Below are positions 1 to 64,000 of a stretch of 64,000 nucleotides of DNA, piece by piece (within the stretch, counting starts at the first letter, position 1; each line of letters begins with the position of its first letter). The position numbers and the translations under genes are program-made. The notes under the pieces are model-generated. The model searched no databases. It worked only from the letters and a program-made list of their open reading frames with translations, and was not told the DNA's origin. The DNA is from Curtobacterium sp. MCBD17_013 (GTDB taxonomy: Bacteria; Actinomycetota; Actinomycetes; Actinomycetales; Microbacteriaceae), in the NCBI RefSeq assembly GCF_003234565.1, contig NZ_QKTU01000004.1:186001-250000 (forward strand), read 5' to 3'.

Positions 1-387
1 GTCTTCGCGTTCCACGGCTACCCCGCACTCGTCCACCAGATGACGTACAACCGGCACGGCCACGACGACATGCACGTGCACGGCTACATGGAGCGCGGCA
101 CCACGACCTCGCCGTTCGACATGGTCATGCTCAACGACATGGACCGCTTCGCGCTCGCCGCGGACGCCCTGTCCCACGTGGACGCCGACCGGTACGCCGG
201 TCTCATGCAGGCCTGCCAGGAGGCCCGGGACGCGGCACGTCGGTTCGCCTACGAGCGCGGTGAGGACCACCCGGCGGTCGCCGGCTGGCAGTTCAACGGC
301 TGGCCGCAGGACGACCCCGACGGACACCGTCAGGGCGTCGTCGGCGGGGTGCAGCAGGGTGCGGACTCGTCGGACGACAACCACTGA
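1..387 (+). CDS. xfp: Phosphoketolase, C-terminal end (5' part outside window)
   Basis: This is the last 128 codons of a phosphoketolase, a thiamine-diphosphate enzyme that splits xylulose-5-P and/or fructose-6-P into acetyl phosphate and a shorter sugar phosphate. The reading frame is open from base 1. It shows the family's C-terminal signature: an HGYP element near the window start, then HDDMHVHGY, GTTTSPFDMV and LNDMDRF, followed by the closing GW-containing segment. The final 20 residues are a polar low-complexity tail. The stop is followed 11 bp later by the next gene on the same strand. The substrate preference cannot be told from this fragment. Confidence 0.93.
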   Translation, partial: VFAFHGYPALVHQMTYNRHGHDDMHVHGYMERGTTTSPFDMVMLNDMDRFALAADALSHVDADRYAGLMQACQEARDAARRFAYERGEDHPAVAGWQFNGWPQDDPDGHRQGVVGGVQQGADSSDDNH

Positions 388-398
388 GGCGTGCAGTC

Positions 399-686
399 GT
401 GGGCGACGACCAGCGGACCGTCGGGGACGGCGTCCTGACCGACACCGATCACGCCCTCGAGGCGACGATCGCCCATCTGCTCGACACGCGCGCCGCCACG
501 TCGAGCACCTGCCCGTCGGAGGCGGCACGGGCACTCGGCGGCGATGACTGGCGCAGCCTGATGGAGCCGACGCGGCAGGCCGCGCGCCGCATGGTCGCCC
601 GCGGGGAGGTCGAGATCACCCAGCGCGGGTCCGTGATCGATCCCGACCACATCCACGGTCCGATCCGGATCCGCCGGCCGCGCTGA
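399..686 (+). CDS. DUF3253 family protein
   Basis: A 95-residue protein with a predicted small helix-turn-helix-like fold. It matches the remembered DUF3253 pattern: a helix ending in a CPSEAARAL segment, then a DDWRSLM segment, an ARRMVARGEVEITQRG beta hairpin and a closing GPIRIRR. The molecular function of the family is not established. The start is a GTG at 399. No other start codon lies in frame between it and the phosphoketolase stop. Its closeness to the upstream gene suggests co-transcription. It is sometimes found beside stress or oxidoreductase genes, but nothing here fixes a role. Confidence 0.8.
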   Translation: MGDDQRTVGDGVLTDTDHALEATIAHLLDTRAATSSTCPSEAARALGGDDWRSLMEPTRQAARRMVARGEVEITQRGSVIDPDHIHGPIRIRRPR

Positions 687-923
687 CGCCGTTCATCCGC
701 ATCGCCTTCCTTCGGCGATCGATCCGCGGCGTTCGAGCGCCGAGCGGCTCGCCAGCGGGCGGCTGACCACGACCGTCGGATGGCGGTCGCGATCAGCCAG
801 GGACGTGCCGCCGAGGAGTCGGAGGAACCGCCATGGTCGATCCCGTCGACGTCCTCAGCGTGAGGCCGCACGGGCGGCGTGCGCCGACAGCAGCGCGGCT
901 CCGCCGCCCGGCGTCGAGGCGAC

Positions 924-1724
924 TCAGGCGTGACGCCAGTCGTCCGACTGCAGGTGCGACCCGGCCTGCGGCCCCATCTGGAGCATGCCCCCGTCCACCG
1001 CGTACGAGGCACCGGTCACGTACGACGCGAGCGGCGACGCCAGGAACGCGACGACCGCGGCGATCTCGCGCGCATCCCCGGGGCGTCCGAGCGGCACCCC
1101 CGGCCGGTCGATGGGGTGCGGGTCGGTGTCCTCGTTACCCGTCATCTGCGTCGCGATCTCGCCGGGCGCCACGGCGTTCACGGTGATCCCGTGGCGCCCG
1201 AGCTCGAGCGCCACCGTCTTGAGCAGGCCTCCGAGGCCGTGCTTCGCGGCGTCGTACGCGGCGGACCCGACGCGTGGCTGGTGCTCGTGCACGCTCGTGA
1301 TGCCGATGATGCGACCGCCACGACCGGCCTCGACCATGCGTCGGGCCGCGTGCTGGATGCACACGAAGGCGCCGTCGAGGTCCGTCGCGACGGTGTGCCG
1401 CCACTGGTCGAGGGTCATCTCGAGGAACGGTGCGTTGTCGCCGGTGCCGGCATCGTTGACGAACACGTCCACGCCGCCGAGTTCCTCCGCGAGTCGGTCG
1501 ATGACCTGCCCGCAGCGCTGCAGGTCCGTCACGTCGATCTGCATGACGACCGCGCGGCGTCCGTGGGCGCGGACCTCGGCGGCGGTGTCCTCCGCGCCGC
1601 GGAGGTCCTCGAGGTACGTGATGCCGACGTCCATCCCGGCCTCGGCGAGCGCCACCGCGGTGGCCCTCCCGATCCCCGACTCGGCTCCGGTGACGATGGC
1701 GGTGGTGGGCTGGGAGTCACTCAT
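924..1724 (-). CDS. SDR family NAD(P)-dependent oxidoreductase
   Basis: A 266-residue classical short-chain dehydrogenase/reductase. The N-terminal TGAESGIGR dinucleotide-binding motif is near residue 12, the NDAG motif (NNAG in most relatives) is near 90, and the catalytic Ser, YDAAK (Tyr-x-x-x-Lys) lies near 160. The C-terminal half ends with the usual ASYVTGASYAVDGG block. The substrate is not predictable. The YLEDLRGAEDTAAE segment after the second strand resembles glucose-1-dehydrogenase-like and 3-oxoacyl reductase-like members. The start was placed at the ATG at 1724 because the Rossmann motif begins a few residues later. A TACCGT box lies 7 nt before it, so the mRNA may be leaderless. 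Confidence 0.88.
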   Translation of the reverse strand: MSDSQPTTAIVTGAESGIGRATAVALAEAGMDVGITYLEDLRGAEDTAAEVRAHGRRAVVMQIDVTDLQRCGQVIDRLAEELGGVDVFVNDAGTGDNAPFLEMTLDQWRHTVATDLDGAFVCIQHAARRMVEAGRGGRIIGITSVHEHQPRVGSAAYDAAKHGLGGLLKTVALELGRHGITVNAVAPGEIATQMTGNEDTDPHPIDRPGVPLGRPGDAREIAAVVAFLASPLASYVTGASYAVDGGMLQMGPQAGSHLQSDDWRHA

Positions 1725-1731
1725 GCCGCGG

Positions 1732-1737
1732 ACGGTA
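1732..1737 (-). promoter_or_regulatory. Candidate leaderless -10 box for the SDR gene
   Basis: On the minus strand TACCGT lies 7 nt before the ATG at 1724. This matches the TANNNT -10 consensus at the spacing that makes transcription begin at the start codon. There is no Shine-Dalgarno sequence between box and start. Confidence 0.5.
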
Positions 1738-1770
1738 CCCCCAGCCGCCGGACCGTGCATCCAGCGACGA

Positions 1771-1806
1771 CGCAGGGCGGCCCCGGTGCCCCGGGACCGC
1801 CCTGCG
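1771..1806 (-). terminator. Hairpin terminator after the ABC binding-protein gene
   Basis: The 10-bp arms at 1771-1780 and 1797-1806 are perfectly complementary. After one mismatch the stem continues with three more G:C pairs. It lies 16 bp past the stop of the binding-protein gene and upstream of the SDR start. It has no T-tract, as is common in GC-rich actinobacteria. Confidence 0.7.
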
Positions 1807-1822
1807 ATCAGACGGACGTGAC

Positions 1823-3163
1823 CTACTTGGTCGAGCCCTGGATGGCGCTCTGGTAGACCGGCTTGTTGTCCTGGTCGTACTTGTAGATGCCGATGTAGGC
1901 GCTCGATGGGTCGTTGTCGGCGTTGAACGGCCCGACGCCGGACGGTCCGGTGTACTGGATCTTCGTGCCGGCGTCGACGAGCTTCTTGCAGTCGGCGAAG
2001 GTCGAGCACTTCGTCCCGCCCTTGGCACCGGAGACCGAGGCCATGTGCGCCTGGATGGTACCGGCGTCGGTGCCCTTGCCCTCCTCTGCCGCGAGCGCGG
2101 TGAGCACCATGGCGTCGTACGACTCGGCGGCGTAGGCGAAGTCGTGGAGGTCCTTGCCCTCGTTCGTCTTGTACCACGTCGTCAACTTCGTCTTGAACGC
2201 GGCCTTCGGGTCCGAACCGGGGATCGTGCCCTGACCGTTGAGGAGCGTCTTCGGGTCGAAGTCCTTCGAGTAGTCCGCCGTGTTGCCATCGGACATGTAC
2301 GTCTTCGACATGTCCCAGCCCTGCGAGACGAGCTCGGGCACGATCGACTTCGTCTCGTCGAACGAGAGGATGACGATCGCGTCCGGCTTGGCGGCCAACG
2401 CGGCGGTCACCTCGGACGAGAACGTCGTCTGTCCGGGCGGGAACTCCTGCCCCTTGCCCTTCCCGCCGTAGACCACGCTGCCGCCCGCGGCCTCGACAGC
2501 CTTCTGCACGGTGTTCCGCAGGCCGGTGCCGTAGGCGTCGTTGAAGACGAGGAACGCGATCTTGGCGTTGCCGTCGCCGACGACGAGCTGTCCGAGCGCG
2601 GAGCCCTGCACCGTGTCCGGCGGCGCGGTCCGGTAGTAGTACGACGAGTAGCCGGACAGGTCGGTCGCCGTGTTCGCCGGCGAGATCTCGATCGTGCAGT
2701 TGCTCGTGATCTGGTCGACCACGTTCAGGGTCACGGACGACGACTCGGCGCCGAGGACCACGGGGACCTTGGCCGCGATGAGCTTCTGGGCCGCGGACGA
2801 CGACACCGTCATGTCGGTGCTGTCACCCGAGTCGGTGGCGGTCGAGATCTTCACGTCCTTGCCGATGACACCGCCAGCGGCGTTGATGTCATCGATCGCG
2901 AGTCCTGCACCGGCGATCGCGGGCGGCCCGAGGTAGGCGAGGCTGCCGGTCAGGGGCAGCAGCGTGCCGTACTCCAACGCGTCCTGGCTGGGCTTCGACG
3001 GCGCCTTGCAGCTGGCCGCCGGGTCCTTGCCCGACGACGACGACGCCGACGCCGCACCGGATGCGCCACCACTGCCGGCGCTCTCCGTCGAACACGCGGC
3101 GAGCAGGATGGCGGCTGCTCCCGCGATCGCGAACGCCTTGGCGGCGCTGCTGGTTCTGATCAT
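1823..3163 (-). CDS. ABC transporter substrate-binding lipoprotein (branched-chain amino acid/urea type)
   Basis: A 446-residue periplasmic-binding-protein type I (Leu/Ile/Val-binding) homologue. The N-terminus is a lipoprotein signal: a basic start, a hydrophobic stretch and a lipobox LLAAC with the acylated Cys near residue 24, followed by a Ser/Gly-rich linker. The mature domain begins with the GTLLPLTGSLAYLGPP element typical of LivJ/UrtA-like receptors. No permease or ATPase genes flank it, so it is an orphan receptor that must work with transporter parts coded elsewhere. A GAAAGGG ribosome-binding site precedes the ATG. The ligand is unknown. Confidence 0.9.
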   Translation of the reverse strand: MIRTSSAAKAFAIAGAAAILLAACSTESAGSGGASGAASASSSSGKDPAASCKAPSKPSQDALEYGTLLPLTGSLAYLGPPAIAGAGLAIDDINAAGGVIGKDVKISTATDSGDSTDMTVSSSAAQKLIAAKVPVVLGAESSSVTLNVVDQITSNCTIEISPANTATDLSGYSSYYYRTAPPDTVQGSALGQLVVGDGNAKIAFLVFNDAYGTGLRNTVQKAVEAAGGSVVYGGKGKGQEFPPGQTTFSSEVTAALAAKPDAIVILSFDETKSIVPELVSQGWDMSKTYMSDGNTADYSKDFDPKTLLNGQGTIPGSDPKAAFKTKLTTWYKTNEGKDLHDFAYAAESYDAMVLTALAAEEGKGTDAGTIQAHMASVSGAKGGTKCSTFADCKKLVDAGTKIQYTGPSGVGPFNADNDPSSAYIGIYKYDQDNKPVYQSAIQGSTK

Positions 3164-3419
3164 CCGTGATGCCCTTTCTCTGAGCGGCCGCGACCGCTTC
3201 GATCGTCGAGCAGCTGTGCGTCCGCTGGGATGCGAGCAAACGTAGGGTTCGATTGTTTCGGCCGTGTGGCGGTCTCGTCAGGGTGGTGTTTCGTTGCTGA
3301 ACCGTGACCGAACCTGTGGGAACGAACGGGAACGGCGATGCGGACCCAGCGGGTGCACAGTGCAGCCGCTGCTCGCGCTCGGCCCGGAGGCCCGTCGGAG
3401 CGTCAGCCTGTCGGCGCGC

Positions 3420-4382
3420 TCAGATCACGGGGTCGACGCGGACAGGGTCGCCGACGGGGCGCCGGGCTCGGCGCCCCGCGAGCAGACCGTCGGTCGACAG
3501 GACGACGAGCGCCACCCAGACCAGCGCGAACCCGACCCACCGTTCCGGCGACATCGGCTCGTGCTGCAGCCAGACGCCGACCACGAGCTGGAGGACCGGG
3601 GTCAGGTACTGCGTCAGGCCGAGCGTCGACAGGCTGAGCCGGCGTGCGGACGACGCGAACAGCAGCAGCGGCACCGCGGTCGCCGGCCCAGCCGCGATGG
3701 TGATGAGCGCGTGCACCCAGCCGTTCGCCGTGAGGGTGATCTCCCCACGGGACGCGGTGGCGACGACGACGAGGCCGATCACCGCGACGGGGGTCAGCCA
3801 CATGGTCTCGATGGTGAGGCCGCTGACCGCGTCGACGACCCCGCTCACGCGCTTCTTGACGAGCCCGTAGAGCCCGAACGAGAACGCGAGGGCGAGCGAG
3901 ATCCACGGCATCCGGCCGTACCCGACGGCCACGATCACCACCGCCACGACGCTGATGCCCACCGCCGCCCACTGTGCGGCGCGGAGGCGTTCCCCCAGCA
4001 GCACGACGCCGAGGAAGATCGTCACGAGCGGGTTGATGAAGTACCCCAGGGCCGCCTCGACGGTGTGACCGGTGGTCGTGGCGACGACGTACACGGTCCA
4101 GTTGACGACGATGAGGAACGCGGCGAGCGCCATCACGCCCATGACCCGCGGTTGTCGGAGCAGCGCGACCAGGCGACCCCACGCGCGGAGCACCGCCGTC
4201 AGGACGGCGCAGAACACCAGTGCGAAGAGGATCCGCCACGCGACGATCTCGGTGGCTCCCGCCGGTGCCATGGCCACGAACAGCAGCGGCATGAGGCCCC
4301 AGAGCCCGTACGCGGCCAGGGCCTGGACGACGCCGACGGCCGCTTCCGATCGGGGTTCGGCGGACGCGGGTCGTGCTGGCAC
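3420..4382 (-). CDS. rarD: RarD-like EamA/DMT-superfamily permease
   Basis: A 320-residue polytopic membrane protein with about ten hydrophobic segments arranged as two EamA repeats. The first repeat opens with YGLWGLMPLLF and carries WRILFALVF. A WTVYVVAT segment and a GYFINPLV segment are hallmarks of RarD-type transporters. The family exports or imports small metabolites, but substrates are mostly undefined. The GTG at 4382 was chosen as the start because it leaves a short N-terminus before the first membrane span and has a TAGGAT box 7 nt upstream. The open frame continues upstream without homology. It is convergent to nothing and follows groES on the same strand after a terminator. Confidence 0.87.
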   Translation of the reverse strand: MPARPASAEPRSEAAVGVVQALAAYGLWGLMPLLFVAMAPAGATEIVAWRILFALVFCAVLTAVLRAWGRLVALLRQPRVMGVMALAAFLIVVNWTVYVVATTTGHTVEAALGYFINPLVTIFLGVVLLGERLRAAQWAAVGISVVAVVIVAVGYGRMPWISLALAFSFGLYGLVKKRVSGVVDAVSGLTIETMWLTPVAVIGLVVVATASRGEITLTANGWVHALITIAAGPATAVPLLLFASSARRLSLSTLGLTQYLTPVLQLVVGVWLQHEPMSPERWVGFALVWVALVVLSTDGLLAGRRARRPVGDPVRVDPVI

Positions 4383-4389
4383 GCGTCCG

Positions 4390-4395
4390 ATCCTA
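4390..4395 (-). promoter_or_regulatory. Candidate leaderless -10 box for rarD
   Basis: TAGGAT on the minus strand, 7 nt before the GTG start at 4382. The same box and spacing occur in front of glmS. Its AGGA could alternatively be read as a weak ribosome-binding site. Confidence 0.5.
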
Positions 4396-4512
4396 GGCAC
4401 CGGCGACACCGTGGTCGCCCGGCTGGCGCGTTCCCGGGCGACGGAACCGCCGTCGTCCGACGGGACGCGCGCCAGGCTGACGTGCGGACGCCGGGTGCCC
4501 GGGCCGGGACAG

Positions 4513-4550
4513 CAGCAGGCCCCGACGGTCGGAACCGACGGGGCCTGCTG
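4513..4550 (-). terminator. groES terminator hairpin
   Basis: The perfect 12-bp arms at 4513-4524 and 4539-4550 contain an inner GGT/ACC helix. The hairpin starts 27 bp past the groES stop and separates it from rarD. Confidence 0.8.
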
Positions 4551-4576
4551 GAGCTGGTCCTGCTGCTGGTGCTGTC

Positions 4577-4873
4577 CTAGCGGACGACGACGGCGAGCAC
4601 GTCGCGCGCGGACAGGACCAGGAGGTCCTCGCCCGAGTACTTGACCTCGGTTCCGCCGTACTTCGAGTAGATGACCTTGTCGCCGACCGCGACGTCGAGC
4701 GGCACACGGTTGCCGTTGTCGTCGATGCGACCCGGGCCGACGGCCACGACCTCGCCCTCCTGGGGCTTCTCCTTCGCCGTGTCCGGGATGACGAGACCGG
4801 ACGCAGTGGTCTGCTCCGCCTCGACCTGACGGATGACGATGCGATCTTCGAGCGGCTTGATGCTGACAGCCAC
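4577..4873 (-). CDS. groES: Co-chaperonin GroES
   Basis: A 98-residue Hsp10, the heptameric lid of the GroEL folding chamber in the cytosol. It has the diagnostic IKPLEDRIV start, a mobile-loop region ending in [15 protein letters not shown], and the [17 protein letters not shown] core. The start is GTG at 4873, preceded on the minus strand by an AGAAGAGG ribosome-binding site. The gene stands alone: a strong terminator follows and then rarD, not groEL. Two CIRCE operators and a promoter lie just upstream, so heat-shock repression by HrcA is very likely. Confidence 0.97.
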
Positions 4874-4913
4874 GGCTGACCTCTTCTTTCTCGGTACTGA
4901 AGAAAAACTGGGG

Positions 4914-4940
4914 CTGGCACTCCCCCGGGGGCAGTGCCAA
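4914..4940 (-). promoter_or_regulatory. CIRCE operator 1 (HrcA site)
   Basis: The 9-bp arms at 4914-4922 and 4932-4940 flank a 9-bp spacer, matching the CIRCE layout with one mismatch between the arms. It sits directly downstream of the -10 box, near the expected transcription start. Confidence 0.88.
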
Positions 4941-4945
4941 CCCCA

Positions 4946-4975
4946 ACTGTAGGGGGTGGTCTGGCACTCGGTCAA
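4946..4975 (-). promoter_or_regulatory. groES promoter
   Basis: On the minus strand a TTGACC -35 box (4975-4970) and a TACAGT -10 box (4951-4946) are separated by 18 bp. The -35 box lies inside the spacer of CIRCE operator 2, and operator 1 covers the start region, so HrcA could block both halves. Confidence 0.8.
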
Positions 4976-4987
4976 TCCGAGTGCCAA
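4961..4987 (-). promoter_or_regulatory. CIRCE operator 2 (HrcA site)
   Basis: CTGGCACTC at 4961-4969, nine spacer bases, then GAGTGCCAA at 4979-4987. This is the exact 9-9-9 CIRCE geometry, with only the outermost pair unmatched. It ends 4 bp before the stop codon of the neighbouring epimerase gene. Confidence 0.92.
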
Positions 4988-4991
4988 GAGC

Positions 4992-6002
4992 CTACCGCCG
5001 GCCGGCGGCGAGCGTCCGGACGACCTCGGGCACGGAGCCGCCGAGGTCGACCTGGCCGTGGTCCGCGAGCCACACGAGGGCGTCGGCGAGGGCCTCCAGG
5101 GAGGTCCAGCCCGGCGCGTACCCGAGCTCCGTCGCGGCCCGGTCGATGCTCATCGCGTGGCTTCGGCGCACGTGCTCGAACGTCGTGTCGGCGTGCTCCG
5201 GCGTGGTGGACGCGCGGAACGCCTCCCACGAGGCCGGACGGAGATCCGCGGTGCGCCCGAACCAGCTCGCGACGCCCTCGGCGAGCCCGCGGACGCTCAT
5301 CGCCCGCGGCGACACGACGTTGTAGACACGGCCGGCGGCCACGTCCGGCCGCTCGATGGCGAGCGCGAACGCCTGGGCGACGTCGTCGGCGTGCACGTGG
5401 TGCAGCGTCTCGAGCCCGAGGTCCGGCACGGTGAGCGGCTCCCCCGTGGCGAGGCGTTCCCAGACGGTCGCGTCGAGGTTCCCGAGCGGCGTGATGACGG
5501 GCCACCCGGGGCCGGTGATGTGGCCGGCGCGGAGCACGGTGGCGGGGAGCCCGTCGGCGCGGGCGGACTCGGCGAGCAGCAGGTCCTCGATCGCCGCCTT
5601 CCGGGTGCCGTACTCGCCGATCGGCCCCCGCGGGTCGTCCTCCGAGGTGGGGACGACGAGCGACGGACCGTGCACCCAGATCGTGCCGCAGTGCACGAGG
5701 TGCCCGGCGCGCCCGCGGAGCGCCTCGACGAGACCCCGGGCGTCGTCCTCGGTGAAGCTCGTCAGGTCGACGACGACGTCGGCCCCGAGGTCGGCCACGG
5801 CGCGTGGGAACCCCTCGGGGTCGCCCTCGCGGTCGAGCACGACCCGCTCCACGTCGTCCCACGTGGCGTCCGCCACGTAGGGGGCGCGGTGCCCGCGACT
5901 GATGGCGACCACGTGGTGTCCGCTCCGGACGAGGCGGGGCACGAGGAAGCTCCCGATGTGACCGGTGGCTCCGATGACGGCGACGTTGCTCATGTCCTCC
6001 AT
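4992..6002 (-). CDS. NAD-dependent epimerase/dehydratase family protein
   Basis: A 336-residue extended-SDR protein. The [10 protein letters not shown] nucleotide-binding motif is near residue 11, a [11 protein letters not shown] segment follows, and a [11 protein letters not shown] block occupies the position of the catalytic Tyr-x-x-x-Lys. The middle region has the [12 protein letters not shown] motif common in sugar-nucleotide epimerase relatives. The start at 6002 has a strong GGAGGAG ribosome-binding site. A second in-frame ATG nine bases further (5993) is too close to a purine run to be preferred. The substrate is unknown. Its 3' end abuts the groES control region. Confidence 0.85.
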
Positions 6003-6055
6003 CGTGCTCCTCCGCGCGGGACCGCGAGCGGCCGCGGCCCCGGACCGACGACGAA

Positions 6056-6091
6056 CGGGAGGCACGGTGCGGGCTTGCACCGTGCCTCCCG
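6056..6091 (-). terminator. Terminator after the phosphoesterase gene
   Basis: The perfect 15-bp arms at 6056-6070 and 6077-6091 enclose a 6-nt loop. It is 41 bp past the phosphoesterase stop and upstream of the epimerase ribosome-binding site. Confidence 0.78.
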
Positions 6092-6132
6092 GCCGTCAGG
6101 CGGTCACGTCCCCCCGCCGACGCGCGGCGGCG

Positions 6133-7872
6133 TCAGTGGTGGTGGTGGTGGTGGTGCCCACCGCCCCAGCCCGGCTTCCCCGGCTTTCCCGGCTTCCCCG
6201 GCCCGTGCGGCGGGGCCGGCGTGTGCGTCGGGACGGTCGACACGACCTTCGCGACGGCGCCGGTGGTGGTGTCCAGCAGGACCTCGCGCTGCTGCGGGTG
6301 CGCGAAGTCGAACATGCCGGCGAGCGATCCACCGCGACGGTCGAACGAGGCGTCCCCGATGTGGCCGAGGCCCCAGTTGTCCTCGATGAACGCCGTGGTC
6401 GACGTCTGCTCGATCCGGGTGTGGTCGACCGCGTTCTGCTTGGCGAAGGGCGAGATGACGAGGTACGGCAGGCGCTGCGAGGGGCCGCAGCGGTCCTGGT
6501 ACCCCCCGGCGACCGCGGCACGGGCGTTCGTGCAGATCGTGCTGTCGGTCGCCGTGTCCTTCGACCCGTTGAGGATCGTCGGGGCCTGGTGGTCGTACCA
6601 GCCGTCCGAGTCGTCGTAGTTGATGACGATCGCGGTCGAGGACCACGCCTTCGACTGCTCGATGGCGTTGATCTCGCGCGTCAGGAACTGCTGCTCGTCG
6701 ATCGGGTCGGAGTAGCCCGGGTGGCCGTCCTGCGCCTCGGGGGCCTTGAGGAACGACACGGCGGGGACGTTGTCCTGCGCGAGCGCGGTGGTGAACGCCG
6801 ACAGGTCGTACTCGTGGTTCGCCTGGTCGCTGTGCCCGATCATCGCGTCGCTCGTCGGCGGCAGGTGGTGGGGGTTCGACGTCGACTTGTAGTACGCGAA
6901 CGGGTTGTGGTGCGGCGAGTAGTCCTTCGCCGCGGTCCCGCCGACGTTCGCGGTGGTGGCGTCGCACTTGGCGTACGTGCCGGAGCCCGCGTACTTCGTG
7001 GTCGGCGTGAAACCGCCCTGGAACCAGCCCCACGTGACGCCCTTGGCGTTGAGCAGGTCACCGATGTTCTTGCCCTGCATCGCGACGAGGTTCGACGTCG
7101 ACGTGTGGTCGCTGTCGGAGCAGTCGTCGTAGGCGGGGTCCGGGTCACCGATCACGGTGCCCACACCGTCCGCGTTCGCCGAGGCGACCGCGGTGGAGCC
7201 CTTGACCACGGCGCCGGTCAGGGAGTCGACCGCCACGCCGCCGTGCGTCTGGCCGCTCACGAGGTTCAGCGCACCGGGGGTGGACGGCCCGAAGGTCGTG
7301 TCCCAGGCGTTGTCGCTCATGGCGTAGTTCTGGGCGTAGTTCCACAGACCCGTGACGGTGTTGCCGTCGTAGTAGTCCATGGCCAGGCCCGGGCTGCCGT
7401 ACTCGCCCGTGCAGGTGTCGGTCGAGGTGTTCTGGACGAAGGCGTCCATCTTCCCGCCGTCCTCGGCCTTCTGCTCGGCGGCGTACCCGTGGTTCTGGTC
7501 GCAGGTGAGCGCCTGGGACGGGGTGAGCCGGCTCGGCGCGTAGAGGTTCGGGTTCCCCGTCAGCGTGCCCGAGGTGACGAGGTCGTTCACCCTCGGCGTG
7601 CCCTTGGCGGCGGCGAAGGTCGTGCCGTCGGTGTTCGTCGCGTTCGGGTAGGTCGCGAAGTAGTGGTCGAACGAGACGTTCTCGTCGAACAACACCACGA
7701 GGTGCTTGATGGGCGTGCTCGTGCGCGACGACGAGGCCGGTTGGTTCGTGGCCGATGCCGTGAGCGGCGCGATGGCGATGGCCCCCACGGTCACGGCGGC
7801 CACGGCGGTCGCTCCGGCGGCGAGTACGAGTCGCCCCTTCGTCGACCGCATGAGCGCGGATGGTCGGATCAC
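6133..7872 (-). CDS. Secreted alkaline phosphatase-family phosphoesterase (AcpA/phospholipase C type) with native His7 tail
   Basis: A 579-residue exported protein of the PF04185 phosphoesterase family, which includes phospholipase C and acid phosphatases. A basic N-terminus and an alanine/valine-rich membrane segment (about residues 14-42) form a signal peptide. The metal and nucleophile regions are visible as FDENVSFDHYFATYPN near 60, a GHSDQANHEYDL segment, and YDDSDGWYDH in the C-terminal half. The end is a Pro-Gly-Lys repeat followed by WGGG and seven histidines, all coded by CAC. The start is a GTG with a GGGGA ribosome-binding site. It likely hydrolyses phosphate esters outside the cell; the substrate is unproven. 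Confidence 0.88.
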   Translation of the reverse strand: MIRPSALMRSTKGRLVLAAGATAVAAVTVGAIAIAPLTASATNQPASSSRTSTPIKHLVVLFDENVSFDHYFATYPNATNTDGTTFAAAKGTPRVNDLVTSGTLTGNPNLYAPSRLTPSQALTCDQNHGYAAEQKAEDGGKMDAFVQNTSTDTCTGEYGSPGLAMDYYDGNTVTGLWNYAQNYAMSDNAWDTTFGPSTPGALNLVSGQTHGGVAVDSLTGAVVKGSTAVASANADGVGTVIGDPDPAYDDCSDSDHTSTSNLVAMQGKNIGDLLNAKGVTWGWFQGGFTPTTKYAGSGTYAKCDATTANVGGTAAKDYSPHHNPFAYYKSTSNPHHLPPTSDAMIGHSDQANHEYDLSAFTTALAQDNVPAVSFLKAPEAQDGHPGYSDPIDEQQFLTREINAIEQSKAWSSTAIVINYDDSDGWYDHQAPTILNGSKDTATDSTICTNARAAVAGGYQDRCGPSQRLPYLVISPFAKQNAVDHTRIEQTSTTAFIEDNWGLGHIGDASFDRRGGSLAGMFDFAHPQQREVLLDTTTGAVAKVVSTVPTHTPAPPHGPGKPGKPGKPGWGGGHHHHHHH

Positions 7873-7908
7873 TGGTGTCCCCTGTCTGATGGTGTGTGGA
7901 ACAGTGCG

Positions 7909-9228
7909 TCAACTGAGCAGTGGTCGTCCCAGCCAGTCGTCCGCGTGGCGGACTCCCGGGAGGGCGAAGAAGTAGCCGCCGCCGACGGGCGAGATGTAGT
8001 CGACGAGCGGTTCGTCGGCGAGGCGCTTCTGGACCGTGACGAACTGCCGTTCGAGGTCCGCCTGGAAGCACGTGAACAGCAGCCCCATGTCGAGGTTCCC
8101 GTTCGCGTCGGTGCCGGCGTCGTAGTTGTAGGGGCGACGGAGCATCTGCTGGCGCTTCGCCGCGGCCGTGCGGGGGTTCGCCAGCCGGATGTGCGCGTCG
8201 AGCTGGATGACGTCGCCCGTCGGGTCGTCCGCGTAGTCCGGGTCGTCGAACTCGTGCGTTCGGGTGAGCGGGGCGCCGGAGTCGCGGTGGCGGCCGATCA
8301 TCGTCTCCTGCTCGTGCAGGGACACGCGGTCCCAGAACTCGACGAGCATCCGGATCGTCCGCACGACGTGGTAGCTGCCGCCGGTCACCCAGTCCGGCTC
8401 GACGACGCCGTCCTCGATCCGGCCGGCCCGGGTCCACACGAGGTCGTCCATGGCCGTCCGGTCGCTCGTCGACGGGTTGGCGGTGCCGTCCTTGAACCCC
8501 AGCAGGTTCCGCGGCGTGCCACTCGGCCGCGGCGGGGACACGAAGCCGTCCTGTCGCCACCGCACCTGCATCGCACCGCGCGTCGCCCGCGTGACGTCCC
8601 GGAGCGCGTGCACGACCGTGTCGGTGTTGTTCGCGCACACCTGCAGGAGCAGGTCGCCGTCGCAGATCGCCCGGTCGAGCGCGTCGTTCGGGAAGTCCTC
8701 CATGGTCCGCAGGCGCGCGGGCTTCCGGTCCGCGATGCCGTACCGGTCGTCGAACAGCGACGCCCCGACACTCGTGGTGACCGTCAGACCGTCGGCGGGC
8801 ACGTCCGGTCCGAGCACGCCCGAGTCCGACGGCGGTGCCGTGATCCCGACGTCGGTCGGCTGTCCGCCGCGGGTGAGGAACCGCGAGCGCTCCGTGATCG
8901 TGCGCAGCAGGTCGCGCAGCTCGGACCGGGAGGCCGCGGTCACGTCGAGCGCCACGAAGGCCGCCGACCGCTGGGCCGGTGTGGTGATGCCCGCCTGGTG
9001 GGCGCCGTGGAACGCGTACGACGCCGCGGCACCACCGTCGGTCGCGGTGTCGCTCGCCGGGTTCCCGGCGCTCGCCGCGGTCGTGTCGGCCACGGCCGGG
9101 AGGCCCGGTGCCAGGGCCGCGGTCATGGTCGCCGCCGCCCCGGCGCCGGCTCCGGCCGCTCCCGCCAGGAACCCACGGCGGGAGGGACGGCGTGCCGCGG
9201 CGTGCGGGCACTGGGGCTGGTCGGTCAC
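7909..9228 (-). CDS. efeB: Tat-exported Dyp-type heme peroxidase EfeB
   Basis: A 439-residue EfeB/YcdB-like dye-decolourising peroxidase, the extracytoplasmic heme enzyme of the EfeUOB iron system. The N-terminus carries a twin-arginine signal (RRPSRRGFLAG, residues about 12-22) with a hydrophobic Ala/Gly stretch. The body contains the GFKDGTANP form of the GXXDG motif and the C-terminal GGGYFFALPG element. The start is GTG at 9228, with GGAGG five bases before it, and it overlaps the efeO stop by 4 bp (GTGA), indicating translational coupling. No efeU permease gene is adjacent. Confidence 0.93.
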   Translation of the reverse strand: MTDQPQCPHAAARRPSRRGFLAGAAGAGAGAAATMTAALAPGLPAVADTTAASAGNPASDTATDGGAAASYAFHGAHQAGITTPAQRSAAFVALDVTAASRSELRDLLRTITERSRFLTRGGQPTDVGITAPPSDSGVLGPDVPADGLTVTTSVGASLFDDRYGIADRKPARLRTMEDFPNDALDRAICDGDLLLQVCANNTDTVVHALRDVTRATRGAMQVRWRQDGFVSPPRPSGTPRNLLGFKDGTANPSTSDRTAMDDLVWTRAGRIEDGVVEPDWVTGGSYHVVRTIRMLVEFWDRVSLHEQETMIGRHRDSGAPLTRTHEFDDPDYADDPTGDVIQLDAHIRLANPRTAAAKRQQMLRRPYNYDAGTDANGNLDMGLLFTCFQADLERQFVTVQKRLADEPLVDYISPVGGGYFFALPGVRHADDWLGRPLLS

Positions 9229-10403
9229 GAGGTCCTCCGGATGTCGCAGATCGCCGCGACGGGCGCGAGCAGTTCGAGTGCGCGGTCGATGGACGCGTCG
9301 AGGTCCTCCCGCTGCGTGGTCGTGAGGTCGGCGAGCGGCGTCCACGTGCCGTCGGCGTGGCGGCCCTCGTCGACGCGCGCCGTGAGCGCGGCGAGTGCCG
9401 CATCGGTCGCGGCGAGGTGCGGGTACCGGGTGCGGAGGATCCCCCTGATCGGGTCGAGGGCCCGCTCCGTGCCGGCGACGTTCGCGGCGATGGTGGCCAG
9501 GTTCGTGTGGCTGCCGGCGTCGGTCGCGCCCGTGGCCTCGAACTGCAGCGCGTTCTCGAGGATCTCGTGTGCGCGGAGCCCGATGTCGAGCGGGTCGATG
9601 CGGGCGGTCGGGAACGTGGCCTCGAGGTGCTGGACGGCCGCGACGAGCGCGTCGGCGACCGGAGCGCTCGCGGACACCGGTGCGCCGGACCAGAGCAGGG
9701 CCTCCAGGCGGTGGAACCCGGTGAGGTCCGGGTCGTCGAGCGCGGTCCGCCCCGATGCGGGAGTGCCGTCGATGGCCGTGTCAGCGTCGCCGAACGCCCC
9801 GTAGGCGGCGCCGAGCTGCCCGTACTCCGTGTGCCCGGTCAGCCAGTCCCGCTCGGCGGCCGCGCGGTCGCCGGCGTGCACGTCGGCGGCGACCCGCCGG
9901 ACGTCGGCCTCGAGCACGGGCAGTCGACCCTCGATCCAGTCGCCGTACGCCTTCGCGGCGGGGATGAGGTCGTTCCGGGTGACGGGCACGACCCCGGGCG
10001 TCGCGCCGGTCACGTGCGCCGCACCGTGGAGGTGGACGACGGGACCCACCACCGCGTCGGCGTCGGCCGGCAGGCAGCGGAACCGGTAGGCGCCCGAGCC
10101 GAGGCGCACGCGGTAGGTCTGGGACGCGCCGGCACCGAGCCCCTCGGCGTCGAGGTACACGGCCCCGGACCGGGGGTCCTCGAGCTGCACCTCGACGCCC
10201 GCGACCGAGGTGTTCGTGATGCGGAGCGTCTGCGTGCCGCCCGCGGGGTCGGTCCATCCCGTCCCGCAGACGTCGGTGCCCGCGGCGACGTCGTAGTGCC
10301 CGGGGACGGCGCGCGTCGGCAGGAGGTGCGGCACGACGATGCCGGCCGTCACGACGAGTGCGACGACGAGCCCGACGACCCCGTACGCGAACCGATTCGA
10401 CAC
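9225..10403 (-). CDS. efeO: Iron uptake system protein EfeO
   Basis: A 392-residue protein with an N-terminal membrane anchor (about residues 7-28), a cupredoxin-like domain (about 40-125, including the single Cys near 46 and the FRCLP segment), and a C-terminal M75/imelysin-like domain. That domain carries the GFHRLEALLW form of the GxHxxE motif. EfeO binds iron at the cell surface and works with EfeB and the permease EfeU. Here it is the first gene of a two-gene operon. A GGAAGGGG ribosome-binding site precedes the GTG. The promoter region upstream (10404-10616) shows no convincing DtxR/IdeR box. Confidence 0.92.
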   Translation of the reverse strand: MSNRFAYGVVGLVVALVVTAGIVVPHLLPTRAVPGHYDVAAGTDVCGTGWTDPAGGTQTLRITNTSVAGVEVQLEDPRSGAVYLDAEGLGAGASQTYRVRLGSGAYRFRCLPADADAVVGPVVHLHGAAHVTGATPGVVPVTRNDLIPAAKAYGDWIEGRLPVLEADVRRVAADVHAGDRAAAERDWLTGHTEYGQLGAAYGAFGDADTAIDGTPASGRTALDDPDLTGFHRLEALLWSGAPVSASAPVADALVAAVQHLEATFPTARIDPLDIGLRAHEILENALQFEATGATDAGSHTNLATIAANVAGTERALDPIRGILRTRYPHLAATDAALAALTARVDEGRHADGTWTPLADLTTTQREDLDASIDRALELLAPVAAICDIRRTS

Positions 10404-10616
10404 CCGAGCCCCTTCCGCTCCCGGCCCCGTGGAGCAGCACGGGACGCCCTGATCGGACCCCCGTCCGGGGGGATCCGCGGAACACCGTAAGCCCGCTCCG
10501 AGGCCGGGTTTCCCCTGCGTTCACCGTCGTCACCGACTGTTCAGACAGCCGTCCGCCGACGGTCACGGAAGTGGGGGCTTGCCGAACCGTCGTGCGGGAA
10601 CTGGGAGGATCGGGGC

Positions 10617-11807
10617 ATGGACGCCGCCGACCTCGCACAGCTGCTCACGCCCGAGGGCATGGCGCTCCTCGATCGCGTCCCAGGTCTCGCGGAGGGCGAC
10701 GACGTCGTCCGTGCCGTGTCGCGCCTCCGCGCCGAGGGCCACGATCCCCGGCTCGTCGCGACGGTCCTGACGCAGGCGCGACTCCGTCAGCGGGCCCGCT
10801 CGAAGTTCGGCGACTTCGCGGGCCGGATGCTGTTCACCGAGGCCGGTCTCGAGCAGGCGACGCGCCTCCGCGTCGCGGCACAGCACGCCGGCCGGTTCGC
10901 CGCCGCCGGGATCACACGCGTCGCCGACCTCGGGTGCGGCATCGGCGGGGACGCGCTCGCGCTCGCGGCGCTCGACCTGGAGGTCGTCGCCGTCGACCGC
11001 GACGAGGTCACCGCCGCGATCGCCACGCACAACCTGGCACCGTGGCCCGCGGCCCGGGTCGAGCTCGGGGACGCGGCCCGCTTCGACGTCGGCCGGGTCG
11101 ACGGCGTGTGGCTCGATCCGGCACGGCGCACCGCGGGACACAGCGACACACGACGGCTGGAGGACCCGGACGACTGGTCCCCGTCGCTCGACACGGTGTT
11201 CGCCGCGGCGACGCAGCTGCCCACCGGGGTCAAGCTCGGGCCGGGCGTCGACCGCGACCTCGTCCCCGACACGGCCGAGGCACAGTGGACGAGCGTCGAC
11301 CGCGAGGTCGTCGAACTCGCGCTGTGGTTCGGTCCCCTCGCACGGCCGAACGTCCAGCGGGCCGCGACCGTCATCGGGGTGCACGGTGTCGCCGAGCTCA
11401 CGGGACCGGCCGACGCCGAGGACGTCGAGGTCGGCCCGCTGGGCGAGTACCTCGTCGAGCCGGACGGCGCGGTCATCCGAGCTCGGCTCATCGGAGATCT
11501 CGGGCGGCGACTCGGCGGCCGGATGCTCTCGTCGGGCATCGCCTACCTGAGCACGGACGCCCCCGTCGACACCCCGTTCGCGCAGGTGTTCCGCGTCCGC
11601 GACGTCCTGCCCCTCGACCCGAAGCGGATCGGGGCTCGGCTCGCCGCGGACGGCGTCGGCCGGGTGGAGATCAAGAAGCGCGGTGTCGACGTGGACCCCG
11701 CGCAGTTCCGTCGGCGGTTGCGCCTCCAGGGCGGGTCCGGGCAGGCGACGCTCGTCCTCACCCGCCTGGAGGGACGGCACGCGGCCGTCCTGTGCGATCG
11801 CCCCTGA
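10617..11807 (+). CDS. Class I SAM-dependent methyltransferase with THUMP-like C-terminal domain
   Basis: A 396-residue protein. The SAM-binding motif I is VADLGCGIGGDALALA (about residues 102-117), followed by an acidic VAVDRDE at the end of the second strand. A VWLDPARR motif lies near 165, in the position of the catalytic NPPY/DPP loop. The C-terminal third matches the THUMP-like domain seen in actinobacterial methyltransferases of this kind, with KKRGVDVDPAQFRRRL. The substrate is probably RNA, but that is inferred. The GGGAGGA ribosome-binding site lies 7 nt before the ATG. It is divergent from efeOB and convergent with the DUF4190 gene. Confidence 0.85.
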   Translation: MDAADLAQLLTPEGMALLDRVPGLAEGDDVVRAVSRLRAEGHDPRLVATVLTQARLRQRARSKFGDFAGRMLFTEAGLEQATRLRVAAQHAGRFAAAGITRVADLGCGIGGDALALAALDLEVVAVDRDEVTAAIATHNLAPWPAARVELGDAARFDVGRVDGVWLDPARRTAGHSDTRRLEDPDDWSPSLDTVFAAATQLPTGVKLGPGVDRDLVPDTAEAQWTSVDREVVELALWFGPLARPNVQRAATVIGVHGVAELTGPADAEDVEVGPLGEYLVEPDGAVIRARLIGDLGRRLGGRMLSSGIAYLSTDAPVDTPFAQVFRVRDVLPLDPKRIGARLAADGVGRVEIKKRGVDVDPAQFRRRLRLQGGSGQATLVLTRLEGRHAAVLCDRP

Positions 11808-11832
11808 CGCCGGTCCTGCCCGGCCCCATCCG

Positions 11833-11892
11833 CCGAGATCGCACAACACGCCGCTCACCTTCGAAGGTGAGCGGCGTGTTGTGCGATCTCGG
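11833..11892. repeat. 60-bp perfect palindrome (bidirectional terminator or REP-like element)
   Basis: The two 30-bp arms (11833-11862 and 11863-11892) are exact reverse complements with no spacer; I checked every base pair. It lies in the 124-bp gap between two convergent genes, where a bidirectional terminator would be expected. No T-tract is present on either strand. Its length and perfection exceed what a terminator needs. Confidence 0.9.
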
Positions 11893-11931
11893 TGAGGACC
11901 GCCGTCGGCGGGCGGGCGGGACGGCCCGGGA

Positions 11932-12471
11932 TCAGGTGTTCGGGTAGTTCGAGTAGTCGCCGTTGTGCGACGCGACGAACGCGAAGAAGATGACGATGAA
12001 CACGATGTAGGCGACCCACAGCGCCGTGATCACGTAGCCCACGATGAGCCCCGTGAGCGCGAGCGGGCGCCCCTGCTCCCCCGTGCGCTTGATCTGGTGC
12101 AGGCTGATGTGCCCGAACACCACCCCGAGGGGCGCCACCACGAAGCCGAACACGATGGCGAGGATCGAGAACAGGTTCCAGCTCGACGACGCCTGCGGGT
12201 ACCCCGACCCGGGCTGCCCGTAGGGATTGGGCTGGCCGTACTGCGGCTGGCCGTACGGCTGCTGCCCGTAGGGATTGGGCTGGCCGTACTGCGCCTGCCC
12301 GTACGGCTGCTGCCCGTGCTGACCCTGCTGTCCGTACGGCGACTGCTGCCCGTGCTGCGGCTGTCCGAACTGCGGCTGTCCGTACCCGTGGTGTCCGGAC
12401 GGTGTCTGTCCGGACGGCGCCTGGCCGGACGGCGTCTGTCCGTACTGCGGCTGGTCGTTCTGGTCGGACAC
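11932..12471 (-). CDS. DUF4190 membrane protein with Gln/Pro/Tyr/Gly-rich N-terminus
   Basis: A 179-residue protein in two parts. Residues 1 to about 100 are a low-complexity region built from GQPQYGQ and NPYGQ-like repeats. The C-terminal part has two membrane segments with the DUF4190 pattern: [20 protein letters not shown], then [10 protein letters not shown]. The start is GTG at 12471 with a GAGGAGGGG ribosome-binding site. Such proteins are common in actinobacteria and may be exposed to the cytoplasm or the wall; the function is unknown. The repeats are also visible in the DNA between about 12210 and 12440. Confidence 0.85.
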
Positions 12472-12614
12472 GTGTTCCCCTCCTCGTCGCCCACGGTGCG
12501 GGCGTCCCGCCGATCCTCCCACAGGGCGCGTGCGCACGACCGGCCGCCAGCACCCCCGGAGCGGGGGAGGCACGGCCAGCGGACGCGCGATGCCGCGCCG
12601 CCGCGGTCGTCAGG

Positions 12615-12784
12615 CCTGCACCGTCGTCCGACCTGCACCCCCGTCAGACCTGCACCCCCGTCAGACCTGTACCGTCGTCGGGCCTGCACCGTCGTCAGAC
12701 CTGCACGGTCGTCGGGCCTGCACCGTCGTCAGACCTGCACGGTCGTCGGGCCTGCACCGTCGTCAGACCTGCACGGTCGTCACG
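12615..12784. repeat. 17-bp tandem repeat (10 units) overlapping the tsaD stop codon
   Basis: Ten head-to-tail 17-bp units, starting at 12615, 12632, 12649, 12666, 12683, 12700, 12717, 12734, 12751 and 12768. The plus-strand consensus is CCTGCACCGTCGTCAGA. From 12683 on, two versions alternate, giving a 34-bp higher-order period. The last codons and the stop of tsaD (12763-12765) lie inside the array, as if the gene's 3' end had been amplified outward. Confidence 0.93.
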
Positions 12785-13824
12785 GGCAACGTCGAGTCCG
12801 CCGCGATCCCCAGGTCGCTCGGGGCGTGCCCGGACGCCACGAGCTGCGCCCCGATCGCGGCGATCATCGCGCCGTTGTCGGTGCAGAGGTCGAGCGGCGG
12901 GATCCGGAGCGTGACGCCGGCGGCCGCGCACCGTTCCTCGGCCACGGCCCGGAGCCGCCGGTTCGCGACGACACCCCCGCCGAGCAGGAGCCGGTCGACG
13001 CCGGTGTCCCGGCACGCGGCGAGCGCCTTCGTCAGGAGCACGTCGACGACGGCCTCGCGGAAGCTCGCGGCGACGTCGGCGACGGGGACGTCGCGCCCGT
13101 CGTCGCGGCAGCGCTCGACCCAGCGGGCGACCGCGGTCTTGAGGCCGGAGAACGAGAAGTCGTACCGGTGGGCCGCCATGTCCTTCGGCAGGGTGAGGCC
13201 GCGGGGGAACCGGATCGCGGAGGGGTCGCCATCGGCGGCGGCTCGGTCGATCTCGGGCCCGCCCGGGTACGGCAGCCCGAGCAGCCGTGCGACCTTGTCG
13301 AACGCCTCACCGGCAGCGTCGTCGATCGTCTCACCGAGGAGCTCGACGTCGTCGACGAGGTCCCGCACGAGCAGGAGCGACGTGTGGCCGCCGGACACCA
13401 GCAGTGCGACCGTCGGCAGTTCGATCTCGGTGCCGTCGGCACGCAGGACGTCCGCCCCGACGTGGCCGACCAGGTGGTTCACGCCGTAGAGCGGCTTGCC
13501 GGTCGCGACCGCGAGCGCCTTCGCCGCGCCGACCCCCACCATGAGGGCACCGGCCAACCCGGGTCCCGCGGTCACGGCGACGGCGTCGAGCTCGTCGAGC
13601 CGCACGCCCGCGGCGTCGAGTGCCTGCTCGAGCGTCGGGGTCATGGCCTCGAGGTGGGCGCGCGCCGCGACCTCGGGCACGACCCCGCCGTAGCGGGCGT
13701 GTTCCTCCATGCTCGACGCGATGACGTTCGCGAGCAGGGTGCGGCCCCGCACGATGCCGACGCCGGTCTCGTCGCAGCTCGTCTCGATCCCGAGGACCAG
13801 CGGGCCGTCCGTCGTCGTGCTCAT
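12763..13824 (-). CDS. tsaD: tRNA N6-adenosine threonylcarbamoyltransferase TsaD
   Basis: A 353-residue ASKHA-fold protein that transfers the threonylcarbamoyl group to A37 of ANN-decoding tRNAs, working with TsaB and TsaE. It shows [10 protein letters not shown] near residue 12, [10 protein letters not shown] near 43, the metal-binding NHLVGHV (His-x-x-x-His kept, with Val where many relatives have Glu), SGGHTSL, the SGLKTA segment and DNGAMIA near the end. Its start overlaps the rimI stop by 4 bp. The final residues and stop are coded by the 17-bp minisatellite. Confidence 0.96.
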
Positions 13825-14312
13825 GCCGTGCCTCCCGTCGTTCGGTCCCGGACCGAGCCCCGCATGACCAGCGCGTCGACGTCGTCGGGTTGGTAGTACC
13901 GCGGCCGCGTGCCGATGGCCTCGAAGCCGAACGAGCGGTACATGGCCTGCGCGACGGGATTGTCAGCACGGACCTCGAGGAACACCTCGCGCACGTCGCG
14001 GCGGGCGGCCTCGTCGAGCAGCTCGCGGAACAGCGCTCGCCCGAGGCCCTGCCCGCGGTGGTCGGCGGCCACGGCGATCGTCTGGACGTCACCGTCGTGT
14101 CCTCCGGGCAACGACGAGAACCCGGCGTACCCGACCAGGACCGGCTCCGGTGCCTCGTCGGTCGTCTCGGCCACGACGTAGTGGCCGTAGGGCGAGCGGA
14201 ACTCCTCCCTCATCTGCGCGGTCGACCACGCGTCGGTCGGGAAGGAGGTCCGCTCGAGCCGCATGACCGCGTCGAGGTCGTCGGGCCGTGCGGCCCGGAT
14301 CCGCCAGCTCAC
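13821..14312 (-). CDS. rimI: Ribosomal protein S18-alanine N-acetyltransferase RimI
   Basis: A 163-residue GNAT acetyltransferase. The acetyl-CoA-binding loop is the [16 protein letters not shown] segment (about residues 80-95). The RimI-like [20 protein letters not shown] block follows, and then [15 protein letters not shown], whose Tyr-Tyr region is typical of RimI. It lies between tsaB and tsaD with 4-bp overlaps on both sides, the classic actinobacterial tsaB-rimI-tsaD order, so the three are translationally coupled. Confidence 0.93.
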
Positions 14313-14977
14313 GAGCGCACCCGCTTCGGCGCACCCGGCATGGTCACGTCCGGGTCCCGGAGGTACAGCGGCTCGTCGTCGGCGAACGGTGTGCCGACCG
14401 CCAGGCGTTCGGCGGCGAGCAGTCCGAGGCGCCCGGCCGGGATCGTCACCGCGGTGACGCGGCGCAGGTCGGCGGCGTCACCGAGCACGGCGTCGAGGTC
14501 GTCCGGGCGCGCGAGCCCGGGCCCGGCGGTCCGCACCGGGAGCGGTCGGGAGGCACGGTGCCGGTCCGACCGGTCGGTCGCCGCCGCCTCGCTGCCGCCC
14601 GCGTAGACGCTCCAGTAGACCTCGCGTCGGCGCGCGTCGGTCAGGACGACGAGCGGGCCGCCGTCGGCCTCGGCCGCGGCGACGGCGTCGTGGCTCACGA
14701 CCGGGAGGAACGGCACCGATCGCGCGACGGCGAACGTCCGCGCCGCGGCGATCCCGACCCGGAGGCCCGTGAACGGCCCGGGACCCATGCCCGCGACCAC
14801 GCCCGTGACCTCCGCAGGGGTGACGCCGGCGATCGACAGGACGTCGGCCAGGAAGGGCCCGACGACCTCGGCGTGCCGCCGGGTGTCCTCGGTGCTCCGC
14901 TCGGCGAGCACGGTCCGGGCGGCCGGGTCGACGAGGGCGACGGCCGTTCCGGCGGACGTGTCGATGGTCAGGAGCAC
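14309..14977 (-). CDS. tsaB: tRNA t6A biosynthesis protein TsaB
   Basis: A 222-residue ASKHA-fold partner of TsaD. It opens with LLTIDTSAG and contains GVVAGMGPGPFTGLRVGIAAA, the TsaB signature, near residue 65. The GTG at 14977 was chosen because it places the IDTS strand at the normal position and has a TACGAT box 6 nt upstream. A longer in-frame version would add 14 residues with no homology. It is the first gene of tsaB-rimI-tsaD. Confidence 0.93.
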   Translation of the reverse strand: MLLTIDTSAGTAVALVDPAARTVLAERSTEDTRRHAEVVGPFLADVLSIAGVTPAEVTGVVAGMGPGPFTGLRVGIAAARTFAVARSVPFLPVVSHDAVAAAEADGGPLVVLTDARRREVYWSVYAGGSEAAATDRSDRHRASRPLPVRTAGPGLARPDDLDAVLGDAADLRRVTAVTIPAGRLGLLAAERLAVGTPFADDEPLYLRDPDVTMPGAPKRVRS

Positions 14978-14983
14978 CGGACC

Positions 14984-14989
14984 ATCGTA
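14984..14989 (-). promoter_or_regulatory. Candidate leaderless -10 box for tsaB-rimI-tsaD
   Basis: TACGAT on the minus strand, 6 nt before the GTG at 14977. There is no ribosome-binding site in the 6-nt gap. This would give the t6A operon its own promoter, independent of the SGNH gene upstream. Confidence 0.5.
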
Positions 14990-15125
14990 CGGTCGTGGCG
15001 GGGACGCGGGGTGGCCCACCCGCGCCTCCCCGGCGCACGCGGGGACGGGGTCGAGCTGTCGGACGAGCTGGACGACCGCGGGCGCACCGTCGCCGGCCGG
15101 TGCACGGCACCGGCCGGCGGGTTGC

Positions 15126-15812
15126 TCAGTTGCTGATGCCGGCCGCGGCGAGGTCGTCCGCGATCGCGCCCCCGAGGACCCGCTGGCCCTCGACGGTCGG
15201 GTGCTCGCTGTCCCCCTGGAGGAGTTGCGGCTGTCCGGCGAGCGGCTGCCCGACGTCGACGAACGTCCCGCCGGCGGCGGTCACCGCGGCCTGCAGGGCG
15301 TCCGAGCTCTCCGCGACCACCGGGTCCGCGGGCCCGGGCTGGTTCCAGAGGGTGCTCAGCCCGACGATCCGGGCATTCGGCAGTGCGCCGTGGATGCGCG
15401 CCACGGTCCTCCAGGCTCCCCTGGCGATCGCAGCGGCGCTCTGGCCCTGGTCGTTGTCGGACGCCTGGATGACGACGAGGTCGGGGTGCGCCGCGACGGC
15501 CTGCCCGACGAGCCCGTTGAAGTCCGTCCCACAGTCGCCGACCCGGACGAACCCGGCACCGCTGCACGCGAGGTTCGTCACGTCGACGTGCTCGTCCGCC
15601 GCCTCCAGGGCGGGCCACGCCTGGTCCGGGCTGGCGAGGCCGTAGCCGGCCATGATCGAGTCGCCGATCATCACGACGTGCGGTCGCGTCGCGTTCGCCG
15701 CGGACGGCGCCGTCGAGTCGGCCGCTTCCGCGAACGCGGTCTGCCCGACGAGGCCGGATGACGCGGCCACACCGAGGATGGACACGAGGATTGCTTTCGG
15801 GAGCATCTTCAT
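15126..15812 (-). CDS. Secreted SGNH/GDSL hydrolase
   Basis: A 228-residue exported hydrolase. A signal peptide occupies about residues 1-30 (KAILVSILGVAASSGLVG, AFAEA cleavage region). The four SGNH blocks are visible: GDSIMAG with the nucleophile Ser near 50, the Gly of the GAGF loop, SDND supplying Asn, and DSEHP supplying the catalytic Asp/His near 205. The family contains esterases, lipases and acyltransferases acting on cell-wall or extracellular esters; the specific substrate is unknown. It sits between tsaE and tsaB and has its own TACCGT box 7 nt before the start. Confidence 0.88.
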   Translation of the reverse strand: MKMLPKAILVSILGVAASSGLVGQTAFAEAADSTAPSAANATRPHVVMIGDSIMAGYGLASPDQAWPALEAADEHVDVTNLACSGAGFVRVGDCGTDFNGLVGQAVAAHPDLVVIQASDNDQGQSAAAIARGAWRTVARIHGALPNARIVGLSTLWNQPGPADPVVAESSDALQAAVTAAGGTFVDVGQPLAGQPQLLQGDSEHPTVEGQRVLGGAIADDLAAAGISN

Positions 15813-15819
15813 GGCGGCG

Positions 15820-15825
15820 ACGGTA
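15820..15825 (-). promoter_or_regulatory. Candidate leaderless -10 box for the SGNH hydrolase
   Basis: TACCGT on the minus strand, 7 nt before the ATG at 15812. The same hexamer and spacing occur before the SDR gene at 1724. Confidence 0.5.
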
Positions 15826-15896
15826 GCGGTGTGACCGGATCGTGACCTGTGCGCCCGGGGGACGGATGGTGCGCAGCCGACCCGGGGCGCACAGCG

Positions 15897-16415
15897 TCAG
15901 ACGGTGACGCCGTCCCAGCGCGGGCCCACGGCGCGGACCACCACGTGGCGCGGTTCGTCCGGGACGTCGTCCGGGTCGACGTCGTCCGCGTCGATCCCGC
16001 CCGCACCGTCGCCGGGCAGCGCAGCACCACTCGCCCGCTCGATCTCGACCTCGAGCACGTCCGCGCTGATGCCGTCCACCATGCCCCGCCCCCACTCGAC
16101 GACGACGACCGAGCCGTCCCAGTCGAGGTCGAGGTCGTCGAGTTCGACCGGGTCGGACAGCCGGTACGCGTCGACGTGCACGAGGTCGACGCCCCGGGCC
16201 GTCGGGTGGGTCCGGGCGAGCACGAAGGTCGGGCTCGACACCTGACCCCGTGCGCCCATGGCGGCGCCGAGGCCGCGGGTCAGGGTCGTCTTGCCCGCGC
16301 CCAGGGGCCCCGTCAGCACGACGAGGTCCCCCGCACGGAGCACCGCTGCGAGCCGGGCTCCGAGCGCCTCCATGGCCCCGGTGCCGTCGACCACGACGTC
16401 GAGCAGCACGGTCAC
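15897..16415 (-). CDS. tsaE: tRNA t6A biosynthesis ATPase TsaE
   Basis: A 172-residue P-loop ATPase that drives the TsaB-TsaD complex. The Walker A motif is GPLGAGKTTL (about residues 29-38), followed by SSPTFVLARTH and VHVDAYRL, and then VVVEWGRGM, all characteristic of TsaE. The C-terminus is extended and acidic (GGIDADDVDPDD). The start is GTG at 16415, overlapping the alr stop by 4 bp (GTGA), so it is translated from the alr operon. Confidence 0.95.
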   Translation of the reverse strand: MTVLLDVVVDGTGAMEALGARLAAVLRAGDLVVLTGPLGAGKTTLTRGLGAAMGARGQVSSPTFVLARTHPTARGVDLVHVDAYRLSDPVELDDLDLDWDGSVVVVEWGRGMVDGISADVLEVEIERASGAALPGDGAGGIDADDVDPDDVPDEPRHVVVRAVGPRWDGVTV

Positions 16416-17590
16416 GGTCGGCCACCCGCACTGCGGTTCAGGACGGCGGCGCGCTGGCTGAACTCCTCGGCGTGCCGCCCGGAGTAGCGCCGTGGCACGC
16501 GTCCGCCGATCCGGCAGGCGAGCTCCTCGCCGATCGTGTCGAGCCCCGCGGCCCACTCGAGGATCGTCGACTCGCCGCGCTCGCCCGGGCCGAACAACAC
16601 GACCGTGTCGCCCACACGGACGTCGTCGTCCCCGACGTCGACGAGGAACTGGTCCATCGCCACCCGGCCCGCGATCGGGTAGCGGACGCCGCCGATCGTG
16701 ACCTCGACCCGTCCCTGGGCGCGCCGGGGCACGCCGTCCGCGTAGCCGACGGGCACGAGGGCGAGCGTGGTCTCGGCGGCGGTCCGGTAGGTGTAGTCGT
16801 ACGAGACACCCGTGCCGACGGGGACCCGCTTGACCTTCGCGACCGACGCCGTGAGCGTCATCACGGGGGTGAGCCCGAGGTCCGCCGCGGTGACGCCGTC
16901 CGCGCCGGGGATGCCGTACGTGTTCGCCCCCATGCGGACCATGTCGTGCCGGAACTCGGGCCGTTCGAGGCCGGCGAGGCTGGCGGCGACGTGCCGGATC
17001 GGCAGCTCGAGCCCGAGTCCCGCGGCGGCGTCGACCGCCTCGGTGAACACGGCGACCGCCGCGGCGTCGTCGTCGTCGGACGCCTCCGCGAGGTGCGTGT
17101 ACGCGGCGACGGCCTCGATCGCACCGGCGCGCTGGGCGTCACGGGCACGTTCGACGAGCGCAGGCCACCGGTCCGGCGTCGCGCCGTCGCGGTGGAGGCC
17201 CGTGTCGACGCCGAGGTGCACGCGCGCCGGCCGCTGGGTCACGGCCGCGACGATCCGGTCGAGCTCGGCCACGTTCGACACCCCGAGGTCGACACCGGAG
17301 TCCACGGCGTCCCGGGGGTCGAGGTCCGGGTCGTGCTGCCACGCGAACAACCGGACGTCCTCGCCGACACCGACCGAGCGCAGCCGCAGGGCCGCCTCGA
17401 CCGTGAGCACCCCGAGCCAGCGGACGCCCGCGTCGACCGCGGTGAGCGCGAGGGGCACCATGCCGTGTCCGTACCCGTCGGCCTTGAGGACCACCATGAC
17501 CTCGACCGGGTCCATCCACGACCGCAGGAGGTCGATGTTGGCCCGGTACGCATCGAGGTCGACGACGGCCTCGCGGAGCGGCGCGCTCAC
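16412..17590 (-). CDS. alr: Alanine racemase (second of two tandem copies)
   Basis: A 392-residue fold-type III PLP enzyme that interconverts L- and D-alanine for peptidoglycan. The PLP lysine lies in VVLKADGYGHG (about residue 34). The second catalytic residue, Tyr, is in GVSYDYTYRT. The GRVAMDQFLVDVGD block keeps the usual Met-Asp-Gln. The C-terminus is about 20 residues longer than in the neighbour and basic. The GTG start overlaps the stop of the first copy by 4 bp, and its own stop overlaps tsaE. This copy looks the more canonical of the pair. Confidence 0.93.
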   Translation of the reverse strand: MSAPLREAVVDLDAYRANIDLLRSWMDPVEVMVVLKADGYGHGMVPLALTAVDAGVRWLGVLTVEAALRLRSVGVGEDVRLFAWQHDPDLDPRDAVDSGVDLGVSNVAELDRIVAAVTQRPARVHLGVDTGLHRDGATPDRWPALVERARDAQRAGAIEAVAAYTHLAEASDDDDAAAVAVFTEAVDAAAGLGLELPIRHVAASLAGLERPEFRHDMVRMGANTYGIPGADGVTAADLGLTPVMTLTASVAKVKRVPVGTGVSYDYTYRTAAETTLALVPVGYADGVPRRAQGRVEVTIGGVRYPIAGRVAMDQFLVDVGDDDVRVGDTVVLFGPGERGESTILEWAAGLDTIGEELACRIGGRVPRRYSGRHAEEFSQRAAVLNRSAGGRP

Positions 17591-18672
17591 ATGGTCCTCC
17601 TCGCCAGGAGGGGGCCGAGTCGTGCGACCACCTCGTAGTTGATCGTGCCGATGGCGGCCGCCCACTCCTCGACGGACGGCACCCCGGTGGCCGGGTCGCC
17701 CCAGAGGACGACCTCGTCGCCCGCCGCGACCTCCGCGTCGCCGACGTCGATGTGCATCGCGTTCATCGCCACGCGGCCGACCACCGGGAAGCGTCGGCCG
17801 CCGATCGACACCGACACCCGGTTGCCGAAGCCACGGTCGAAGCCGTCCGCGTAGCCGAGTCCGATGATCGCGAGCGTCGTCTCGCGCTCGGTGCGGTGGG
17901 TGTAGCCGTACGAGACACCGTGCCCCGCCGGCACCCGGATCGTCCGGAGGACCGACGCCGTGACCGTCATCGCCGGGCGGAGTCCGAGCTCGGCGGACGT
18001 CCGGTCCGCGAACGGGCTCAGGCCGTACAGGGACAGGCCGATCCGGGCCAGGTCGCGTCGCGTCTCGGGCACCGCGATCGACGCCGCGCTCGCCGCGAGG
18101 TGGACGACCTCGGGCACGATCCCGTGGGCGGCGAGCGCCGAGAGCGCCCGGTCGAGGGCGGCGTCCTGGGCGAGGTCGTCCTCGCGGGACGCGTTGGCCA
18201 GGTGCGACATGACGCCCTCCACCCGTGTCCGCGGCAGCGCCGCGGCAGCGGCGAAGAGCTCGGGCCACTCGGACTCGACGGCGCCGTTGCGGCTCAGGCC
18301 GGTGTCGAGGACGAGGTGGACCGCTGGCACCTCCGCGCCGGCCGCCGCGGCGAGCTGCTCGACCGACGAGACGGCTGGCGTGATGCCCTCGGATGCGGCG
18401 CGCACGAAGTCCTCGTCCGGGGCGTGCAGCCACGCGAGGATCCGGACGTCGATGCCCGCGCGCCGGAGCGCGAGGGCCTCGTCGACGTCCGCGACGCCGA
18501 GCCACTCCGCGCCCGCGTCGACGAAGGCGCGTGCCGCCTCGACGGCGCCGTGCCCGTACCCGTCGGCCTTGACGACCGCGATCACGCCCGCCGGTGCCAC
18601 CCGCTCGGCGAGCGTCGCGTAGTTGGCGATCAGGGCCTCCCGGTCGACGGTGACGCCGGTGAACGCGCTCAC
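17587..18672 (-). CDS. alr: Alanine racemase family protein (first of two tandem copies)
   Basis: A 361-residue fold-type III PLP racemase. The PLP lysine is in VVKADGYGHG (about residue 35) and the catalytic Tyr in GVSYGYTHRT. It differs from canonical Alr in the GRVAMNAMHIDVGD block: the Asp-Gln after the active-site Met is replaced by Asn-Ala. This raises the possibility of a changed substrate range. The GTG at 18672 was chosen because homology begins immediately after it; the open frame extends upstream without family likeness. It is coupled to the second copy through a GTGA overlap. Confidence 0.9.
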   Translation of the reverse strand: MSAFTGVTVDREALIANYATLAERVAPAGVIAVVKADGYGHGAVEAARAFVDAGAEWLGVADVDEALALRRAGIDVRILAWLHAPDEDFVRAASEGITPAVSSVEQLAAAAGAEVPAVHLVLDTGLSRNGAVESEWPELFAAAAALPRTRVEGVMSHLANASREDDLAQDAALDRALSALAAHGIVPEVVHLAASAASIAVPETRRDLARIGLSLYGLSPFADRTSAELGLRPAMTVTASVLRTIRVPAGHGVSYGYTHRTERETTLAIIGLGYADGFDRGFGNRVSVSIGGRRFPVVGRVAMNAMHIDVGDAEVAAGDEVVLWGDPATGVPSVEEWAAAIGTINYEVVARLGPLLARRTM

Positions 18673-18768
18673 CGGGTCACCACCACGGACGGGAGGCACG
18701 GTTCGGCCCCGGCGTGCTGGGTCGGCCGCGCGCTCCCGCGCGGCCTCCACGTATGGTCGGTCAACTCC

Positions 18769-19137
18769 TCAGTTCCCTTCGATGACGACGAACGCCGTCG
18801 CGATCGGTCCATCGTGCGACAGTGACAGATGGACGGCCGTCACGCCACGCGCGTCGGCCACCGCCTGGGCCCCCGCGTGCAGGGTCAGCGACGGTGCACG
18901 CTGGTCGTCCGCGACGACCTCGAGTTCCTGCCAGCTCAGTCCCGCACTCGTGCCGAACGCCTTGATCAGGGCTTCCTTGGCCGCGAAGCGGGCGGCGAGC
19001 GAGGCGGTGGGGCGGGGCTCGCCGTCCCGCAGCAGCTCCGCCGGCGTGAACAGGCGACGTCGGAGCGCGGGCGTGCGCTCGAGGACCCCGGCGAACCGAC
19101 CGAGGTCCACGACGTCGACACCGATGCCGATGATCAC
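18769..19137 (-). CDS. acpS: Holo-[acyl-carrier-protein] synthase AcpS
   Basis: A 122-residue phosphopantetheinyl transferase that activates acyl carrier protein for fatty acid synthesis. The magnesium-binding GIGVDVVDLGRF opens the protein, and ARFAAKEALIKAFG supplies the conserved Glu and Lys near residue 55. The LSLSHDGPIATAFVV strand closes it. The start is GTG. It begins 4 bp after the glmS stop, so the two form an operon. Confidence 0.96.
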   Translation of the reverse strand: MIIGIGVDVVDLGRFAGVLERTPALRRRLFTPAELLRDGEPRPTASLAARFAAKEALIKAFGTSAGLSWQELEVVADDQRAPSLTLHAGAQAVADARGVTAVHLSLSHDGPIATAFVVIEGN

Positions 19138-19141
19138 GGGA

Positions 19142-20989
19142 CTACTCGACGGTCACCGACTTGGCGAGGTTGCGGGGCTGGTCCACGTCGAGCCCCTTGG
19201 CCGCCGCCAGCTCCATCCCGAACATGTGCAGCGGCGCGACCGCCAGGAGCGGCTCGAACAGCGGCGTCGCCAGCGGGATGCGCAGGACCTCGTCGGCGTA
19301 GGGCAGGACGGCCGCGTCGCCCTCTTCCGCGATCGCGATGACCCGCGCCCCACGGGCCCGGATCTCCTGGATGTTCGAGACGACCTTCGGGTGGAGCGAC
19401 CGCTCGTCGCGGGGGCTCGGCACGATGACGAACACGATCTGCCCCGGTTCGATGAGCGCGATCGGGCCGTGCTTGAGCTCGCCCGCGGCGAAGCCCTCGG
19501 CGTGGATGTACGCGAGTTCCTTGAGCTTGAGCGCCCCCTCGAGGGCGATGGGGTAGCCGACGTGGCGCCCGAGGAACAACACGCTCCGGGTGTCCGCCAT
19601 CCAGCGCGCGAGCTCGGTCACCGAGGCGGCGTCCTCGATCGTCTGCTGCAGCTTCGCCGGGAGCGCGTCGAGCTCCGCGACCTGCGCCGCGACCTGCTCC
19701 GGCGTGAGCGTGCCCCGGAGCGTCGCGAGGTGCAGGCCGAGCAGGTACAGCGCGACACCCTGCGCCAGGAACGCCTTCGTCGAGGCCACGGCGACCTCGG
19801 GGCCCGCGTGCGTGTACAGCACGGCGTCGGACTCGCGCGGGATCGTCGCGCCCTGGGTGTTGCAGATGGACAGCGTGCGGGCACCCTGCTCACGGGCGTA
19901 CTTGACCGCCATCAGGGTGTCCATGGTCTCGCCGGACTGGCTGATCGACACGACGAGGGTCCGCTCGTCGAGGACCGGGTCGCGGTACCGGAACTCGTGC
20001 GCGAGCTCGACCTCGACCGGGACCCGCGCCCACTGCTCGATCGCGTACTTGCCGAGGATCCCGGCGTACGCCGCGGTGCCACAGGCGATCACGATGACGC
20101 GGTCGACCTGGGCGAGGCGGTCCGCGATCGGCTCGAGGTCCGTCAGGGTCACGGCGCCGTCGTGCACGCGGCCGAGCAGCGTGTTCGCGACCGCCTCGGG
20201 CTCCTCGCTGATCTCCTTCGCCATGAAGCTCGACCAGCCGCCCTTCTCGGCTGCGGACGCGTCCCACGACACCTCGAACTCGCTCGCGGTCGCGGGCGTG
20301 CCGTCGAACCCGATCACCGTCACGGCGTCGGGCCGGATCGTGACGATCTCGTCCTGCCCGATCGCCAGCGCGCGCTTGGTGTGCGACACGAAGGCCGCGA
20401 CGTCCGAGCCGAGGAAGTTCTCGCCGTCGCCCAGGCCGACCACCAGGGGCGAGTTGCGGCGGGCGCCGACCACGACGTCCGGCTCGTCCGCGTGCACGAC
20501 GAGCAGCGTGAAGGCGCCGTCGAGTCGGGCGACCGTCCGCCGCATCGCCTCGGTCAGGTCGTGGCCGGCACGGAACTCCCGCGCGACCAGGTGCGCCGCG
20601 ACCTCGCTGTCCGTCTCGCTGTGGAACGTCACACCCTCGGCCAGGAGCTCGTCCTTGAGCAGGGCGAAGTTCTCGATGATGCCGTTGTGGATGAGCGCCA
20701 ACTTGCCACCGTCGGCCAGGTGCGGGTGGGCGTTGCCATCGGTCGGGCCGCCGTGCGTCGCCCATCGCGTGTGGCCGATGCCCGTGCGGCCGTCCGTCAT
20801 CGGGTCGGCCTGCAGGTCGTCCTTGAGGACCTGCAGCTTGCCGGCCCGCTTGCGCGACTCGAGGTCGCCCGCGGCGTCGATCACGGCGACGCCCGCGGAG
20901 TCGTACCCCCGGTACTCGAGCCGACCCAGTCCGCCGAGGAGGACCTCCAGACTGCTGCCGTTGCCGACGTACCCGACGATGCCACACAT
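19142..20989 (-). CDS. glmS: Glutamine-fructose-6-phosphate aminotransferase (isomerizing) GlmS
   Basis: A 615-residue enzyme making glucosamine-6-phosphate, the first step to UDP-GlcNAc. The N-terminal glutaminase domain starts with CGIVGYVG, its Cys following Met directly, and has GIGHTRWATHG and HNGIIEN. Two SIS isomerase domains follow, with ACGTAAYAG and SISQSGETMDT, and then a second SIS at about 460-600. The C-terminus ends DVDQPRNLAKSVTVE as in known GlmS. A TAGGAT box lies 7 nt before the ATG. There is no glmS ribozyme-like leader; the mRNA appears leaderless. Confidence 0.97.
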   Translation of the reverse strand: MCGIVGYVGNGSSLEVLLGGLGRLEYRGYDSAGVAVIDAAGDLESRKRAGKLQVLKDDLQADPMTDGRTGIGHTRWATHGGPTDGNAHPHLADGGKLALIHNGIIENFALLKDELLAEGVTFHSETDSEVAAHLVAREFRAGHDLTEAMRRTVARLDGAFTLLVVHADEPDVVVGARRNSPLVVGLGDGENFLGSDVAAFVSHTKRALAIGQDEIVTIRPDAVTVIGFDGTPATASEFEVSWDASAAEKGGWSSFMAKEISEEPEAVANTLLGRVHDGAVTLTDLEPIADRLAQVDRVIVIACGTAAYAGILGKYAIEQWARVPVEVELAHEFRYRDPVLDERTLVVSISQSGETMDTLMAVKYAREQGARTLSICNTQGATIPRESDAVLYTHAGPEVAVASTKAFLAQGVALYLLGLHLATLRGTLTPEQVAAQVAELDALPAKLQQTIEDAASVTELARWMADTRSVLFLGRHVGYPIALEGALKLKELAYIHAEGFAAGELKHGPIALIEPGQIVFVIVPSPRDERSLHPKVVSNIQEIRARGARVIAIAEEGDAAVLPYADEVLRIPLATPLFEPLLAVAPLHMFGMELAAAKGLDVDQPRNLAKSVTVE

Positions 20990-20996
20990 GCGCTCG

Positions 20997-21002
20997 ATCC
21001 TA
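20997..21002 (-). promoter_or_regulatory. Candidate leaderless -10 box for glmS-acpS
   Basis: TAGGAT on the minus strand, 7 nt before the ATG at 20989. No -35 box with good spacing is seen, which is usual for actinobacterial leaderless promoters. Confidence 0.5.
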
Positions 21003-21097
21003 TGGGGTGCGCGGCCGGGAGCCCGCCGCACGGGCGTCGCGCGATCGCCCTGCCGGTCGCCGGTCCGGGGACACGCACGGCGCCCAGCTGCCGGGTC

Positions 21098-21103
21098 TAG
21101 CTT
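21098..21103 (+). promoter_or_regulatory. Candidate leaderless -10 box for the peroxidase gene
   Basis: TAGCTT lies 6 nt before the GTG at 21110. No ribosome-binding site separates box and start. It lies back to back with the glmS box across a 95-bp gap. Confidence 0.45.
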
Positions 21104-21109
21104 CGGCCC

Positions 21110-21592
21110 GTGACCCTCACCGACATCCCGATCACCACGCTCCAGGGCGAGCAGACCACCTTCGGCGCGTTCACCGACAAGGTCGTCCTCGTGGTGAACG
21201 TGGCCTCCCGATGCGGCCTCGCGCCGCAGTACGAGCAGCTCGAGGAACTCCAGCGCCGGTACGGCGACCGTGGGTTCACCGTCCTCGGGTTCCCGAGCAA
21301 CCAGTTCCTGCAGGAGCTCGGGTCGTCCGAGGCCATCGAGGAGTACTGCAGCACCACCTGGGGCGTCACGTTCCCGATGTCCGAGAAGGTCAAGGTGAAC
21401 GGCCGCGGCGCCCATCCGCTGTACCAGGAGCTCAAGCAGACCCCGGACGCGAACGGCAAGGCCGGACGGGTGACGTGGAACTTCGAGAAGTTCGTCGTGA
21501 CGCCGGACGGCGCCGTCCACCGGTTCCGGCCCACGACTGTGCCGGACGACCCGGCGATCGTCGCCGTGATCGAGGCCGCGCTCCCCGCCTGA
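21110..21592 (+). CDS. Glutathione peroxidase family thiol peroxidase
   Basis: A 160-residue thioredoxin-fold peroxidase of the GPx/BtuE family. The peroxidatic Cys is in NVASRCGLAPQYEQL (about residue 30). The second motif reads GFPSNQF, with Ser in place of the resolving-side Cys of many members, and WNFEKFVV near 125 supplies the conserved Trp-Asn. In organisms without glutathione such enzymes usually use thioredoxin or mycothiol systems, so it probably detoxifies peroxides with thioredoxin (inference). It starts with GTG and ends before a bidirectional terminator. Confidence 0.92.
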   Translation: MTLTDIPITTLQGEQTTFGAFTDKVVLVVNVASRCGLAPQYEQLEELQRRYGDRGFTVLGFPSNQFLQELGSSEAIEEYCSTTWGVTFPMSEKVKVNGRGAHPLYQELKQTPDANGKAGRVTWNFEKFVVTPDGAVHRFRPTTVPDDPAIVAVIEAALPA

Positions 21593-21601
21593 GCCTGCGG
21601 G

Positions 21602-21637
21602 CGAGGCCCCGCACGCTCGGTGGCGTGCGGGGCCTCG
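21602..21637. terminator. Bidirectional terminator between gpx and the aldo-keto reductase gene
   Basis: The perfect 15-bp arms at 21602-21616 and 21623-21637 enclose a 6-nt loop. The hairpin lies between the stop codons of two convergent genes, 9 bp past one and 13 bp before the other. Confidence 0.85.
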
Positions 21638-21650
21638 GACCGACCGGCGG

Positions 21651-22709
21651 TCAGTCCTGGTGCAGGTGTCGCCCGATGAGGCTGAGGTCGGCCGCGCTCG
21701 ACCGACCGTCCGCCGTGTTCGCCTGGTGCCAGTACGGGTACTGCAGCGGGGTCGCACTCGCGTCGTCGAGGCGGGCGATCTCGTCCGCGGAGAGCTGGAC
21801 GTCTGCCGCTCCGAGGCTGTCGGTGAGCTGCTCCTCGGTCCGCGCGCCGACGATCGCCGAGGTGACGCCCGGCTTCGCGAGCGTCCAGGCCAGGCCGACC
21901 TGCGTCGCGGTGACGCCCCGCTGCTCGGCGATGTCGACGAGCACCTCGATCGTGTCGTACAGGCGGTCCTCGTCGTCGATGGGCGGCTCGGTCCAGCCCT
22001 CGAAGCGCCGCGAACCCTCGGGCACGTCCTGACCGCGACGGTACTTGCCGGTGAGCAGCCCGCCCGCGAGCGGACTCCAGACGAGGATGCCGATGCCCTG
22101 GTCGAGCGTGATCGGCACGAGCTCGTTCTCGGCGTCGCGGGACTGCAGCGAGTAGTAGATCTGCTGGCTCGCGAAGTGCTCCAGGTGGTGCTTGTCGGAG
22201 GCCCACATCGCCTTCATGAGGTGCCATCCGGAGAAGTTCGACGCACCGATGTACCGCACCTTGCCCGACCGGACGAGGTCGTCCAGCGCGCTCAGCGTCT
22301 CCTCGAGGGGCGTCGAGCCGTCCCAGCCGTGCAGCTGGTAGAGGTCGATGTGGTCGGTACCGAGCCGACGGAGGCTGTCCTCGGCGGCCTTGACGATGTG
22401 GTGACGGGACAGCCCGCCGTCGTTCGGCCCGGGGCCCATGCCCCCGCGGACCTTCGTGGCGATGAGCACGTCCTCGCGCGCGCTGCCGAGCGCCTGGCCG
22501 AGGATCTCCTCGGACGCGCCGTCGGAGTAGACGTCGGCCGTGTCGATGAGGTTGACGCCCGCGTCGCGCGCGATGTCGATCTGCCGGCGAGCCCCATCGA
22601 CGTCGATGTGGCCGACCGGACTCGCCCAGCCGGTGCCGGCGAACCCCATCGTGCCGAGGCTGATCGTGGAGACCTGCAGTCCCGTGTTGCCCAGATGACG
22701 GTATTCCAT
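21651..22709 (-). CDS. Aldo/keto reductase
   Basis: A 352-residue TIM-barrel NADPH-dependent oxidoreductase. It has the AKR signature GVNLIDTADVYSDGASEEILG with the catalytic Asp and Tyr (about residues 50-70), ATKVRGGMG with the catalytic Lys, and LYQLHGWD with the His near 125. The NADPH-binding end contains GARTEEQLTDSLGA. It resembles the YajO/Tas and K+-channel-beta-like group. The physiological substrate is unknown. A TAGGGT box lies 7 nt before the ATG. Confidence 0.92.
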   Translation of the reverse strand: MEYRHLGNTGLQVSTISLGTMGFAGTGWASPVGHIDVDGARRQIDIARDAGVNLIDTADVYSDGASEEILGQALGSAREDVLIATKVRGGMGPGPNDGGLSRHHIVKAAEDSLRRLGTDHIDLYQLHGWDGSTPLEETLSALDDLVRSGKVRYIGASNFSGWHLMKAMWASDKHHLEHFASQQIYYSLQSRDAENELVPITLDQGIGILVWSPLAGGLLTGKYRRGQDVPEGSRRFEGWTEPPIDDEDRLYDTIEVLVDIAEQRGVTATQVGLAWTLAKPGVTSAIVGARTEEQLTDSLGAADVQLSADEIARLDDASATPLQYPYWHQANTADGRSSAADLSLIGRHLHQD

Positions 22710-22716
22710 GCGGCCG

Positions 22717-22722
22717 ACCCTA
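22717..22722 (-). promoter_or_regulatory. Candidate leaderless -10 box for the aldo/keto reductase
   Basis: TAGGGT on the minus strand, 7 nt before the ATG at 22709. Confidence 0.45.
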
Positions 22723-22767
22723 CTCAGACAACAGACAGCAGTACGCCCAGGAGAGCGACGCGCTCGG

Positions 22768-23172
22768 TCACTTCGACGAGGCCTGGGGCGGGAACTGCTC
22801 CTGTATGAAGACGTCTCGTGGCTGCGGATAGGTGGACACGAAGCTGGCCCCGCTCATCCAGCCGCCGACGCGCTGTCCGTCGGGGAGCGATATGCGGATC
22901 CACTTGTCGCCCTGTCGCCGGGCGGCCTTGTCCCAGGCAGTGGGCGTGCTCTCGTAGGCGGTCTGCCGCCGCGGCAGCTTGAGCCAGCTCGGCCACCACT
23001 GCACGGTCGGCGCCTCGAGACGGAGTTCCGCGTGGAGGCCCAGGGCCAGTGCGGTGGGGACGACGACCGCCATCACGAGGATCGCGACGCCGGCGAGCGC
23101 CGGCTGTGCGCTCAGGGTCTCCCGCGGTGCTGTGATCCGGTCCACCCGCCGTGGACAGCACGTCGTCCACAC
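22768..23172 (-). CDS. Small membrane-anchored protein, DUF6338-like C-terminus
   Basis: A 134-residue protein with one hydrophobic segment ([20 protein letters not shown], about residues 25-44) and a soluble C-terminal part. That part reads [36 protein letters not shown]. From memory this resembles the end of DUF6338 proteins (a strand, a GGW turn, a YP..RD.F/Y-EE motif), but the family match is tentative. The start is uncertain: GTG at 23172, or the GTG at 23145, which would give 125 residues. It is divergent from coaA, whose -10 box lies 35 bp away. The function is unknown. Confidence 0.62.
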
Positions 23173-23206
23173 CGCGTCGGCTCGGAGACTGCACCATCCT
23201 CTCGTC

Positions 23207-23212
23207 TACCCT
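23207..23212 (+). promoter_or_regulatory. Candidate leaderless -10 box for coaA
   Basis: TACCCT lies 7 nt before the ATG at 23220. No -35 or ribosome-binding site is evident in the region. Confidence 0.5.
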
Positions 23213-23219
23213 CGTCCTC

Positions 23220-24167
23220 ATGGCCAACGCCCACGCGGAGACCGTCGCCCACCCGACGCCCTTCGTCGAGATCGACCGCCCCGAGTGGTCCGCCCTCGCA
23301 CCCTCCCAGCACCTCGCGCTCACCGAGACCGAGATCGTCCAGCTCCGCGGGCTCGGCGACCGGCTCGACATGGACGAGGTGCAACAGGTCTACCTCCCGC
23401 TGTCCCGGCTGCTCAACCTCTACGCGGCGGGCGCCCGGAGCCTCCACGCGGCCACGAGCGGGTTCCTCGGCGAGCGAGCGTCACGCACGCCCTTCGTGAT
23501 CGGCGTCGCGGGGTCCGTCGCGGTGGGCAAGTCCACCGTCGCGCGGCTGCTCCGCGAGCTGACGAAGCGCTGGGAGGACACCCCGCGGGTCGAACTCGTG
23601 ACGACGGACGGCTTCCTCTACCCGAACGCGGAGCTCGAGCGCCGCGGGATCATGGACCGCAAGGGGTTCCCCGAGTCCTACGATCGCCGCGCCCTGCTGC
23701 GCTTCGTCAGCCAGGTCAAGAGTGGTGCGGCCGAGGTCCGCGCCCCGTTCTACTCACATCTGCAGTACGACATCGTGCCCGACGCCGAGATCGTCGTCCG
23801 CCAGCCCGACGTGCTCATCGTCGAGGGGCTCACGGTGCTCGCACCACCCGTCAACGGCGGCCTGGCACTGTCGGACCTCTTCGACTTCACGATCTACGTC
23901 GACGCGAAGACCCGCGACATCGAGTCCTGGTACGTCGACCGCTTCCTCGCCCTGCAGCAGGCGGCCTTCGCGGACCCGAACTCGTTCTTCCACCGCTTCG
24001 CGACGCTCTCCCACGAGGACGCCGTCCGCACCGCGACGGACGTCTGGCGGAGCATCAACGAGCCGAACCTCCTCGAGAACGTCCTGCCGACGCGATCCCG
24101 GGCGACGCTCGTGCTCAAGAAGGGCGCAGACCACTCCGTCTCGAGCGTGCTGCTCCGCAAGATCTGA
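23220..24167 (+). CDS. coaA: Type I pantothenate kinase CoaA
   Basis: A 315-residue kinase catalysing the first step of coenzyme A synthesis from pantothenate. The P-loop is [12 protein letters not shown] (about residues 93-104). It is followed by [19 protein letters not shown] and IVEGLTVL, the standard CoaA motifs, and the C-terminus has the [16 protein letters not shown] segment. The ATG at 23220 was chosen because an upstream in-frame extension has no homology and a TACCCT box precedes this ATG by 7 nt. It is convergent with glmM, 18 bp apart. Confidence 0.96.
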
Positions 24168-24185
24168 CGCACCACCCGGCCGTGA

Positions 24186-25559
24186 TCAGGCCGCGTCGAG
24201 TCCGAGCCGGTCGTGCACGACCGCGGCGAGTTCGTTGGCGACGCGCTCCGCGGTCGCCTGGTCCGCCGCCTCGACCATCACCCGGACCACGGGTTCGGTG
24301 CCCGACGGCCGGAGCAGGACCCGCCCGGTGTCACCGAGCGCTGCCTCGGCGCCCGCGATGGCGCGCTGGACACCGGCGTCGTCGAGGCCGTGCCGGTCGA
24401 CACCGCGCACGTTGACGAGCACCTGCGGGAACACGGTCATGCACGCGGCCAGTTCGGCCAGGGTCTTGCCCGTGCGGGCCATCTCGGCGACCAGGTGGAG
24501 CCCGGTCAGGATGCCGTCGCCGGTCGTGGCGAACTCGTTGAAGATGATGTGGCCCGACTGCTCGCCGCCGAGCGAGTACCCGCCCTCGACCATCTTCTCG
24601 AGCACGTACCGGTCGCCCACGGCGGTCTCGAGCACCGCGATGTCGTTCTCGGCCATCGCCCGGCGGAGACCGAGGTTGCTCATGACCGTGGCCACGAGCG
24701 TGTCGTCCTGCAACCGGCCGCGCTCCTTGAGGGACAGCGCGAGGATCGCCATGATCTGGTCGCCGTCGATCGCGTTGCCCTCGGCGTCGACCGCCAGACA
24801 CCGGTCGGCGTCGCCGTCGTGGGCGATCCCGACGTCGGCGCCGGCCTCGAGCACGGCGCGGGCGAGGTTGTCGATGTGGGTCGACCCGACGCCGTCGTTG
24901 ATGTTGACGCCGTCCGGGTCGGCACCGATGAGGGTGATCCGCGCGCCGGCGTTGACGAACACCTCGGGCGACACCGCGGCCGCGGCCCCGTTCGCACAGT
25001 CGAGGACGACGTGGATGCCGTCGAGCCGCGCGGGCAGGGTGCTCAGCAGGTGGACGACGTAGCGGTCCTCGGCGTCGGCGAAGCGGGTGATCCGCCCGAC
25101 GTCGGCGCCGGTGGGCACCGGGACCTCGGCGCTCCCGATCGCTGCCTCGATGCGGTCCTCGACCTCGTCGGGGAGCTTCCGGCCGCCGGCGGCGAAGAAC
25201 TTGATCCCGTTGTCGGGCGCCGGGTTGTGGGACGCGGAGACCATCACGCCGAAGTCCGCGTCGATGTCGGCGACGAGGAACGCCGCCGCGGGGGTGGGGA
25301 TGACCCCGGCGTCGAGGACGTCGACGCCGGCGCTCGCCAGGCCGGCCGCGACGGCCGCGCCCAGGAACTCCCCGGAGACGCGCGGATCGCGCGCCAGGAC
25401 CGCGATGGGACGCGGCCGACCGGACGCACGACGTGCGTCCGCGTGGTGTCCGTGCGTGAGCACGGCCGCGCTCGCCTGGGCGAGGCCCAGTGCGAGCGCG
25501 GCCGTCAGCTCGCCGTTGGCGAGACCACGAACACCGTCCGTTCCGAACAGACGTGGCAC
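24186..25559 (-). CDS. glmM: Phosphoglucosamine mutase GlmM
   Basis: A 457-residue enzyme converting glucosamine-6-P to glucosamine-1-P on the way to UDP-GlcNAc. It starts [14 protein letters not shown]. The phosphorylated active-site Ser lies in [15 protein letters not shown] (about residue 107). The metal loop is [12 protein letters not shown] near 245 and the sugar-binding GGEQSGHI near 335. The C-terminal phosphate-binding loop is [14 protein letters not shown]. The GTG at 25559 is 22 bp after the rpsI stop, in the conserved rplM-rpsI-glmM order. Confidence 0.97.
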
Positions 25560-25581
25560 GGTGATGCCGTCCGAAGCGCGA

Positions 25582-26067
25582 TCAGCGCTTCGAGAACTGC
25601 GACGCCTTACGGGCCTTCTTGAGACCGGCCTTCTTGCGCTCGATGACGCGGGCGTCACGGGTGAGGAAGCCCGCCTTCTTGAGCGTGGCGCGGTTGTTCT
25701 CGCGGTCGATCTCGTTGAGCGCCCGGGCGATCGCCAGACGCAGCGCGCCGGCCTGGCCCGAGGGGCCTCCACCGGTGATGCGGGCGGTGACGTCGTACGA
25801 ACCGATGAGCTCGAGGACCTTGAACGGGTCGTTGATGAGCTGCTGGTGGAGCTTGTTCGGGAAGTAGTCCTCGAGCGAGCGGCCGTTCACCGAGAACGTG
25901 CCGGCGCCGGGGACGAGGCGCACGCGGGCGATGGCCTCCTTGCGGCGACCGACGGCCGCGCCCGAGACGTTGAGGATCTGACGAGGAGCCGCCTCCGAGG
26001 TCGCCGGGGCGCTCTCGGTGCTGAAGCTCGACGGGGTCTGGTCGATGGAGTCTGCGATCTGAGCCAT
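25582..26067 (-). CDS. rpsI: Ribosomal protein S9 (uS9)
   Basis: A 161-residue S9 of the small-subunit head. The core starts at about residue 36 ([15 protein letters not shown]) and ends with the basic tail RKASQFSKR that reaches the P-site tRNA. It has an extra N-terminal extension of about 30 residues rich in Ser, Ala, Thr and Glu, longer than in E. coli but common in actinobacteria. It follows rplM by 38 bp. Confidence 0.97.
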
Positions 26068-26105
26068 GAGTGTGGAGTCCTGTGTCTTCTGCTGCGTGGC
26101 CGTCG

Positions 26106-26552
26106 TTACTGCGCGACCTGGTCGAGGGTGTACGGCGTCGGCTGCTGGGCGACGTGCGGGTGCTCGGGACCGGCGTAGACCTTGAGCTTCTTGAGCTGGG
26201 CGCGGCCGAGGCTGTTCTTCGGGAGCATGCCGCGGATCGCCTTCTCGACGGCGCGGGTCGGGTGCTTCTCGAGCATCTCCGGGTAGGTCGTGGCGGTGAT
26301 GCCGCCCGGGTAGCCGGAGTGCCGGTAGTACGTCTTCTGCGCCAGCTTCGAGCCGGTCAGGGCGACCTTCTCGGCGTTGACGATGATGACGAAGTCACCC
26401 ATGTCCATGTGCGGAGCGAAGGTGGCCTTGTGCTTGCCGCGCAGGAGCGCCGCGGCGTGCGAGGCGAGGCGGCCGAGGACGACGTCGGTGGCGTCGATGA
26501 CGAGCCACTTCGGCTGGACGTCCGCGGGCTTCGGTGAGAACGTGCGAGTCAC
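26106..26552 (-). CDS. rplM: Ribosomal protein L13 (uL13)
   Basis: A 148-residue large-subunit assembly protein. It carries [16 protein letters not shown], the [16 protein letters not shown] segment and the signature [22 protein letters not shown]. The start was set at GTG 26552, in front of TRTFSPKP; the open frame upstream has no homology. A consensus promoter lies about 140 bp upstream, so rplM heads the rplM-rpsI-glmM operon. Confidence 0.97.
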
Positions 26553-26690
26553 AGGTGTGCTGCTTTCGTGTCGAGGTGAGGTGTCCGTGAATCCCACTCC
26601 GGTGGGGTGTTCCGCGGGGCGACGCCCGGCGAACGCTCCGGTGGAGGGCTCAACTTCGGGTCCGACGCACGAGGCGCAGACCAATCGACG

Positions 26691-26719
26691 ACACTACCGG
26701 AGCGTGGCGGTACCGTCAA
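26691..26719 (-). promoter_or_regulatory. rplM-rpsI promoter
   Basis: On the minus strand a TTGACG -35 box (26719-26714), a 17-bp spacer and a TAGTGT -10 box (26696-26691). The implied 5' UTR is about 130 nt. Confidence 0.72.
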
Positions 26720-26731
26720 ACCTCGACGGAC

Positions 26732-27478
26732 TCAGTGCCCGATCGGGACCCAGCGGTCACCGACCCGGTGCACGGCGGGCCCGTGGCCCGGCAGCACGAT
26801 CCCCGGCAGGGGCAGCGCCGCGGCCGACTCCACAGCGGTGGCCGTGTCCGCGGTGAACAGGGCCCGGATCATCCGCGGCCGCGGCGACCACGACCGGGGC
26901 TGCACGTCGTGGTGCGTGACGACCGCGTCGCCGGTGACGAGCGCGTCCGCGGCGGGCAACAGGTACGCCGTCGACCCGAGCGTGTGCCCGGGGGCCGGCA
27001 GGGGTGCGATGGCCCGCTCGTCGAAGTCGCGAGCCGTGAACGCGCGGACCGGGGGCACGGTCACGGGATCGAGGCCGCCCGAGCGGACGGCACGGGCGGC
27101 CCAGCCGAGCACCCGCGGCGCCACGATCCGGCCACCGATGTCGCCGAGCGTCGCCTGGTCCCGCTCGGGCCCGCGCACGGCCGCGACCTCGTCGGCGTGG
27201 GCCAGCACGGTCGCGCCGGGGTGGGCCTCCAGGATCGCGGGGAGGCCACCGATGTGGTCGACGTGCCCGTGCGTGACGTACACCCGGCGCAGGTCGGCCG
27301 GGTCGTGTCCCGCGTACCGGATGGTGTCGAGCACGAGTCCGGCGTCGGCGGGGTACCCGGCGTCGACGAGGGCGACCCCGTCCTCCTCGGCGAGCACGAC
27401 CCAGTTCGACACGGGTCCCTCGACGAACACCACGCCCGGTGCGACCGCGACGACGGCCCGGGGCCTGCGCCGGCTCAC
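26732..27478 (-). CDS. MBL-fold metallo-hydrolase
   Basis: A 248-residue metallo-beta-lactamase-fold hydrolase. The metal-binding motif is THGHVDHIGG (about residues 69-78). A further His is in PAPGHTLGSTAYLL, an Asp in VTGDAVV and a His in VLPGHGPA, giving a full two-metal site. No signal peptide is seen, so it is cytosolic. The substrate is unknown; glyoxalase II-like and general thioester or lactone hydrolases share these motifs. Its GTG start overlaps the truA stop by 4 bp. Confidence 0.88.
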   Translation of the reverse strand: MSRRRPRAVVAVAPGVVFVEGPVSNWVVLAEEDGVALVDAGYPADAGLVLDTIRYAGHDPADLRRVYVTHGHVDHIGGLPAILEAHPGATVLAHADEVAAVRGPERDQATLGDIGGRIVAPRVLGWAARAVRSGGLDPVTVPPVRAFTARDFDERAIAPLPAPGHTLGSTAYLLPAADALVTGDAVVTHHDVQPRSWSPRPRMIRALFTADTATAVESAAALPLPGIVLPGHGPAVHRVGDRWVPIGH

Positions 27479-28470
27479 GCGCGTCGCTCCGCGACCGCAC
27501 CCGACCCTGCGGGGCCTTCCGGGACGGCGGTGGGCGCGGCGGTGCTGATGGCCACCTCTCGAGCCTGGTCGGCCTCCGACCGGTGCCCGTCCTGGTCGCG
27601 GCGGGCCCGGGTCTGCTCCGCGCGGGCCGCGAGCTCGTCGTCGGGCGGGTAGCCGACCTCGGTGAGGACGAGCCCCTTCGCCGGGGCGACCGTGAACGCG
27701 CTCGTGCGCACCGCCTCCTCGCGCAGCTCCGCCAGCCGGTGCGGCGCGAGCCGCCCCTCGCCGACCGCGAGCGACGCACCCACCATCGCCCGCACCATGC
27801 TGTGGCAGAACGCGTCGGCCTGGAGGGACGCCACGAGCACGCCGTCCGGCTCACGGTGCCATCGGAACTCCTGGAGCGTTCGGATGGTGGTGGCGCCCTC
27901 CCGCGGCTTGCAGAACGTGGCGAAGTCGTGCAGGCCGAGCAGCGTCAGGGCGCCCGTCTCCATCGCGCCCTCGTCGAGGCGCGTGGGGTACCACAGCGTG
28001 TGGCCGCGGCGGAGCGGGTCCCGCGGTGCCCCGAGGTCCGCGACGCGGTACGCGTACCGTCGCCAGACCGGGGAGAACCGGGCGTCGAACCCCGGCGGCG
28101 CGACCGCGACGGCCGTCACCACGACGTCACTGTCGAGCCCCGCGATGCCGTTCAGGCGGTGCAGGAGGGCGTCCGTCGGCAGCCGCTGGGGTCGGCCGGC
28201 CGCACCGCGGTGCGGTCGAGCGAGGCTCCCCCACTGTTCGGGGGTGAGGTCACAGTGGGCGACCTGCCCCGTCGCGTGCACGCCCGCGTCCGTCCGGCCC
28301 GCCACCGTGAGGCGGGGCGCCGGACCGGAGCGCCGGAACACGGTCTCGAGCGCGGACTCGAGTTCGCCCTGCACCGTCCGGAGGGTCGGCTGCCGAGCCC
28401 ATCCGGCGAACCCGCTGCCGTCGTAGGCGATGTCGAGCCGGAGACGCACGGAGCCGGCCTCGTCTGTCAC
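27475..28470 (-). CDS. truA: tRNA pseudouridine(38-40) synthase TruA
   Basis: A 331-residue pseudouridine synthase modifying the tRNA anticodon stem. It shows LDIAYDGSGFAGWARQP, VQGELESAL, and the catalytic Asp in AGRTDAGVHATGQVAH (about residue 62). FCHSMVRAMVG is near 235. A tail of about 55 residues after the PPDDE segment is polar and lacks homology. The GTG at 28470 has a TACCCT box 6 nt upstream. truA is normally next to rplQ in actinobacteria; here 5.2 kb separates them. Confidence 0.95.
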   Translation of the reverse strand: MTDEAGSVRLRLDIAYDGSGFAGWARQPTLRTVQGELESALETVFRRSGPAPRLTVAGRTDAGVHATGQVAHCDLTPEQWGSLARPHRGAAGRPQRLPTDALLHRLNGIAGLDSDVVVTAVAVAPPGFDARFSPVWRRYAYRVADLGAPRDPLRRGHTLWYPTRLDEGAMETGALTLLGLHDFATFCKPREGATTIRTLQEFRWHREPDGVLVASLQADAFCHSMVRAMVGASLAVGEGRLAPHRLAELREEAVRTSAFTVAPAKGLVLTEVGYPPDDELAARAEQTRARRDQDGHRSEADQAREVAISTAAPTAVPEGPAGSGAVAERRA

Positions 28471-28476
28471 GGAACG

Positions 28477-28482
28477 AGGGTA
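28477..28482 (-). promoter_or_regulatory. Candidate leaderless -10 box for truA
   Basis: TACCCT on the minus strand, 6 nt before the GTG at 28470. The same hexamer precedes coaA. Confidence 0.5.
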
Positions 28483-28557
28483 CCGGCGTCAGCACCACGT
28501 CAGTGCCACGTCAGCGCCCGCCCGGAGCATGGGCACCGTCGAACGAAAGGACACCCC

Positions 28558-29559
28558 ATGAACGACCAGGCGACGCTCGCCGTCGAGGCGACCGGCCTCG
28601 TCAAGACGTTCGGGCAGAACCGTGCGGTGGACGGCGTCGACCTGCGGGTCGAGGCGGGCACCGTGTACGGCGTGCTCGGGCCGAACGGCGCGGGCAAGAC
28701 CACCACCATCAGCATGCTCGCCACGCTGCTCAAGCCCGACGCGGGCGAGGCACGCATCTTCGGACACGACGTGCGGCACGAGGCCCAGGCGGTCCGACGG
28801 CTCATCGGCGTGACCGGGCAGTACGCCTCCGTCGACGAGACGCTCAGCGCGACCGAGAACCTCGTCATCTTCTCCCGACTGCTCGGCCTCGGTCGGGCCG
28901 AGTCGCGGGCGAAGGCCTCGGACCTCCTCGAGCGCTTCGGACTGACCGAGGCCGCGAAGCGCCCGCTCAAGGCGTTCTCCGGCGGGATGCGGCGGCGGCT
29001 CGACCTCGCCGCGAGCCTCATCGCGCAACCGCCACTCATCTTCCTCGACGAGCCGACCACCGGGCTGGACCCCCGGACGCGTGCGCAGATGTGGGACACG
29101 ATCCGCGAGCTCGTCGCGACCGGATCGACCGTGCTCCTCACCACGCAGTACCTCGACGAGGCCGACCAGCTCGCCGACCGCATCGCCGTCATCGACCGTG
29201 GACGCGTCGTCGCCGAGGGCACGGCGGACGACCTCAAGGCATCGGTGGGCACCGCCTCCCTGCAGCTCCGGCTCGCGGACGCCGCCCGGCTCGGTGCGGC
29301 GCAGGCGATCGTCGAGCGGATCCTCGGGGCCGGCGCCGCCGTCTCACCCGAGGGCGCCCGCATCACCGCACCGATGGCCGACCCGGACCGCGTCGCGGAC
29401 CTGCTCGTCGCGCTCCGCGACTCGGGCGTCTCCCTCGCCGAGATGAGCGTGCAGAAGCCGACGCTCGACGAGGTCTTCCTCACCATCACCGGGCGGAGCG
29501 TCGCGCAGGACGACCCGACCGACGACACCGACCGCGTCCTCGAAGGGACCCTCGCATGA
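28558..29559 (+). CDS. DrrA-type ABC exporter ATP-binding protein
   Basis: A 333-residue ABC ATPase of the daunorubicin-resistance (DrrA) group. Walker A is GPNGAGKTTT (about residues 41-50), the Q-loop lies in TGQYASVDETLS, and the signature is FSGGMRRRLDLA near 142. Walker B is LIFLDEPTTGLDP. The C-terminal DrrA-like extension is present, with QKPTLDEVFLTITG. The GAAAGGA ribosome-binding site lies 7 nt before the ATG. Its stop overlaps the permease start by 4 bp (ATGA). It probably powers export of a drug or lipid. Confidence 0.93.
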   Translation: MNDQATLAVEATGLVKTFGQNRAVDGVDLRVEAGTVYGVLGPNGAGKTTTISMLATLLKPDAGEARIFGHDVRHEAQAVRRLIGVTGQYASVDETLSATENLVIFSRLLGLGRAESRAKASDLLERFGLTEAAKRPLKAFSGGMRRRLDLAASLIAQPPLIFLDEPTTGLDPRTRAQMWDTIRELVATGSTVLLTTQYLDEADQLADRIAVIDRGRVVAEGTADDLKASVGTASLQLRLADAARLGAAQAIVERILGAGAAVSPEGARITAPMADPDRVADLLVALRDSGVSLAEMSVQKPTLDEVFLTITGRSVAQDDPTDDTDRVLEGTLA

Positions 29560-30377
29560 CCGCCATCACCAGCACACGCCGCACCGTCACCCCGCGCCCC
29601 GGCGTCGGCGGTTCCGGACTCGGGGCCACGGTCCGACAGTCGCTCACCATGGCGTACCGCGGGCTCATCAAGGTGCGTCGGACGCCGGAGCAGCTCTTCG
29701 ACGTCACGCTCATGCCGATCATCTTCACCGTGATGTTCACGTACATCTTCGGCGGGGCCATCGCCGGCGGCGTGACGGCCTACCTCCCGATCATCATCCC
29801 GGGCATCCTCGTCCAGACGAACATCACCTCGTCGATCGTCACGGGCGTCCAGCTCCGCGAGGACATGGACAAGGGCGTGTTCGACCGGTTCAAGTCGCTG
29901 CCCATCGCCCGCATCGCCCCGCTCGCCGGAGCGCTGCTCGCCGACACGGTCCGCTACGCGATCGCGACGACCATCACGTTCGTCGTCGGGTTCTGCATGG
30001 GCCTGCGTCCCGAGGGCGGCTTGGGGTCGGTCGTCGCCGCGGGACTCCTCGTCGTCGTGGTCGCCTGGGCGATCAGCTGGGTGTTCGCGTTCTTCGGCGT
30101 CGTCGCGCGCACCGCGTCGAGCGTCTCGGGCATCTCGAACATGGTCCTGTTCCCGCTGACGTTCCTGTCGAACGCGTTCGTCCCCGCCGACACGCTGCCG
30201 TCCTGGCTCCGGTGGTTCAGCGAGGTGAACCCGATCTCGCACCTCATCACCGCCGTGCGCGACCTCGTCAACCACGGGCAGGTGGGCAGCGACCTCGTGC
30301 TCTCGCTCGTCGGCGCCGCGGTCGTCGTCGCGGTCTTCGCCCCCTTGACCGTCCGCGCCTACATGCGGAAGGCCTGA
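29556..30377 (+). CDS. DrrB-type ABC-2 exporter permease
   Basis: A 273-residue ABC-2 family membrane protein with six hydrophobic segments. It has a cytoplasmic N-terminus of about 45 residues, then LMPIIFTVMFTYIFGGAI, a KGVFDRFKSLPI loop (the conserved EAA-like contact with the ATPase), and the closing FVPADTLPSWLRWFSEVNPISHLI block typical of DrrB. It is translationally coupled to the ATPase. Its last 19 bp overlap the 3' end of the opposite-strand AfsR-like gene. Confidence 0.93.
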   Translation: MTAITSTRRTVTPRPGVGGSGLGATVRQSLTMAYRGLIKVRRTPEQLFDVTLMPIIFTVMFTYIFGGAIAGGVTAYLPIIIPGILVQTNITSSIVTGVQLREDMDKGVFDRFKSLPIARIAPLAGALLADTVRYAIATTITFVVGFCMGLRPEGGLGSVVAAGLLVVVVAWAISWVFAFFGVVARTASSVSGISNMVLFPLTFLSNAFVPADTLPSWLRWFSEVNPISHLITAVRDLVNHGQVGSDLVLSLVGAAVVVAVFAPLTVRAYMRKA

Positions 30378-33300
30378 GCCTCCGCCCGCCGCGGGACGCG
30401 GACCTGTTCGAGCAGCGCTCGGGCCCGCGCGACGGCCTCGGCCCGGTCCAGACCGGCCGAGGCCGTCTCGGCGTCCGCGAGGGCGGCCCGTCCCGTCCAC
30501 CGCGCGAGCACGTCCCGGACGCGCTCGTACCGGAGCACGGCGAGGTCCTGCCGCGCTCCCACGCGCACGGCGGTCCCCCAGATCGCCGCGACGAGACCCG
30601 GTTCGACGCGCTGCGTGGTGGCCCCCCACAGGGCAACCGCGATGAGCGCGTCGCCGATCACCGGCAGGTCGAGCCACCACGCGCCGATGCGGATCGCGAC
30701 GAGCGCGCCGACCTTGGCCACCCGGGCCGCCTCCGTCGCCCTGCCGTCGTCCGGGAGGCGCGGTGCACCCCCGTCCCGCTCGCGGGCCTCCAGGTCGACA
30801 GCGATGCGCGCCGCGGCGACCATGAGCGTCCACTGCGGTGCCTGCTTCATGTGGTCACGGACGTACGCGAAGCCGCGGTCGTACTCCTCCAGCGCGGTCT
30901 GCACGTCGCCCTCGGCGCGGGCGGCCTCCGCCCGGACGGCGAACGCGAGCGTCCGGAACTGGAGTCCGTCGTCGTCGAGTCGGGCGCCCGGTCGGGGCAG
31001 GTCGAGGTCGACCGCGACGGCGCGCGCCCGGTCCGGCTGACCGGCAGCGGCGGCAGCCAGGCCCATCGACCAGCTGATCTCGGCGAGGTCGTCGTCCGCG
31101 CCGAACCACTGCAGTCGCTCCCGTGCCCGATCCGCGGCGACCAGTGCCTCCTCGGGGTGCCCGGTCTGGGTGAGGAGCTGCACGCGGGACACGTCGGCCG
31201 TTCCCGCCGTCCAGAGGTCGCCGTGGGCGCTCGCGAGCGCCTCCGCCCGGCGGGCGTAGCGGAGCGCGTCCGCCACGTCGCCCGCGTTCTCGGCCAGGGG
31301 CGCACTGATCGTCAGGGCGAAGCACGCGACCTCGGGATCGTCGTCGTCGCGGAGGCGGGCGAGGGCCGCCATCGCGAGGTCGGTGCGTCCGATCGCGGTG
31401 AAGAGCTCCGCCTGCGCATCCGCCAGGCGGACTCCGGTCGGACCGTGCTGCCGACGCAGTCGGCGCAAGGCGGACACGGCGACGGCGGCCGTCCGGAGGT
31501 CGGTGAACGCCGACGACGCCCCCATGACGGTGAGGGCCACGACGGTGGGCAGGAGCAGGTCGGGGTCGGGCGCGCCGCCCGCCAGCGCCGCGACGACGTC
31601 GGGCGCGATCGCCACGACCTCCCCGTGCACGCCCCGGAGTGACCAGTAGGTCCCGAGCGCTGCGGCGATCGGCGCGATCGCCCTGTGGTCGCCCCGGCCG
31701 AGCGACCACCGCAGGAGCGCGACGAGGTTGTCGACCTCGCGTTCGACCTCGCGGAACACGCGGCGCTGGCCGGGACCGGCGAGGAGCACGTTCCGAGCGA
31801 GGGCGTGGGCCGCGCCCCACCGGATCATCACCGTGCGCACGTCCTCGGTCGTACCCCGCTCGGTGAGCCGCGCGGCACCGAACTCCCGGACCGTCTCGAG
31901 CAACCGGTAGCGTGCGGGCTCGCCCTCGCGCTCCGTCAACTGGACGAGCGACTGCTCGACGAGTTCCGCGAGGTCGTCGAGCGCCGTGTCGACCCGGTCC
32001 GGGCGCACGACGGCCTCGACCGCCTCCACCGCGACGCCGTCCGGGAACAGCGCCAAGCGGGTCAACAGGTCCTGGGCGCCGTCGTCGAGGAGCCGCCAGC
32101 TCCACTCGATCACGGCGAGCAGCGTCCGATGCCGTTCGGGCGCGGTCCGATCGCCTCCGCGGAGCAGGGCGAATCGGTCGTCGAGCCGTCGCTCGATCTC
32201 GTCGACACTCATGCCGCGGACGCGTGCCGCCGCCAGCTCGATCGCGAGCGGCGAGCCGTCGAGCCGGGCGCAGATCCGACGGACCGCATCGACCGGCAAC
32301 ACGGCGCCGGGCCGGGCGGCCCGGGCACGCTCGGTGAACAGCCGGACGGCGGCGCCGTCGGCCTCGACCGGCAGGGGCGGGAGTGGTGCGACCACCTCGC
32401 CCGGCACCGCGAGCGGGGCACGTGACGTCGTGAGCACGCGGAGGCCCGGGACCTCGCCGAGCAGGTCGACGACGAGTGCGGCGACCTCCCCGACGACGTG
32501 TTCGCAGTTGTCGAGCACGAGCAAGGTCGGCGCTTCCCCGAGAGCCCGGAGGACCCGTGACCGGAGGTCCGCGAGCACGACGTCCCGGAGTGACCGTCCG
32601 GCGCGGAGTTCCGCGATCCCGAGCACCGCGCCGAGCGCGGGGACGATGTCCGCGCCGTCCGTGAGCGAGGCGAGCTCGAGGACGACGACGGCGACGTCGG
32701 GCGCGGTGCGCCCCGCGACCTCCTGCGCGAGCCGGGTCTTGCCGAGGCCTCCGGCACCGAGGACCGTGACCAGCCGCTCCTCCTCGACGAGCCGCTCGAC
32801 GGCCTCCACCTCGGCGTCCCGGCCGATGAGCGTGGTCGGGGATCGGCGCAGACCGAGGCGCCGCACGGACCGGGCCGACGTCGACGTCGCTCGGAGGATC
32901 TCGATGTTGAGCCGCACCAGGTCCGCCGACGGGTCCGCGCCGAGCTCCTCGGCCAGGCGATCGCGGTGTCCTGCGAACACCGTGAGGGCCTCGGCGCCCC
33001 GTCCTGCCGCGACGAGTGCCCGCATGTGCCCCGCGACCGCAGCCTCGTCGAACGGGTGGGCCACGACCTCCTGCTCCCACAGCCGCGCCGCGCCGTCGGG
33101 GTCGTCGCACGCCGAGAGCGCCTGGGCCAGGGCGCGCCGCAGGGTCCGCTGCACGGTCGCCGCCCGGTCCGCGAGCTCCTCGGCGACCGGTCCCTCGAGG
33201 TCCGCACCCGGCTCACCGCGCCACGTGGCCAGCACGGCCGATGCCCGGCGGGCCGCGCCGGCTGGATCGGTCCGGAGTTCGTCGGAGATCCGCCCGGCGA

Positions 33301-33619
33301 CCTGCTCGGCCCGTCCCAGGTCGAGCGCCGACGGGTCCAGGGCCAACCGGTAGCCGGTGCCCGTCGACGCAACGACGCCCTCGACGGTCGACCGCCGTAC
33401 CCGCGACACCAGGGTCTGCAGCGCGGCGCGCGCCCCCTTCGGCGGGGTGTCGCCCCAGAGCTCGTCGATGAGCGTCTCGGTCGTGGCGGTGTTGCCCCGG
33501 GCGAGCACGAGGACCGCGATGAACGTCCGGGCGAGCGCGCCGGGCAGCGGATCGAGGTCCCCTGCCGGGGACTCGACGAGCACCGGGCCGAGGACGGCGA
33601 CGCGTGGCTGACCGGTCAC
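30359..33619 (-). CDS. AfsR/SARP-family transcriptional regulator (BTAD-NB-ARC-TPR)
   Basis: A 1086-residue regulator. Residues 1-95 form an OmpR-like winged helix (ALQTLVSRVRR, TGTGYRL). About 100-245 is the bacterial transcriptional activator (BTAD) domain. About 265-520 is an NB-ARC ATPase with the P-loop LGAGGLGKTRLA near 287-298, LLVLDNCEHV near 370 and LTTSRAPL. The rest is helical and TPR-like, with an IEWSWRLLDD winged-helix segment. Such regulators control secondary metabolism or export genes. It faces the DrrAB-type exporter tail to tail, so regulation of that pair is plausible but not shown. A TAGACT box lies 6 nt before its GTG. Confidence 0.92.
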   Translation of the reverse strand: MTGQPRVAVLGPVLVESPAGDLDPLPGALARTFIAVLVLARGNTATTETLIDELWGDTPPKGARAALQTLVSRVRRSTVEGVVASTGTGYRLALDPSALDLGRAEQVAGRISDELRTDPAGAARRASAVLATWRGEPGADLEGPVAEELADRAATVQRTLRRALAQALSACDDPDGAARLWEQEVVAHPFDEAAVAGHMRALVAAGRGAEALTVFAGHRDRLAEELGADPSADLVRLNIEILRATSTSARSVRRLGLRRSPTTLIGRDAEVEAVERLVEEERLVTVLGAGGLGKTRLAQEVAGRTAPDVAVVVLELASLTDGADIVPALGAVLGIAELRAGRSLRDVVLADLRSRVLRALGEAPTLLVLDNCEHVVGEVAALVVDLLGEVPGLRVLTTSRAPLAVPGEVVAPLPPLPVEADGAAVRLFTERARAARPGAVLPVDAVRRICARLDGSPLAIELAAARVRGMSVDEIERRLDDRFALLRGGDRTAPERHRTLLAVIEWSWRLLDDGAQDLLTRLALFPDGVAVEAVEAVVRPDRVDTALDDLAELVEQSLVQLTEREGEPARYRLLETVREFGAARLTERGTTEDVRTVMIRWGAAHALARNVLLAGPGQRRVFREVEREVDNLVALLRWSLGRGDHRAIAPIAAALGTYWSLRGVHGEVVAIAPDVVAALAGGAPDPDLLLPTVVALTVMGASSAFTDLRTAAVAVSALRRLRRQHGPTGVRLADAQAELFTAIGRTDLAMAALARLRDDDDPEVACFALTISAPLAENAGDVADALRYARRAEALASAHGDLWTAGTADVSRVQLLTQTGHPEEALVAADRARERLQWFGADDDLAEISWSMGLAAAAAGQPDRARAVAVDLDLPRPGARLDDDGLQFRTLAFAVRAEAARAEGDVQTALEEYDRGFAYVRDHMKQAPQWTLMVAAARIAVDLEARERDGGAPRLPDDGRATEAARVAKVGALVAIRIGAWWLDLPVIGDALIAVALWGATTQRVEPGLVAAIWGTAVRVGARQDLAVLRYERVRDVLARWTGRAALADAETASAGLDRAEAVARARALLEQVRVPRRAEAQAFRM

Positions 33620-33625
33620 GCGTCG

Positions 33626-33631
33626 AGTCTA
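33626..33631 (-). promoter_or_regulatory. Candidate leaderless -10 box for the AfsR-like gene
   Basis: TAGACT on the minus strand, 6 nt before the GTG at 33619. Confidence 0.5.
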
Positions 33632-33653
33632 GGGACCGGGGGCCCCACCGACG

Positions 33654-33693
33654 ACGGAGGGCCTCCGCAGCGATCGCTGCGGAGGCCCTCCGT
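33654..33693 (-). terminator. 40-bp perfect palindrome ending the alpha operon (rplQ)
   Basis: The 20-bp arms (33654-33673 and 33674-33693) are exact reverse complements with no spacer. It lies 20 bp past the rplQ stop and upstream of the AfsR-like promoter. No T-tract follows. It is the natural terminator of the long ribosomal transcript. Confidence 0.85.
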
Positions 33694-33712
33694 GTGGTGT
33701 GCTGGCGAGGAC

Positions 33713-34384
33713 CTACTCGGTCTCGTCGGCCTTGCTGGCGGCGTCCGCCTCGACCTCGGCGGCCGCGTCGGTCGTCTCCTCGGCGGCGACGGGCTCGGAC
33801 TCCGCGACGGCGTCCGTGCTCTCGGCCTCAGCGGCGTCGGTCGCGGTCACGTCGGTCGCGGTCGCCTCGGTCGCGGTCGCCTCGGTCGTCTCCGCGGCGA
33901 CGGCGGCGTCGTCGGTGGTCTCCTCGGTGGCGGCCTCCTCGGCGGCGGTCGTCGACACGGCCCCAGCTGCGGCCGAACCGGACGCACGGTTCGAGCGACG
34001 GTTCACCGGAGCGGGCGTGCCCGAGACGGGCTCGAGCACGAGCTCGATCGACGCGAGGGGCGCGTTGTCGCCCTTGCGGAAGCCGAGCTTGGTGATCCGG
34101 GTGTAACCGCCCTGGCGGTCGGCCATCTGCGGCGCGATCTCCGTGAAGAGCGTGTGCACGACGGACTTGTCCCGGATGATGCTGATCACCTTGCGGCGGG
34201 CGTGCAGGTCGCCACGCTTCGCGAACGTCACGAGACGCTCCGCGACGGGACGGAGGCGCTTGGCCTTCGTCTCGGTCGTGGTGATGCGGCCGTGCGTGAA
34301 CAGCGCGTTCGCGAGGTTGCTCAGGAGCAGGCGCTCGTGCGCGGGACCGCCTCCGAGGCGGGGGCCCTTGGTGGGCTTGGGCAT
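33713..34384 (-). CDS. rplQ: Ribosomal protein L17 (bL17) with long acidic tail
   Basis: A 223-residue L17. The core, about residues 1-135, has the family signature [34 protein letters not shown]. The remaining roughly 85 residues are Ala, Thr, Glu and Asp only in essence, with repeats such as [12 protein letters not shown], and are probably disordered. Actinobacterial L17 often has such tails, but this one is long. It is the last gene of the alpha operon, 62 bp after rpoA. Confidence 0.97.
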
Positions 34385-34446
34385 GTCAGTTCTCCAGTGG
34401 TGGGAAGGGGGTGGGTGTGCTGCGCTCCGTCAGGAGCGGCACGGGA

Positions 34447-35439
34447 TCAGTTGGACTCGTCCTCGTCGTACCCGCTGTAGAAGTGGGCGCCGTCGAATCC
34501 GGGAACGGTGTCCTTGAGGGACAGGCCGAGCTCGGTGAGCTTGTCCTTGACCTCGTCCACCGACTTCTGACCGAAGTTGCGGATGTTCATGAGCTGCGTC
34601 TCCGAGAGGGCGACGAGCTCGCTCACCGTGTTGATGCCCTCGCGCTTGAGGCAGTTGTAGCTGCGGACCGACAGGTCGAGGTCCTCGATCGGGGTCTGCA
34701 GCTCGTTCGAGAGCACCGCGTCGACCGGCGCGGGGCCGATCTCGATGCCCTCGGCCGCCGTGTTGAGCTCGCGGGCGAGCCCGAACAGCTCGACCAGCGT
34801 GCGGCCGGCGGAGGCGATGGCGTCGCGAGGCGTGATCGCCGGCTTCGACTCGACGTCGACGACCAGACGGTCGAAGTCCGTGCGCTCACCGGCACGGGTC
34901 GCCTCGACCCGGTAGGTGACCTTGAGGACCGGCGAGTAGATCGAGTCGATCGGGATCTGACCGGCCTCGCTGAACTCGGAGCGGTTCTGGGTCGCCGAGA
35001 CGTACCCACGACCGCGCTCGATCGTGAGCTCCAGCTCGAACCGGGCGGTGTCGTTCAGCGTGGCGATGACGAGGTCCGAGTTGTGGATCTCGACACCGGC
35101 CGGAGCCGAGATGTCCGCCGCCGTGACCTGGCCCGCGCCCTGCTTGCGGAGGTACGCCGTGATGGGCTCGTCGTGCTCGCTCGAGACGACCAGGTTCTTG
35201 ATGTTGAGGATGATCTCGGTGACGTCCTCCTTGACACCCGGCACGGTGCTGAACTCGTGCAGCACACCGTCGATGCGGATGCTGGTGACGGCGGCACCGG
35301 GGATCGAGGACAGGAGCGTGCGGCGCAGCGAGTTGCCGAGGGTGTAGCCGAAGCCCGGCTCGAGCGGCTCGATGATGAACCGCGAGCGGAACTCGGAGAT
35401 CGGCTCCTCGGTCAGGGTGGGGCGCTGTGCAATGAGCAC
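34447..35439 (-). CDS. rpoA: RNA polymerase alpha subunit
   Basis: A 330-residue alpha subunit. The N-terminal dimerization domain has [25 protein letters not shown] near residue 25. The C-terminal domain (about 250-320), which binds UP elements and activators, has [19 protein letters not shown] and [15 protein letters not shown]. The start is GTG with an AAAGGA ribosome-binding site. It follows rpsK after a 187-bp gap with a hairpin; the usual rpsD gene is absent from this gap. Confidence 0.98.
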
Positions 35440-35457
35440 TGTGGATTCCTTTCGGCG

Positions 35458-35479
35458 AAGTGTCCGCTATATGACACTT
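35458..35479 (-). promoter_or_regulatory. Inverted repeat 19 bp upstream of rpoA
   Basis: AAGTGTC at 35458-35464 and GACACTT at 35473-35479 are perfect 7-bp arms around an AT-rich 8-bp spacer that contains TATAGC on the minus strand. It could be an operator over a -10 box or an mRNA hairpin before the ribosome-binding site. Either role is inference. Confidence 0.4.
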
Positions 35480-35564
35480 GGCGGTACGACGGGGCCCGAG
35501 GCCTCGCCGGGTCTGTTGAGTTGTGATCACGCGCACCGACGTGCGCGATCGAACGACCAGGAAT

Positions 35565-35613
35565 GGCCGCGACCGGTCGACCCCGCTCGATGAGCGGGCG
35601 TCCGGTCGCGGCC
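35565..35613 (-). terminator. Nested hairpin after rpsK
   Basis: Outer 12-bp arms (35565-35576 and 35602-35613) enclose an inner 7-bp stem (35582-35588 and 35592-35598). It begins 13 bp past the rpsK stop. It may partly terminate transcription before rpoA or stabilize the upstream mRNA. Confidence 0.65.
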
Positions 35614-35626
35614 GAGAGCTCCTAGC

Positions 35627-36025
35627 TCAGACGCGACGACGCTTCGGCGGGCGGCACCCGTTGTGCGCCTGCGGGGTGACGTCGTTGATCGAGCCCACCT
35701 CGAGGCCAGCGGCCTGGAGCGAGCGGATCGCGGTCTCGCGGCCCGAGCCCGGACCCTTGACGAAGACGTCGACCTTCTTGACGCCGTGCTCCTGCGCCTG
35801 GCGGGCGGCCGACTCGGCGGCGAGCTGCGCCGCGAACGGCGTGGACTTGCGCGAGCCCTTGAAGCCGACAGCACCGGACGAGGCCCAGCTCAGGACGGCG
35901 CCCGACGGGTCGGTGATGCTGACGATCGTGTTGTTGAACGTCGACTTGATGTGGGCCTGGCCCACGGCGATGTTCTTCTTCTCCTTGCGCCGCGGCTTGC
36001 GGGCAGCAGTCTTTGGGGTAGCCAT
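35627..36025 (-). CDS. rpsK: Ribosomal protein S11 (uS11)
   Basis: A 132-residue small-subunit platform protein. It has the basic start [16 protein letters not shown], then [24 protein letters not shown] and the end [19 protein letters not shown], matching uS11 throughout. It follows rpsM by 9 bp. Confidence 0.98.
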
Positions 36026-36034
36026 GGTGATCTC

Positions 36035-36409
36035 CTATCGGGCCTTCTTCTTGCCTGCCACGGTGCGCTTCGGGCCCTTGCGGGTCCGCGCGTTGGTCTT
36101 GGTGCGCTGTCCACGCACCGGGAGACCACGACGGTGGCGGAGGCCCTCGTAGCTGCCGATCTCGACCTTGCGGCGGATGTCGGCGGCCACCTCACGGCGG
36201 AGGTCACCCTCGACCTTGAAGTTGCCCTCGATGAAGTCGCGGAGGGCGACGAGCTGGTCGTCGGTGAGGTCCTTGACGCGGATGTCGCCCGAGATACCGG
36301 TCTCGGCGAGCGCCTGGAGGGAACGGGTACGGCCGACGCCGTAGATGTACGTGAGTGCGATCTCCACGCGCTTCTCGCGCGGGATGTCGACGCCTGCTAG
36401 ACGTGCCAT
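36035..36409 (-). CDS. rpsM: Ribosomal protein S13 (uS13)
   Basis: A 124-residue head protein. It begins [22 protein letters not shown] and ends in the basic [21 protein letters not shown] tail that contacts tRNA and L5. Length and motifs are standard. It is separated from rpmJ by a 203-bp gap holding a hairpin. Confidence 0.98.
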
Positions 36410-36565
36410 GTCTGGCTGCTCCTGTTTTCGGTGGAGGTGTGGCGCAGTACCGGTGCTCGGGCCTCCGCCCCGAGGTGTCCCCGGTCGGTTCGTCGCCGAT
36501 CGGTTCTGGCACTGCGTTGTCGATGTTCAGTTGTGCGTGCTGCTCAGCTGTTCGCTGTCGAGCCG

Positions 36566-36589
36566 GTGCGGGGCCTGGCGACCCCGCAC
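36566..36589 (-). terminator. Hairpin after rpmJ
   Basis: The 8-bp arms at 36566-36573 and 36582-36589 enclose an 8-nt loop, 24 bp past the rpmJ stop. It is weaker than the other terminators here and may only attenuate. Confidence 0.45.
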
Positions 36590-36612
36590 GGCACCCGGCC
36601 GCTGCGGAGGGA

Positions 36613-36729
36613 CTAGCCCTGGCGCTGCTTGTGGCGCGGGTTGCTCTTGCAGATCACCATGACGCGGCCCTTCCGGCGGATCACCTTGCAGTGCTCACAG
36701 ATGGGCTTGACGCTGGGGTTGACCTTCAT
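36613..36729 (-). CDS. rpmJ: Ribosomal protein L36 (bL36), zinc-binding form
   Basis: A 38-residue protein read directly from the minus strand: [20 protein letters not shown], then [18 protein letters not shown]. The CxxC...C...H ligands of the zinc-bound form are intact. The ATG is at 36729 and a TAG at 36613. It lies between infA and rpsM as usual. Confidence 0.96.
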
Positions 36730-36796
36730 GTCGATTCCTCGATCTCGCTGGCTTCGTACCCGACGGGGCCGTCGGGCCGTTCCTTTCCGGCGAGGA

Positions 36797-37018
36797 TCAC
36801 TTGTAGCGGTAGACGATCCGGCCGCGAGTGAGGTCGTACGGGCTGAGCTCCACGATCACGCGGTCCTCCGGGAGGATGCGGATGTAGTGCTGACGCATCT
36901 TCCCCGAGATGTGCGCGAGGACCTTGTGTCCGTTGGTCAGCTCAACGCGGAACATCGCGTTGGGCAGAGCCTCGAGCACCGAGCCCTCGATCTCGATGAC
37001 GCCGTCTTTCTTGGCCAT
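36797..37018 (-). CDS. infA: Translation initiation factor IF-1
   Basis: A 73-residue OB-fold factor that binds the ribosomal A site during initiation. It begins [20 protein letters not shown] and ends [11 protein letters not shown]. The ATG at 37018 is chosen by homology; the open frame upstream is non-coding leader. A consensus promoter lies about 150 bp upstream. It opens the infA-rpmJ-rpsM-rpsK-rpoA-rplQ group. Confidence 0.97.
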
Positions 37019-37169
37019 AGCCTCACTGTCGCTTGGGTTGCTGTCGCTGGGAGTGATCCGAACCGGTCTGCGGGTTCGGCGTCCGGTCTGGCAGGATGTG
37101 CGGACCGGACCGGTGACCGCCGGAGCAGTCACCTGCGCCACGCCGAACGGCATGACACACCAAAGATCG

Positions 37170-37198
37170 ATCTTATGTGGTAGCGGGACGATTGCCAA
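37170..37198 (-). promoter_or_regulatory. infA/alpha-operon promoter
   Basis: On the minus strand a TTGGCA -35 box (37198-37193), a 17-bp spacer and a TAAGAT -10 box (37175-37170). The implied leader before infA is about 145 nt. The rest of the gap up to the LCP gene at 37417 (37199-37416) shows no second clear promoter. Confidence 0.78.
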
Positions 37199-37416
37199 GT
37201 CCGGTCCGGTCTCGGCGCGTCCTGTTCGCGACCCGCGATCGCGCCGTCAGCGACCCCTCTTCAGGGGTTCTCCGGCGATTTCCAGGAGTGCGACAGGAGC
37301 ACCATCGTACGGTTCTCCACGGGAGTGCCGCCGCGCACCTCCGCCCGGCGATGCTCCGCCACCCGCGATGCCGCCCATGCCCCGCGCTGATGCGCCCACC
37401 GAACGGAGTCCACCTC

Positions 37417-38724
37417 GTGTCCGACGCCCCGCTGCGCCGCCGTCGCGGTCGCCCCGGCATCGCCCGGCACGGACGGCTCCGTCGTCCGAACTCCTGGCGG
37501 ACGCTGCTCACCGTCATCGCGTCCGTGCTCAGCGTCGCCCTCGTCAGCAGCGTCGCCGTCACGGCCTTCGCCGCGGTGACGCTCACGGGATCCGTCTCGA
37601 CGGTCAAGCTCAGCGACGACGACCAGGCGAGTGCCAACAAGACCTCCATCACGGCGATGAAGGGCGGGGCGAACATCCTGCTCATCGGCAGCGACACCCG
37701 CGTGGGTCAGAAGGCGGAGTCGCTCGACACCGAGGGTGCGCGGAACGACGTCACGATCCTCATCCACATCTCCGCCGACCACACGCAGCTCACCGCCGTG
37801 AGCTTCCCCCGCGATCTCGTCGTGCCCCTCCCCGCCTGCACGAACCCGGACACGGGGACGTCCTACCCCGCGTCCTCCGCCGCGCAGATCAACACGGCGC
37901 TCGGCAACGGCGGTGTCTCGTGCGTCGTGGACACCGTCGAGAACCTGACCGGCGTCTCCATCCCGTACGCCGGTCTCATCACCTTCGACGGCGTCATCGA
38001 GATGTCGAACGCGGTCGGCGGTGTCTCGGTCTGCGTCGCGAACTCGATCAACGACGGCTACACGGGCCTCCATCTGTCGGCCGGGACGCACACGCTCCAG
38101 GGCACGCAGGCCCTCCAGTTCCTCCGGACCCGCCACGGCGTCGGCGACGGCAGCGACCTCGCGCGCATCAGCTCCCAGCAGGTGTTCCTGTCCGCCCTGC
38201 TCCGCAAGGTGACCTCGAACGGCACGCTGTCGAACCCCCTGACCCTGTACAAGCTCGCGCGCGCCGCGATCTCGAACATGACCTTGTCCGATGGTCTCGC
38301 CTCGGCCCAGACGCTCGTGTCACTCGCCACGACCCTCAAGAGCATGAGCACGGCGGACATGCTGTTCGTCCAGTACCCGGTGACCGACGATCCCTACGAC
38401 GCGAACCGCGTGATCGTCTCCCAGAGCGACGCACACACGCTCAACGTCGCGCTGCAGAACGACACGAAGACGAGCCTCACCGACTCGAGCACCGGCCGTG
38501 CCTCCGAGGCCGAGAGCGGGACCGGCAGCGCGTCTTCCTCCGGCACCGGCAGCTCCGGGTCGTCGAGCAGCGGGACGTCGAGCAGCGGGACGTCGAGTGC
38601 ACCCTCCTCCGGGTCCTCGGCGGGCAGTTCGGCATCGAGCACGCCGAGCGCGACTGCGACGCCGCTGCCCTCGACGATCACCGGACAGTCGGCCGCCGAG
38701 CAGACCTGCTCGGTCGGCAACTGA
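37417..38724 (+). CDS. LytR-CpsA-Psr (LCP) family cell-wall glycopolymer transferase
   Basis: A 435-residue type II membrane protein. It has an arginine-rich cytoplasmic start, one transmembrane segment (about residues 30-54), and then the extracellular LCP domain. The pyrophosphate-binding arginines are in NILLIGSDTRVG and SFPRDLVVPLP, with RNDVTILIHI between and the GVGDGSDLARISSQQ motif later. Residues from about 370 on are a Ser/Gly/Thr tail with SSGTSSSGTSS-like repeats. LCP enzymes attach teichoic-acid-like or arabinogalactan polymers to peptidoglycan. The start is GTG with GGAG 8 nt upstream. It interrupts the ribosomal cluster on the opposite strand. Confidence 0.92.
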   Translation: MSDAPLRRRRGRPGIARHGRLRRPNSWRTLLTVIASVLSVALVSSVAVTAFAAVTLTGSVSTVKLSDDDQASANKTSITAMKGGANILLIGSDTRVGQKAESLDTEGARNDVTILIHISADHTQLTAVSFPRDLVVPLPACTNPDTGTSYPASSAAQINTALGNGGVSCVVDTVENLTGVSIPYAGLITFDGVIEMSNAVGGVSVCVANSINDGYTGLHLSAGTHTLQGTQALQFLRTRHGVGDGSDLARISSQQVFLSALLRKVTSNGTLSNPLTLYKLARAAISNMTLSDGLASAQTLVSLATTLKSMSTADMLFVQYPVTDDPYDANRVIVSQSDAHTLNVALQNDTKTSLTDSSTGRASEAESGTGSASSSGTGSSGSSSSGTSSSGTSSAPSSGSSAGSSASSTPSATATPLPSTITGQSAAEQTCSVGN

Positions 38725-38884
38725 CAGCGGTCGCAGGCCGGGCGGCCCGCTGGTCCGCCGCTGACTTGCGAACGATCGGGAGGCGCGGCGCAGCCCGCCC
38801 GCCCGGCTCGGGAGGCGTGACGTGCTCCCGCCTCGGATGAGACGAACCGGGGCGTCGAGTGGCCTGTGACGTCGCGTCGCCCAC

Positions 38885-39005
38885 TGGTTCCCGCACTGCG
38901 GCTGGTTCACCCGCGCCGCTGGTTCCCGCACTGCGGCTGGTTCACCCGCGCCGCTGGTTCCCGCACTGCGGCTGGTTCACCCGCGCCGCTGGTTCCCGCA
39001 CTGCG
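38885..39005. repeat. 35-bp tandem repeat (3.5 units) after map
   Basis: Three exact 35-bp copies start at 38885, 38920 and 38955. A fourth, partial copy runs from 38990 and ends 6 bp before the map stop codon at 39011. Each unit contains the small palindrome CCGCACTGCGG. The array fills most of the space between the convergent LCP and map genes. Confidence 0.95.
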
Positions 39006-39010
39006 CTGGA

Positions 39011-39844
39011 TCACGCGATGGGCTGCGGCTGCACCCCGAGCGGTGCCAGGGCGGCGGCGCCGCCGTCCGCTGCGGTGAGCACCCAGATGCCGTTTTCGTG
39101 CACCGCCACGCTGTGCTCCCAGTGCGCGGCGTCCGAGCCGTCGAGCGTGCGGACGGTCCAACCGTCCGCATCGGTGCTGCTGTCGATCGTGCCGGCGGTC
39201 ACCATCGGCTCGATGGCCACCGCGAGCCCCGGACGGACCGCGGGACCCCCGCCCCGCACCCGGTAGTTGAACACCGGCGGATCTTCGTGCATCGAACGAC
39301 CGATGCCGTGACCCGTGAAGTCCTCGACGATGCCCCAGGCGCCGGTCTCGTCGATCGCGTCCTCGATGCTCGCGCCGATCTCGTTGAGGTTCCGTGCCGT
39401 CGCGAGAGCCGCGATCCCCCGCCACATCGACCGCTCGGTGACGTCCGCGAGCATCGTCCGTGCCGCGGCCCGCTCCGGGTCTCCCCCGGGCACGACGACC
39501 GTCACGGCGCTGTCGCCGTTCCAGCCGTCAACCTCGGCGCCCGCGTCGATGGACACGATGTCGCCGGCTTCGATCACCCGTTCGCCGGGGATGCCGTGCA
39601 CGATCTCGTCGTTGACGGAGACGCACAGGGTGTGCTGGTAACCGGGGACCAGCTGGAAGTTCGGGACGCCACCGCCCTCGAGGATGACACGCTCCGCGAT
39701 CGCGTCGAGCTCACCGGTGGTGATGCCGACGCGCAGCGCCGACCGGACGGCGTCCAGTGCCTGGGCGGTCAGGAGCCCCGGCCGGACCATCGCCCGGAGT
39801 TCCTCCGACGACTTGTAGAGCGACGGGCGGCGGAACCGCGCCAC
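39011..39844 (-). CDS. map: Type I methionine aminopeptidase
   Basis: A 277-residue cobalt/iron/manganese pita-bread enzyme removing N-terminal Met from nascent proteins. The metal ligands are in SIDAGAEVDGWNGDSA (two Asp), GHGIGRSMHEDP (His), AIEPMV (Glu) and HWEHSVAVHENG (Glu). The start is GTG, 2 bp after the adk stop, in the conserved secY-adk-map order. The C-terminus runs up to the 35-bp repeat array. Confidence 0.96.
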   Translation of the reverse strand: MARFRRPSLYKSSEELRAMVRPGLLTAQALDAVRSALRVGITTGELDAIAERVILEGGGVPNFQLVPGYQHTLCVSVNDEIVHGIPGERVIEAGDIVSIDAGAEVDGWNGDSAVTVVVPGGDPERAAARTMLADVTERSMWRGIAALATARNLNEIGASIEDAIDETGAWGIVEDFTGHGIGRSMHEDPPVFNYRVRGGGPAVRPGLAVAIEPMVTAGTIDSSTDADGWTVRTLDGSDAAHWEHSVAVHENGIWVLTAADGGAAALAPLGVQPQPIA

Positions 39845-39846
39845 GG

Positions 39847-40440
39847 TCAGGCGACGGCGCGGCCGAGGCCGCGGGTCGCGAGCGCGTCGGCGATGCGGTC
39901 ACCGACCTCGTCGACACCGCCGAGACCGTCGACGTCGATGACGAGCCCCCGCTGTGCGTACACCGCCACGATGGGCTCCGTCTGCTCGAGGTAGACGTCC
40001 TGCCGGTGCCGGATGGCGTCCTCGGTGTCGTCGCTGCGACCCTGCTCGAGCGCACGCCTGCGGAGCCGGTCGACCAAGGCGTCCCGGTCGGCGACGAGCT
40101 GCACCACCGCGTCCAGGGCCTGCCCCTGCTCGGCGAGGAACCCGTCGAGGAACTCCACCTGCGCCGTCGTCCGGGGATAGCCATCGAGCAGGAACCCCGG
40201 CTCGGCGTCCGGCTGACGGAGCCGATCGGCGATGAGCTCGTTCGTGAGGCTGTCGGGCACGTAGTCGCCGGCGTCCAGGATCGCCTTGACCCTGATGCCC
40301 AGCGGCGTCTCGTCACGGACGTTCTGCCGGAAGATGTCGCCCGTCGAGATCGCCGGGATCCCGAAGGCCTCGGCGATCCGCCCTGCCTGGGTGCCCTTGC
40401 CCGCACCAGGCGGGCCCACGATGATCAGCCGCGCGCTCAT
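39847..40440 (-). CDS. adk: Adenylate kinase (short-lid form)
   Basis: A 197-residue kinase interconverting ATP+AMP and 2 ADP. The P-loop is [10 protein letters not shown], with [11 protein letters not shown] (AMP site) and GYPRTTAQ next. The lid is short and lacks the zinc-binding Cys residues, the usual state in actinobacteria. The ATG overlaps the secY stop by 4 bp. Confidence 0.97.
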
Positions 40441-41759
40441 CGGAGGAGTCCCTCGTAGTGGCGCTGCTGCAGCTGCGAGTCGATCTGCTTCACGGTCTCG
40501 AGGCCCACACCGACGATGATCAGCAGGCTGGCACCACCGAACGGGAAGTTCTGGTTGGCACCGAACCAGGCGAGTGCGGCGAGCGGGATGAGCGCGATGA
40601 TGCCGAGGTAGAGAGCGCCGGGGAGCGTGACCCGTGTGAGCACGTAGTCCAGGTACTCCGCCGTCGGACGCCCGGCACGGATCCCCGGGATGAACCCGCC
40701 GTACTTCTTCATGTTGTCGGCGACCTCTTCCGGGTTGAACGTGATCGCGACGTAGAAGTACGTGAACCCGACGATGAGGAGGAAGTAGAGGACCATGTAG
40801 AAGGCGTTGTCGCCCGAGGTCAGGTTGTTCTGGATCCAGGTGACCCATGCCGCGGGCTCGGTCCCGTCGGACTTCTGGTTGAACTGTGCGACGAGCGCCG
40901 GCAGGTAGAGCAGCGACGACGCGAAGATGACGGGCACGACACCGGCCATGTTCACCTTGATCGGGATGTACGTGTTGTTGCCGCCGTAGGTGCGACGCCC
41001 GACCATGCGCTTGGCGTACTGCACCGGGATCCGGCGCTGCGACTGCTCCACGAACACGACCGCCATCATGATCACGAGTCCGACGAGGATCACGAAGAGG
41101 AAGAGCTCGAAGGACTGCGACTGCTCGATGGCCCAGAGCGCGGTCGGGAACTGGGCCGCGATGGACGTGAAGATGAGGAGCGACATACCGTTGCCGACGC
41201 CGCGCTCGGTGACGAGCTCGCCCATCCACATGATGAGTCCGGTGCCAGCCGTCAGCGTGACCACCATGAGGAGGATCGCGTACCAGCTGTCGTTCGAGAT
41301 GATCGACGTGCAGGAGGTCGACGCCGAGCTGCCGAAGAGGGCACCCGAACGCGCGACCGTGATGAGCGTCGTCGACTGCAAGACGCCGAGCGCGATCGTG
41401 AGGTACCGCGTGTACTGCGTCAGCTTGGCCTGACCCGCCTGGCCCTCCTTGTAGAGGGCGTCGAAGTGCGGGATCACGACGCGCAGCAGCTGCACGATGA
41501 TCGACGACGTGATGTACGGCATGATGCCGAGCGCGAAGACCGAGAGCTTCAGCAGCGCGCCGCCGGAGAACAGGTTCACGAGCCCGTACAGGCTCCCCTG
41601 GGATGAAGCGCTCGCGAGGCACGACTGCACGCTGGCGTAGTCGACGAACGGCGCGGGGATGTAGGACCCCAGGCGGAACAGCGCGATGATCGCGAGGGTG
41701 AAGCCGATCTTCTTGCGAAGGTCGGGGGTGCGCAAGATCCGCGCGACCGCTCTGAACAC
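40437..41759 (-). CDS. secY: Preprotein translocase subunit SecY
   Basis: A 440-residue channel subunit of the Sec translocon with ten membrane segments. It has the N-terminal [22 protein letters not shown], the plug-side [22 protein letters not shown] and the C-terminal loop [11 protein letters not shown]. The start is GTG. It follows rplO after 100 bp containing a hairpin. Confidence 0.98.
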
Positions 41760-41820
41760 GAGTTCTCCGTACTTCGTTCAGTGCGACCCGAGCATCTCGG
41801 ATCGCGTCAAGCGATGCCGA

Positions 41821-41853
41821 ACCGGCGGCCCGAGCTGTGCTCGGACCGCCGGT
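41821..41853 (-). terminator. Hairpin between rplO and secY
   Basis: An 8-bp outer stem (41821-41828 and 41846-41853), one mismatch, then five more pairs closed by a 5-nt loop. It begins 7 bp past the rplO stop. It could partly end the spc transcript so that secY is made at a lower level. Confidence 0.65.
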
Positions 41854-41859
41854 CAGGTA

Positions 41860-42351
41860 CTACTTGGAGACGGTGCCGCCCGCCGCCACGATCTTCTCCT
41901 CGGCGGAGCCGGAGACCTTGTCGACCGTGATGTTGAGCGCCACGCTGATGTCGCCCTGGCCGAGGACCTTGACCTTCTCGTTCTTGCGGACCGCACCCTT
42001 GGCGACGAGGTCACTCACGGTGACGTCACCGCCCTGCGGGTAGAGCTCGCCGAGCTTGTCGAGGTTCACGACCTGGTACTCCACGCGGAACGGGTTCTTG
42101 AACCCGCGGAGCTTCGGGGTGCGCATGTGCAGCGGCATCTGCCCACCCTCGAACCCGGCCTTGACCGAGTAGCGGGCCTTCGTGCCCTTGGTGCCACGTC
42201 CGGCCGTCTTGCCCTTCGAGCCCTCACCGCGTCCGACGCGGGTCCGGTCCTTCTTCGAGCCAGCAGCGGGACGGAGGTGGTGGACCTTGAGGACCTGCAC
42301 GCGGCCCTCGGTGTTGCCGGCCTGTCCGGCCTTGGGCGTTTCGTCGCTCAT
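41860..42351 (-). CDS. rplO: Ribosomal protein L15 (uL15)
   Basis: A 163-residue protein. It has [33 protein letters not shown] near residue 25 and the [16 protein letters not shown] block, ending in a beta-rich domain with [10 protein letters not shown]. The N-terminus has about 15 extra residues. It overlaps rpmD by 4 bp. Confidence 0.97.
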
Positions 42352-42536
42352 GCGTTGATCTCCTCGACCTTCACGAGGTGCGCGACCGTCGCGACGTACC
42401 CGCGGTTCTGGGCGTTGTCCTCACGCTCGACCGACTGGCCGATGCGCTTGAGGCCCAGGCTGCGCAGGGTCTCGCGCTGGTACTGCTTCTCGCTGATAAC
42501 GGACTTGATCTGGGTGACCTTGATCTTGCCGGCCAT
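42348..42536 (-). CDS. rpmD: Ribosomal protein L30 (uL30)
   Basis: A 62-residue protein, [20 protein letters not shown], then [18 protein letters not shown] and a C-terminal HLVKVEE strand. The ATG at 42536 shares one base with the rpsE stop (TGATG). Confidence 0.97.
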
Positions 42537-43249
42537 CAGGCACCTGCCTTCTCGGTCGCAGCCGTGCGGGCGGCGGCCTCGGCACGCAGCAGACGACCCG
42601 GGACGACCCGGTCGACGTCGAGGCCACGGCGGCTTGCGACCGCACGGGGCTCCTCGAGCTGCTGCAGCGCCGTGACGGTCGCGTGCACGATGTTGATGGT
42701 GTTGGACGACCCGAGCGACTTGCTCAGGACGTCGTGGATGCCGGCGCACTCCAGGACGGCGCGCACCGGACCACCGGCGATGACGCCGGTACCGGCAGCG
42801 GCCGGGCGGAGGAGCACGACGCCAGCGGCGGCCTCACCCTGCACGGGGTGCGGGATCGTGTTGCCGACGCGCGGGACGCGGAAGAAGTTCTTCTTCGCCT
42901 CCTCGACGCCCTTGGAGATCGCGGTCGGGACCTCGCGGGCCTTGCCGTAGCCGACGCCGACGAGTCCGTTGCCGTCACCCACCACGACGAGCGCGGTGAA
43001 GCTGAAGCGACGACCACCCTTGACGACCTTCGACACACGGTTGATCGTCACGACGCGCTCGAGGAACTGGCTCTCGGCGGCGCGGTTGTTGCGGTCGCCG
43101 CGACCACCCTGCTGGCGGTCACGACCCCCACCACGGCGTCCGCGCTCGGGGCCCGTGTTCTCGCGGTTCGCCGACGCGGAGCCGGCTGCGGTCTCGACCG
43201 GCTTCTCGACCGGTGCTTCCTGATTGGTGCTGCTCGCGGTGTCGCTCAC
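42536..43249 (-). CDS. rpsE: Ribosomal protein S5 (uS5) with Arg/Gly-rich N-terminal extension
   Basis: A 237-residue S5. The two conserved domains begin at about residue 63 ([20 protein letters not shown]), with [14 protein letters not shown] and [15 protein letters not shown] following. The first 60 residues are low-complexity and contain [17 protein letters not shown], typical of actinobacterial S5 but long. The GTG start overlaps the rplR stop by 4 bp. Confidence 0.97.
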
Positions 43250-43617
43250 AGGTTCAGCCCTCCTTCACGGGCGCCTTCGGCGATCGCGGCGACGCGACCG
43301 GCGTACTTGCTGCCACCGCGGTCGAACACGACCGCCTCGACACCCGCGGCCTTCGCGCGCTCGGCGACGAGCTCGCCGACGCGACGCGACTTCGCGGTCT
43401 TGTCGCCATCCAGGCTGCGGAGGTCCGCCTCCATGGTCGACGCGCTGGCGACGGTGTGGCCCTTGGTGTCGTCGATGACCTGCACGAACACGTGACGCGA
43501 CGAGCGGGTGACGACCAGACGCGGACGCGTCTCGGTGCCGGTGATCTTCTTGCGGAGGCGGCTGTGACGGCGCGCCTTGGCGGCCGACTTGCTCGCTCCT
43601 CGAGTTCCGAGAGCCAT
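43246..43617 (-). CDS. rplR: Ribosomal protein L18 (uL18)
   Basis: A 123-residue 5S-rRNA-binding protein. It has [23 protein letters not shown] and a C-terminal [25 protein letters not shown]. The ATG at 43617 was preferred over the GTG at 43623, which would overlap the rplF stop; the two differ by two residues. Confidence 0.97.
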
Positions 43618-43619
43618 GA

Positions 43620-44156
43620 TCACTTACCTGACTTTCCGGCCTTGCGGCGGACGACCTCGCCGGCGTAGCGAACGCCCTTGCCCTTGTACGGCTCGGGCTT
43701 GCGAAGCTTGCGGATGTTTGCGGCGACCTCACCGACGGCCTGCTTGTCGATGCCGTTCACGGTGAGTCGGTTGTTGCCCTCGACGGTGAAGCTGATGCCC
43801 GCGGGCGGCTCGACCGTGATGGGGTGCGAGTAGCCGAGTGCGAACTCGACGCTCGTGCCGCGTGCCTGGACGCGGTAGCCGGTCCCGACGACCTCGAGGC
43901 CCTTGGAGTAGCCCTGGGTCACGCCGGTGATCTGGTTGGCGATCAGCGTCCGGGTCAGGCCGTGCAGCGAACGCGAGGTGCGCTCGTCGTCCGGGCGGGT
44001 GACGAGGATCTGGTTGTCCTCGATCGCGACCGCGATGGGGCTGGCGACGGTGAGCGCGAGCTCACCCTTCGGCCCCTTGACGGCGACGTTCGCGCCGTCG
44101 ACCGTCACGGTGACGCCGGCGGGGATGTCGATGGGAAGACGTCCGATACGAGACAT
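43620..44156 (-). CDS. rplF: Ribosomal protein L6 (uL6)
   Basis: A 178-residue two-domain protein, from [16 protein letters not shown] to the C-terminal signature [14 protein letters not shown], with [11 protein letters not shown] between. Length is standard. It begins 6 bp after the rpsH stop. Confidence 0.98.
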
Positions 44157-44162
44157 GGTCGA

Positions 44163-44561
44163 TCACCACACGTAGGCGAGGACTTCCCCACCCACGCCCT
44201 TCTGCTCGGCCTCGCGGTCCGTGAGGAGACCGGAGGAGGTCGACAGGATCGCCACGCCGAGGCCACCGAGGACCTGGGGGATCTCCGTCGACTTGGCGTA
44301 GACCCGGAGACCGGGCTTGGAGACGCGCTTGATGCCGGCGATGGAGCGCTCGCGCTCGGGGCCGTACTTGAGGTCGATGGTGAGGGTCTGCCCCACGCGG
44401 GCATCCTCCACACGCCACTCGCTGATGTAACCCTCGCGCTTGAGGATCTCGGCGATGTGGGTCTTCAGCTTCGAGCTGGGCAGCGAGACGGCGTCGTGGT
44501 GCGCCGAGTTCGCGTTGCGCAATCTCGTCAGCATGTCTGCGACCGGATCGGTCATCGTCAT
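44163..44561 (-). CDS. rpsH: Ribosomal protein S8 (uS8)
   Basis: A 132-residue 16S-binding protein with [14 protein letters not shown], the [13 protein letters not shown] segment and the end [22 protein letters not shown]. An alternative ATG two codons in is equally possible. The gene follows a 152-bp gap after rplE, where many actinobacteria have rpsN. Confidence 0.97.
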
Positions 44562-44670
44562 GGTTGGTTCATCCTGTTCTCACCCGGTTTCGACACCCGT
44601 TCCACGGATGCCGACCTGTGTGATCGGGCGACGTCAGGGCGATTCCCCGACGTCTCGGTGCTCGTGCGGC

Positions 44671-44697
44671 GGGCCGGAGGGGGCGCCCCTCCGGCCC
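44671..44697 (-). terminator. Very stable hairpin between rplE and rpsH
   Basis: The 10-bp arms at 44671-44680 and 44688-44697 extend by two more G:C pairs to a 3-nt loop. It lies 17 bp past the rplE stop in the slot where rpsN is usually found. It may attenuate or protect the mRNA. Confidence 0.6.
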
Positions 44698-44713
44698 GGC
44701 CGTCCGAACGATC

Positions 44714-45319
44714 TTAGACCGTCTGCTCGGTGGAACGGAACGGGAAGCCGAGCTGGCGGAGCAGCGCGCGGCCCTCGTCGTCCGTCTTGGCCGTGGTGAC
44801 GACGGTGATGTCGAAGCCACGGACGCGGTCGATGCGGTCCTGGTCGATCTCGTGGAACACGCTCTGCTCCGTGAGACCGAAGGTGTAGTTGCCGTTGCCG
44901 TCGAACTGGCGGTCGCTCAGACCGCGGAAGTCGCGGATGCGAGGCAGTGCCAGCGACAGCAGGCGGTCGAGGAACTCCCACGCGCGGTCACCGCGGAGGG
45001 TGACGTGCGCGCCGATGGGCTGGCCCTCGCGCAGCTTGAACTGCGCGATGGACTTGCGGGCCTTCGTGACCTGCGGCTTCTGGCCGGTGATGGCCGTGAG
45101 GTCGCGCACCGCACCGTCGATGACCTTCGAGTCACGAGCGGCCTCGCCGACACCGGTGTTCACGACGACCTTGACCAGGCCGGGGACCTGGTGGACGTTC
45201 GTGTAGCCGAACTGCTCGGTGAGCGCCGCGGCGATCTCGTTCTTGTACTTCTGCTTCAGCCGCGGCTGGACCTTCTCGCTGGACGCGGCCTCGGCCGGCG
45301 CCGTAGTGGTGTCGCTCAT
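44714..45319 (-). CDS. rplE: Ribosomal protein L5 (uL5)
   Basis: A 201-residue 5S-associated protein. It has [20 protein letters not shown] and the [32 protein letters not shown] signature. The C-terminus is [10 protein letters not shown]. The ATG shares one base with the rplX stop. Confidence 0.98.
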
Positions 45320-45678
45320 CAGAGGTCCTCCCCCGACTTCTTGGCGTAACGGACGCGGACGGTCTTGGTGACGCCGTCCTTCTCGACCGTCTCGGTGCGG
45401 TGACCGACACGGGTCGGCTTCTTGGTCTTCGGGTCGACCACGGCCACGTTGGACACGTGGATCGGGGCCTCGTGGGTCTCGATGCCACCGGTCTTCGAGC
45501 CGCGCTGGGTCTGACCGACGCGGACGTGCTTCTTGACGAAGTTCACGCCCTCGACGACGACACGCTGCTCGTCGGGGAGCACCTCGATGACCTTGCCCTG
45601 CTTGCCGCGGTCGCCGCCGCGCGCCTGCGACGGGCCCGAGATCACCTGGACCAGGTCGCCCTTCTTGATGTTCGCCAT
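45319..45678 (-). CDS. rplX: Ribosomal protein L24 (uL24)
   Basis: A 119-residue KOW-domain protein. It has [29 protein letters not shown] and [17 protein letters not shown]. It lies 2 bp after rplN. Confidence 0.97.
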
Positions 45679-45680
45679 GA

Positions 45681-46049
45681 CTAGATGACCTCCGGTGCCA
45701 GCGAGATGATCTTCATGAACTTCTTGTCGCGGAGCTCGCGACCGACCGGCCCGAAGATGCGGGTGCCCCGGGGGTCGCCGTCCGCCTTGAGGATCACCGC
45801 GGCGTTCTCGTCGAACTTGATGTAGGAGCCGTCCTGACGACGGGTCTCCTTCTTGGTGCGAACGATGACGGCCTTGACGACGTCACCCTTCTTGACGTTG
45901 CCGCCCGGGATCGCGTCCTTCACGGTCGCGACGATCACGTCACCGAGGCCGGCATAGCGACGACCCGAGCCACCGAGCACGCGGATGGCCAGGATCTCCT
46001 TGGCTCCGGTGTTGTCGGCGACCTTCAGGCGGGATTCCTGCTGAATCAC
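45681..46049 (-). CDS. rplN: Ribosomal protein L14 (uL14)
   Basis: A 122-residue protein, [19 protein letters not shown], then the signature [17 protein letters not shown] and the end [10 protein letters not shown]. Standard length. The start is GTG with an AGGAGA ribosome-binding site. Confidence 0.98.
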
Positions 46050-46083
46050 TGCTGTCTCCTATTCCGCAAGTAGGCCCGGGGGC

Positions 46084-46380
46084 TTACTTGGCCTTCTCGA
46101 GGATCTCGACCAGGCGCCAGCGCTTGGTGGCGCTGAGGGGACGGGTCTCGCTGATGAGGACCAGGTCGCCGATGCCGGCGGCGCCCTGCTCGTCGTGGGC
46201 CTTCACCTTGGAGGTGCGACGGATGACCTTGCCGTAGAGGGGGTGCTTCACGCGGTCCTCGACCTCGACGACGATCGTCTTGTCCATCTTGTCGCTCGTG
46301 ACGTAGCCACGACGCGTCTTGCGGTAGCCGCGCGCGGTGGTCGCGGCGTCGACCTCGGTGGCCTGCTTCTCGGTGGCCAT
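46084..46380 (-). CDS. rpsQ: Ribosomal protein S17 (uS17)
   Basis: A 98-residue OB-fold protein. It contains [30 protein letters not shown] and [24 protein letters not shown]. The ATG at 46380 is favoured over the GTG just before it by the GGAGA spacing, and it shares one base with the rpmC stop. Confidence 0.97.
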
Positions 46381-46718
46381 CACTTCTCCTCGGTGCTGGT
46401 CGATGCAGCGGTGTCGGTCGTCGTGGCCTCGGCCGCGTCGGCCTTCTTGCGGGACGACTTCTTGGTCGTGGTGGTGCTCGCCTCGACCGGGGTCGGGGTG
46501 GCACGGATGCCGAGCTCGCGCTCGCGCAGCACCGTGTAGATGCGGGCGATGTCGCGCTTGACGGCACGGAGGCGGCCGTGGCTCTCGAGCTGGCCGGTGG
46601 CCGACTGGAAGCGCAGGTTGAACAGCTCTTCCTTGGCCTTCTTCAGCTCGTCAGCGAGACGCTCGTCCTCGAAGGTGTCGAGCTCCGACGGACGGAGCTC
46701 CTTGGAACCGATCGCCAT
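46380..46718 (-). CDS. rpmC: Ribosomal protein L29 (uL29) with long C-terminal tail
   Basis: A 112-residue L29. The helical core (about residues 5-75) has [24 protein letters not shown] and [16 protein letters not shown]. The last 40 residues are a Thr/Lys/Ala-rich tail with [12 protein letters not shown], unusually long for L29 (commonly 60-80 residues). The ATG shares one base with the rplP stop. Confidence 0.96.
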
Positions 46719-47137
46719 TATGCGTCGCCCTCCTCGCGCTTGATGATGCGTGCCTTGAGGGGCAGCTTGTGGATTGCACGGGTCATCGCCTCGCGGGCGA
46801 TGTCCTCGCTCACGCCGGAGAGCTCGAAGAGCACGCGTCCCGGCTTGACGTTCGCGACCCACCACTCGGGCGAACCCTTACCGGAACCCATGCGGGTCTC
46901 GGCGGGCTTCTTCGTGAGCGGACGGTCCGGGTAGATGTTGATCCACACCTTGCCGCCACGCTTGATGTGACGCGTCATGGCGATACGAGCGGACTCGATC
47001 TGGCGGTTCGTCACGTAGGCGGGGGTCAGGGCCTGGATACCGAAGTCACCGAACGACACCTTGGTGCCGCCGGTCGCCTGGCCGCGACGCGTGGGGTGGT
47101 GCTGCTTGCGGTGCTTGACTCGACGGGGGATAAGCAT
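46718..47137 (-). CDS. rplP: Ribosomal protein L16 (uL16)
   Basis: A 139-residue peptidyl-transferase-region protein. It starts [20 protein letters not shown] and has [24 protein letters not shown] and [10 protein letters not shown]. Standard length. It lies 2 bp after rpsC. Confidence 0.98.
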
Positions 47138-47139
47138 GG

Positions 47140-47940
47140 TTACGCCTCAACTCCTGCGCCGGCCGGCGCCTCCTGCGGAGCCTGCTGCTCGCGACGGTCG
47201 CCGCGGGGGGCGCCGTCACGGCCGCCACGACCGCCACGGCCGCCGTCACGACGCTCCGGGCGCGACGAACGCTGGTTCGCCTGCTCGCGAGCGAGCTCCT
47301 TGTTGGTGATGTCGCCCTTGTAGATCCAGACCTTCACACCGATCCGACCGAAGGTCGTGCGGGCCTCGTAGAAGCCGTAGTCGATGTTGGCGCGGAGCGT
47401 GTGCAGGGGCACGCGGCCCTCGCGGTAGAACTCCGAACGGCTCATCTCGGCGCCGCCGAGACGACCCGACACCTGGATCCGGACGCCCTTGGCGCCAGCG
47501 CGCTGGGCGCCCTGGAGGCCCTTGCGCATGGCGCGACGGAACGCGACACGAGCGCTGAGCTGCTCCGCGATGCCCTGGGCGACGAGCTGCGCCTCGGTCT
47601 CGGGGTTCTTGACCTCGAGGATGTTCAGCTGGATCTGCTTGCCCGTGAGCTTCTCGAGGTCGCCGCGGATGCGCTCGGCCTCGGCGCCACGGCGGCCGAT
47701 GACGATGCCAGGACGGGCCGTGTGGATGTCCACGCGGACGCGGTCACGGGTGCGCTCGAGCTCGATGCGGGCGACGCCGGCGCGGTCGAGGGACTTGGTC
47801 AGCATCTGACGGATGCGGACGTCCTCGGCGACGTAGTCGCTGTACCGCTGGCCCTTCTTGGTGCTGTCCGAGAACCAGTGCGACACGTGATCCGTCGTGA
47901 TCCCGAGACGGAAGCCGTACGGGTTGACCTTCTGGCCCAT
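47140..47940 (-). CDS. rpsC: Ribosomal protein S3 (uS3) with Arg/Gly-rich C-terminus
   Basis: A 266-residue S3. It has [21 protein letters not shown], a KH domain with [21 protein letters not shown] near 65, and the C-terminal [14 protein letters not shown] signature. The last 45 residues contain [16 protein letters not shown] and are probably disordered. The ATG shares one base with the rplV stop. Confidence 0.98.
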
Positions 47941-48332
47941 TACTTGCTCGCCTTCTTGCTGGTAGCGGCCGCCTCGACCTCGTCCGGCGTCGCGAGGACG
48001 ACCGTGATGTGGCTGGTGCGCTTGTTGATGCGGAAGGCTCGCCCCTGGGCACGCGGCTGGAACCGCTTCAGGGTCGTGCCCTCGTCGACGAAGACGCGGC
48101 TCACGTAGAGGTCGCGCTCGTCGAGGAAGCTGTTCGTCTGGTCCGCCTTGACCCGGGCGTTCGCGATCGCCGAGGCGACCAGCTTGTAGACCGGCTCGGA
48201 AGCGCCCTGCGGGGCGAACTTCAGGATGGCGAGGGCCTCGTGGGCCTGCTTGCCGCGGATCAGCTCGATGACGCGACGGGCCTTCTGAGGCGTGACGCGG
48301 ATGTGTCGCACGCGTGCGATCGACTCCACCAT
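47940..48332 (-). CDS. rplV: Ribosomal protein L22 (uL22)
   Basis: A 130-residue protein lining the exit tunnel. It has [21 protein letters not shown], the [27 protein letters not shown] hairpin loop that macrolides approach, and a short Lys-rich tail. It follows rpsS by 26 bp. Confidence 0.98.
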
Positions 48333-48358
48333 TTCGTTCCTCCTTCAGCGTCCCCGCG

Positions 48359-48640
48359 TTAGCGGCGACGGCCCTTCTTGTCGTCCTTCACGTGACCACG
48401 GAAGGTGCGGGTCGGCGCGAACTCGCCGAGCTTGTGACCGACCATCGACTCGGTGACGAACACCGGGATGTGCTTGCGGCCGTCGTGCACGGCGATCGTG
48501 TGCCCGAGCATGTTCGGAACGATCATCGAGCGACGCGACCACGTGCGGATCACGTTCTTCGTGTTGGCCTCGTTCTGGACGACCACCTTGCGAAGCAGGT
48601 GCTCGTCGACGAAGGGGCCCTTCTTCAGACTGCGTGGCAT
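48359..48640 (-). CDS. rpsS: Ribosomal protein S19 (uS19)
   Basis: A 93-residue protein, [18 protein letters not shown], then IKTWSRRS-like [24 protein letters not shown] and [16 protein letters not shown]. Standard. Confidence 0.98.
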
Positions 48641-48652
48641 CTTCTACAACTC

Positions 48653-49492
48653 CTACTTGCGCTTCTTACCGGCGGTGCGGCGACGGACGATGAGCTGGTC
48701 GCTCGGCTTGTTCGGCTTGCGCGTCCGGCCCTCCGGCTGGCCCCACGGGCTGACCGGGTGGCGACCACCGGAGGTCTTGCCCTCACCACCACCGTGCGGG
48801 TGGTCGATCGGGTTCATCGCGACACCACGCACGGTCGGGCGGACGCCCTTCCAGCGCATGCGGCCGGCCTTGCCCCAGTTGATGTTCGACTGCTCGGCGT
48901 TGCCGACCTCGCCGATCGTCGCGCGGCAGCGCGCGTCGACGTTGCGGACCTCGCCCGACGGCAGGCGGAGCTGCGCGTAGGGGCCGTCCTTCGCCACGAG
49001 GCGCACCGAGGCACCCGCGGAACGGGCGAGCTTGGCGCCACCACCCGGACGGAGCTCGATCGCGTGCACGACCGTACCGACGGGGATGTTGCGGAGCGGC
49101 AGGTTGTTGCCCGGCTTGATGTCGGCGCCGGCACCCGACTCGACGACGTCGCCCTGCTTCAGGCGGTTCGGCGCGAGGATGTAGCGCTTGGTGCCGTCCA
49201 CGAAGTGCAGCAGCGCGATGCGCGCGGTGCGGTTCGGGTCGTACTCGATGTGCGCGACCTTGGCGTCGACGCCGTCCTTGTCGTTCCGACGGAAGTCGAT
49301 GACCCGGTACTGGCGCTTGTGGCCACCACCGATGTGACGCGTCGTGATCCGGCCGGAGCTGTTGCGGCCACCGGTCTTCGGGAGCGGACGCAGGAGCGAC
49401 TTCTCCGGGGTCGAACGCGTGATCTCGGCGAAGTCGGCGACGGAGGAGCCGCGACGACCCGGGGTCGTGGGCTTGTAGTTACGAATAGCCAT
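48653..49492 (-). CDS. rplB: Ribosomal protein L2 (uL2)
   Basis: A 279-residue peptidyl-transferase protein. It has [20 protein letters not shown] and [12 protein letters not shown]-like [12 protein letters not shown]. The C-terminal [20 protein letters not shown] carries the conserved catalytic-site His. Length is normal. Confidence 0.98.
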
Positions 49493-49511
49493 GATGTATC
49501 CCTTCCGGTCC

Positions 49512-49811
49512 TCAGCCGACAGCCGTGAAGATGTCGATCGAACCGGACTTGAGCGTGACGATGGCGCGCTTGGTGTCCTTGCGCTTGCCGATGCCGAACC
49601 GCGTACGACGAGTCTTGCCCGGACGGTTCAGGGTGTTGATGCCCGCGACCTTGACGTCGAAGATCTTCTCGATGGCGAGCTTGATCTCGGTCTTGTTCGC
49701 GCGCGGGTCCACGAGGAACGTGTACTTGCCCTGGTCGATGAGGCCGTAGCTCTTCTCCGACACGACCGGCGCGATGATGATGTCGCGCGGGTCCTTGTTG
49801 AAGCCGCTCAT
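49512..49811 (-). CDS. rplW: Ribosomal protein L23 (uL23)
   Basis: A 99-residue exit-site protein that docks trigger factor and SRP. It has [21 protein letters not shown] and VRTLNRPGK-like [20 protein letters not shown]. It overlaps rplD by 4 bp. Confidence 0.98.
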
Positions 49812-50467
49812 GCGTTGTTCTCCTTCGCGGTCTTCGACGCGACGAAGGCGTCGAGGGCGCTCTTGCTGAAGACCACGTCGTCGCTCACGAGGACGTCGTA
49901 GGCGTTCAGCTGGCCGTACGTGAGCGCGTGGACGTTGGGCAGGTTCCGGACGCTCTTGAGCGCGACCTCGTCCGTCGACTCGAGCACGACGAGGACGTGC
50001 TTCGACGGGGCGATCTTCGCGAGGAGCGTGCGGACGCTCTTGGTCGAGGGGACCTCGGCGTCGAGGAAGGCCTCGACCGCGTGGATCCGCCCACCGCGAG
50101 CGCGGTCCGAGAGCGAACCGAGCAGCGCCTTGGCGATCATCTTCTTGGGGGTGCGCTGCGCGTAGTCGCGCGGCACGGGTCCGTGGACGATCCCACCGCC
50201 GGTCATCTGCGGGGCGCGGATCGAGCCCTGACGCGCGCGGCCGGTGCCCTTCTGCTTGAAGGGCTTGCGGCCGGCACCGGAGACCTCGCCGCGGCGCTTG
50301 GTCTTGTGGGTGCCCTGACGCGCGGCGGCGAGCTGCGCGACGACGACCTGGTGGATCAGCGGGACGTTGGTCTCGACGTCGAAGATCTCGGCGGGGAGCT
50401 CGACCGTGCCGGCCTGGGCGCCCGACGCGTCGAGCACGTCGATCGTGGTTGCAGTCGTGGTGGCCAT
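49808..50467 (-). CDS. rplD: Ribosomal protein L4 (uL4)
   Basis: A 219-residue protein. The tunnel loop holds [32 protein letters not shown] near 65. The C-terminal fold contains [12 protein letters not shown]. In many bacteria L4 represses its own operon through the S10 leader. The ATG at 50467 was preferred over a GTG two codons upstream. Confidence 0.98.
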
Positions 50468-50469
50468 GC

Positions 50470-51123
50470 TCACTTACCCTTCACGGCGGTGCGGACGAAG
50501 ACGATGCGACCGCGAGCACCGGGGACCGCGCCCTTGACGAGCAGCAGGTTCTTCTCGGCGTCCACGGCGTGCACCGTGAGGTTGAGGACGGTGACGCGCT
50601 CCCCACCCATGCGACCGGCCATGCGCATGCCCTTGAAGACGCGCGACGGGGTCGACGAAGCACCGATCGAACCGGGCTTGCGGTGGTTGCGGTGCGCACC
50701 GTGCGAGGCGGAGACACCCTTGAAGTTGTGGCGCTTCATGACACCGGCGAAGCCCTTGCCCTTGCTGGTGCCGACGACGTCGACCTTCTGGCCGGCCTCG
50801 AACATGTCGACGGCGAGCTCCTGGCCGAGCGCGTACTCGCCGGCGTCAGCGGTGCGGATCTCGGTGAGGTGGCGGCGCGGCGTGACACCGGCGGCCTCGA
50901 AGTGCCCGGCGGAGGGCTTGTTGACCTTGCGGGGGTCGATCGCGCCAGCGGCGATCTGGACGGCCTGGTAGCCGTCCTTCTCGGCGGTGCGGATCTGGGT
51001 CACGACGTTCGGGGTGATCTCGACGACGGTGACGGGGATGAGCTTGTTGTTCTCGTCCCACACCTGGGTCATGCCGAGCTTCTTGCCGAGCAGGCCCTTG
51101 ACGGTCTTGGTTGCGATGGCCAT
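50470..51123 (-). CDS. rplC: Ribosomal protein L3 (uL3)
   Basis: A 217-residue protein. It has [28 protein letters not shown] and the core [33 protein letters not shown] with the conserved Gln-site region. The end is FVRTAVKGK. It follows rpsJ by 13 bp. Confidence 0.98.
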
Positions 51124-51136
51124 CGTTGTCGCCCCC

Positions 51137-51445
51137 TTACAGCTTGATCTCGATGTTGACGTCTGCGGGCAGGTCGAGACGCATGAGCGAGTCGACGGCC
51201 TTCGGCGTCGGGTCGATGATGTCGATGACCCGCTTGTGCGTGCGCTTCTCGAAGTGCTCGCGCGAGTCCTTGTACTTGTGGGGAGAACGGATCACGACGA
51301 CCACGTTCTTCTCGGTGGGGAGCGGCACCGGGCCGACCACGGTCGCACCGGCACGGGTCACCGTGTCGACGATCTTCCGGGCCGACGTGTCGATGACCTC
51401 GTGGTCGTACGACTTGAGCCGGATGCGGATCTTCTGTCCCGCCAT
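51137..51445 (-). CDS. rpsJ: Ribosomal protein S10 (uS10)
   Basis: A 102-residue protein that also acts with NusB in antitermination. It starts [18 protein letters not shown] and has [35 protein letters not shown]. The ATG at 51445 was chosen by homology. It is the first gene of the S10 operon and is preceded by a 524-bp gap. Confidence 0.98.
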
Positions 51446-51969
51446 GTCTCTCTCGTTCCTCTCTGCGCCGCGCACCGCGTGGGCCGCCTGACGCCGCCTG
51501 CCTCGTCGGGCAGGCTGTTTGCCTAGATCACCGGCACGTCACCGTCGGGATCACTCCCGCCGGCCATGACCGCTGTTCTCCTGTCAACTGCCCTCCCGGG
51601 CCGGTCGAGAACCCACTCCGCAGGAGGGGGATTTCGACCGTTCCGGTCGGACCCGTATCGCCTCCGCGGAGCACACGGGTGTCCCGTGCGTTCCAGGTGT
51701 GGAGTCGATGTGGTGTTCTTGCTGCCTGCGGCCCAGGCGCAGCCACCCGGAGGGCGGGGCCTGTGCACTGCCTGGGCAGTGACCCGGCGGACACGTGTGT
51801 CCGCGGAATTTGGAACCGGACAAGTCTCGCATGTCCTCCGCACTCGTGCAACCCGGGCGTGTCGCGTGCGATCCACGCCGTCGGGGGGCTCGAGGAGCGG
51901 CGGACGGGCGGTCCGGGGCGACCTGGTGACGGGCCTCCCGTCGGGAGTCCGGCGACCGCCCGCCGGACG
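51446..51969 (-). other. Long gap before the S10 operon (probable leader and promoter)
   Basis: No convincing gene is seen in these 524 bp. Open frames present have poor codon use. On the minus strand there is a GCCTGCC/GGCAGGC hairpin (about 51495-51514) about 50 nt before rpsJ and an ACTGCCTGGGCAGT palindrome near 51770. A TTGACA hexamer occurs at 51587-51582, but no matching -10 follows at 16-18 bp. The region may hold the S10 promoter and a regulatory leader; this is inference. Confidence 0.4.
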
Positions 51970-52782
51970 TCAGACGGTCGGACGGAACCAGGGCGGGAAC
52001 ACCGCGACGCGCGGGGCGTGGCCGCCGGCCTCCGCCAGGACCGAGCGGACGTCGTCGCGGACGCGGTCGTTCGGCACGCCGACGACCGCGACGGCCGAGA
52101 ACGGCACACGCGGACCCGCCAGCAGCTCGACGCGCTGCAACTCGGGGTCCTGGAGCGAAGCGCGTCGGAGCAGGGTGCCCGCGGCCTCCGGGCCGACGGC
52201 CGAGCGCGCCGCGGGGTCCTCCGCGTCGAGATCCGTCACGATGACCGACGCCCCGAACGCGACGGTCGGCACGACCAGCATGACGTAGTCGACCGGACGA
52301 CTGCGACGTGCCGCGTCGGACCACCGGTCGTCCTCGGCGCCGGTGCGCAGCGACTGCCAGGTCAGGGCCTCCGGGGTGAGCACGAAGGGGACGTGGTCCG
52401 CGACGGACCCGCCGTCCGGGGTGGCCGCGGCCGCTCGGGCCGCGCGGACCTCCGCCGCGCTGACGTCGAACTCGGGGACCACCGACGACGCGGCCAGCAG
52501 CGCACCCTCGGCGACGATGGCCGCGAGGTTGTCGCGATGGGTCCAGTGGTGCGCGCGCATCGACGCGAACGGGCGGACCTGGGGCTCCGCCGCCACCGGG
52601 GCCGCGGTCCGGGTCGCACTCCGGGAGGCCCGGGGCGCGTCCGACGGACCGTCCGACCGGAGCGAGACCGGACGGGCACGCCGCGGGGCGCGGGTCGGTG
52701 CGACGACCGGTTCCGCCCGCTGCCGTGGGGTGCAGATGTCACAGAGCTCGACGGGGAAACCGTGGATGCACTCGTCGGTCAC
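51970..52782 (-). CDS. DarT-like (DUF4433) ssDNA ADP-ribosyltransferase family protein
   Basis: A 270-residue protein with an N-terminal CIHGFPVELCDIC knuckle (Cys-x7-Cys-x2-Cys), a 50-residue polar linker and a DarT-like domain. The domain shows HHWTHRDNLAAIVAEGALL (DarT HxTHxxNL), DVSAAEVRAAR, VADHVPFVLTPEA (DarT DYVPFYF) and LQRVELLAGPRVPFSAV. The Glu in this last block matches the catalytic-Glu strand of DarT, which ADP-ribosylates thymidine in single-stranded DNA. No DarG-like macrodomain gene is next to it. A GGAGAGG ribosome-binding site precedes the GTG. Its activity is inferred from motifs only. Confidence 0.72.
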   Translation of the reverse strand: MTDECIHGFPVELCDICTPRQRAEPVVAPTRAPRRARPVSLRSDGPSDAPRASRSATRTAAPVAAEPQVRPFASMRAHHWTHRDNLAAIVAEGALLAASSVVPEFDVSAAEVRAARAAAATPDGGSVADHVPFVLTPEALTWQSLRTGAEDDRWSDAARRSRPVDYVMLVVPTVAFGASVIVTDLDAEDPAARSAVGPEAAGTLLRRASLQDPELQRVELLAGPRVPFSAVAVVGVPNDRVRDDVRSVLAEAGGHAPRVAVFPPWFRPTV

Positions 52783-52839
52783 GCTGGCCTCTCCGTGCCG
52801 ACGCCCGAACGGTCGGCACGTGCATCAACGGTACGTCAT

Positions 52840-53817
52840 TCAGTCGCGGTAGAGCAGCGCGCGGACCTCGGACTCCGCAGAGGCCAACCGGGCGGGATCG
52901 ATCGTCTCGCCGTGGTTGTACGCGTCGATCACGCGCGGGTCGATGTAGCTTTGCCGCGCCACGGTCGGGGTGTTGCCGAGCACGTCGGACGCGGCCTTCA
53001 CCGCATGCGATATCGCCTTCTTGCGCTTGGCGTCGGACGACTGGGGCCCCGTCTTCGCCAGGTCCACGGCCGCGGCGACCGTACCGTGCAGCGTCCGGAA
53101 GTCCTTCGCCGTGAAGTCGTCGCCGGCGCGCTCCTTGACGTACTCGTTGATGAGCTCGGCCGACAGCGGACGCCACTCGGCACCGGGCTCGTCGCGGAAC
53201 GAGAGCAGTCGCGCGTTCCCGCCCCGACGCTTCATGCCGACGAGCACCCGCGCGAGGTCGTGGTCGTGGATGGTGGAAGACCACTCCTGCCCGCTCTTGC
53301 CCGGGAACCCGAGCTCGATGTCGTCGCCCGAGATGTGCGCGTGGGAACACAGCAGCGTCGACAGGCCGTGGCTCCCGTGCTCGAGCGCGTACCGCTCCGA
53401 GCCGACCCGGAGCGACCCCTGGTCGAGCATCCGGAAGGCCGCGGCCTGCGCACGTCGGAGGTCCGGGTCCGGTCGGCGGAGGTCCATGGTCACCATCCGT
53501 CGAGCGGACGGGAGCGACTCGGCGAGGGCGAGCGCCCGGTCGTACTTGATCTTGTCCATCCGCTCGCGCCAACCCGGGTGGTACATGTACTGGCGCCGAC
53601 CGGCGCCGTCGATGCCCGTCGCGAGGATGTGTCCGTTCTCGTACGGCGAGATCCACACGTCGTTCCACGCGGGCGGGATCACCAGCTCGTCGAACCGGTG
53701 GCGGAGGTCGGCGTCGTGGACGGTACCACCGTCGGGATCGCGGTAGGAGAACCCCTTGCCGGATCGGACCCGGTGGAATCCGCGTCCCGTCGTCCTCGAA
53801 CGGCGCAGACGTGTCAT
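52840..53817 (-). CDS. DNA topoisomerase IB (bacterial TopIB)
   Basis: A 325-residue poxvirus-like type IB topoisomerase that relaxes supercoils through a 3'-phosphotyrosyl intermediate. The N-terminal domain has [13 protein letters not shown] and [39 protein letters not shown]. The catalytic core has [20 protein letters not shown] (Arg), the [13 protein letters not shown] segment with Lys/Arg, and the active Tyr in [14 protein letters not shown] near the end. The ATG at 53817 was chosen by homology; an ATG at 53838 would add seven residues. It is 57 bp upstream of the DarT-like gene on the same strand. Confidence 0.93.
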
Positions 53818-53937
53818 GCGACCAGTCAACACCGGCATCCCCGCCGATGACCCACCGAGGTGCCCACGGTCCTCCCGGCTCGCGGTGGGCTCGCGCACGT
53901 CGCGCCCTGCCTCGTCCCGCCCCGTCATGCCCAGGGA

Positions 53938-54040
53938 CGCCACGTCCCGCCCAGGGACCGCCACGTCACGCCCCCGGGGACGCCACGTCCCGCCCGGGGA
54001 CACCACGTCCCGCCCGGGGACACCACGTCCCGTCCGGGAA
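53938..54040. repeat. 20-bp tandem repeat downstream of tuf
   Basis: About five units of a CGCCACGTCCCGCCCGGGGA-like sequence. The last three, from 53981, 54001 and 54021, are regular 20-bp copies. The first starts at 53938, and the second is stretched to 23 bp. The array ends 6 bp before the tuf terminator stem and lies between it and the topoisomerase gene. Confidence 0.88.
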
Positions 54041-54046
54041 CGACGA

Positions 54047-54076
54047 AAGGGGCCGGACCCGAAGGTCCGACCCCTT
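54047..54076 (-). terminator. tuf terminator
   Basis: A stem of 13 pairs with one mismatch (54047-54059 and 54064-54076) closes with a TTCG tetraloop on the minus strand. It lies 16 bp past the tuf stop and is followed by a T-rich stretch, a good intrinsic terminator. Confidence 0.88.
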
Positions 54077-54092
54077 GTCGCAGCAACCGGAG

Positions 54093-55283
54093 TTACTTGA
54101 TGATCTTCTCGACCGTACCGGCGCCGACCGTACGACCACCCTCACGGATGGCGAAGCGGAGGCCCTCCTCCATGGCGATCGGCTGGATCAGCTCGACCGT
54201 GATGGAGGTGGTGTCGCCGGGCATGACCATCTCGGTGCCCTCGGGCAGCGTGATGACGCCGGTGACGTCCGTGGTGCGGAAGTAGAACTGCGGGCGGTAG
54301 TTCCCGTAGAACGGGTTGTGACGACCACCCTCGTCCTTCGACAGGATGTAGACGTTCGCGGAGAACTCGGTGTGCGGCGTGACCGAACCCGGCTTCACGA
54401 CGACCTGGCCGCGCTCGACGTCCTCGCGCTTGGTGCCGCGGAGGAGCAGACCCGTGTTGTCACCGGCCTCGGCGGAGTCGAGCAGCTTGCGGAACATCTC
54501 GATGCCCGTGACGGTGGTCTTCTGCGTCGCGCGGATGCCGACGATCTCGACCTCCTCGTTCACCTTGAGCGTGCCACGCTCGACACGACCGGTGACGACG
54601 GTGCCACGACCGGTGATCGTGAAGACGTCCTCGATCGGCATCAGGAACGGCTGGTCGGTGGCGCGCACCGGGTCCGGCACGTTCTCGTCGACGGCGTCCA
54701 TGAGGTCGGCGACCGTCGCGGCCCACTTCTCGTCACCCTCGAGCGCCTGGAGCGCCGAGACGCGGACGATCGGGGCGTTGTCGCCGTCGAACTCCTGGCT
54801 CGAGAGGAGCTCGCGGACCTCGAGCTCGACGAGCTCCAGGATCTCCTCGTCGTCCACCATGTCGGCCTTGTTGAGGGCCACGACGATGTAGGGGACACCG
54901 ACCTGACGGGCGAGCAGCACGTGCTCACGCGTCTGCGGCATCGGGCCGTCGGTGGCGGCGACCACGAGGATCGCGCCGTCCATCTGCGCCGCACCCGTGA
55001 TCATGTTCTTCACGTAGTCCGCGTGGCCCGGGGCGTCGACGTGCGCGTAGTGGCGCTTCTCGGTCTGGTACTCGACGTGCGAGATGTTGATCGTGATACC
55101 GCGCTGCTTCTCCTCAGGCGCGTTGTCGATCTGGTCGAACGCCGAGGCCGTGTTCAGCTCCGGGTACTTGTCGTGCAGGACCTTGGTGATCGCCGCGGTG
55201 AGCGTCGTCTTGCCGTGGTCGACGTGCCCGATGGTTCCGATGTTGACGTGCGGCTTGGTCCGCTCGAACTTGGCCTTAGCCAC
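54093..55283 (-). CDS. tuf: Elongation factor Tu
   Basis: A 396-residue GTPase delivering aminoacyl-tRNA. The P-loop is GHVDHGKTT (about 18-26), with the [12 protein letters not shown] switch II and NKADM near 135. Domains 2 and 3 are complete, including [21 protein letters not shown] and the end [18 protein letters not shown]. The start is GTG with a GAGGAGG ribosome-binding site. It follows fusA after two hairpins, so it may also have its own promoter (a TACAGT -10-like box at 55363-55358 without a clear -35). Confidence 0.98.
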
Positions 55284-55369
55284 TGTGGGTCCTCCTCAGG
55301 ACTCGGATGCAGGACCCCCGGTTCACGTCCGGCGGCGCTGCGTGTTGGTGTGGAACTACTGTACTTGGT

Positions 55370-55399
55370 GGCGAGGGGGCCGCTGCCGACCCCCTCGCC
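55370..55399 (-). terminator. Hairpin between fusA and tuf
   Basis: The perfect 10-bp arms at 55370-55379 and 55390-55399 enclose a 10-nt loop, 21 bp past the fusA stop. A second hairpin (55401-55429, arms of 7 bp plus inner pairs) spans the fusA stop codon itself. Together they could lower read-through into tuf. Confidence 0.7.
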
Positions 55400-55420
55400 T
55401 GGGGAGTCACGCCGAGGGCG

Positions 55421-57535
55421 TCACTCCCCCTTGCTCTTCTGCACGATCTCGTCCGCCACGGCCCGGGGGACCTCGGCGTAGGAGTCGAACACCATCGAGT
55501 AGACGGCGCGGCCCGACGTCTTCGACCGGAGGTCGCCGACGTAGCCGAACATCTCGGACAGCGGCACGCTCGCGCGGACCACCTTGACGCCCGAGGCGTC
55601 CTCCATCGACGAGATCTGCCCACGACGGGAGTTCAGGTCGCCGATGACGTCGCCCATGTACTCCTCGGGGGTGCGGACCTCGACGGCCATGAGCGGCTCG
55701 AGCAGGACGGGGTTCGCCTTGCGCGCAGCCTCCTTGTAGGCCATCGAACCGGCGATCTTGAACGCCATCTCGGACGAGTCGACGTCGTGCGCGGCACCGT
55801 CGAGGAGCGTCGCCTTGACGCCGACCGTCGGGAAGCCCGCGAGGATGCCGACCTGCATGGCGTCCTGGATGCCGGCGTCGACCGAGGGGATGTACTCGCG
55901 GGGAACGCGGCCACCCGTGACCTTGTTCTCGAACTCGTAGACCTTCTCGGCCGTGACCTCCATCGGCTCGAGCGCGATCTGCACCTTCGCGAACTGGCCG
56001 GAACCACCGGTCTGCTTCTTGTGGGTGTAGTCGTACCGCTCGACCGGCTTGCGCAGGGTCTCGCGGTACGCGACCTGCGGCTTGCCGACGTTCGCCTCGA
56101 CCTTGAACTCGCGCTTCATGCGGTCGACGAGGATGTCGAGGTGGAGCTCGCCCATGCCCTTGATGACCGTCTGACCGGTCTCCGCGTTGAGCTCGACCCG
56201 GAACGTCGGGTCCTCCTCCGCCAGCTTCTGAATGGCGGTGGAGAGCTTCTCCTGGTCCTGCTTGGTCTTCGGCTCGATCGCGACCTCGATGACCGGCTCC
56301 GGGAACGTCATCGACTCGAGGACGATCTGGTTGTCCGGGTCGCACAGGGTGTCACCGGTCGTCGTGTCCTTGAGGCCGATCACCGCGTAGATGTGGCCCG
56401 CGGTCACGCTGTCGACCGGGTTCTCCTTGTTGGAGTGCATCTGGAAGATCTTGCCGATGCGCTCCTTCTTGCCCTTGGTCGAGTTGATGACCTGCGACCC
56501 GGACTCGATGGAGCCCGAGTACACGCGGACGTAGGTGAGGCGACCGAAGAACGGGTGCACCGCGACCTTGAACGCGAGGGCGGAGAAGGGCTCGGTCGAG
56601 TCGGCGTGACGGGTGAGGATGGTCTCCTCGTTCTTCACGTCGTGGCCCTCGACCGCCGGGACGTCGAGCGGGCTCGGCAGGTAGTCGATGACCGCGTCGA
56701 GCATCGGCTGCACACCGCGGTTCTTGAACGCCGAACCACAGAGGACCGGGTAGACCTCGCTGTTGACCGTGAGCTTGCGGATGGCGCCCTTGATCTCGTC
56801 GACGGAGAGGTCCTCGCCACCGAAGTACTTCTCGAGCAGGGCGTCGTCGGTCTCGGCGACGCGCTCGATCAGCTTCGCGCGGTACTCGTCGGCCTTGTCC
56901 TTGAGGTCGGCCGGGATCTCCTCGATCTCGTAGTGCGCGCCCATCTGGACGTCACCCTTGGCGTCACCGCGCCAGGTGAGCGCCCGCATCTCGACGAGGT
57001 CCACGACACCCTCGAACGTGCTCTCGGCACCGATCGGGAGCTGGATCACGAGCGGCTCCGCGCCGAGGCGGTTGATGATCGTGTCCACCGTGAAGTAGAA
57101 GTCCGCGCCGAGCTTGTCCATCTTGTTGACGAAGCAGATGCGGGGCACGTCGTACTTGTCGGCCTGACGCCAGACGGTCTCCGACTGGGGCTCGACGCCC
57201 TCCTTGCCGTCGAACACGGCGACGGCGCCGTCGAGGACGCGGAGCGAACGCTCCACCTCGACGGTGAAGTCGACGTGACCAGGCGTGTCGATGATGTTGA
57301 TCTGGTTCTTGTTCCAGAAGCACGTCGTCGCGGCCGACGTGATCGTGATGCCGCGCTCCTGCTCCTGCGCCATCCAGTCCATCGTGGCGGCCCCGTCGTG
57401 GACCTCCCCGATCTTGTGGGTGATGCCCGTGTAGAACAGGATGCGCTCGGTGGTGGTGGTCTTGCCGGCATCGATGTGCGCCATGATGCCGATGTTGCGG
57501 ACCTTGTTCAGGTCGGTGAGCACGTCCTGTGCCAC
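55421..57535 (-). CDS. fusA: Elongation factor G
   Basis: A 704-residue translocase GTPase. The P-loop is [15 protein letters not shown] (about 20-34), with [17 protein letters not shown] and NKMDK. The C-terminal domains have [30 protein letters not shown] and the end [16 protein letters not shown]. The start is GTG at 57535; the long open frame upstream has no homology. It lies 88 bp after rpsG. Confidence 0.98.
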
Positions 57536-57623
57536 AGGGTTCCTCCGAGTAGTTGTGGGAGTCGACAGCGCCCATGGGGGCGCCGGGATCATGTCGCCGG
57601 CACCCCCGATGGGGCCGGGAGTG

Positions 57624-58094
57624 TTACCAGCGGTAGTGCGCGAAGGCCTTGTTCGACTCGGCCATCTTGTGGGTGTCCTCGCGGCGCTTGACCGCGGCAC
57701 CCAGACCGTTCGACGCGTCGAGGATCTCGTTCATGAGACGCTCGGTCATCGTCTTCTCGCGACGGGCCTTGGCGTACGAGGTGAGCCAGCGGAGCGCGAG
57801 CGTGTTCGCACGGTGCGGCTTGACCTCGACCGGCACCTGGTAGGTCGAACCACCGACGCGGCGGCTGCGGACCTCGAGGGTCGGGCGGACGTTGTCGAGG
57901 GCCTTCTTGAGCGTCGCGACGGCGTCCTGCTGGTTCTTGGCGGCGACGCCTTCGAGTGCACCGTAGACGATGCGCTCGGCGAGGCCCTTCTTGCCGTCGA
58001 GCAGGATCTTGTTGACGAGCTGGCTGACAACCGGAGCGCCGTAGACCGGATCGGCGACGACGGGGCGCTTGGGGGCGGGTCCCTTACGAGGCAT
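57624..58094 (-). CDS. rpsG: Ribosomal protein S7 (uS7)
   Basis: A 156-residue 16S-head assembly protein. It begins [22 protein letters not shown], has the signature [21 protein letters not shown], and ends [17 protein letters not shown]. Standard length. It lies 5 bp after rpsL. Confidence 0.98.
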
Positions 58095-58099
58095 CTATC

Positions 58100-58468
58100 T
58101 CAACCCTTCTTCGCGCCGTAGCGGCTGCGGGCCTGCTTACGGTTCTTGACGGCCTGGGTGTCGAGCGCACCACGGACGATCTTGTAGCGGACACCGGGGA
58201 GGTCCTTCACACGACCACCACGGACGAGCACCATCGAGTGCTCCTGGAGGTTGTGGCCCTCACCGGGGATGTACGCGGTGACCTCGGTGCCGTTCGAGAG
58301 CTTGACACGAGCGACCTTGCGCAGTGCCGAGTTCGGCTTCTTCGGGGTGGTGGTGTAGACGCGGGTGCACACACCACGCTGCTGGGGGTTCGCCTTGAGG
58401 GCGGGCGCCTTGGTCTTGACGACCTTCGGCGCGCGGCCCTTGCGAACCAGCTGCTGAATCGTAGGCAA
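58100..58468 (-). CDS. rpsL: Ribosomal protein S12 (uS12), TTG start
   Basis: A 122-residue decoding-site protein. It begins [11 protein letters not shown] after the start codon, has [17 protein letters not shown] with the Lys that mutates in streptomycin resistance, and [29 protein letters not shown]. The only start that fits the homologous N-terminus is TTG at 58468, with AGGAG seven bases before it; no ATG or GTG lies at this place. It heads the str operon rpsL-rpsG-fusA-tuf. Confidence 0.97.
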
Positions 58469-58718
58469 CTGCTGCTCCTGGTTCCTGCTCGATTCCCTGG
58501 CCGACGTGATCCGTCGGCTTCCTCGTCCCGCGGCCGGACGGCGCCCGACACGGTGATCCGTGTCGCTTCCCGTACAACCCCGACACCGGGCCGACGATTC
58601 CAACGTCGGACCACGGCGGGCGACCGCTCTCGCGGTACCGCCTGGGACGGACATGTCCTGTACCGCTCCGTGAGCGTTCGGACTTCCGGGCACGCCGCTG
58701 TCGGCGCACACCGGAACA

Positions 58719-58747
58719 AGATTACTCGGCGTGACAGAGGCGGTCAA
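58719..58747 (-). promoter_or_regulatory. str-operon promoter (rpsL)
   Basis: On the minus strand a TTGACC -35 box (58747-58742), a 17-bp spacer and a TAATCT -10 box (58724-58719). The implied leader before rpsL is about 245 nt. No gene is seen between 58469 and 58718. Confidence 0.8.
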
Positions 58748-58753
58748 TCCCGC

Positions 58754-59009
58754 TCAGGAGGCCGTGCCCGCGTCGGTGCCGTTCGTCACCGTCGGTCGGC
58801 ACACCGCTCCCGCGTCCGTGACGCCCGTGACGACACCGTCCGCGGGGAACGCGAACCGGACCCGCACTCGCGTTGCCCGGTCCGGCCGGACTCGCGAACG
58901 TCGCCGAGAACGAGCGCTCCCGGGCGAGGCCGACCGGAGCGGCCGTCATGGCACCGGGGATCGGGACGGGCGGGACGGTGTGGGCGGCGGCGGCCTCCTC
59001 GGTCGTCAC
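58754..59009 (-). pseudogene. Possible small gene broken by one frameshift
   Basis: The ATG at 59009 overlaps the stop of the upstream membrane-protein gene by 4 bp (ATGA). For about 50 codons this frame has G/C-rich third positions: MTTEEAAAAHTVPPVPIPG and on to ATFASPAGPGNASAGPVR. After that its codon use collapses, while the neighbouring frame becomes well coded (FAFPADGVVTGVTDAGAV, ending in a stop at 58754). A single-base indel near 58850-58880 would join them into a protein of about 85 residues. It resembles nothing I recognise. It may be a chance pattern, a real frameshift or a sequencing error. Confidence 0.3.
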
Positions 59010-59461
59010 GACCGCCCGGTACCGAAGCCGGGCCCGCCCTCCTGGCGGCGGCGGTCCTCGTGGCGGGCCAGGAGCACCGCCGCGATCACGACCACGAGCG
59101 CGATGACGACCGTGCCCACGACGAAGGGGCCGAGCGCGTAGCCGGCGGGGAACACCACGAGCTGCGCGGCGTCACCGTGGACCAACGCGTAGCCGACCGA
59201 CCCGACGCCGAGCATGACGAGGTACGCCGTGGCCGCACACACCAGCCCGGACATCGCCGGACTGCCGCTCCGCGCGCCCACCGCCGTGCCTGCGAACACC
59301 ACGATCGCGACGCCCGTCACCATCGCCGGGCCGAGGTACGGGGTGGCGTCGGGTTGGCGGATGACCTCGAGGCCGGAGAACAGGCTCTCGAACCCCGTGA
59401 CCGCGATGACGAGCGCGAAGAACAGCACCGTCGTCATCGTCGCGAGGAGCCACCGGGACAT
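59006..59461 (-). CDS. Four-span membrane protein, DUF6121-like
   Basis: A 151-residue protein with four hydrophobic segments: about residues 5-25, 42-62, 70-90 and 105-130. A basic C-terminal tail HEDRRRQEGG follows. The layout, including a charged loop GLEVIRQPDATPYLGP after the first span, resembles small DUF6121 proteins of Microbacteriaceae, a tentative match from memory. The function is unknown. The ATG at 59461 was chosen because the first membrane span starts right after it and a TACGCT box lies 6 nt upstream. Confidence 0.7.
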   Translation of the reverse strand: MSRWLLATMTTVLFFALVIAVTGFESLFSGLEVIRQPDATPYLGPAMVTGVAIVVFAGTAVGARSGSPAMSGLVCAATAYLVMLGVGSVGYALVHGDAAQLVVFPAGYALGPFVVGTVVIALVVVIAAVLLARHEDRRRQEGGPGFGTGRS

Positions 59462-59467
59462 GGGACG

Positions 59468-59473
59468 AGCGTA
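59468..59473 (-). promoter_or_regulatory. Candidate leaderless -10 box for the DUF6121-like gene
   Basis: TACGCT on the minus strand, 6 nt before the ATG at 59461. Confidence 0.45.
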
Positions 59474-59510
59474 GTGCCGGGGGCGAGGGGAGGTCAGGCC
59501 GCCGCTCGAT

Positions 59511-60281
59511 TCACCCAGCCGCCTGTGTCGAGGTGGCATCGGTCGACGACGAGGACGCGGACGACGCCTTGAGGACGTAGATCTCGCCACCGAGCGACCA
59601 GTTCTGCCCGCCGGACCCGCCGCTCGAGGTGTCCGAGAGGGACTGTGAGACGGTGTCGACGAGGAACAGCCGGGACCCGTTCTGCAGGGCCTTGGTGAAG
59701 GCGAGCGCCTGCTGGTACGAACCCGTCACCGCGACCGTCACGGGGACGACCGTGAAGTCCGCACTCGTGATCGACGAGTCGGTCGTGGGGCCGCCAGGGG
59801 CGGGCGTCGCCGCTGGTGCGGCCGCGGGGGCCGCCGTCGCCGTCGCGCTCGGTGACGGGGTGGCCGACGCGCTGGCCGTCGGCGAACCGGTGCTCGTGCC
59901 CGTCGTGGTGGCACCGGCCCCGGCGGCGGCCGGCGGCGCGTACGCGACGGGGGTGTCGAACTGCACCGAGGAGATCCCGACGCCGCTCGTGGTCGCGGCG
60001 GTGTTGATCTCACGCGTGAAGCCCGTGGTGTCGGCCTTCGCAGGGACCGATTCCTGGAGGTCGGCGAACGTCGTCTTCATCGTGCCGAGCTTCTGGTACT
60101 GCTCCTCGAGGCGCGTCAGCTCCGCACGGTTCGAGGCGTTCGTCTCGTCGATGCTCTCGCGCTGGAGGTCGTTCGCGGACGCGGTCGCGAGCTGCGGCTG
60201 CACCCCGAGGAACCAGCCACCGGCGATGATCACGAGCGCGGCGACGCCCGCGAGGACGAGTGAGAGCTTGTGCTTGTTCAT
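59511..60281 (-). CDS. pilO: Type IV pilus inner-membrane accessory protein PilO-like
   Basis: A 256-residue protein with an N-terminal membrane segment (about residues 7-26), a coiled-coil region (RESIDETNASNRAELTRLEEQYQKL) and a ferredoxin-like C-terminal domain. Between the two beta-alpha parts, at about residues 115-170, lies a Pro/Ala/Thr/Ser-rich low-complexity insertion absent from typical PilO. PilO pairs with PilN to link PilM to the pilus machine. The ATG overlaps the pilN stop by 4 bp. Sequence similarity to proteobacterial PilO is low; context supports the call. Confidence 0.8.
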   Translation of the reverse strand: MNKHKLSLVLAGVAALVIIAGGWFLGVQPQLATASANDLQRESIDETNASNRAELTRLEEQYQKLGTMKTTFADLQESVPAKADTTGFTREINTAATTSGVGISSVQFDTPVAYAPPAAAGAGATTTGTSTGSPTASASATPSPSATATAAPAAAPAATPAPGGPTTDSSITSADFTVVPVTVAVTGSYQQALAFTKALQNGSRLFLVDTVSQSLSDTSSGGSGGQNWSLGGEIYVLKASSASSSSTDATSTQAAG

Positions 60282-61078
60282 CGGTTGCTCCCCGTGTACT
60301 TGCCGTCGTAGGCCTTCTCGTCCAGGTCGACCGAGATGGACGCCGTGTACGCGTCGCCGTCGGACGCGTGGTCGATCGACCCGATCGAGGAGTCGACGTA
60401 GCCCTTGAGCTTCGAGAGCCGGTCGGTCCAGTCCGGGACCGACGGCACGGAGGTGCTCGACACCGAGACCTGGATGGCTGCGACCCGCGACCCGTCGAGT
60501 GGCGAGGTGCTCTGCGCGAACGGCGCCGTCGCGTTCGCCGACGTGATCGTCATGCTCGTGATCGTGACGCCGCTCGGGAGGTACGACGCGAGGTTCCCGA
60601 GCATCGAGGACCAGTCGATCTCGGTCGATCCGCCGACGGTCTGACCCGCTTCGAGCAGTGCGATCTGCCCCTCGAGCGTGCGGACCTCGGCGTACTTCTG
60701 CTGCTCGAGGAGGAGTGAGGTCGTCTCGTTCTGAGCGGTCGCGAGATCGGTTCGCGACCGGATGGCATCGACCGTCGCTCCGCCCGCGACGAGGAGCACC
60801 ACGACGGCGAGCACGACGACACCGAGCCACGCGCGTCGCGCGACCGCGCGCTCGCGTCGGTCGAGGTGCACCTCGGTGGGCAGGAGGTCGACACGGGGCT
60901 CACGGCCGACGAGGGAGGACGCGACCGCCGCCCGCGTCGCCGGCGCCGCCGAGCCTCCCGTCGTCGCGGTACCGCCCTTGACCCGGGACTGCTTGCCGGT
61001 GCGCGGCGCCTTGGCGCCGCCGATCACCGAGGTGCGCTGCTTCTGCTCCTTGCGGATGTCCGCCTCGACCTTGCTCAT
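60278..61078 (-). CDS. pilN: Type IV pilus assembly protein PilN-like
   Basis: A 266-residue bitopic protein. A cytoplasmic N-terminus of about 60 residues ends in REPRVDLLPTEVHLDRRERAVARR, whose VDLLP resembles the PilN INLLP motif that binds PilM. A membrane segment follows (LGVVVLAVVVLLVAGG), and then a coiled coil and a periplasm-type domain. The extra basic N-terminus is longer than in Gram-negative PilN. It is coupled to pilM and pilO by 4-bp overlaps. Confidence 0.85.
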   Translation of the reverse strand: MSKVEADIRKEQKQRTSVIGGAKAPRTGKQSRVKGGTATTGGSAAPATRAAVASSLVGREPRVDLLPTEVHLDRRERAVARRAWLGVVVLAVVVLLVAGGATVDAIRSRTDLATAQNETTSLLLEQQKYAEVRTLEGQIALLEAGQTVGGSTEIDWSSMLGNLASYLPSGVTITSMTITSANATAPFAQSTSPLDGSRVAAIQVSVSSTSVPSVPDWTDRLSKLKGYVDSSIGSIDHASDGDAYTASISVDLDEKAYDGKYTGSNR

Positions 61079-62127
61079 GCTGCCCTGCTTCCGACGGCGA
61101 GCCCGAAGGCCACCGTGATCGCGTCGCCGCGCTCTGCGACGTCCTGCTCCGAGATCGATCCGGCGAGCGCCACTCCGCCGAACGCCTGCCCGTACGACAC
61201 GGGGATCCGGGTGTAGTCGGCGAGTGCCTCCCGGAAGCCGCGCATCCGCGCGCCTCCGCCTGCGATGAGGATGTGGCCGACGGGTTGGTCCGGGTGGGTG
61301 TTGACGAAGTAGTTGATCGTGTTACGGAGGCTCGCGAGGACCTCGGTGATCGTCTCGTGCGTGACCGCGATCGCGCGACGGTCGTCCGCGGTCTGGGCGA
61401 CGGCCGCGATCCCGAGGTGGCGCTTGACCGCCTCGGCGTCGTCCGCCGCGATGTCGAGCTGTCCGCTGAGGGCGCGTGTGACGTCGGCACCGCCTGCTGG
61501 GATGATGCGCACGAACTGCGGGACGCCGTCCGTCGCGATGACGACGCTCGTCGTGTCGGCCCCGATCTCGATGAGCGCCACCGTCCCGACCAGACCCGGT
61601 CGTGAGACGAGGGCGCGGGTCAAGGCGAACGGGATCAGGTCGACGCCCGCCGGGTTCAGGCCCGCGAGTTGCACCGCTTTGACGTTCGCCAGCACGGCGT
61701 CCTTGATCGCGGCGATGAGCAGACCCCGGACGACCGGTCCGTTCTCCCCCATCCCCTCGGAGGTCGGGTAGAAGTCGAGGATCGCGTCGATGACCGGCAC
61801 GGGGAGCATGTCCTGGACCTGGAACGGCAACGACTCGCGGATCTGCTCGATGGGCGCGAGCGGCACGGTCAGGTCACGCGACAGCACACGCTGGTTCCCC
61901 ATGCCGAGCACGACGTCCCGGGAGCGGAACTTGCCGAGGGACCACAACTGCTTCAACGCGCCGGCCACCGTGTTCGCCTCGAGGACCTCACCCCGGCTCA
62001 CCGATCCTTCCGGCGTGGGGACCTCGGCGAACCGGACGACGGTCGGACGGCCGCGGTCGGCCGAGGCGACCTCGACCGCGCGGATCGAGGCGGCCGCGAT
62101 GTCCAGGCCGACGATGCTCTTCGCCAT
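61075..62127 (-). CDS. pilM: Type IV pilus assembly ATPase-like protein PilM
   Basis: A 350-residue actin/FtsA-like cytoplasmic protein. It has IVGLDIAAASIRAVEV at the start, FQVQDMLPVPVIDAILDFYP, then IEIGADTTSVVI and ILIAGGGARMRGF, the nucleotide-binding elements of the PilM fold. It recruits PilN at the inner face of the membrane. A CGGAGA ribosome-binding site precedes the ATG. It lies 27 bp after pilD. Confidence 0.92.
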   Translation of the reverse strand: MAKSIVGLDIAAASIRAVEVASADRGRPTVVRFAEVPTPEGSVSRGEVLEANTVAGALKQLWSLGKFRSRDVVLGMGNQRVLSRDLTVPLAPIEQIRESLPFQVQDMLPVPVIDAILDFYPTSEGMGENGPVVRGLLIAAIKDAVLANVKAVQLAGLNPAGVDLIPFALTRALVSRPGLVGTVALIEIGADTTSVVIATDGVPQFVRIIPAGGADVTRALSGQLDIAADDAEAVKRHLGIAAVAQTADDRRAIAVTHETITEVLASLRNTINYFVNTHPDQPVGHILIAGGGARMRGFREALADYTRIPVSYGQAFGGVALAGSISEQDVAERGDAITVAFGLAVGSRAA

Positions 62128-62154
62128 GGGTGTGTTCTCCGTAGGGGGCGGCGC

Positions 62155-62994
62155 TCAGGCCAGACCGATGAGGTGCAGGTAGGCGTGCGACGCGGGCGCG
62201 CCGACGAGGACGCCGATCCAGGCTCCGGTGAGCATGGACGGGCCGAAGGGGATCCCTCCGCGCCACTTCGCTCGGCGCGCGGCGACGAGGACGAGCGCGA
62301 AGATACCCCCGACGAGGAAGGCGCCGAAAGCACCCACTGCGAGGGGTCCCCATCCGAGGTACGCGAGCGCGAGGCCCAGGATCCCGGCGAGTTTGACGTC
62401 GCCGAGCCCCATGCCGCCGGGCACCGCGATGGCGAGCACGAGGTACAGGACCCCGAGCGCAGCGGCACCGATGACGCCCCGCACGAACGCTGCCCAGTCG
62501 CCCGACAGTGCCGATGCACCGGCCAGGAGCACCGCGAGCACGACGGACGACGGGTAGGTGATGGCGTTCGGCAACGTGTGCGTGTCGACGTCGATCAGAG
62601 CCAGGGCCACGCTGATCGCCATGAGGTAGAGGAACGCCAGCAGCAGGACGACGTGCGCGGCGAGCACCCGGTCCCCCGCGGTGGTCGCCGGCCAGAACCG
62701 GAGCGCCACCACGACGAACAGGAGGCCCGTGGCGAGCTCGACGAGTGGGTACCGCGACGAGATGGGCGCGCCGCAGTCGCGACACCTGCCGCGCAACACG
62801 AGCCACGAGAGCACCGGGACGTTGTCGTACCCGCGGATCGGATGGTTGCACCGCGGGCACGCGCTCGGCGGCGACATGATCGACACGTGCGCCGGCACCC
62901 GGTACACGACGACGTTGAGGAACGAGCCGATGAGCAGCCCGAACACCCCGCCGAGGGTCGCGACGAGCGGGCCGAGGTCGAGCGCGGTCGTCAT
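62155..62994 (-). CDS. pilD: Prepilin peptidase (A24 family, PilD-like)
   Basis: A 279-residue membrane aspartyl protease/methyltransferase that cleaves and N-methylates prepilins. The N-terminal methylase part has GSFLNVVVYRVP and two CxxC pairs (CPRCNHPI and CRDCGAPISSRYP) binding zinc. The protease part has the catalytic Asp in ALIDVDTHTLPN and the second in GLGDVKLAGILG. About eight hydrophobic segments are present. The ATG overlaps the upstream gene's stop by 4 bp. Confidence 0.94.
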   Translation of the reverse strand: MTTALDLGPLVATLGGVFGLLIGSFLNVVVYRVPAHVSIMSPPSACPRCNHPIRGYDNVPVLSWLVLRGRCRDCGAPISSRYPLVELATGLLFVVVALRFWPATTAGDRVLAAHVVLLLAFLYLMAISVALALIDVDTHTLPNAITYPSSVVLAVLLAGASALSGDWAAFVRGVIGAAALGVLYLVLAIAVPGGMGLGDVKLAGILGLALAYLGWGPLAVGAFGAFLVGGIFALVLVAARRAKWRGGIPFGPSMLTGAWIGVLVGAPASHAYLHLIGLA

Positions 62995-64000
62995 CGGCAC
63001 TTCCCCCCGGTCGTCGCGCACGAGCCGTCCGGGTTGTAGGCCGGCTGGACCTCGACCTGCGTCGTGACGCCGTAGGACGTCGACACGGGCTGCAGGAACT
63101 TCGGCGGCGCGGTCGTGAGCAGCCGGTTGTCGTAGATGTAGTTCTTCGTGAAGCCGGTGCTCACCTTGCCGTTGCCGCTGTTCGAGGTCGCGACCGTGCC
63201 GCGGTACTTCTGGGCGATCGAGCCCTTCACCGTCAGGGTGCCGAGCGCGCTCCCCTGGTCGTAGTTCTGCACGTAGAACGTGCCGTTGTTGCTGGCGATG
63301 GCCGCGTCGATCGTCAGGTTGGCGCCAGCGGATCGGACGAGCTGGACGTTGCGGCACGTGACGTAGTTGCCGTAGCCCTGGTAGTAGACCGACTGGTAGT
63401 TCCAGCACGTCATCGGGTTGTAGACCTCGACCGCGTTCTGCCCGACCAGGCCGAGGATGTCGTCGTTCGGGTCGGTGTAGGTGATGTCACCGGTCACCCA
63501 GACCGTGCCCGCCGATGCGATCGTCATGTGCCCCGAGAACCTGCCGCTGACGAAGACGTCGCCGGCGGTGCAGCTGTAGACGGACGACGCCGTCCCGGGT
63601 GTCGAGTCGGTGCCGATCCACTCGTTCGACGTCGGGTAGCCGACCCCGTTACTGAACGTCTGGTTGTCGCTGTAGCTGACCGAGTTGCCACTGACGGTCA
63701 CCTTGGTCGTGCAGTACGTGTTGGTGTAGCGCTGCGGGTACGACGAGCCCCAGTAGTTCGGGTCGGACTTCGTGGTGGGCACGCCCTGCACGTACATGAG
63801 GTTCGTCGGGAGCGTCGGGATCGTCGCACCGCTCGCGCTCTGGAGCGCGGCGCTGCTGCCACACAGTGCATCCGCTGCTGCCGCGTCCGAGGAGTGGCTC
63901 GTCGCGGTCACCTGCGTGAACCGCGTCCACGGGGACCAGATCGTCATGGTGCCGCCGCTGTTGAACTGCACCTTCGTCGGTCCGGTGTACAGGCACCCGG
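62991..64000 (-). CDS. Pilus-operon secreted protein, C-terminal part (5' end outside window)
   Basis: The C-terminal 336 residues of a longer protein; the frame is open to the window edge (CLYTGPTKVQFNSGG enters from there). It is rich in Thr, Ser, Tyr, Asn and Gly, with several Cys residues, and looks like an extracellular beta-rich domain with segments such as TIASAGTVWVTGDITYT and LTIDAAIASNNGTFYVQN. Polymer-forming (bactofilin- or beta-helix-like) folds read like this. Its place before pilD suggests a pilus-associated PilX-like or surface protein, but I do not recognise a family. Confidence 0.72.
   Translation of the reverse strand, partial: GCLYTGPTKVQFNSGGTMTIWSPWTRFTQVTATSHSSDAAAADALCGSSAALQSASGATIPTLPTNLMYVQGVPTTKSDPNYWGSSYPQRYTNTYCTTKVTVSGNSVSYSDNQTFSNGVGYPTSNEWIGTDSTPGTASSVYSCTAGDVFVSGRFSGHMTIASAGTVWVTGDITYTDPNDDILGLVGQNAVEVYNPMTCWNYQSVYYQGYGNYVTCRNVQLVRSAGANLTIDAAIASNNGTFYVQNYDQGSALGTLTVKGSIAQKYRGTVATSNSGNGKVSTGFTKNYIYDNRLLTTAPPKFLQPVSTSYGVTTQVEVQPAYNPDGSCATTGGKCR

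Follow-up and report, generated by a model that had tools for sequence, protein, structure and literature searches.

A dispersed palindrome of nearly fixed length brackets a Vsr-type nuclease gene in Curtobacterium and other actinobacteria

Introduction

REPINs are a well-studied example of a tiny bacterial repeat that is kept alive by a low-copy enzyme, and the known cases, as far as the excerpts of the literature used here cover them, involve one enzyme family or none known. REPINs, as in Pseudomonas fluorescens SBW25, have inverted conserved ends at a fixed distance, compensatory changes in their interior and an extragenic dispersal (PMC3116915). The CGTC-tagged REPs, according to the excerpt of a second paper, occur in five phyla, Actinobacteria not among them (PMC3733652). 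The MTES_1575 domain, in turn, is listed in the excerpt of a third paper as part of a large multi-domain HEPN protein of Microbacterium testaceum (PMC3710099).

Here, we describe a palindromic repeat, termed family A, one copy of which forms a 60-bp palindrome in a 64-kb window (the whole stretch of DNA that was analysed, G000:C33:186001-250000) of the source genome G000, a 3.39-Mb draft. Family A resembles the REPIN/RAYT system in its inverted conserved ends, which stand at fixed spacing and are able to form one hairpin, in its co-varying variable interior and extragenic dispersal (3 of 43 copies lie in predicted frames), and in its clusters and a low-copy partner gene beside repeat copies. 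It fails, however, to share a defining feature of REPIN/RAYT, because the RAYT/Y1 tyrosine transposase (PF01797) was found in none of the 66 genus genomes, while the control search detected it in 5 of 14 reference genomes, E. coli among them. Specifically, the REPIN/RAYT partner is a Y1 transposase, whereas that of family A is a Vsr-family/DUF559-like nuclease in an actinobacterial host. Like the CGTC-tagged REPs as presented in the excerpt of PMC3733652, family A is a short palindromic extragenic repeat without an associated transposase gene, but it differs from them in the tag, as neither a GTAG nor a CGTC end tag occurs in 39 aligned copies. The nuclease partner has its C-terminal nuclease domain in common with the MTES_1575/Vsr-family REase proteins (PF18741), for which the excerpt of PMC3710099 mentions no link to palindromes. 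Finally, family A is like the actinobacterial bidirectional hairpin terminators in forming long GC-rich hairpins between convergent genes, and unlike them in its near-exact length, common outer termini, dispersed copies and nuclease bracketing. We found no description of this palindrome-nuclease pairing in the open-access papers searched, and the excerpts of PMC3733652, PMC3116915, PMC3710099 and PMC12907096 do not describe one.

Results

The palindrome was located by an inverted-repeat scan at positions 11833 to 11892 of the window (no strand). As the first-pass annotation of this DNA had stated, it is perfect and has no spacer: its two 30-nt arms (11833-11862 and 11863-11892) are 100% complementary with a gap of 0. 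It is the longest perfect inverted repeat in the 64-kb window when loops of 0-10 nt are allowed, and the runner-up among gapless palindromes (33654-33693, 20-nt arms) differs in sequence from family A. Simulating 64 kb 30 times with a second-order Markov model gave longest arms of 9-12 nt and never more than 12, so the palindrome is beyond chance. It begins 25 nt past the stop codon of a plus-strand gene for a methyltransferase with a THUMP-like domain (10617-11807; gene call and family match), whose best relatives are Curtobacterium proteins of at most 84% identity, and it lies 39 nt from the stop codon (11932) of a minus-strand gene for a DUF4190 protein (11932-12471; gene call and family match, with a longer start possible at 12573). 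The site is therefore flanked by a convergent gene pair, as had been noted.

In G295, a second and separately assembled genome of the species, the orthologous element lies at C1:319363-319417 in the same flanking context and has one base fewer near its centre. Because of this shorter copy, perfect symmetry is true of G000 only and the gapless centre is incidental; that the missing spacer, to which the first-pass annotation had drawn attention, is the notable property finds no support in a unit of about 55-56 nt with a drifting centre. Assembly folding had been named there as the circumstance that would undo the palindrome. In favour of such folding, a contig end of G000 (C9:1-145, L036 1-145), read by eye, mirrors itself around a family-A element and is likely an assembly fold-back, and the ends of contigs C2 and C6 also lie at such elements. 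The two flanks of the window palindrome differ, however, and the G295 assembly has the element in place between the same flanks, so that a fold-back artefact is refuted here and we give it practically no credence.

The annotation had furthermore pointed to SbcCD, which cleaves such structures, and to a check for its genes. SbcD is present in G000, over the curated cut-off, and beside it lies a 1421-aa frame with an SbcC match at both ends, under the family cut-off; the persistence of the palindrome is thus not explained by the absence of SbcCD. Among relatives examined at the palindrome site (52 loci), other palindromes occur in a part, ordinary hairpins in another, and a few or more are without any spacer, and perfect-ended family A is absent from the methyltransferase-gene loci of 80 relatives, some of which stop soon after the gene. 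A resemblance of the 3' end of the methyltransferase gene (TGTGCGATCG) to the palindrome arm was set aside, as this is coding sequence common to relatives without the element. Elsewhere in the window, the hairpin CGGGAGGCACGGTGCGGGCTTGCACCGTGCCTCCCG at 6056-6091 is akin to G295 hairpins (L236, L250) and to array repeats of G379 (L129), and is possibly another dispersed hairpin family. A short motif is repeated at about 12530-12760, in the interval that separates the DUF4190 gene from its upstream neighbour, taken to be tsaD, with repeated peptides in several frames.

A search for further copies, which had been advised on the idea of a REP-like family, did reveal such a family. In a DNA search, the palindrome matches 17 distinct places of G000, mostly on both strands and in one geometry (best 40 of 66 candidates). 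The element proper is a 56-nt unit, GAGATCGCA-N38-TGCGATCTC, which a gapped-pattern match places at 11835-11890 of the window (no strand; G000:C33:197835-197890). In aligned copies, the left terminus GAGATCGCA (11835-11843, plus strand) and the right terminus (11882-11890, minus strand), which has the same sequence on the opposite strand, are conserved. Compensatory variation marks out a variable 6-nt arm block, here CAACAC (11844-11849, plus strand), that is mirrored in the other arm, and comparison of copies identifies the hairpin centre (11857-11868, no strand) as a fast-changing part of the family, palindromic here and one base shorter in G295. The window palindrome is a family-A copy whose usually variable centre is palindromic too. 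With the pattern GAGATCGCA-N(24-54)-TGCGATCTC, which permits 31 gap lengths, 37 perfect-ended copies were found in G000 and 38 in G295, and a reversed control pattern gave 0 matches in both. The length of the copies is nearly fixed: 56 nt in 35 of 37 and 55 nt in two of 37 in G000, 56 nt in 34 of 38 and 55 nt in four of 38 in G295, and, in another species (G379), 55 nt in 57 and 56 nt in one among the 58 listed of 69 copies.

The arms of these copies vary together. In a covariation alignment of 39 copies (34 perfect-ended out of 37, plus 5 imperfect ones, leaving out the mirrored contig-end copy C9:46 and the two 55-nt copies), standard pairs fill 91.0% of the cells of a 27-pair stem vs 79.6% (sd 0.8) in column shuffles, a value that 0 of 500 shuffles reach, and the covariation score is 0.306 vs 0.125 (sd 0.010) after shuffling, with 0 of 500 as high. 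Neither the pairs with changes in both arms (13) nor the additional pair types (36) are in clear excess, as 72 and 75 of 500 shuffles, respectively, are as high. The outer nine positions are set by the search pattern and uninformative in 34 of the 39 rows. Positions 10-15 carry mirrored variant blocks (GTCGTT, GAAGAT, GAACAC, CAACAC and CTCGTT), and positions 16-21 are almost invariant except position 20, which is variable without covariation. Among 38 distinct copies of G379, an excess of pairing is seen at positions 15-17 only and none at 18-27; since this species shows no excess of inner pairing, yet nearly all its listed copies measure 55 nt, the length of family A is held where pairing is not.

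Family A is concentrated between convergent genes. Gene calls made with our own codon-usage script place 23 of 43 G000 copies (37 perfect-ended and 6 imperfect) between convergent genes, 12 between codirectional and 2 between divergent ones, with 3 unclassified and 3 inside predicted frames. Of the 37 classifiable copies, a different set from the 37 perfect-ended ones, 23 are thus convergent vs 31 of 170 background gaps (p=2.6e-7) and 2 divergent vs 43 of 170, the background being gaps of 60 nt or longer in an evenly spaced 400-kb sample of G295. Of 19 sites in G379, 12 lie between convergent genes and 7 between codirectional ones.

The outer arms are, furthermore, under constraint within the species. 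When the 30 of 37 elements for which an ortholog had been retrieved were compared between G000 and G295, counting gap-free 56-nt pairs, with flanks taken within 60 nt and coding sequence included, arm positions 1-21 had changed at 11 of 1092 sites vs 93 of 3373 in the flanks (p=4.7e-4); the central four bases had changed at 9 of 104, and inner stem positions 22-26 (8 of 260) had changed no less than the flanks. Without the mirrored contig-end copy, the counts are 9 of 1050 for the arms vs 88 of 3299 for the flanks (p=2.6e-4), 6 of 250 for positions 22-26 and 6 of 100 for the central four. To the extent that the outer arms change less than their flanks, the selection that the first-pass annotation had offered as one reason for the persistence of the palindrome gains support. 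Insertion polymorphism between G000 and G295 was found in neither of two candidate elements: both seemed specific to G295 and exist in G000, where one terminus carries 3 mismatches in one element and 1 in the other.

These features bring to mind a bidirectional intrinsic terminator or mRNA 3'-end protector, in which case the likeness of the copies would stem from the occasional copying of a good terminator. The hairpin in the window is strongly stable (z = -10.3), it lies between convergent genes, and its outer arms are constrained. Additionally, in the 400-kb sample of G295, long hairpins occupy 16 of 32 convergent gaps of 40-400 nt vs 8 of 93 between codirectional genes and 0 of 41 between divergent ones, and many of these hairpins have sequences unrelated to family A. 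Against this, 0 terminator-like sites with a U-tract were found in 11000-12700, several relatives are without a hairpin at the window site, and a terminator requires neither a nucleotide-exact length nor outer termini common to other genera. Nor does it account for a G379 family that keeps its length though positions 18-27 show no pairing excess, or for the two-sided bracketing of nuclease genes set out below. We consider this account rather unlikely; of the terminator proposed in the first-pass annotation, the convergent location and the stable hairpin stand, and no U-tract was found, so that it is partly compatible only. The readings are not mutually exclusive, and a bidirectional 3'-end function at the window site is compatible with a REPIN-like repeat, with which it need not conflict given that half of the convergent gaps sampled hold a long hairpin. 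Compared with Rfam at 8 loci with such palindromes, the palindromes gave sub-threshold matches only, mostly to miRNA models, and none over the gathering scores.

Perfect-ended family A occurs in 15 of the 66 genus genomes and is missing from 51. The copies number 69 in G379, 43 each in G441 and G448, 38 in G295, 37 in G000, 32 in G437, 27 each in G105 and G031, 22 in G451 and 21 in G442, and 2-6 each in G405, G354, G425, G445 and G424. Across Microbacteriaceae the pattern is present in 21 of 398 genomes and 7 of 85 genera with a length typical of each genome, and a few single matches in other genera may be chance. Specifically, the length is 46 nt in G004 (10 listed of 27) and 55 or 56 nt in G201 (10 listed of 29); every copy listed for G200 and G284 measures 59 nt, as do 4 of the 5 listed for G086. 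A further family, family B (GAAAGCGACAG..CTGTCGCTTTC), is found in 37 of the 66 genus genomes and absent from G000 and G295, and its listed copies measure 47 nt with a single exception; it lies beside no nuclease among the nuclease loci typed. Family B palindromes are present in loci L045, L055, L063, L064, L074, L075 and L078. BIME-like tandem arrays of palindromes or half-sites, with a period of about 70-200 nt, were seen in L129 (G379), L143 (G031), L149 (G214), L294 (G004) and L296 (G201).

Several other roles were considered and dropped. Carriage by phages was set aside, as the 23 viral contigs with the family-A pattern are near the roughly 22 estimated to be expected by chance and the match lengths are scattered over 42-71 nt, with 66 and 71 each occurring four times; among phages, one nuclease homolog was found, a weak one. 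In G295, C1:1362223-2631290, which makes up 37% of the chromosome and includes the expected terminus, holds 0 of the 38 perfect-ended copies, a pattern noticed post hoc that has a probability of 2e-8 under uniform placement. Both G295 and G379 begin at dnaA (read from the first protein and from the first bases, respectively), and G379 has many family-A copies at 1.3-2.4 Mb, so that avoidance of the terminus is not general and a reading as a chromosome-organising site was dropped. Readings as integron attC sites, uptake sequences or nucleoid-occlusion sites were dropped on copy number or anatomy.

A candidate partner emerged from pairs of elements that lie about 1 kb apart. Six such pairs were examined, three in G000 and one each in G087, G201 and G284, and in three of the six (G000 C36, G087 and G201) the same kind of gene, coding for a nuclease, lies between the elements. 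G087 and G201 belong to a genus other than Curtobacterium and carry the gene at a different locus; as they share this one locus, the bracketed nuclease is seen in two independent contexts. The spacing could at first be taken for chance: the other G000 pairs enclose a PhyH gene and a gene read as an aldo/keto reductase, and only the nuclease-bearing pair recurs. The bracketed protein matches PF18741 (MTES_1575 Vsr-type REase) with E down to 2.2e-7 in three proteins scanned, none of which reaches the curated cut-off of 38.2 bits, and among 25 homologs, at E<=0.01, PF18741 is matched by 16 (best E = 1.6e-8) and DUF559 by 8. D241, E252, Y253 and H258, which we take to be catalytic-like residues, are invariant in the 25 homologs. 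One of the three nuclease proteins, furthermore, matches an AbiEi model weakly (PADLOC, E=8.8e-7); AbiEi is a DNA-binding antitoxin that binds inverted repeats in its own promoter.

Homologs of the nuclease are widespread. A search with a profile built from the three proteins, in which the best 34 candidates per genome were scored and counts may therefore be low, found at least 1-5 homologs per genome in 66 of 66 genus genomes; several have an internal stop. The single homolog among the best 34 candidates of G000 is the bracketed gene; one element precedes its matched frame by 89 nt and the other overlaps its stop codon. Family A, in some cases with one or two terminal changes, flanks a nuclease gene on both sides in G000, G295, G448, G441, G379, G105, G451, G087 and G201 and on one side in G437 and G445, and seven of these genomes (G448, G441, G379, G105, G451, G437 and G445) lie outside those that prompted the nuclease idea. 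No family-A flank was found at any of the 3 homologs of G031 (27 copies) or at the one of 3 examined in G442 (21 copies), and G423 and G427 have family-A-like nuclease flanks, yet 0 perfect-ended family A. Genomes with an A-flanked nuclease have 3-69 copies vs 0 in 51 of the 57 others (Mann-Whitney p=1e-10, with the flanking copies counted in).

Palindromes also accompany other clades of this nuclease. At 70 homolog loci (30 from the profile search and 40 added), a hairpin with a score of at least 12 lies within 220 nt upstream in 24 cases vs 15 of 251 control genes of G295 (p=7.8e-9). Hairpins on both sides were found at 8 of 70 vs 2 of 251 (p=1.1e-4), and downstream hairpins, at 20 of 70 vs 46 of 251, are not significantly enriched (p=0.067). 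In a second control, 38 of 163 genes had a hairpin upstream, with few distinct genes counted repeatedly (orthologs, 41 loci), and a matched-neighbour control comprised a single case (n=1). Of twenty further loci, 9 had an upstream hairpin of score >=12 in a 260-nt window, 4 of these 9 with one downstream too. Several hairpin types were defined post hoc, on sequences already inspected, by their ends: GTGAGCAG in beta, GGTCACGA in gamma, GGTCGCA in delta and GCGGGCGAA in epsilon. The matches at nuclease loci are again uniform in length, with 51 nt in 27 of 27 for beta (48-60 allowed) and 47 nt in 10 of 10 for gamma (42-60 allowed). At the non-nuclease loci sampled, these four types were represented by one delta, one epsilon and two doubtful matches only.

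The type of palindrome appears from sequence comparison to track the nuclease clade in part. On a tree of 72 homologs, 28 of which have no typed palindrome, 16 type changes are needed vs a mean of 39.6 after shuffling (0 of 200 as low); beta changes 2 times, gamma 2, A 3 and epsilon 6 times, the last being no better than chance (104 of 500 shuffles). A comparison of neighbours at 18 loci revealed that the Curtobacterium nucleases of types A and gamma occupy a single common locus, where they stand in either of two orientations, and part of the agreement between clade and type may therefore be vertical co-inheritance. Co-inheritance leaves unexplained both the same family-A bracketing at another locus of another genus (G087, G201) and the fact that a genome's dispersed copies carry the termini found at its nuclease.

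A nuclease that controls its own gene through the palindrome would offer another account, in which the dispersed copies are regulatory or act as decoys and are selected, not mobile. Half-sites paired at a constant distance in front of the nuclease gene would suit an operator, as would the constrained outer arms and the weak AbiEi likeness of one of the three proteins. The copies lie, however, mainly at gene 3' ends and not at promoters (2 of 37 are divergent), they often stand 3' of the nuclease gene as well, and fully mirrored variants of the inner arms are unexpected for a simple operator, which makes such a scheme quite improbable.

The arrangement extends to a second actinobacterial family. 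A search with the G000 nuclease against plasmid records gave four matches, of which a partial Nonomuraea match was left out; the three Arthrobacter records taken (>80% query coverage, 28-32% identity) were chosen blind to their flanks. All three have palindromes on both sides, with upstream/downstream scores of 24/10, 20/18 and 10/15, and the termini are clearly matched in two of the three. Specifically, the palindromes of L414 start CGAGATGGCA and CGAGATGACA, near the CGAGATCGCA of family A, and those of L415 both start TTGAGGGCCC; in L416 the upstream palindrome is shorter and less clear, with a common GTCGCA seen by eye. On both large replicons of Arthrobacter sp. StoSoilB13, BLAST matches to the L414 and L416 types exceed what the flanking copies give, and the 250 kb read there contain two further sites of the L414 type, with all four copies of 55 nt, and one further site of the L416 type, with both copies of 52 nt. 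The L415 type has 4 BLAST matches on plasmid NZ_CP012477.1, the number that a flanking pair gives on two strands.

These data bear on the view that the copies are relics of an old repeat, spread once by an enzyme since lost, and that copies and nuclease neighbourhood alike are passively inherited. The absence of insertion polymorphism from both candidates compared between the two conspecific genomes would fit such a history, as would the single Curtobacterium locus of the A and gamma nucleases, and CGTC-type REPs without a transposase are on record in the excerpt of PMC3733652. The outer arms are better conserved than their flanks, however, and the same arrangement stands at another locus in another genus (G087, G201) and in Arthrobacter; we judge relics to be very improbable.

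Discussion

The observations describe a non-coding repeat that hardly varies in length, ends in two conserved inverted termini and is dispersed mainly at gene 3' ends, with a variable interior that is mostly self-complementary in the source species. Such dispersed palindromes bracket an MTES_1575-type (Vsr-family, PD-(D/E)XK-like) nuclease gene in two actinobacterial families, a combination that hints at a repeat system, selfish or regulatory, that has its own enzyme. The window palindrome probably belongs to a REPIN-like repeat that has a nuclease partner, and at this site it also occupies the position where a bidirectional 3'-end hairpin would be expected. The nuclease was not anticipated in the first-pass annotation.

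By analogy with REPINs, we infer that the nuclease may act on the palindrome and so spread it. In such a model, the nuclease would recognise the paired termini, perhaps through its N-terminal part (one protein being weakly AbiEi-like), and probably as folded or cruciform DNA. Nicking or cutting by the nuclease could then lead to copying of the palindrome into new sites and keep the copies alike. Copies would persist where a hairpin is harmless or useful, that is, between convergent genes, and might there serve both directions as well, by terminating transcripts or shielding mRNA 3' ends.

More broadly, and with confidence a shade below even, these repeats may represent a new kind of actinobacterial mobile palindromic DNA, in which fixed-length hairpins are copied by a Vsr/MTES_1575-type nuclease and not by an HUH tyrosine transposase. 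Each clade (A, beta, gamma, delta, epsilon and the Arthrobacter types) would have its own termini, and G379 would hold several such pairs.

If the nuclease link fails, there is still a large family of constrained 3'-end hairpins for which no description was found in the open-access literature. If it holds, the same anatomy would be served by an unrelated nuclease, which would mean that the arrangement arose more than once. It would furthermore give a handle on widespread, little-studied actinobacterial nucleases and turn seemingly ordinary terminator hairpins into a testable pair of protein and site.
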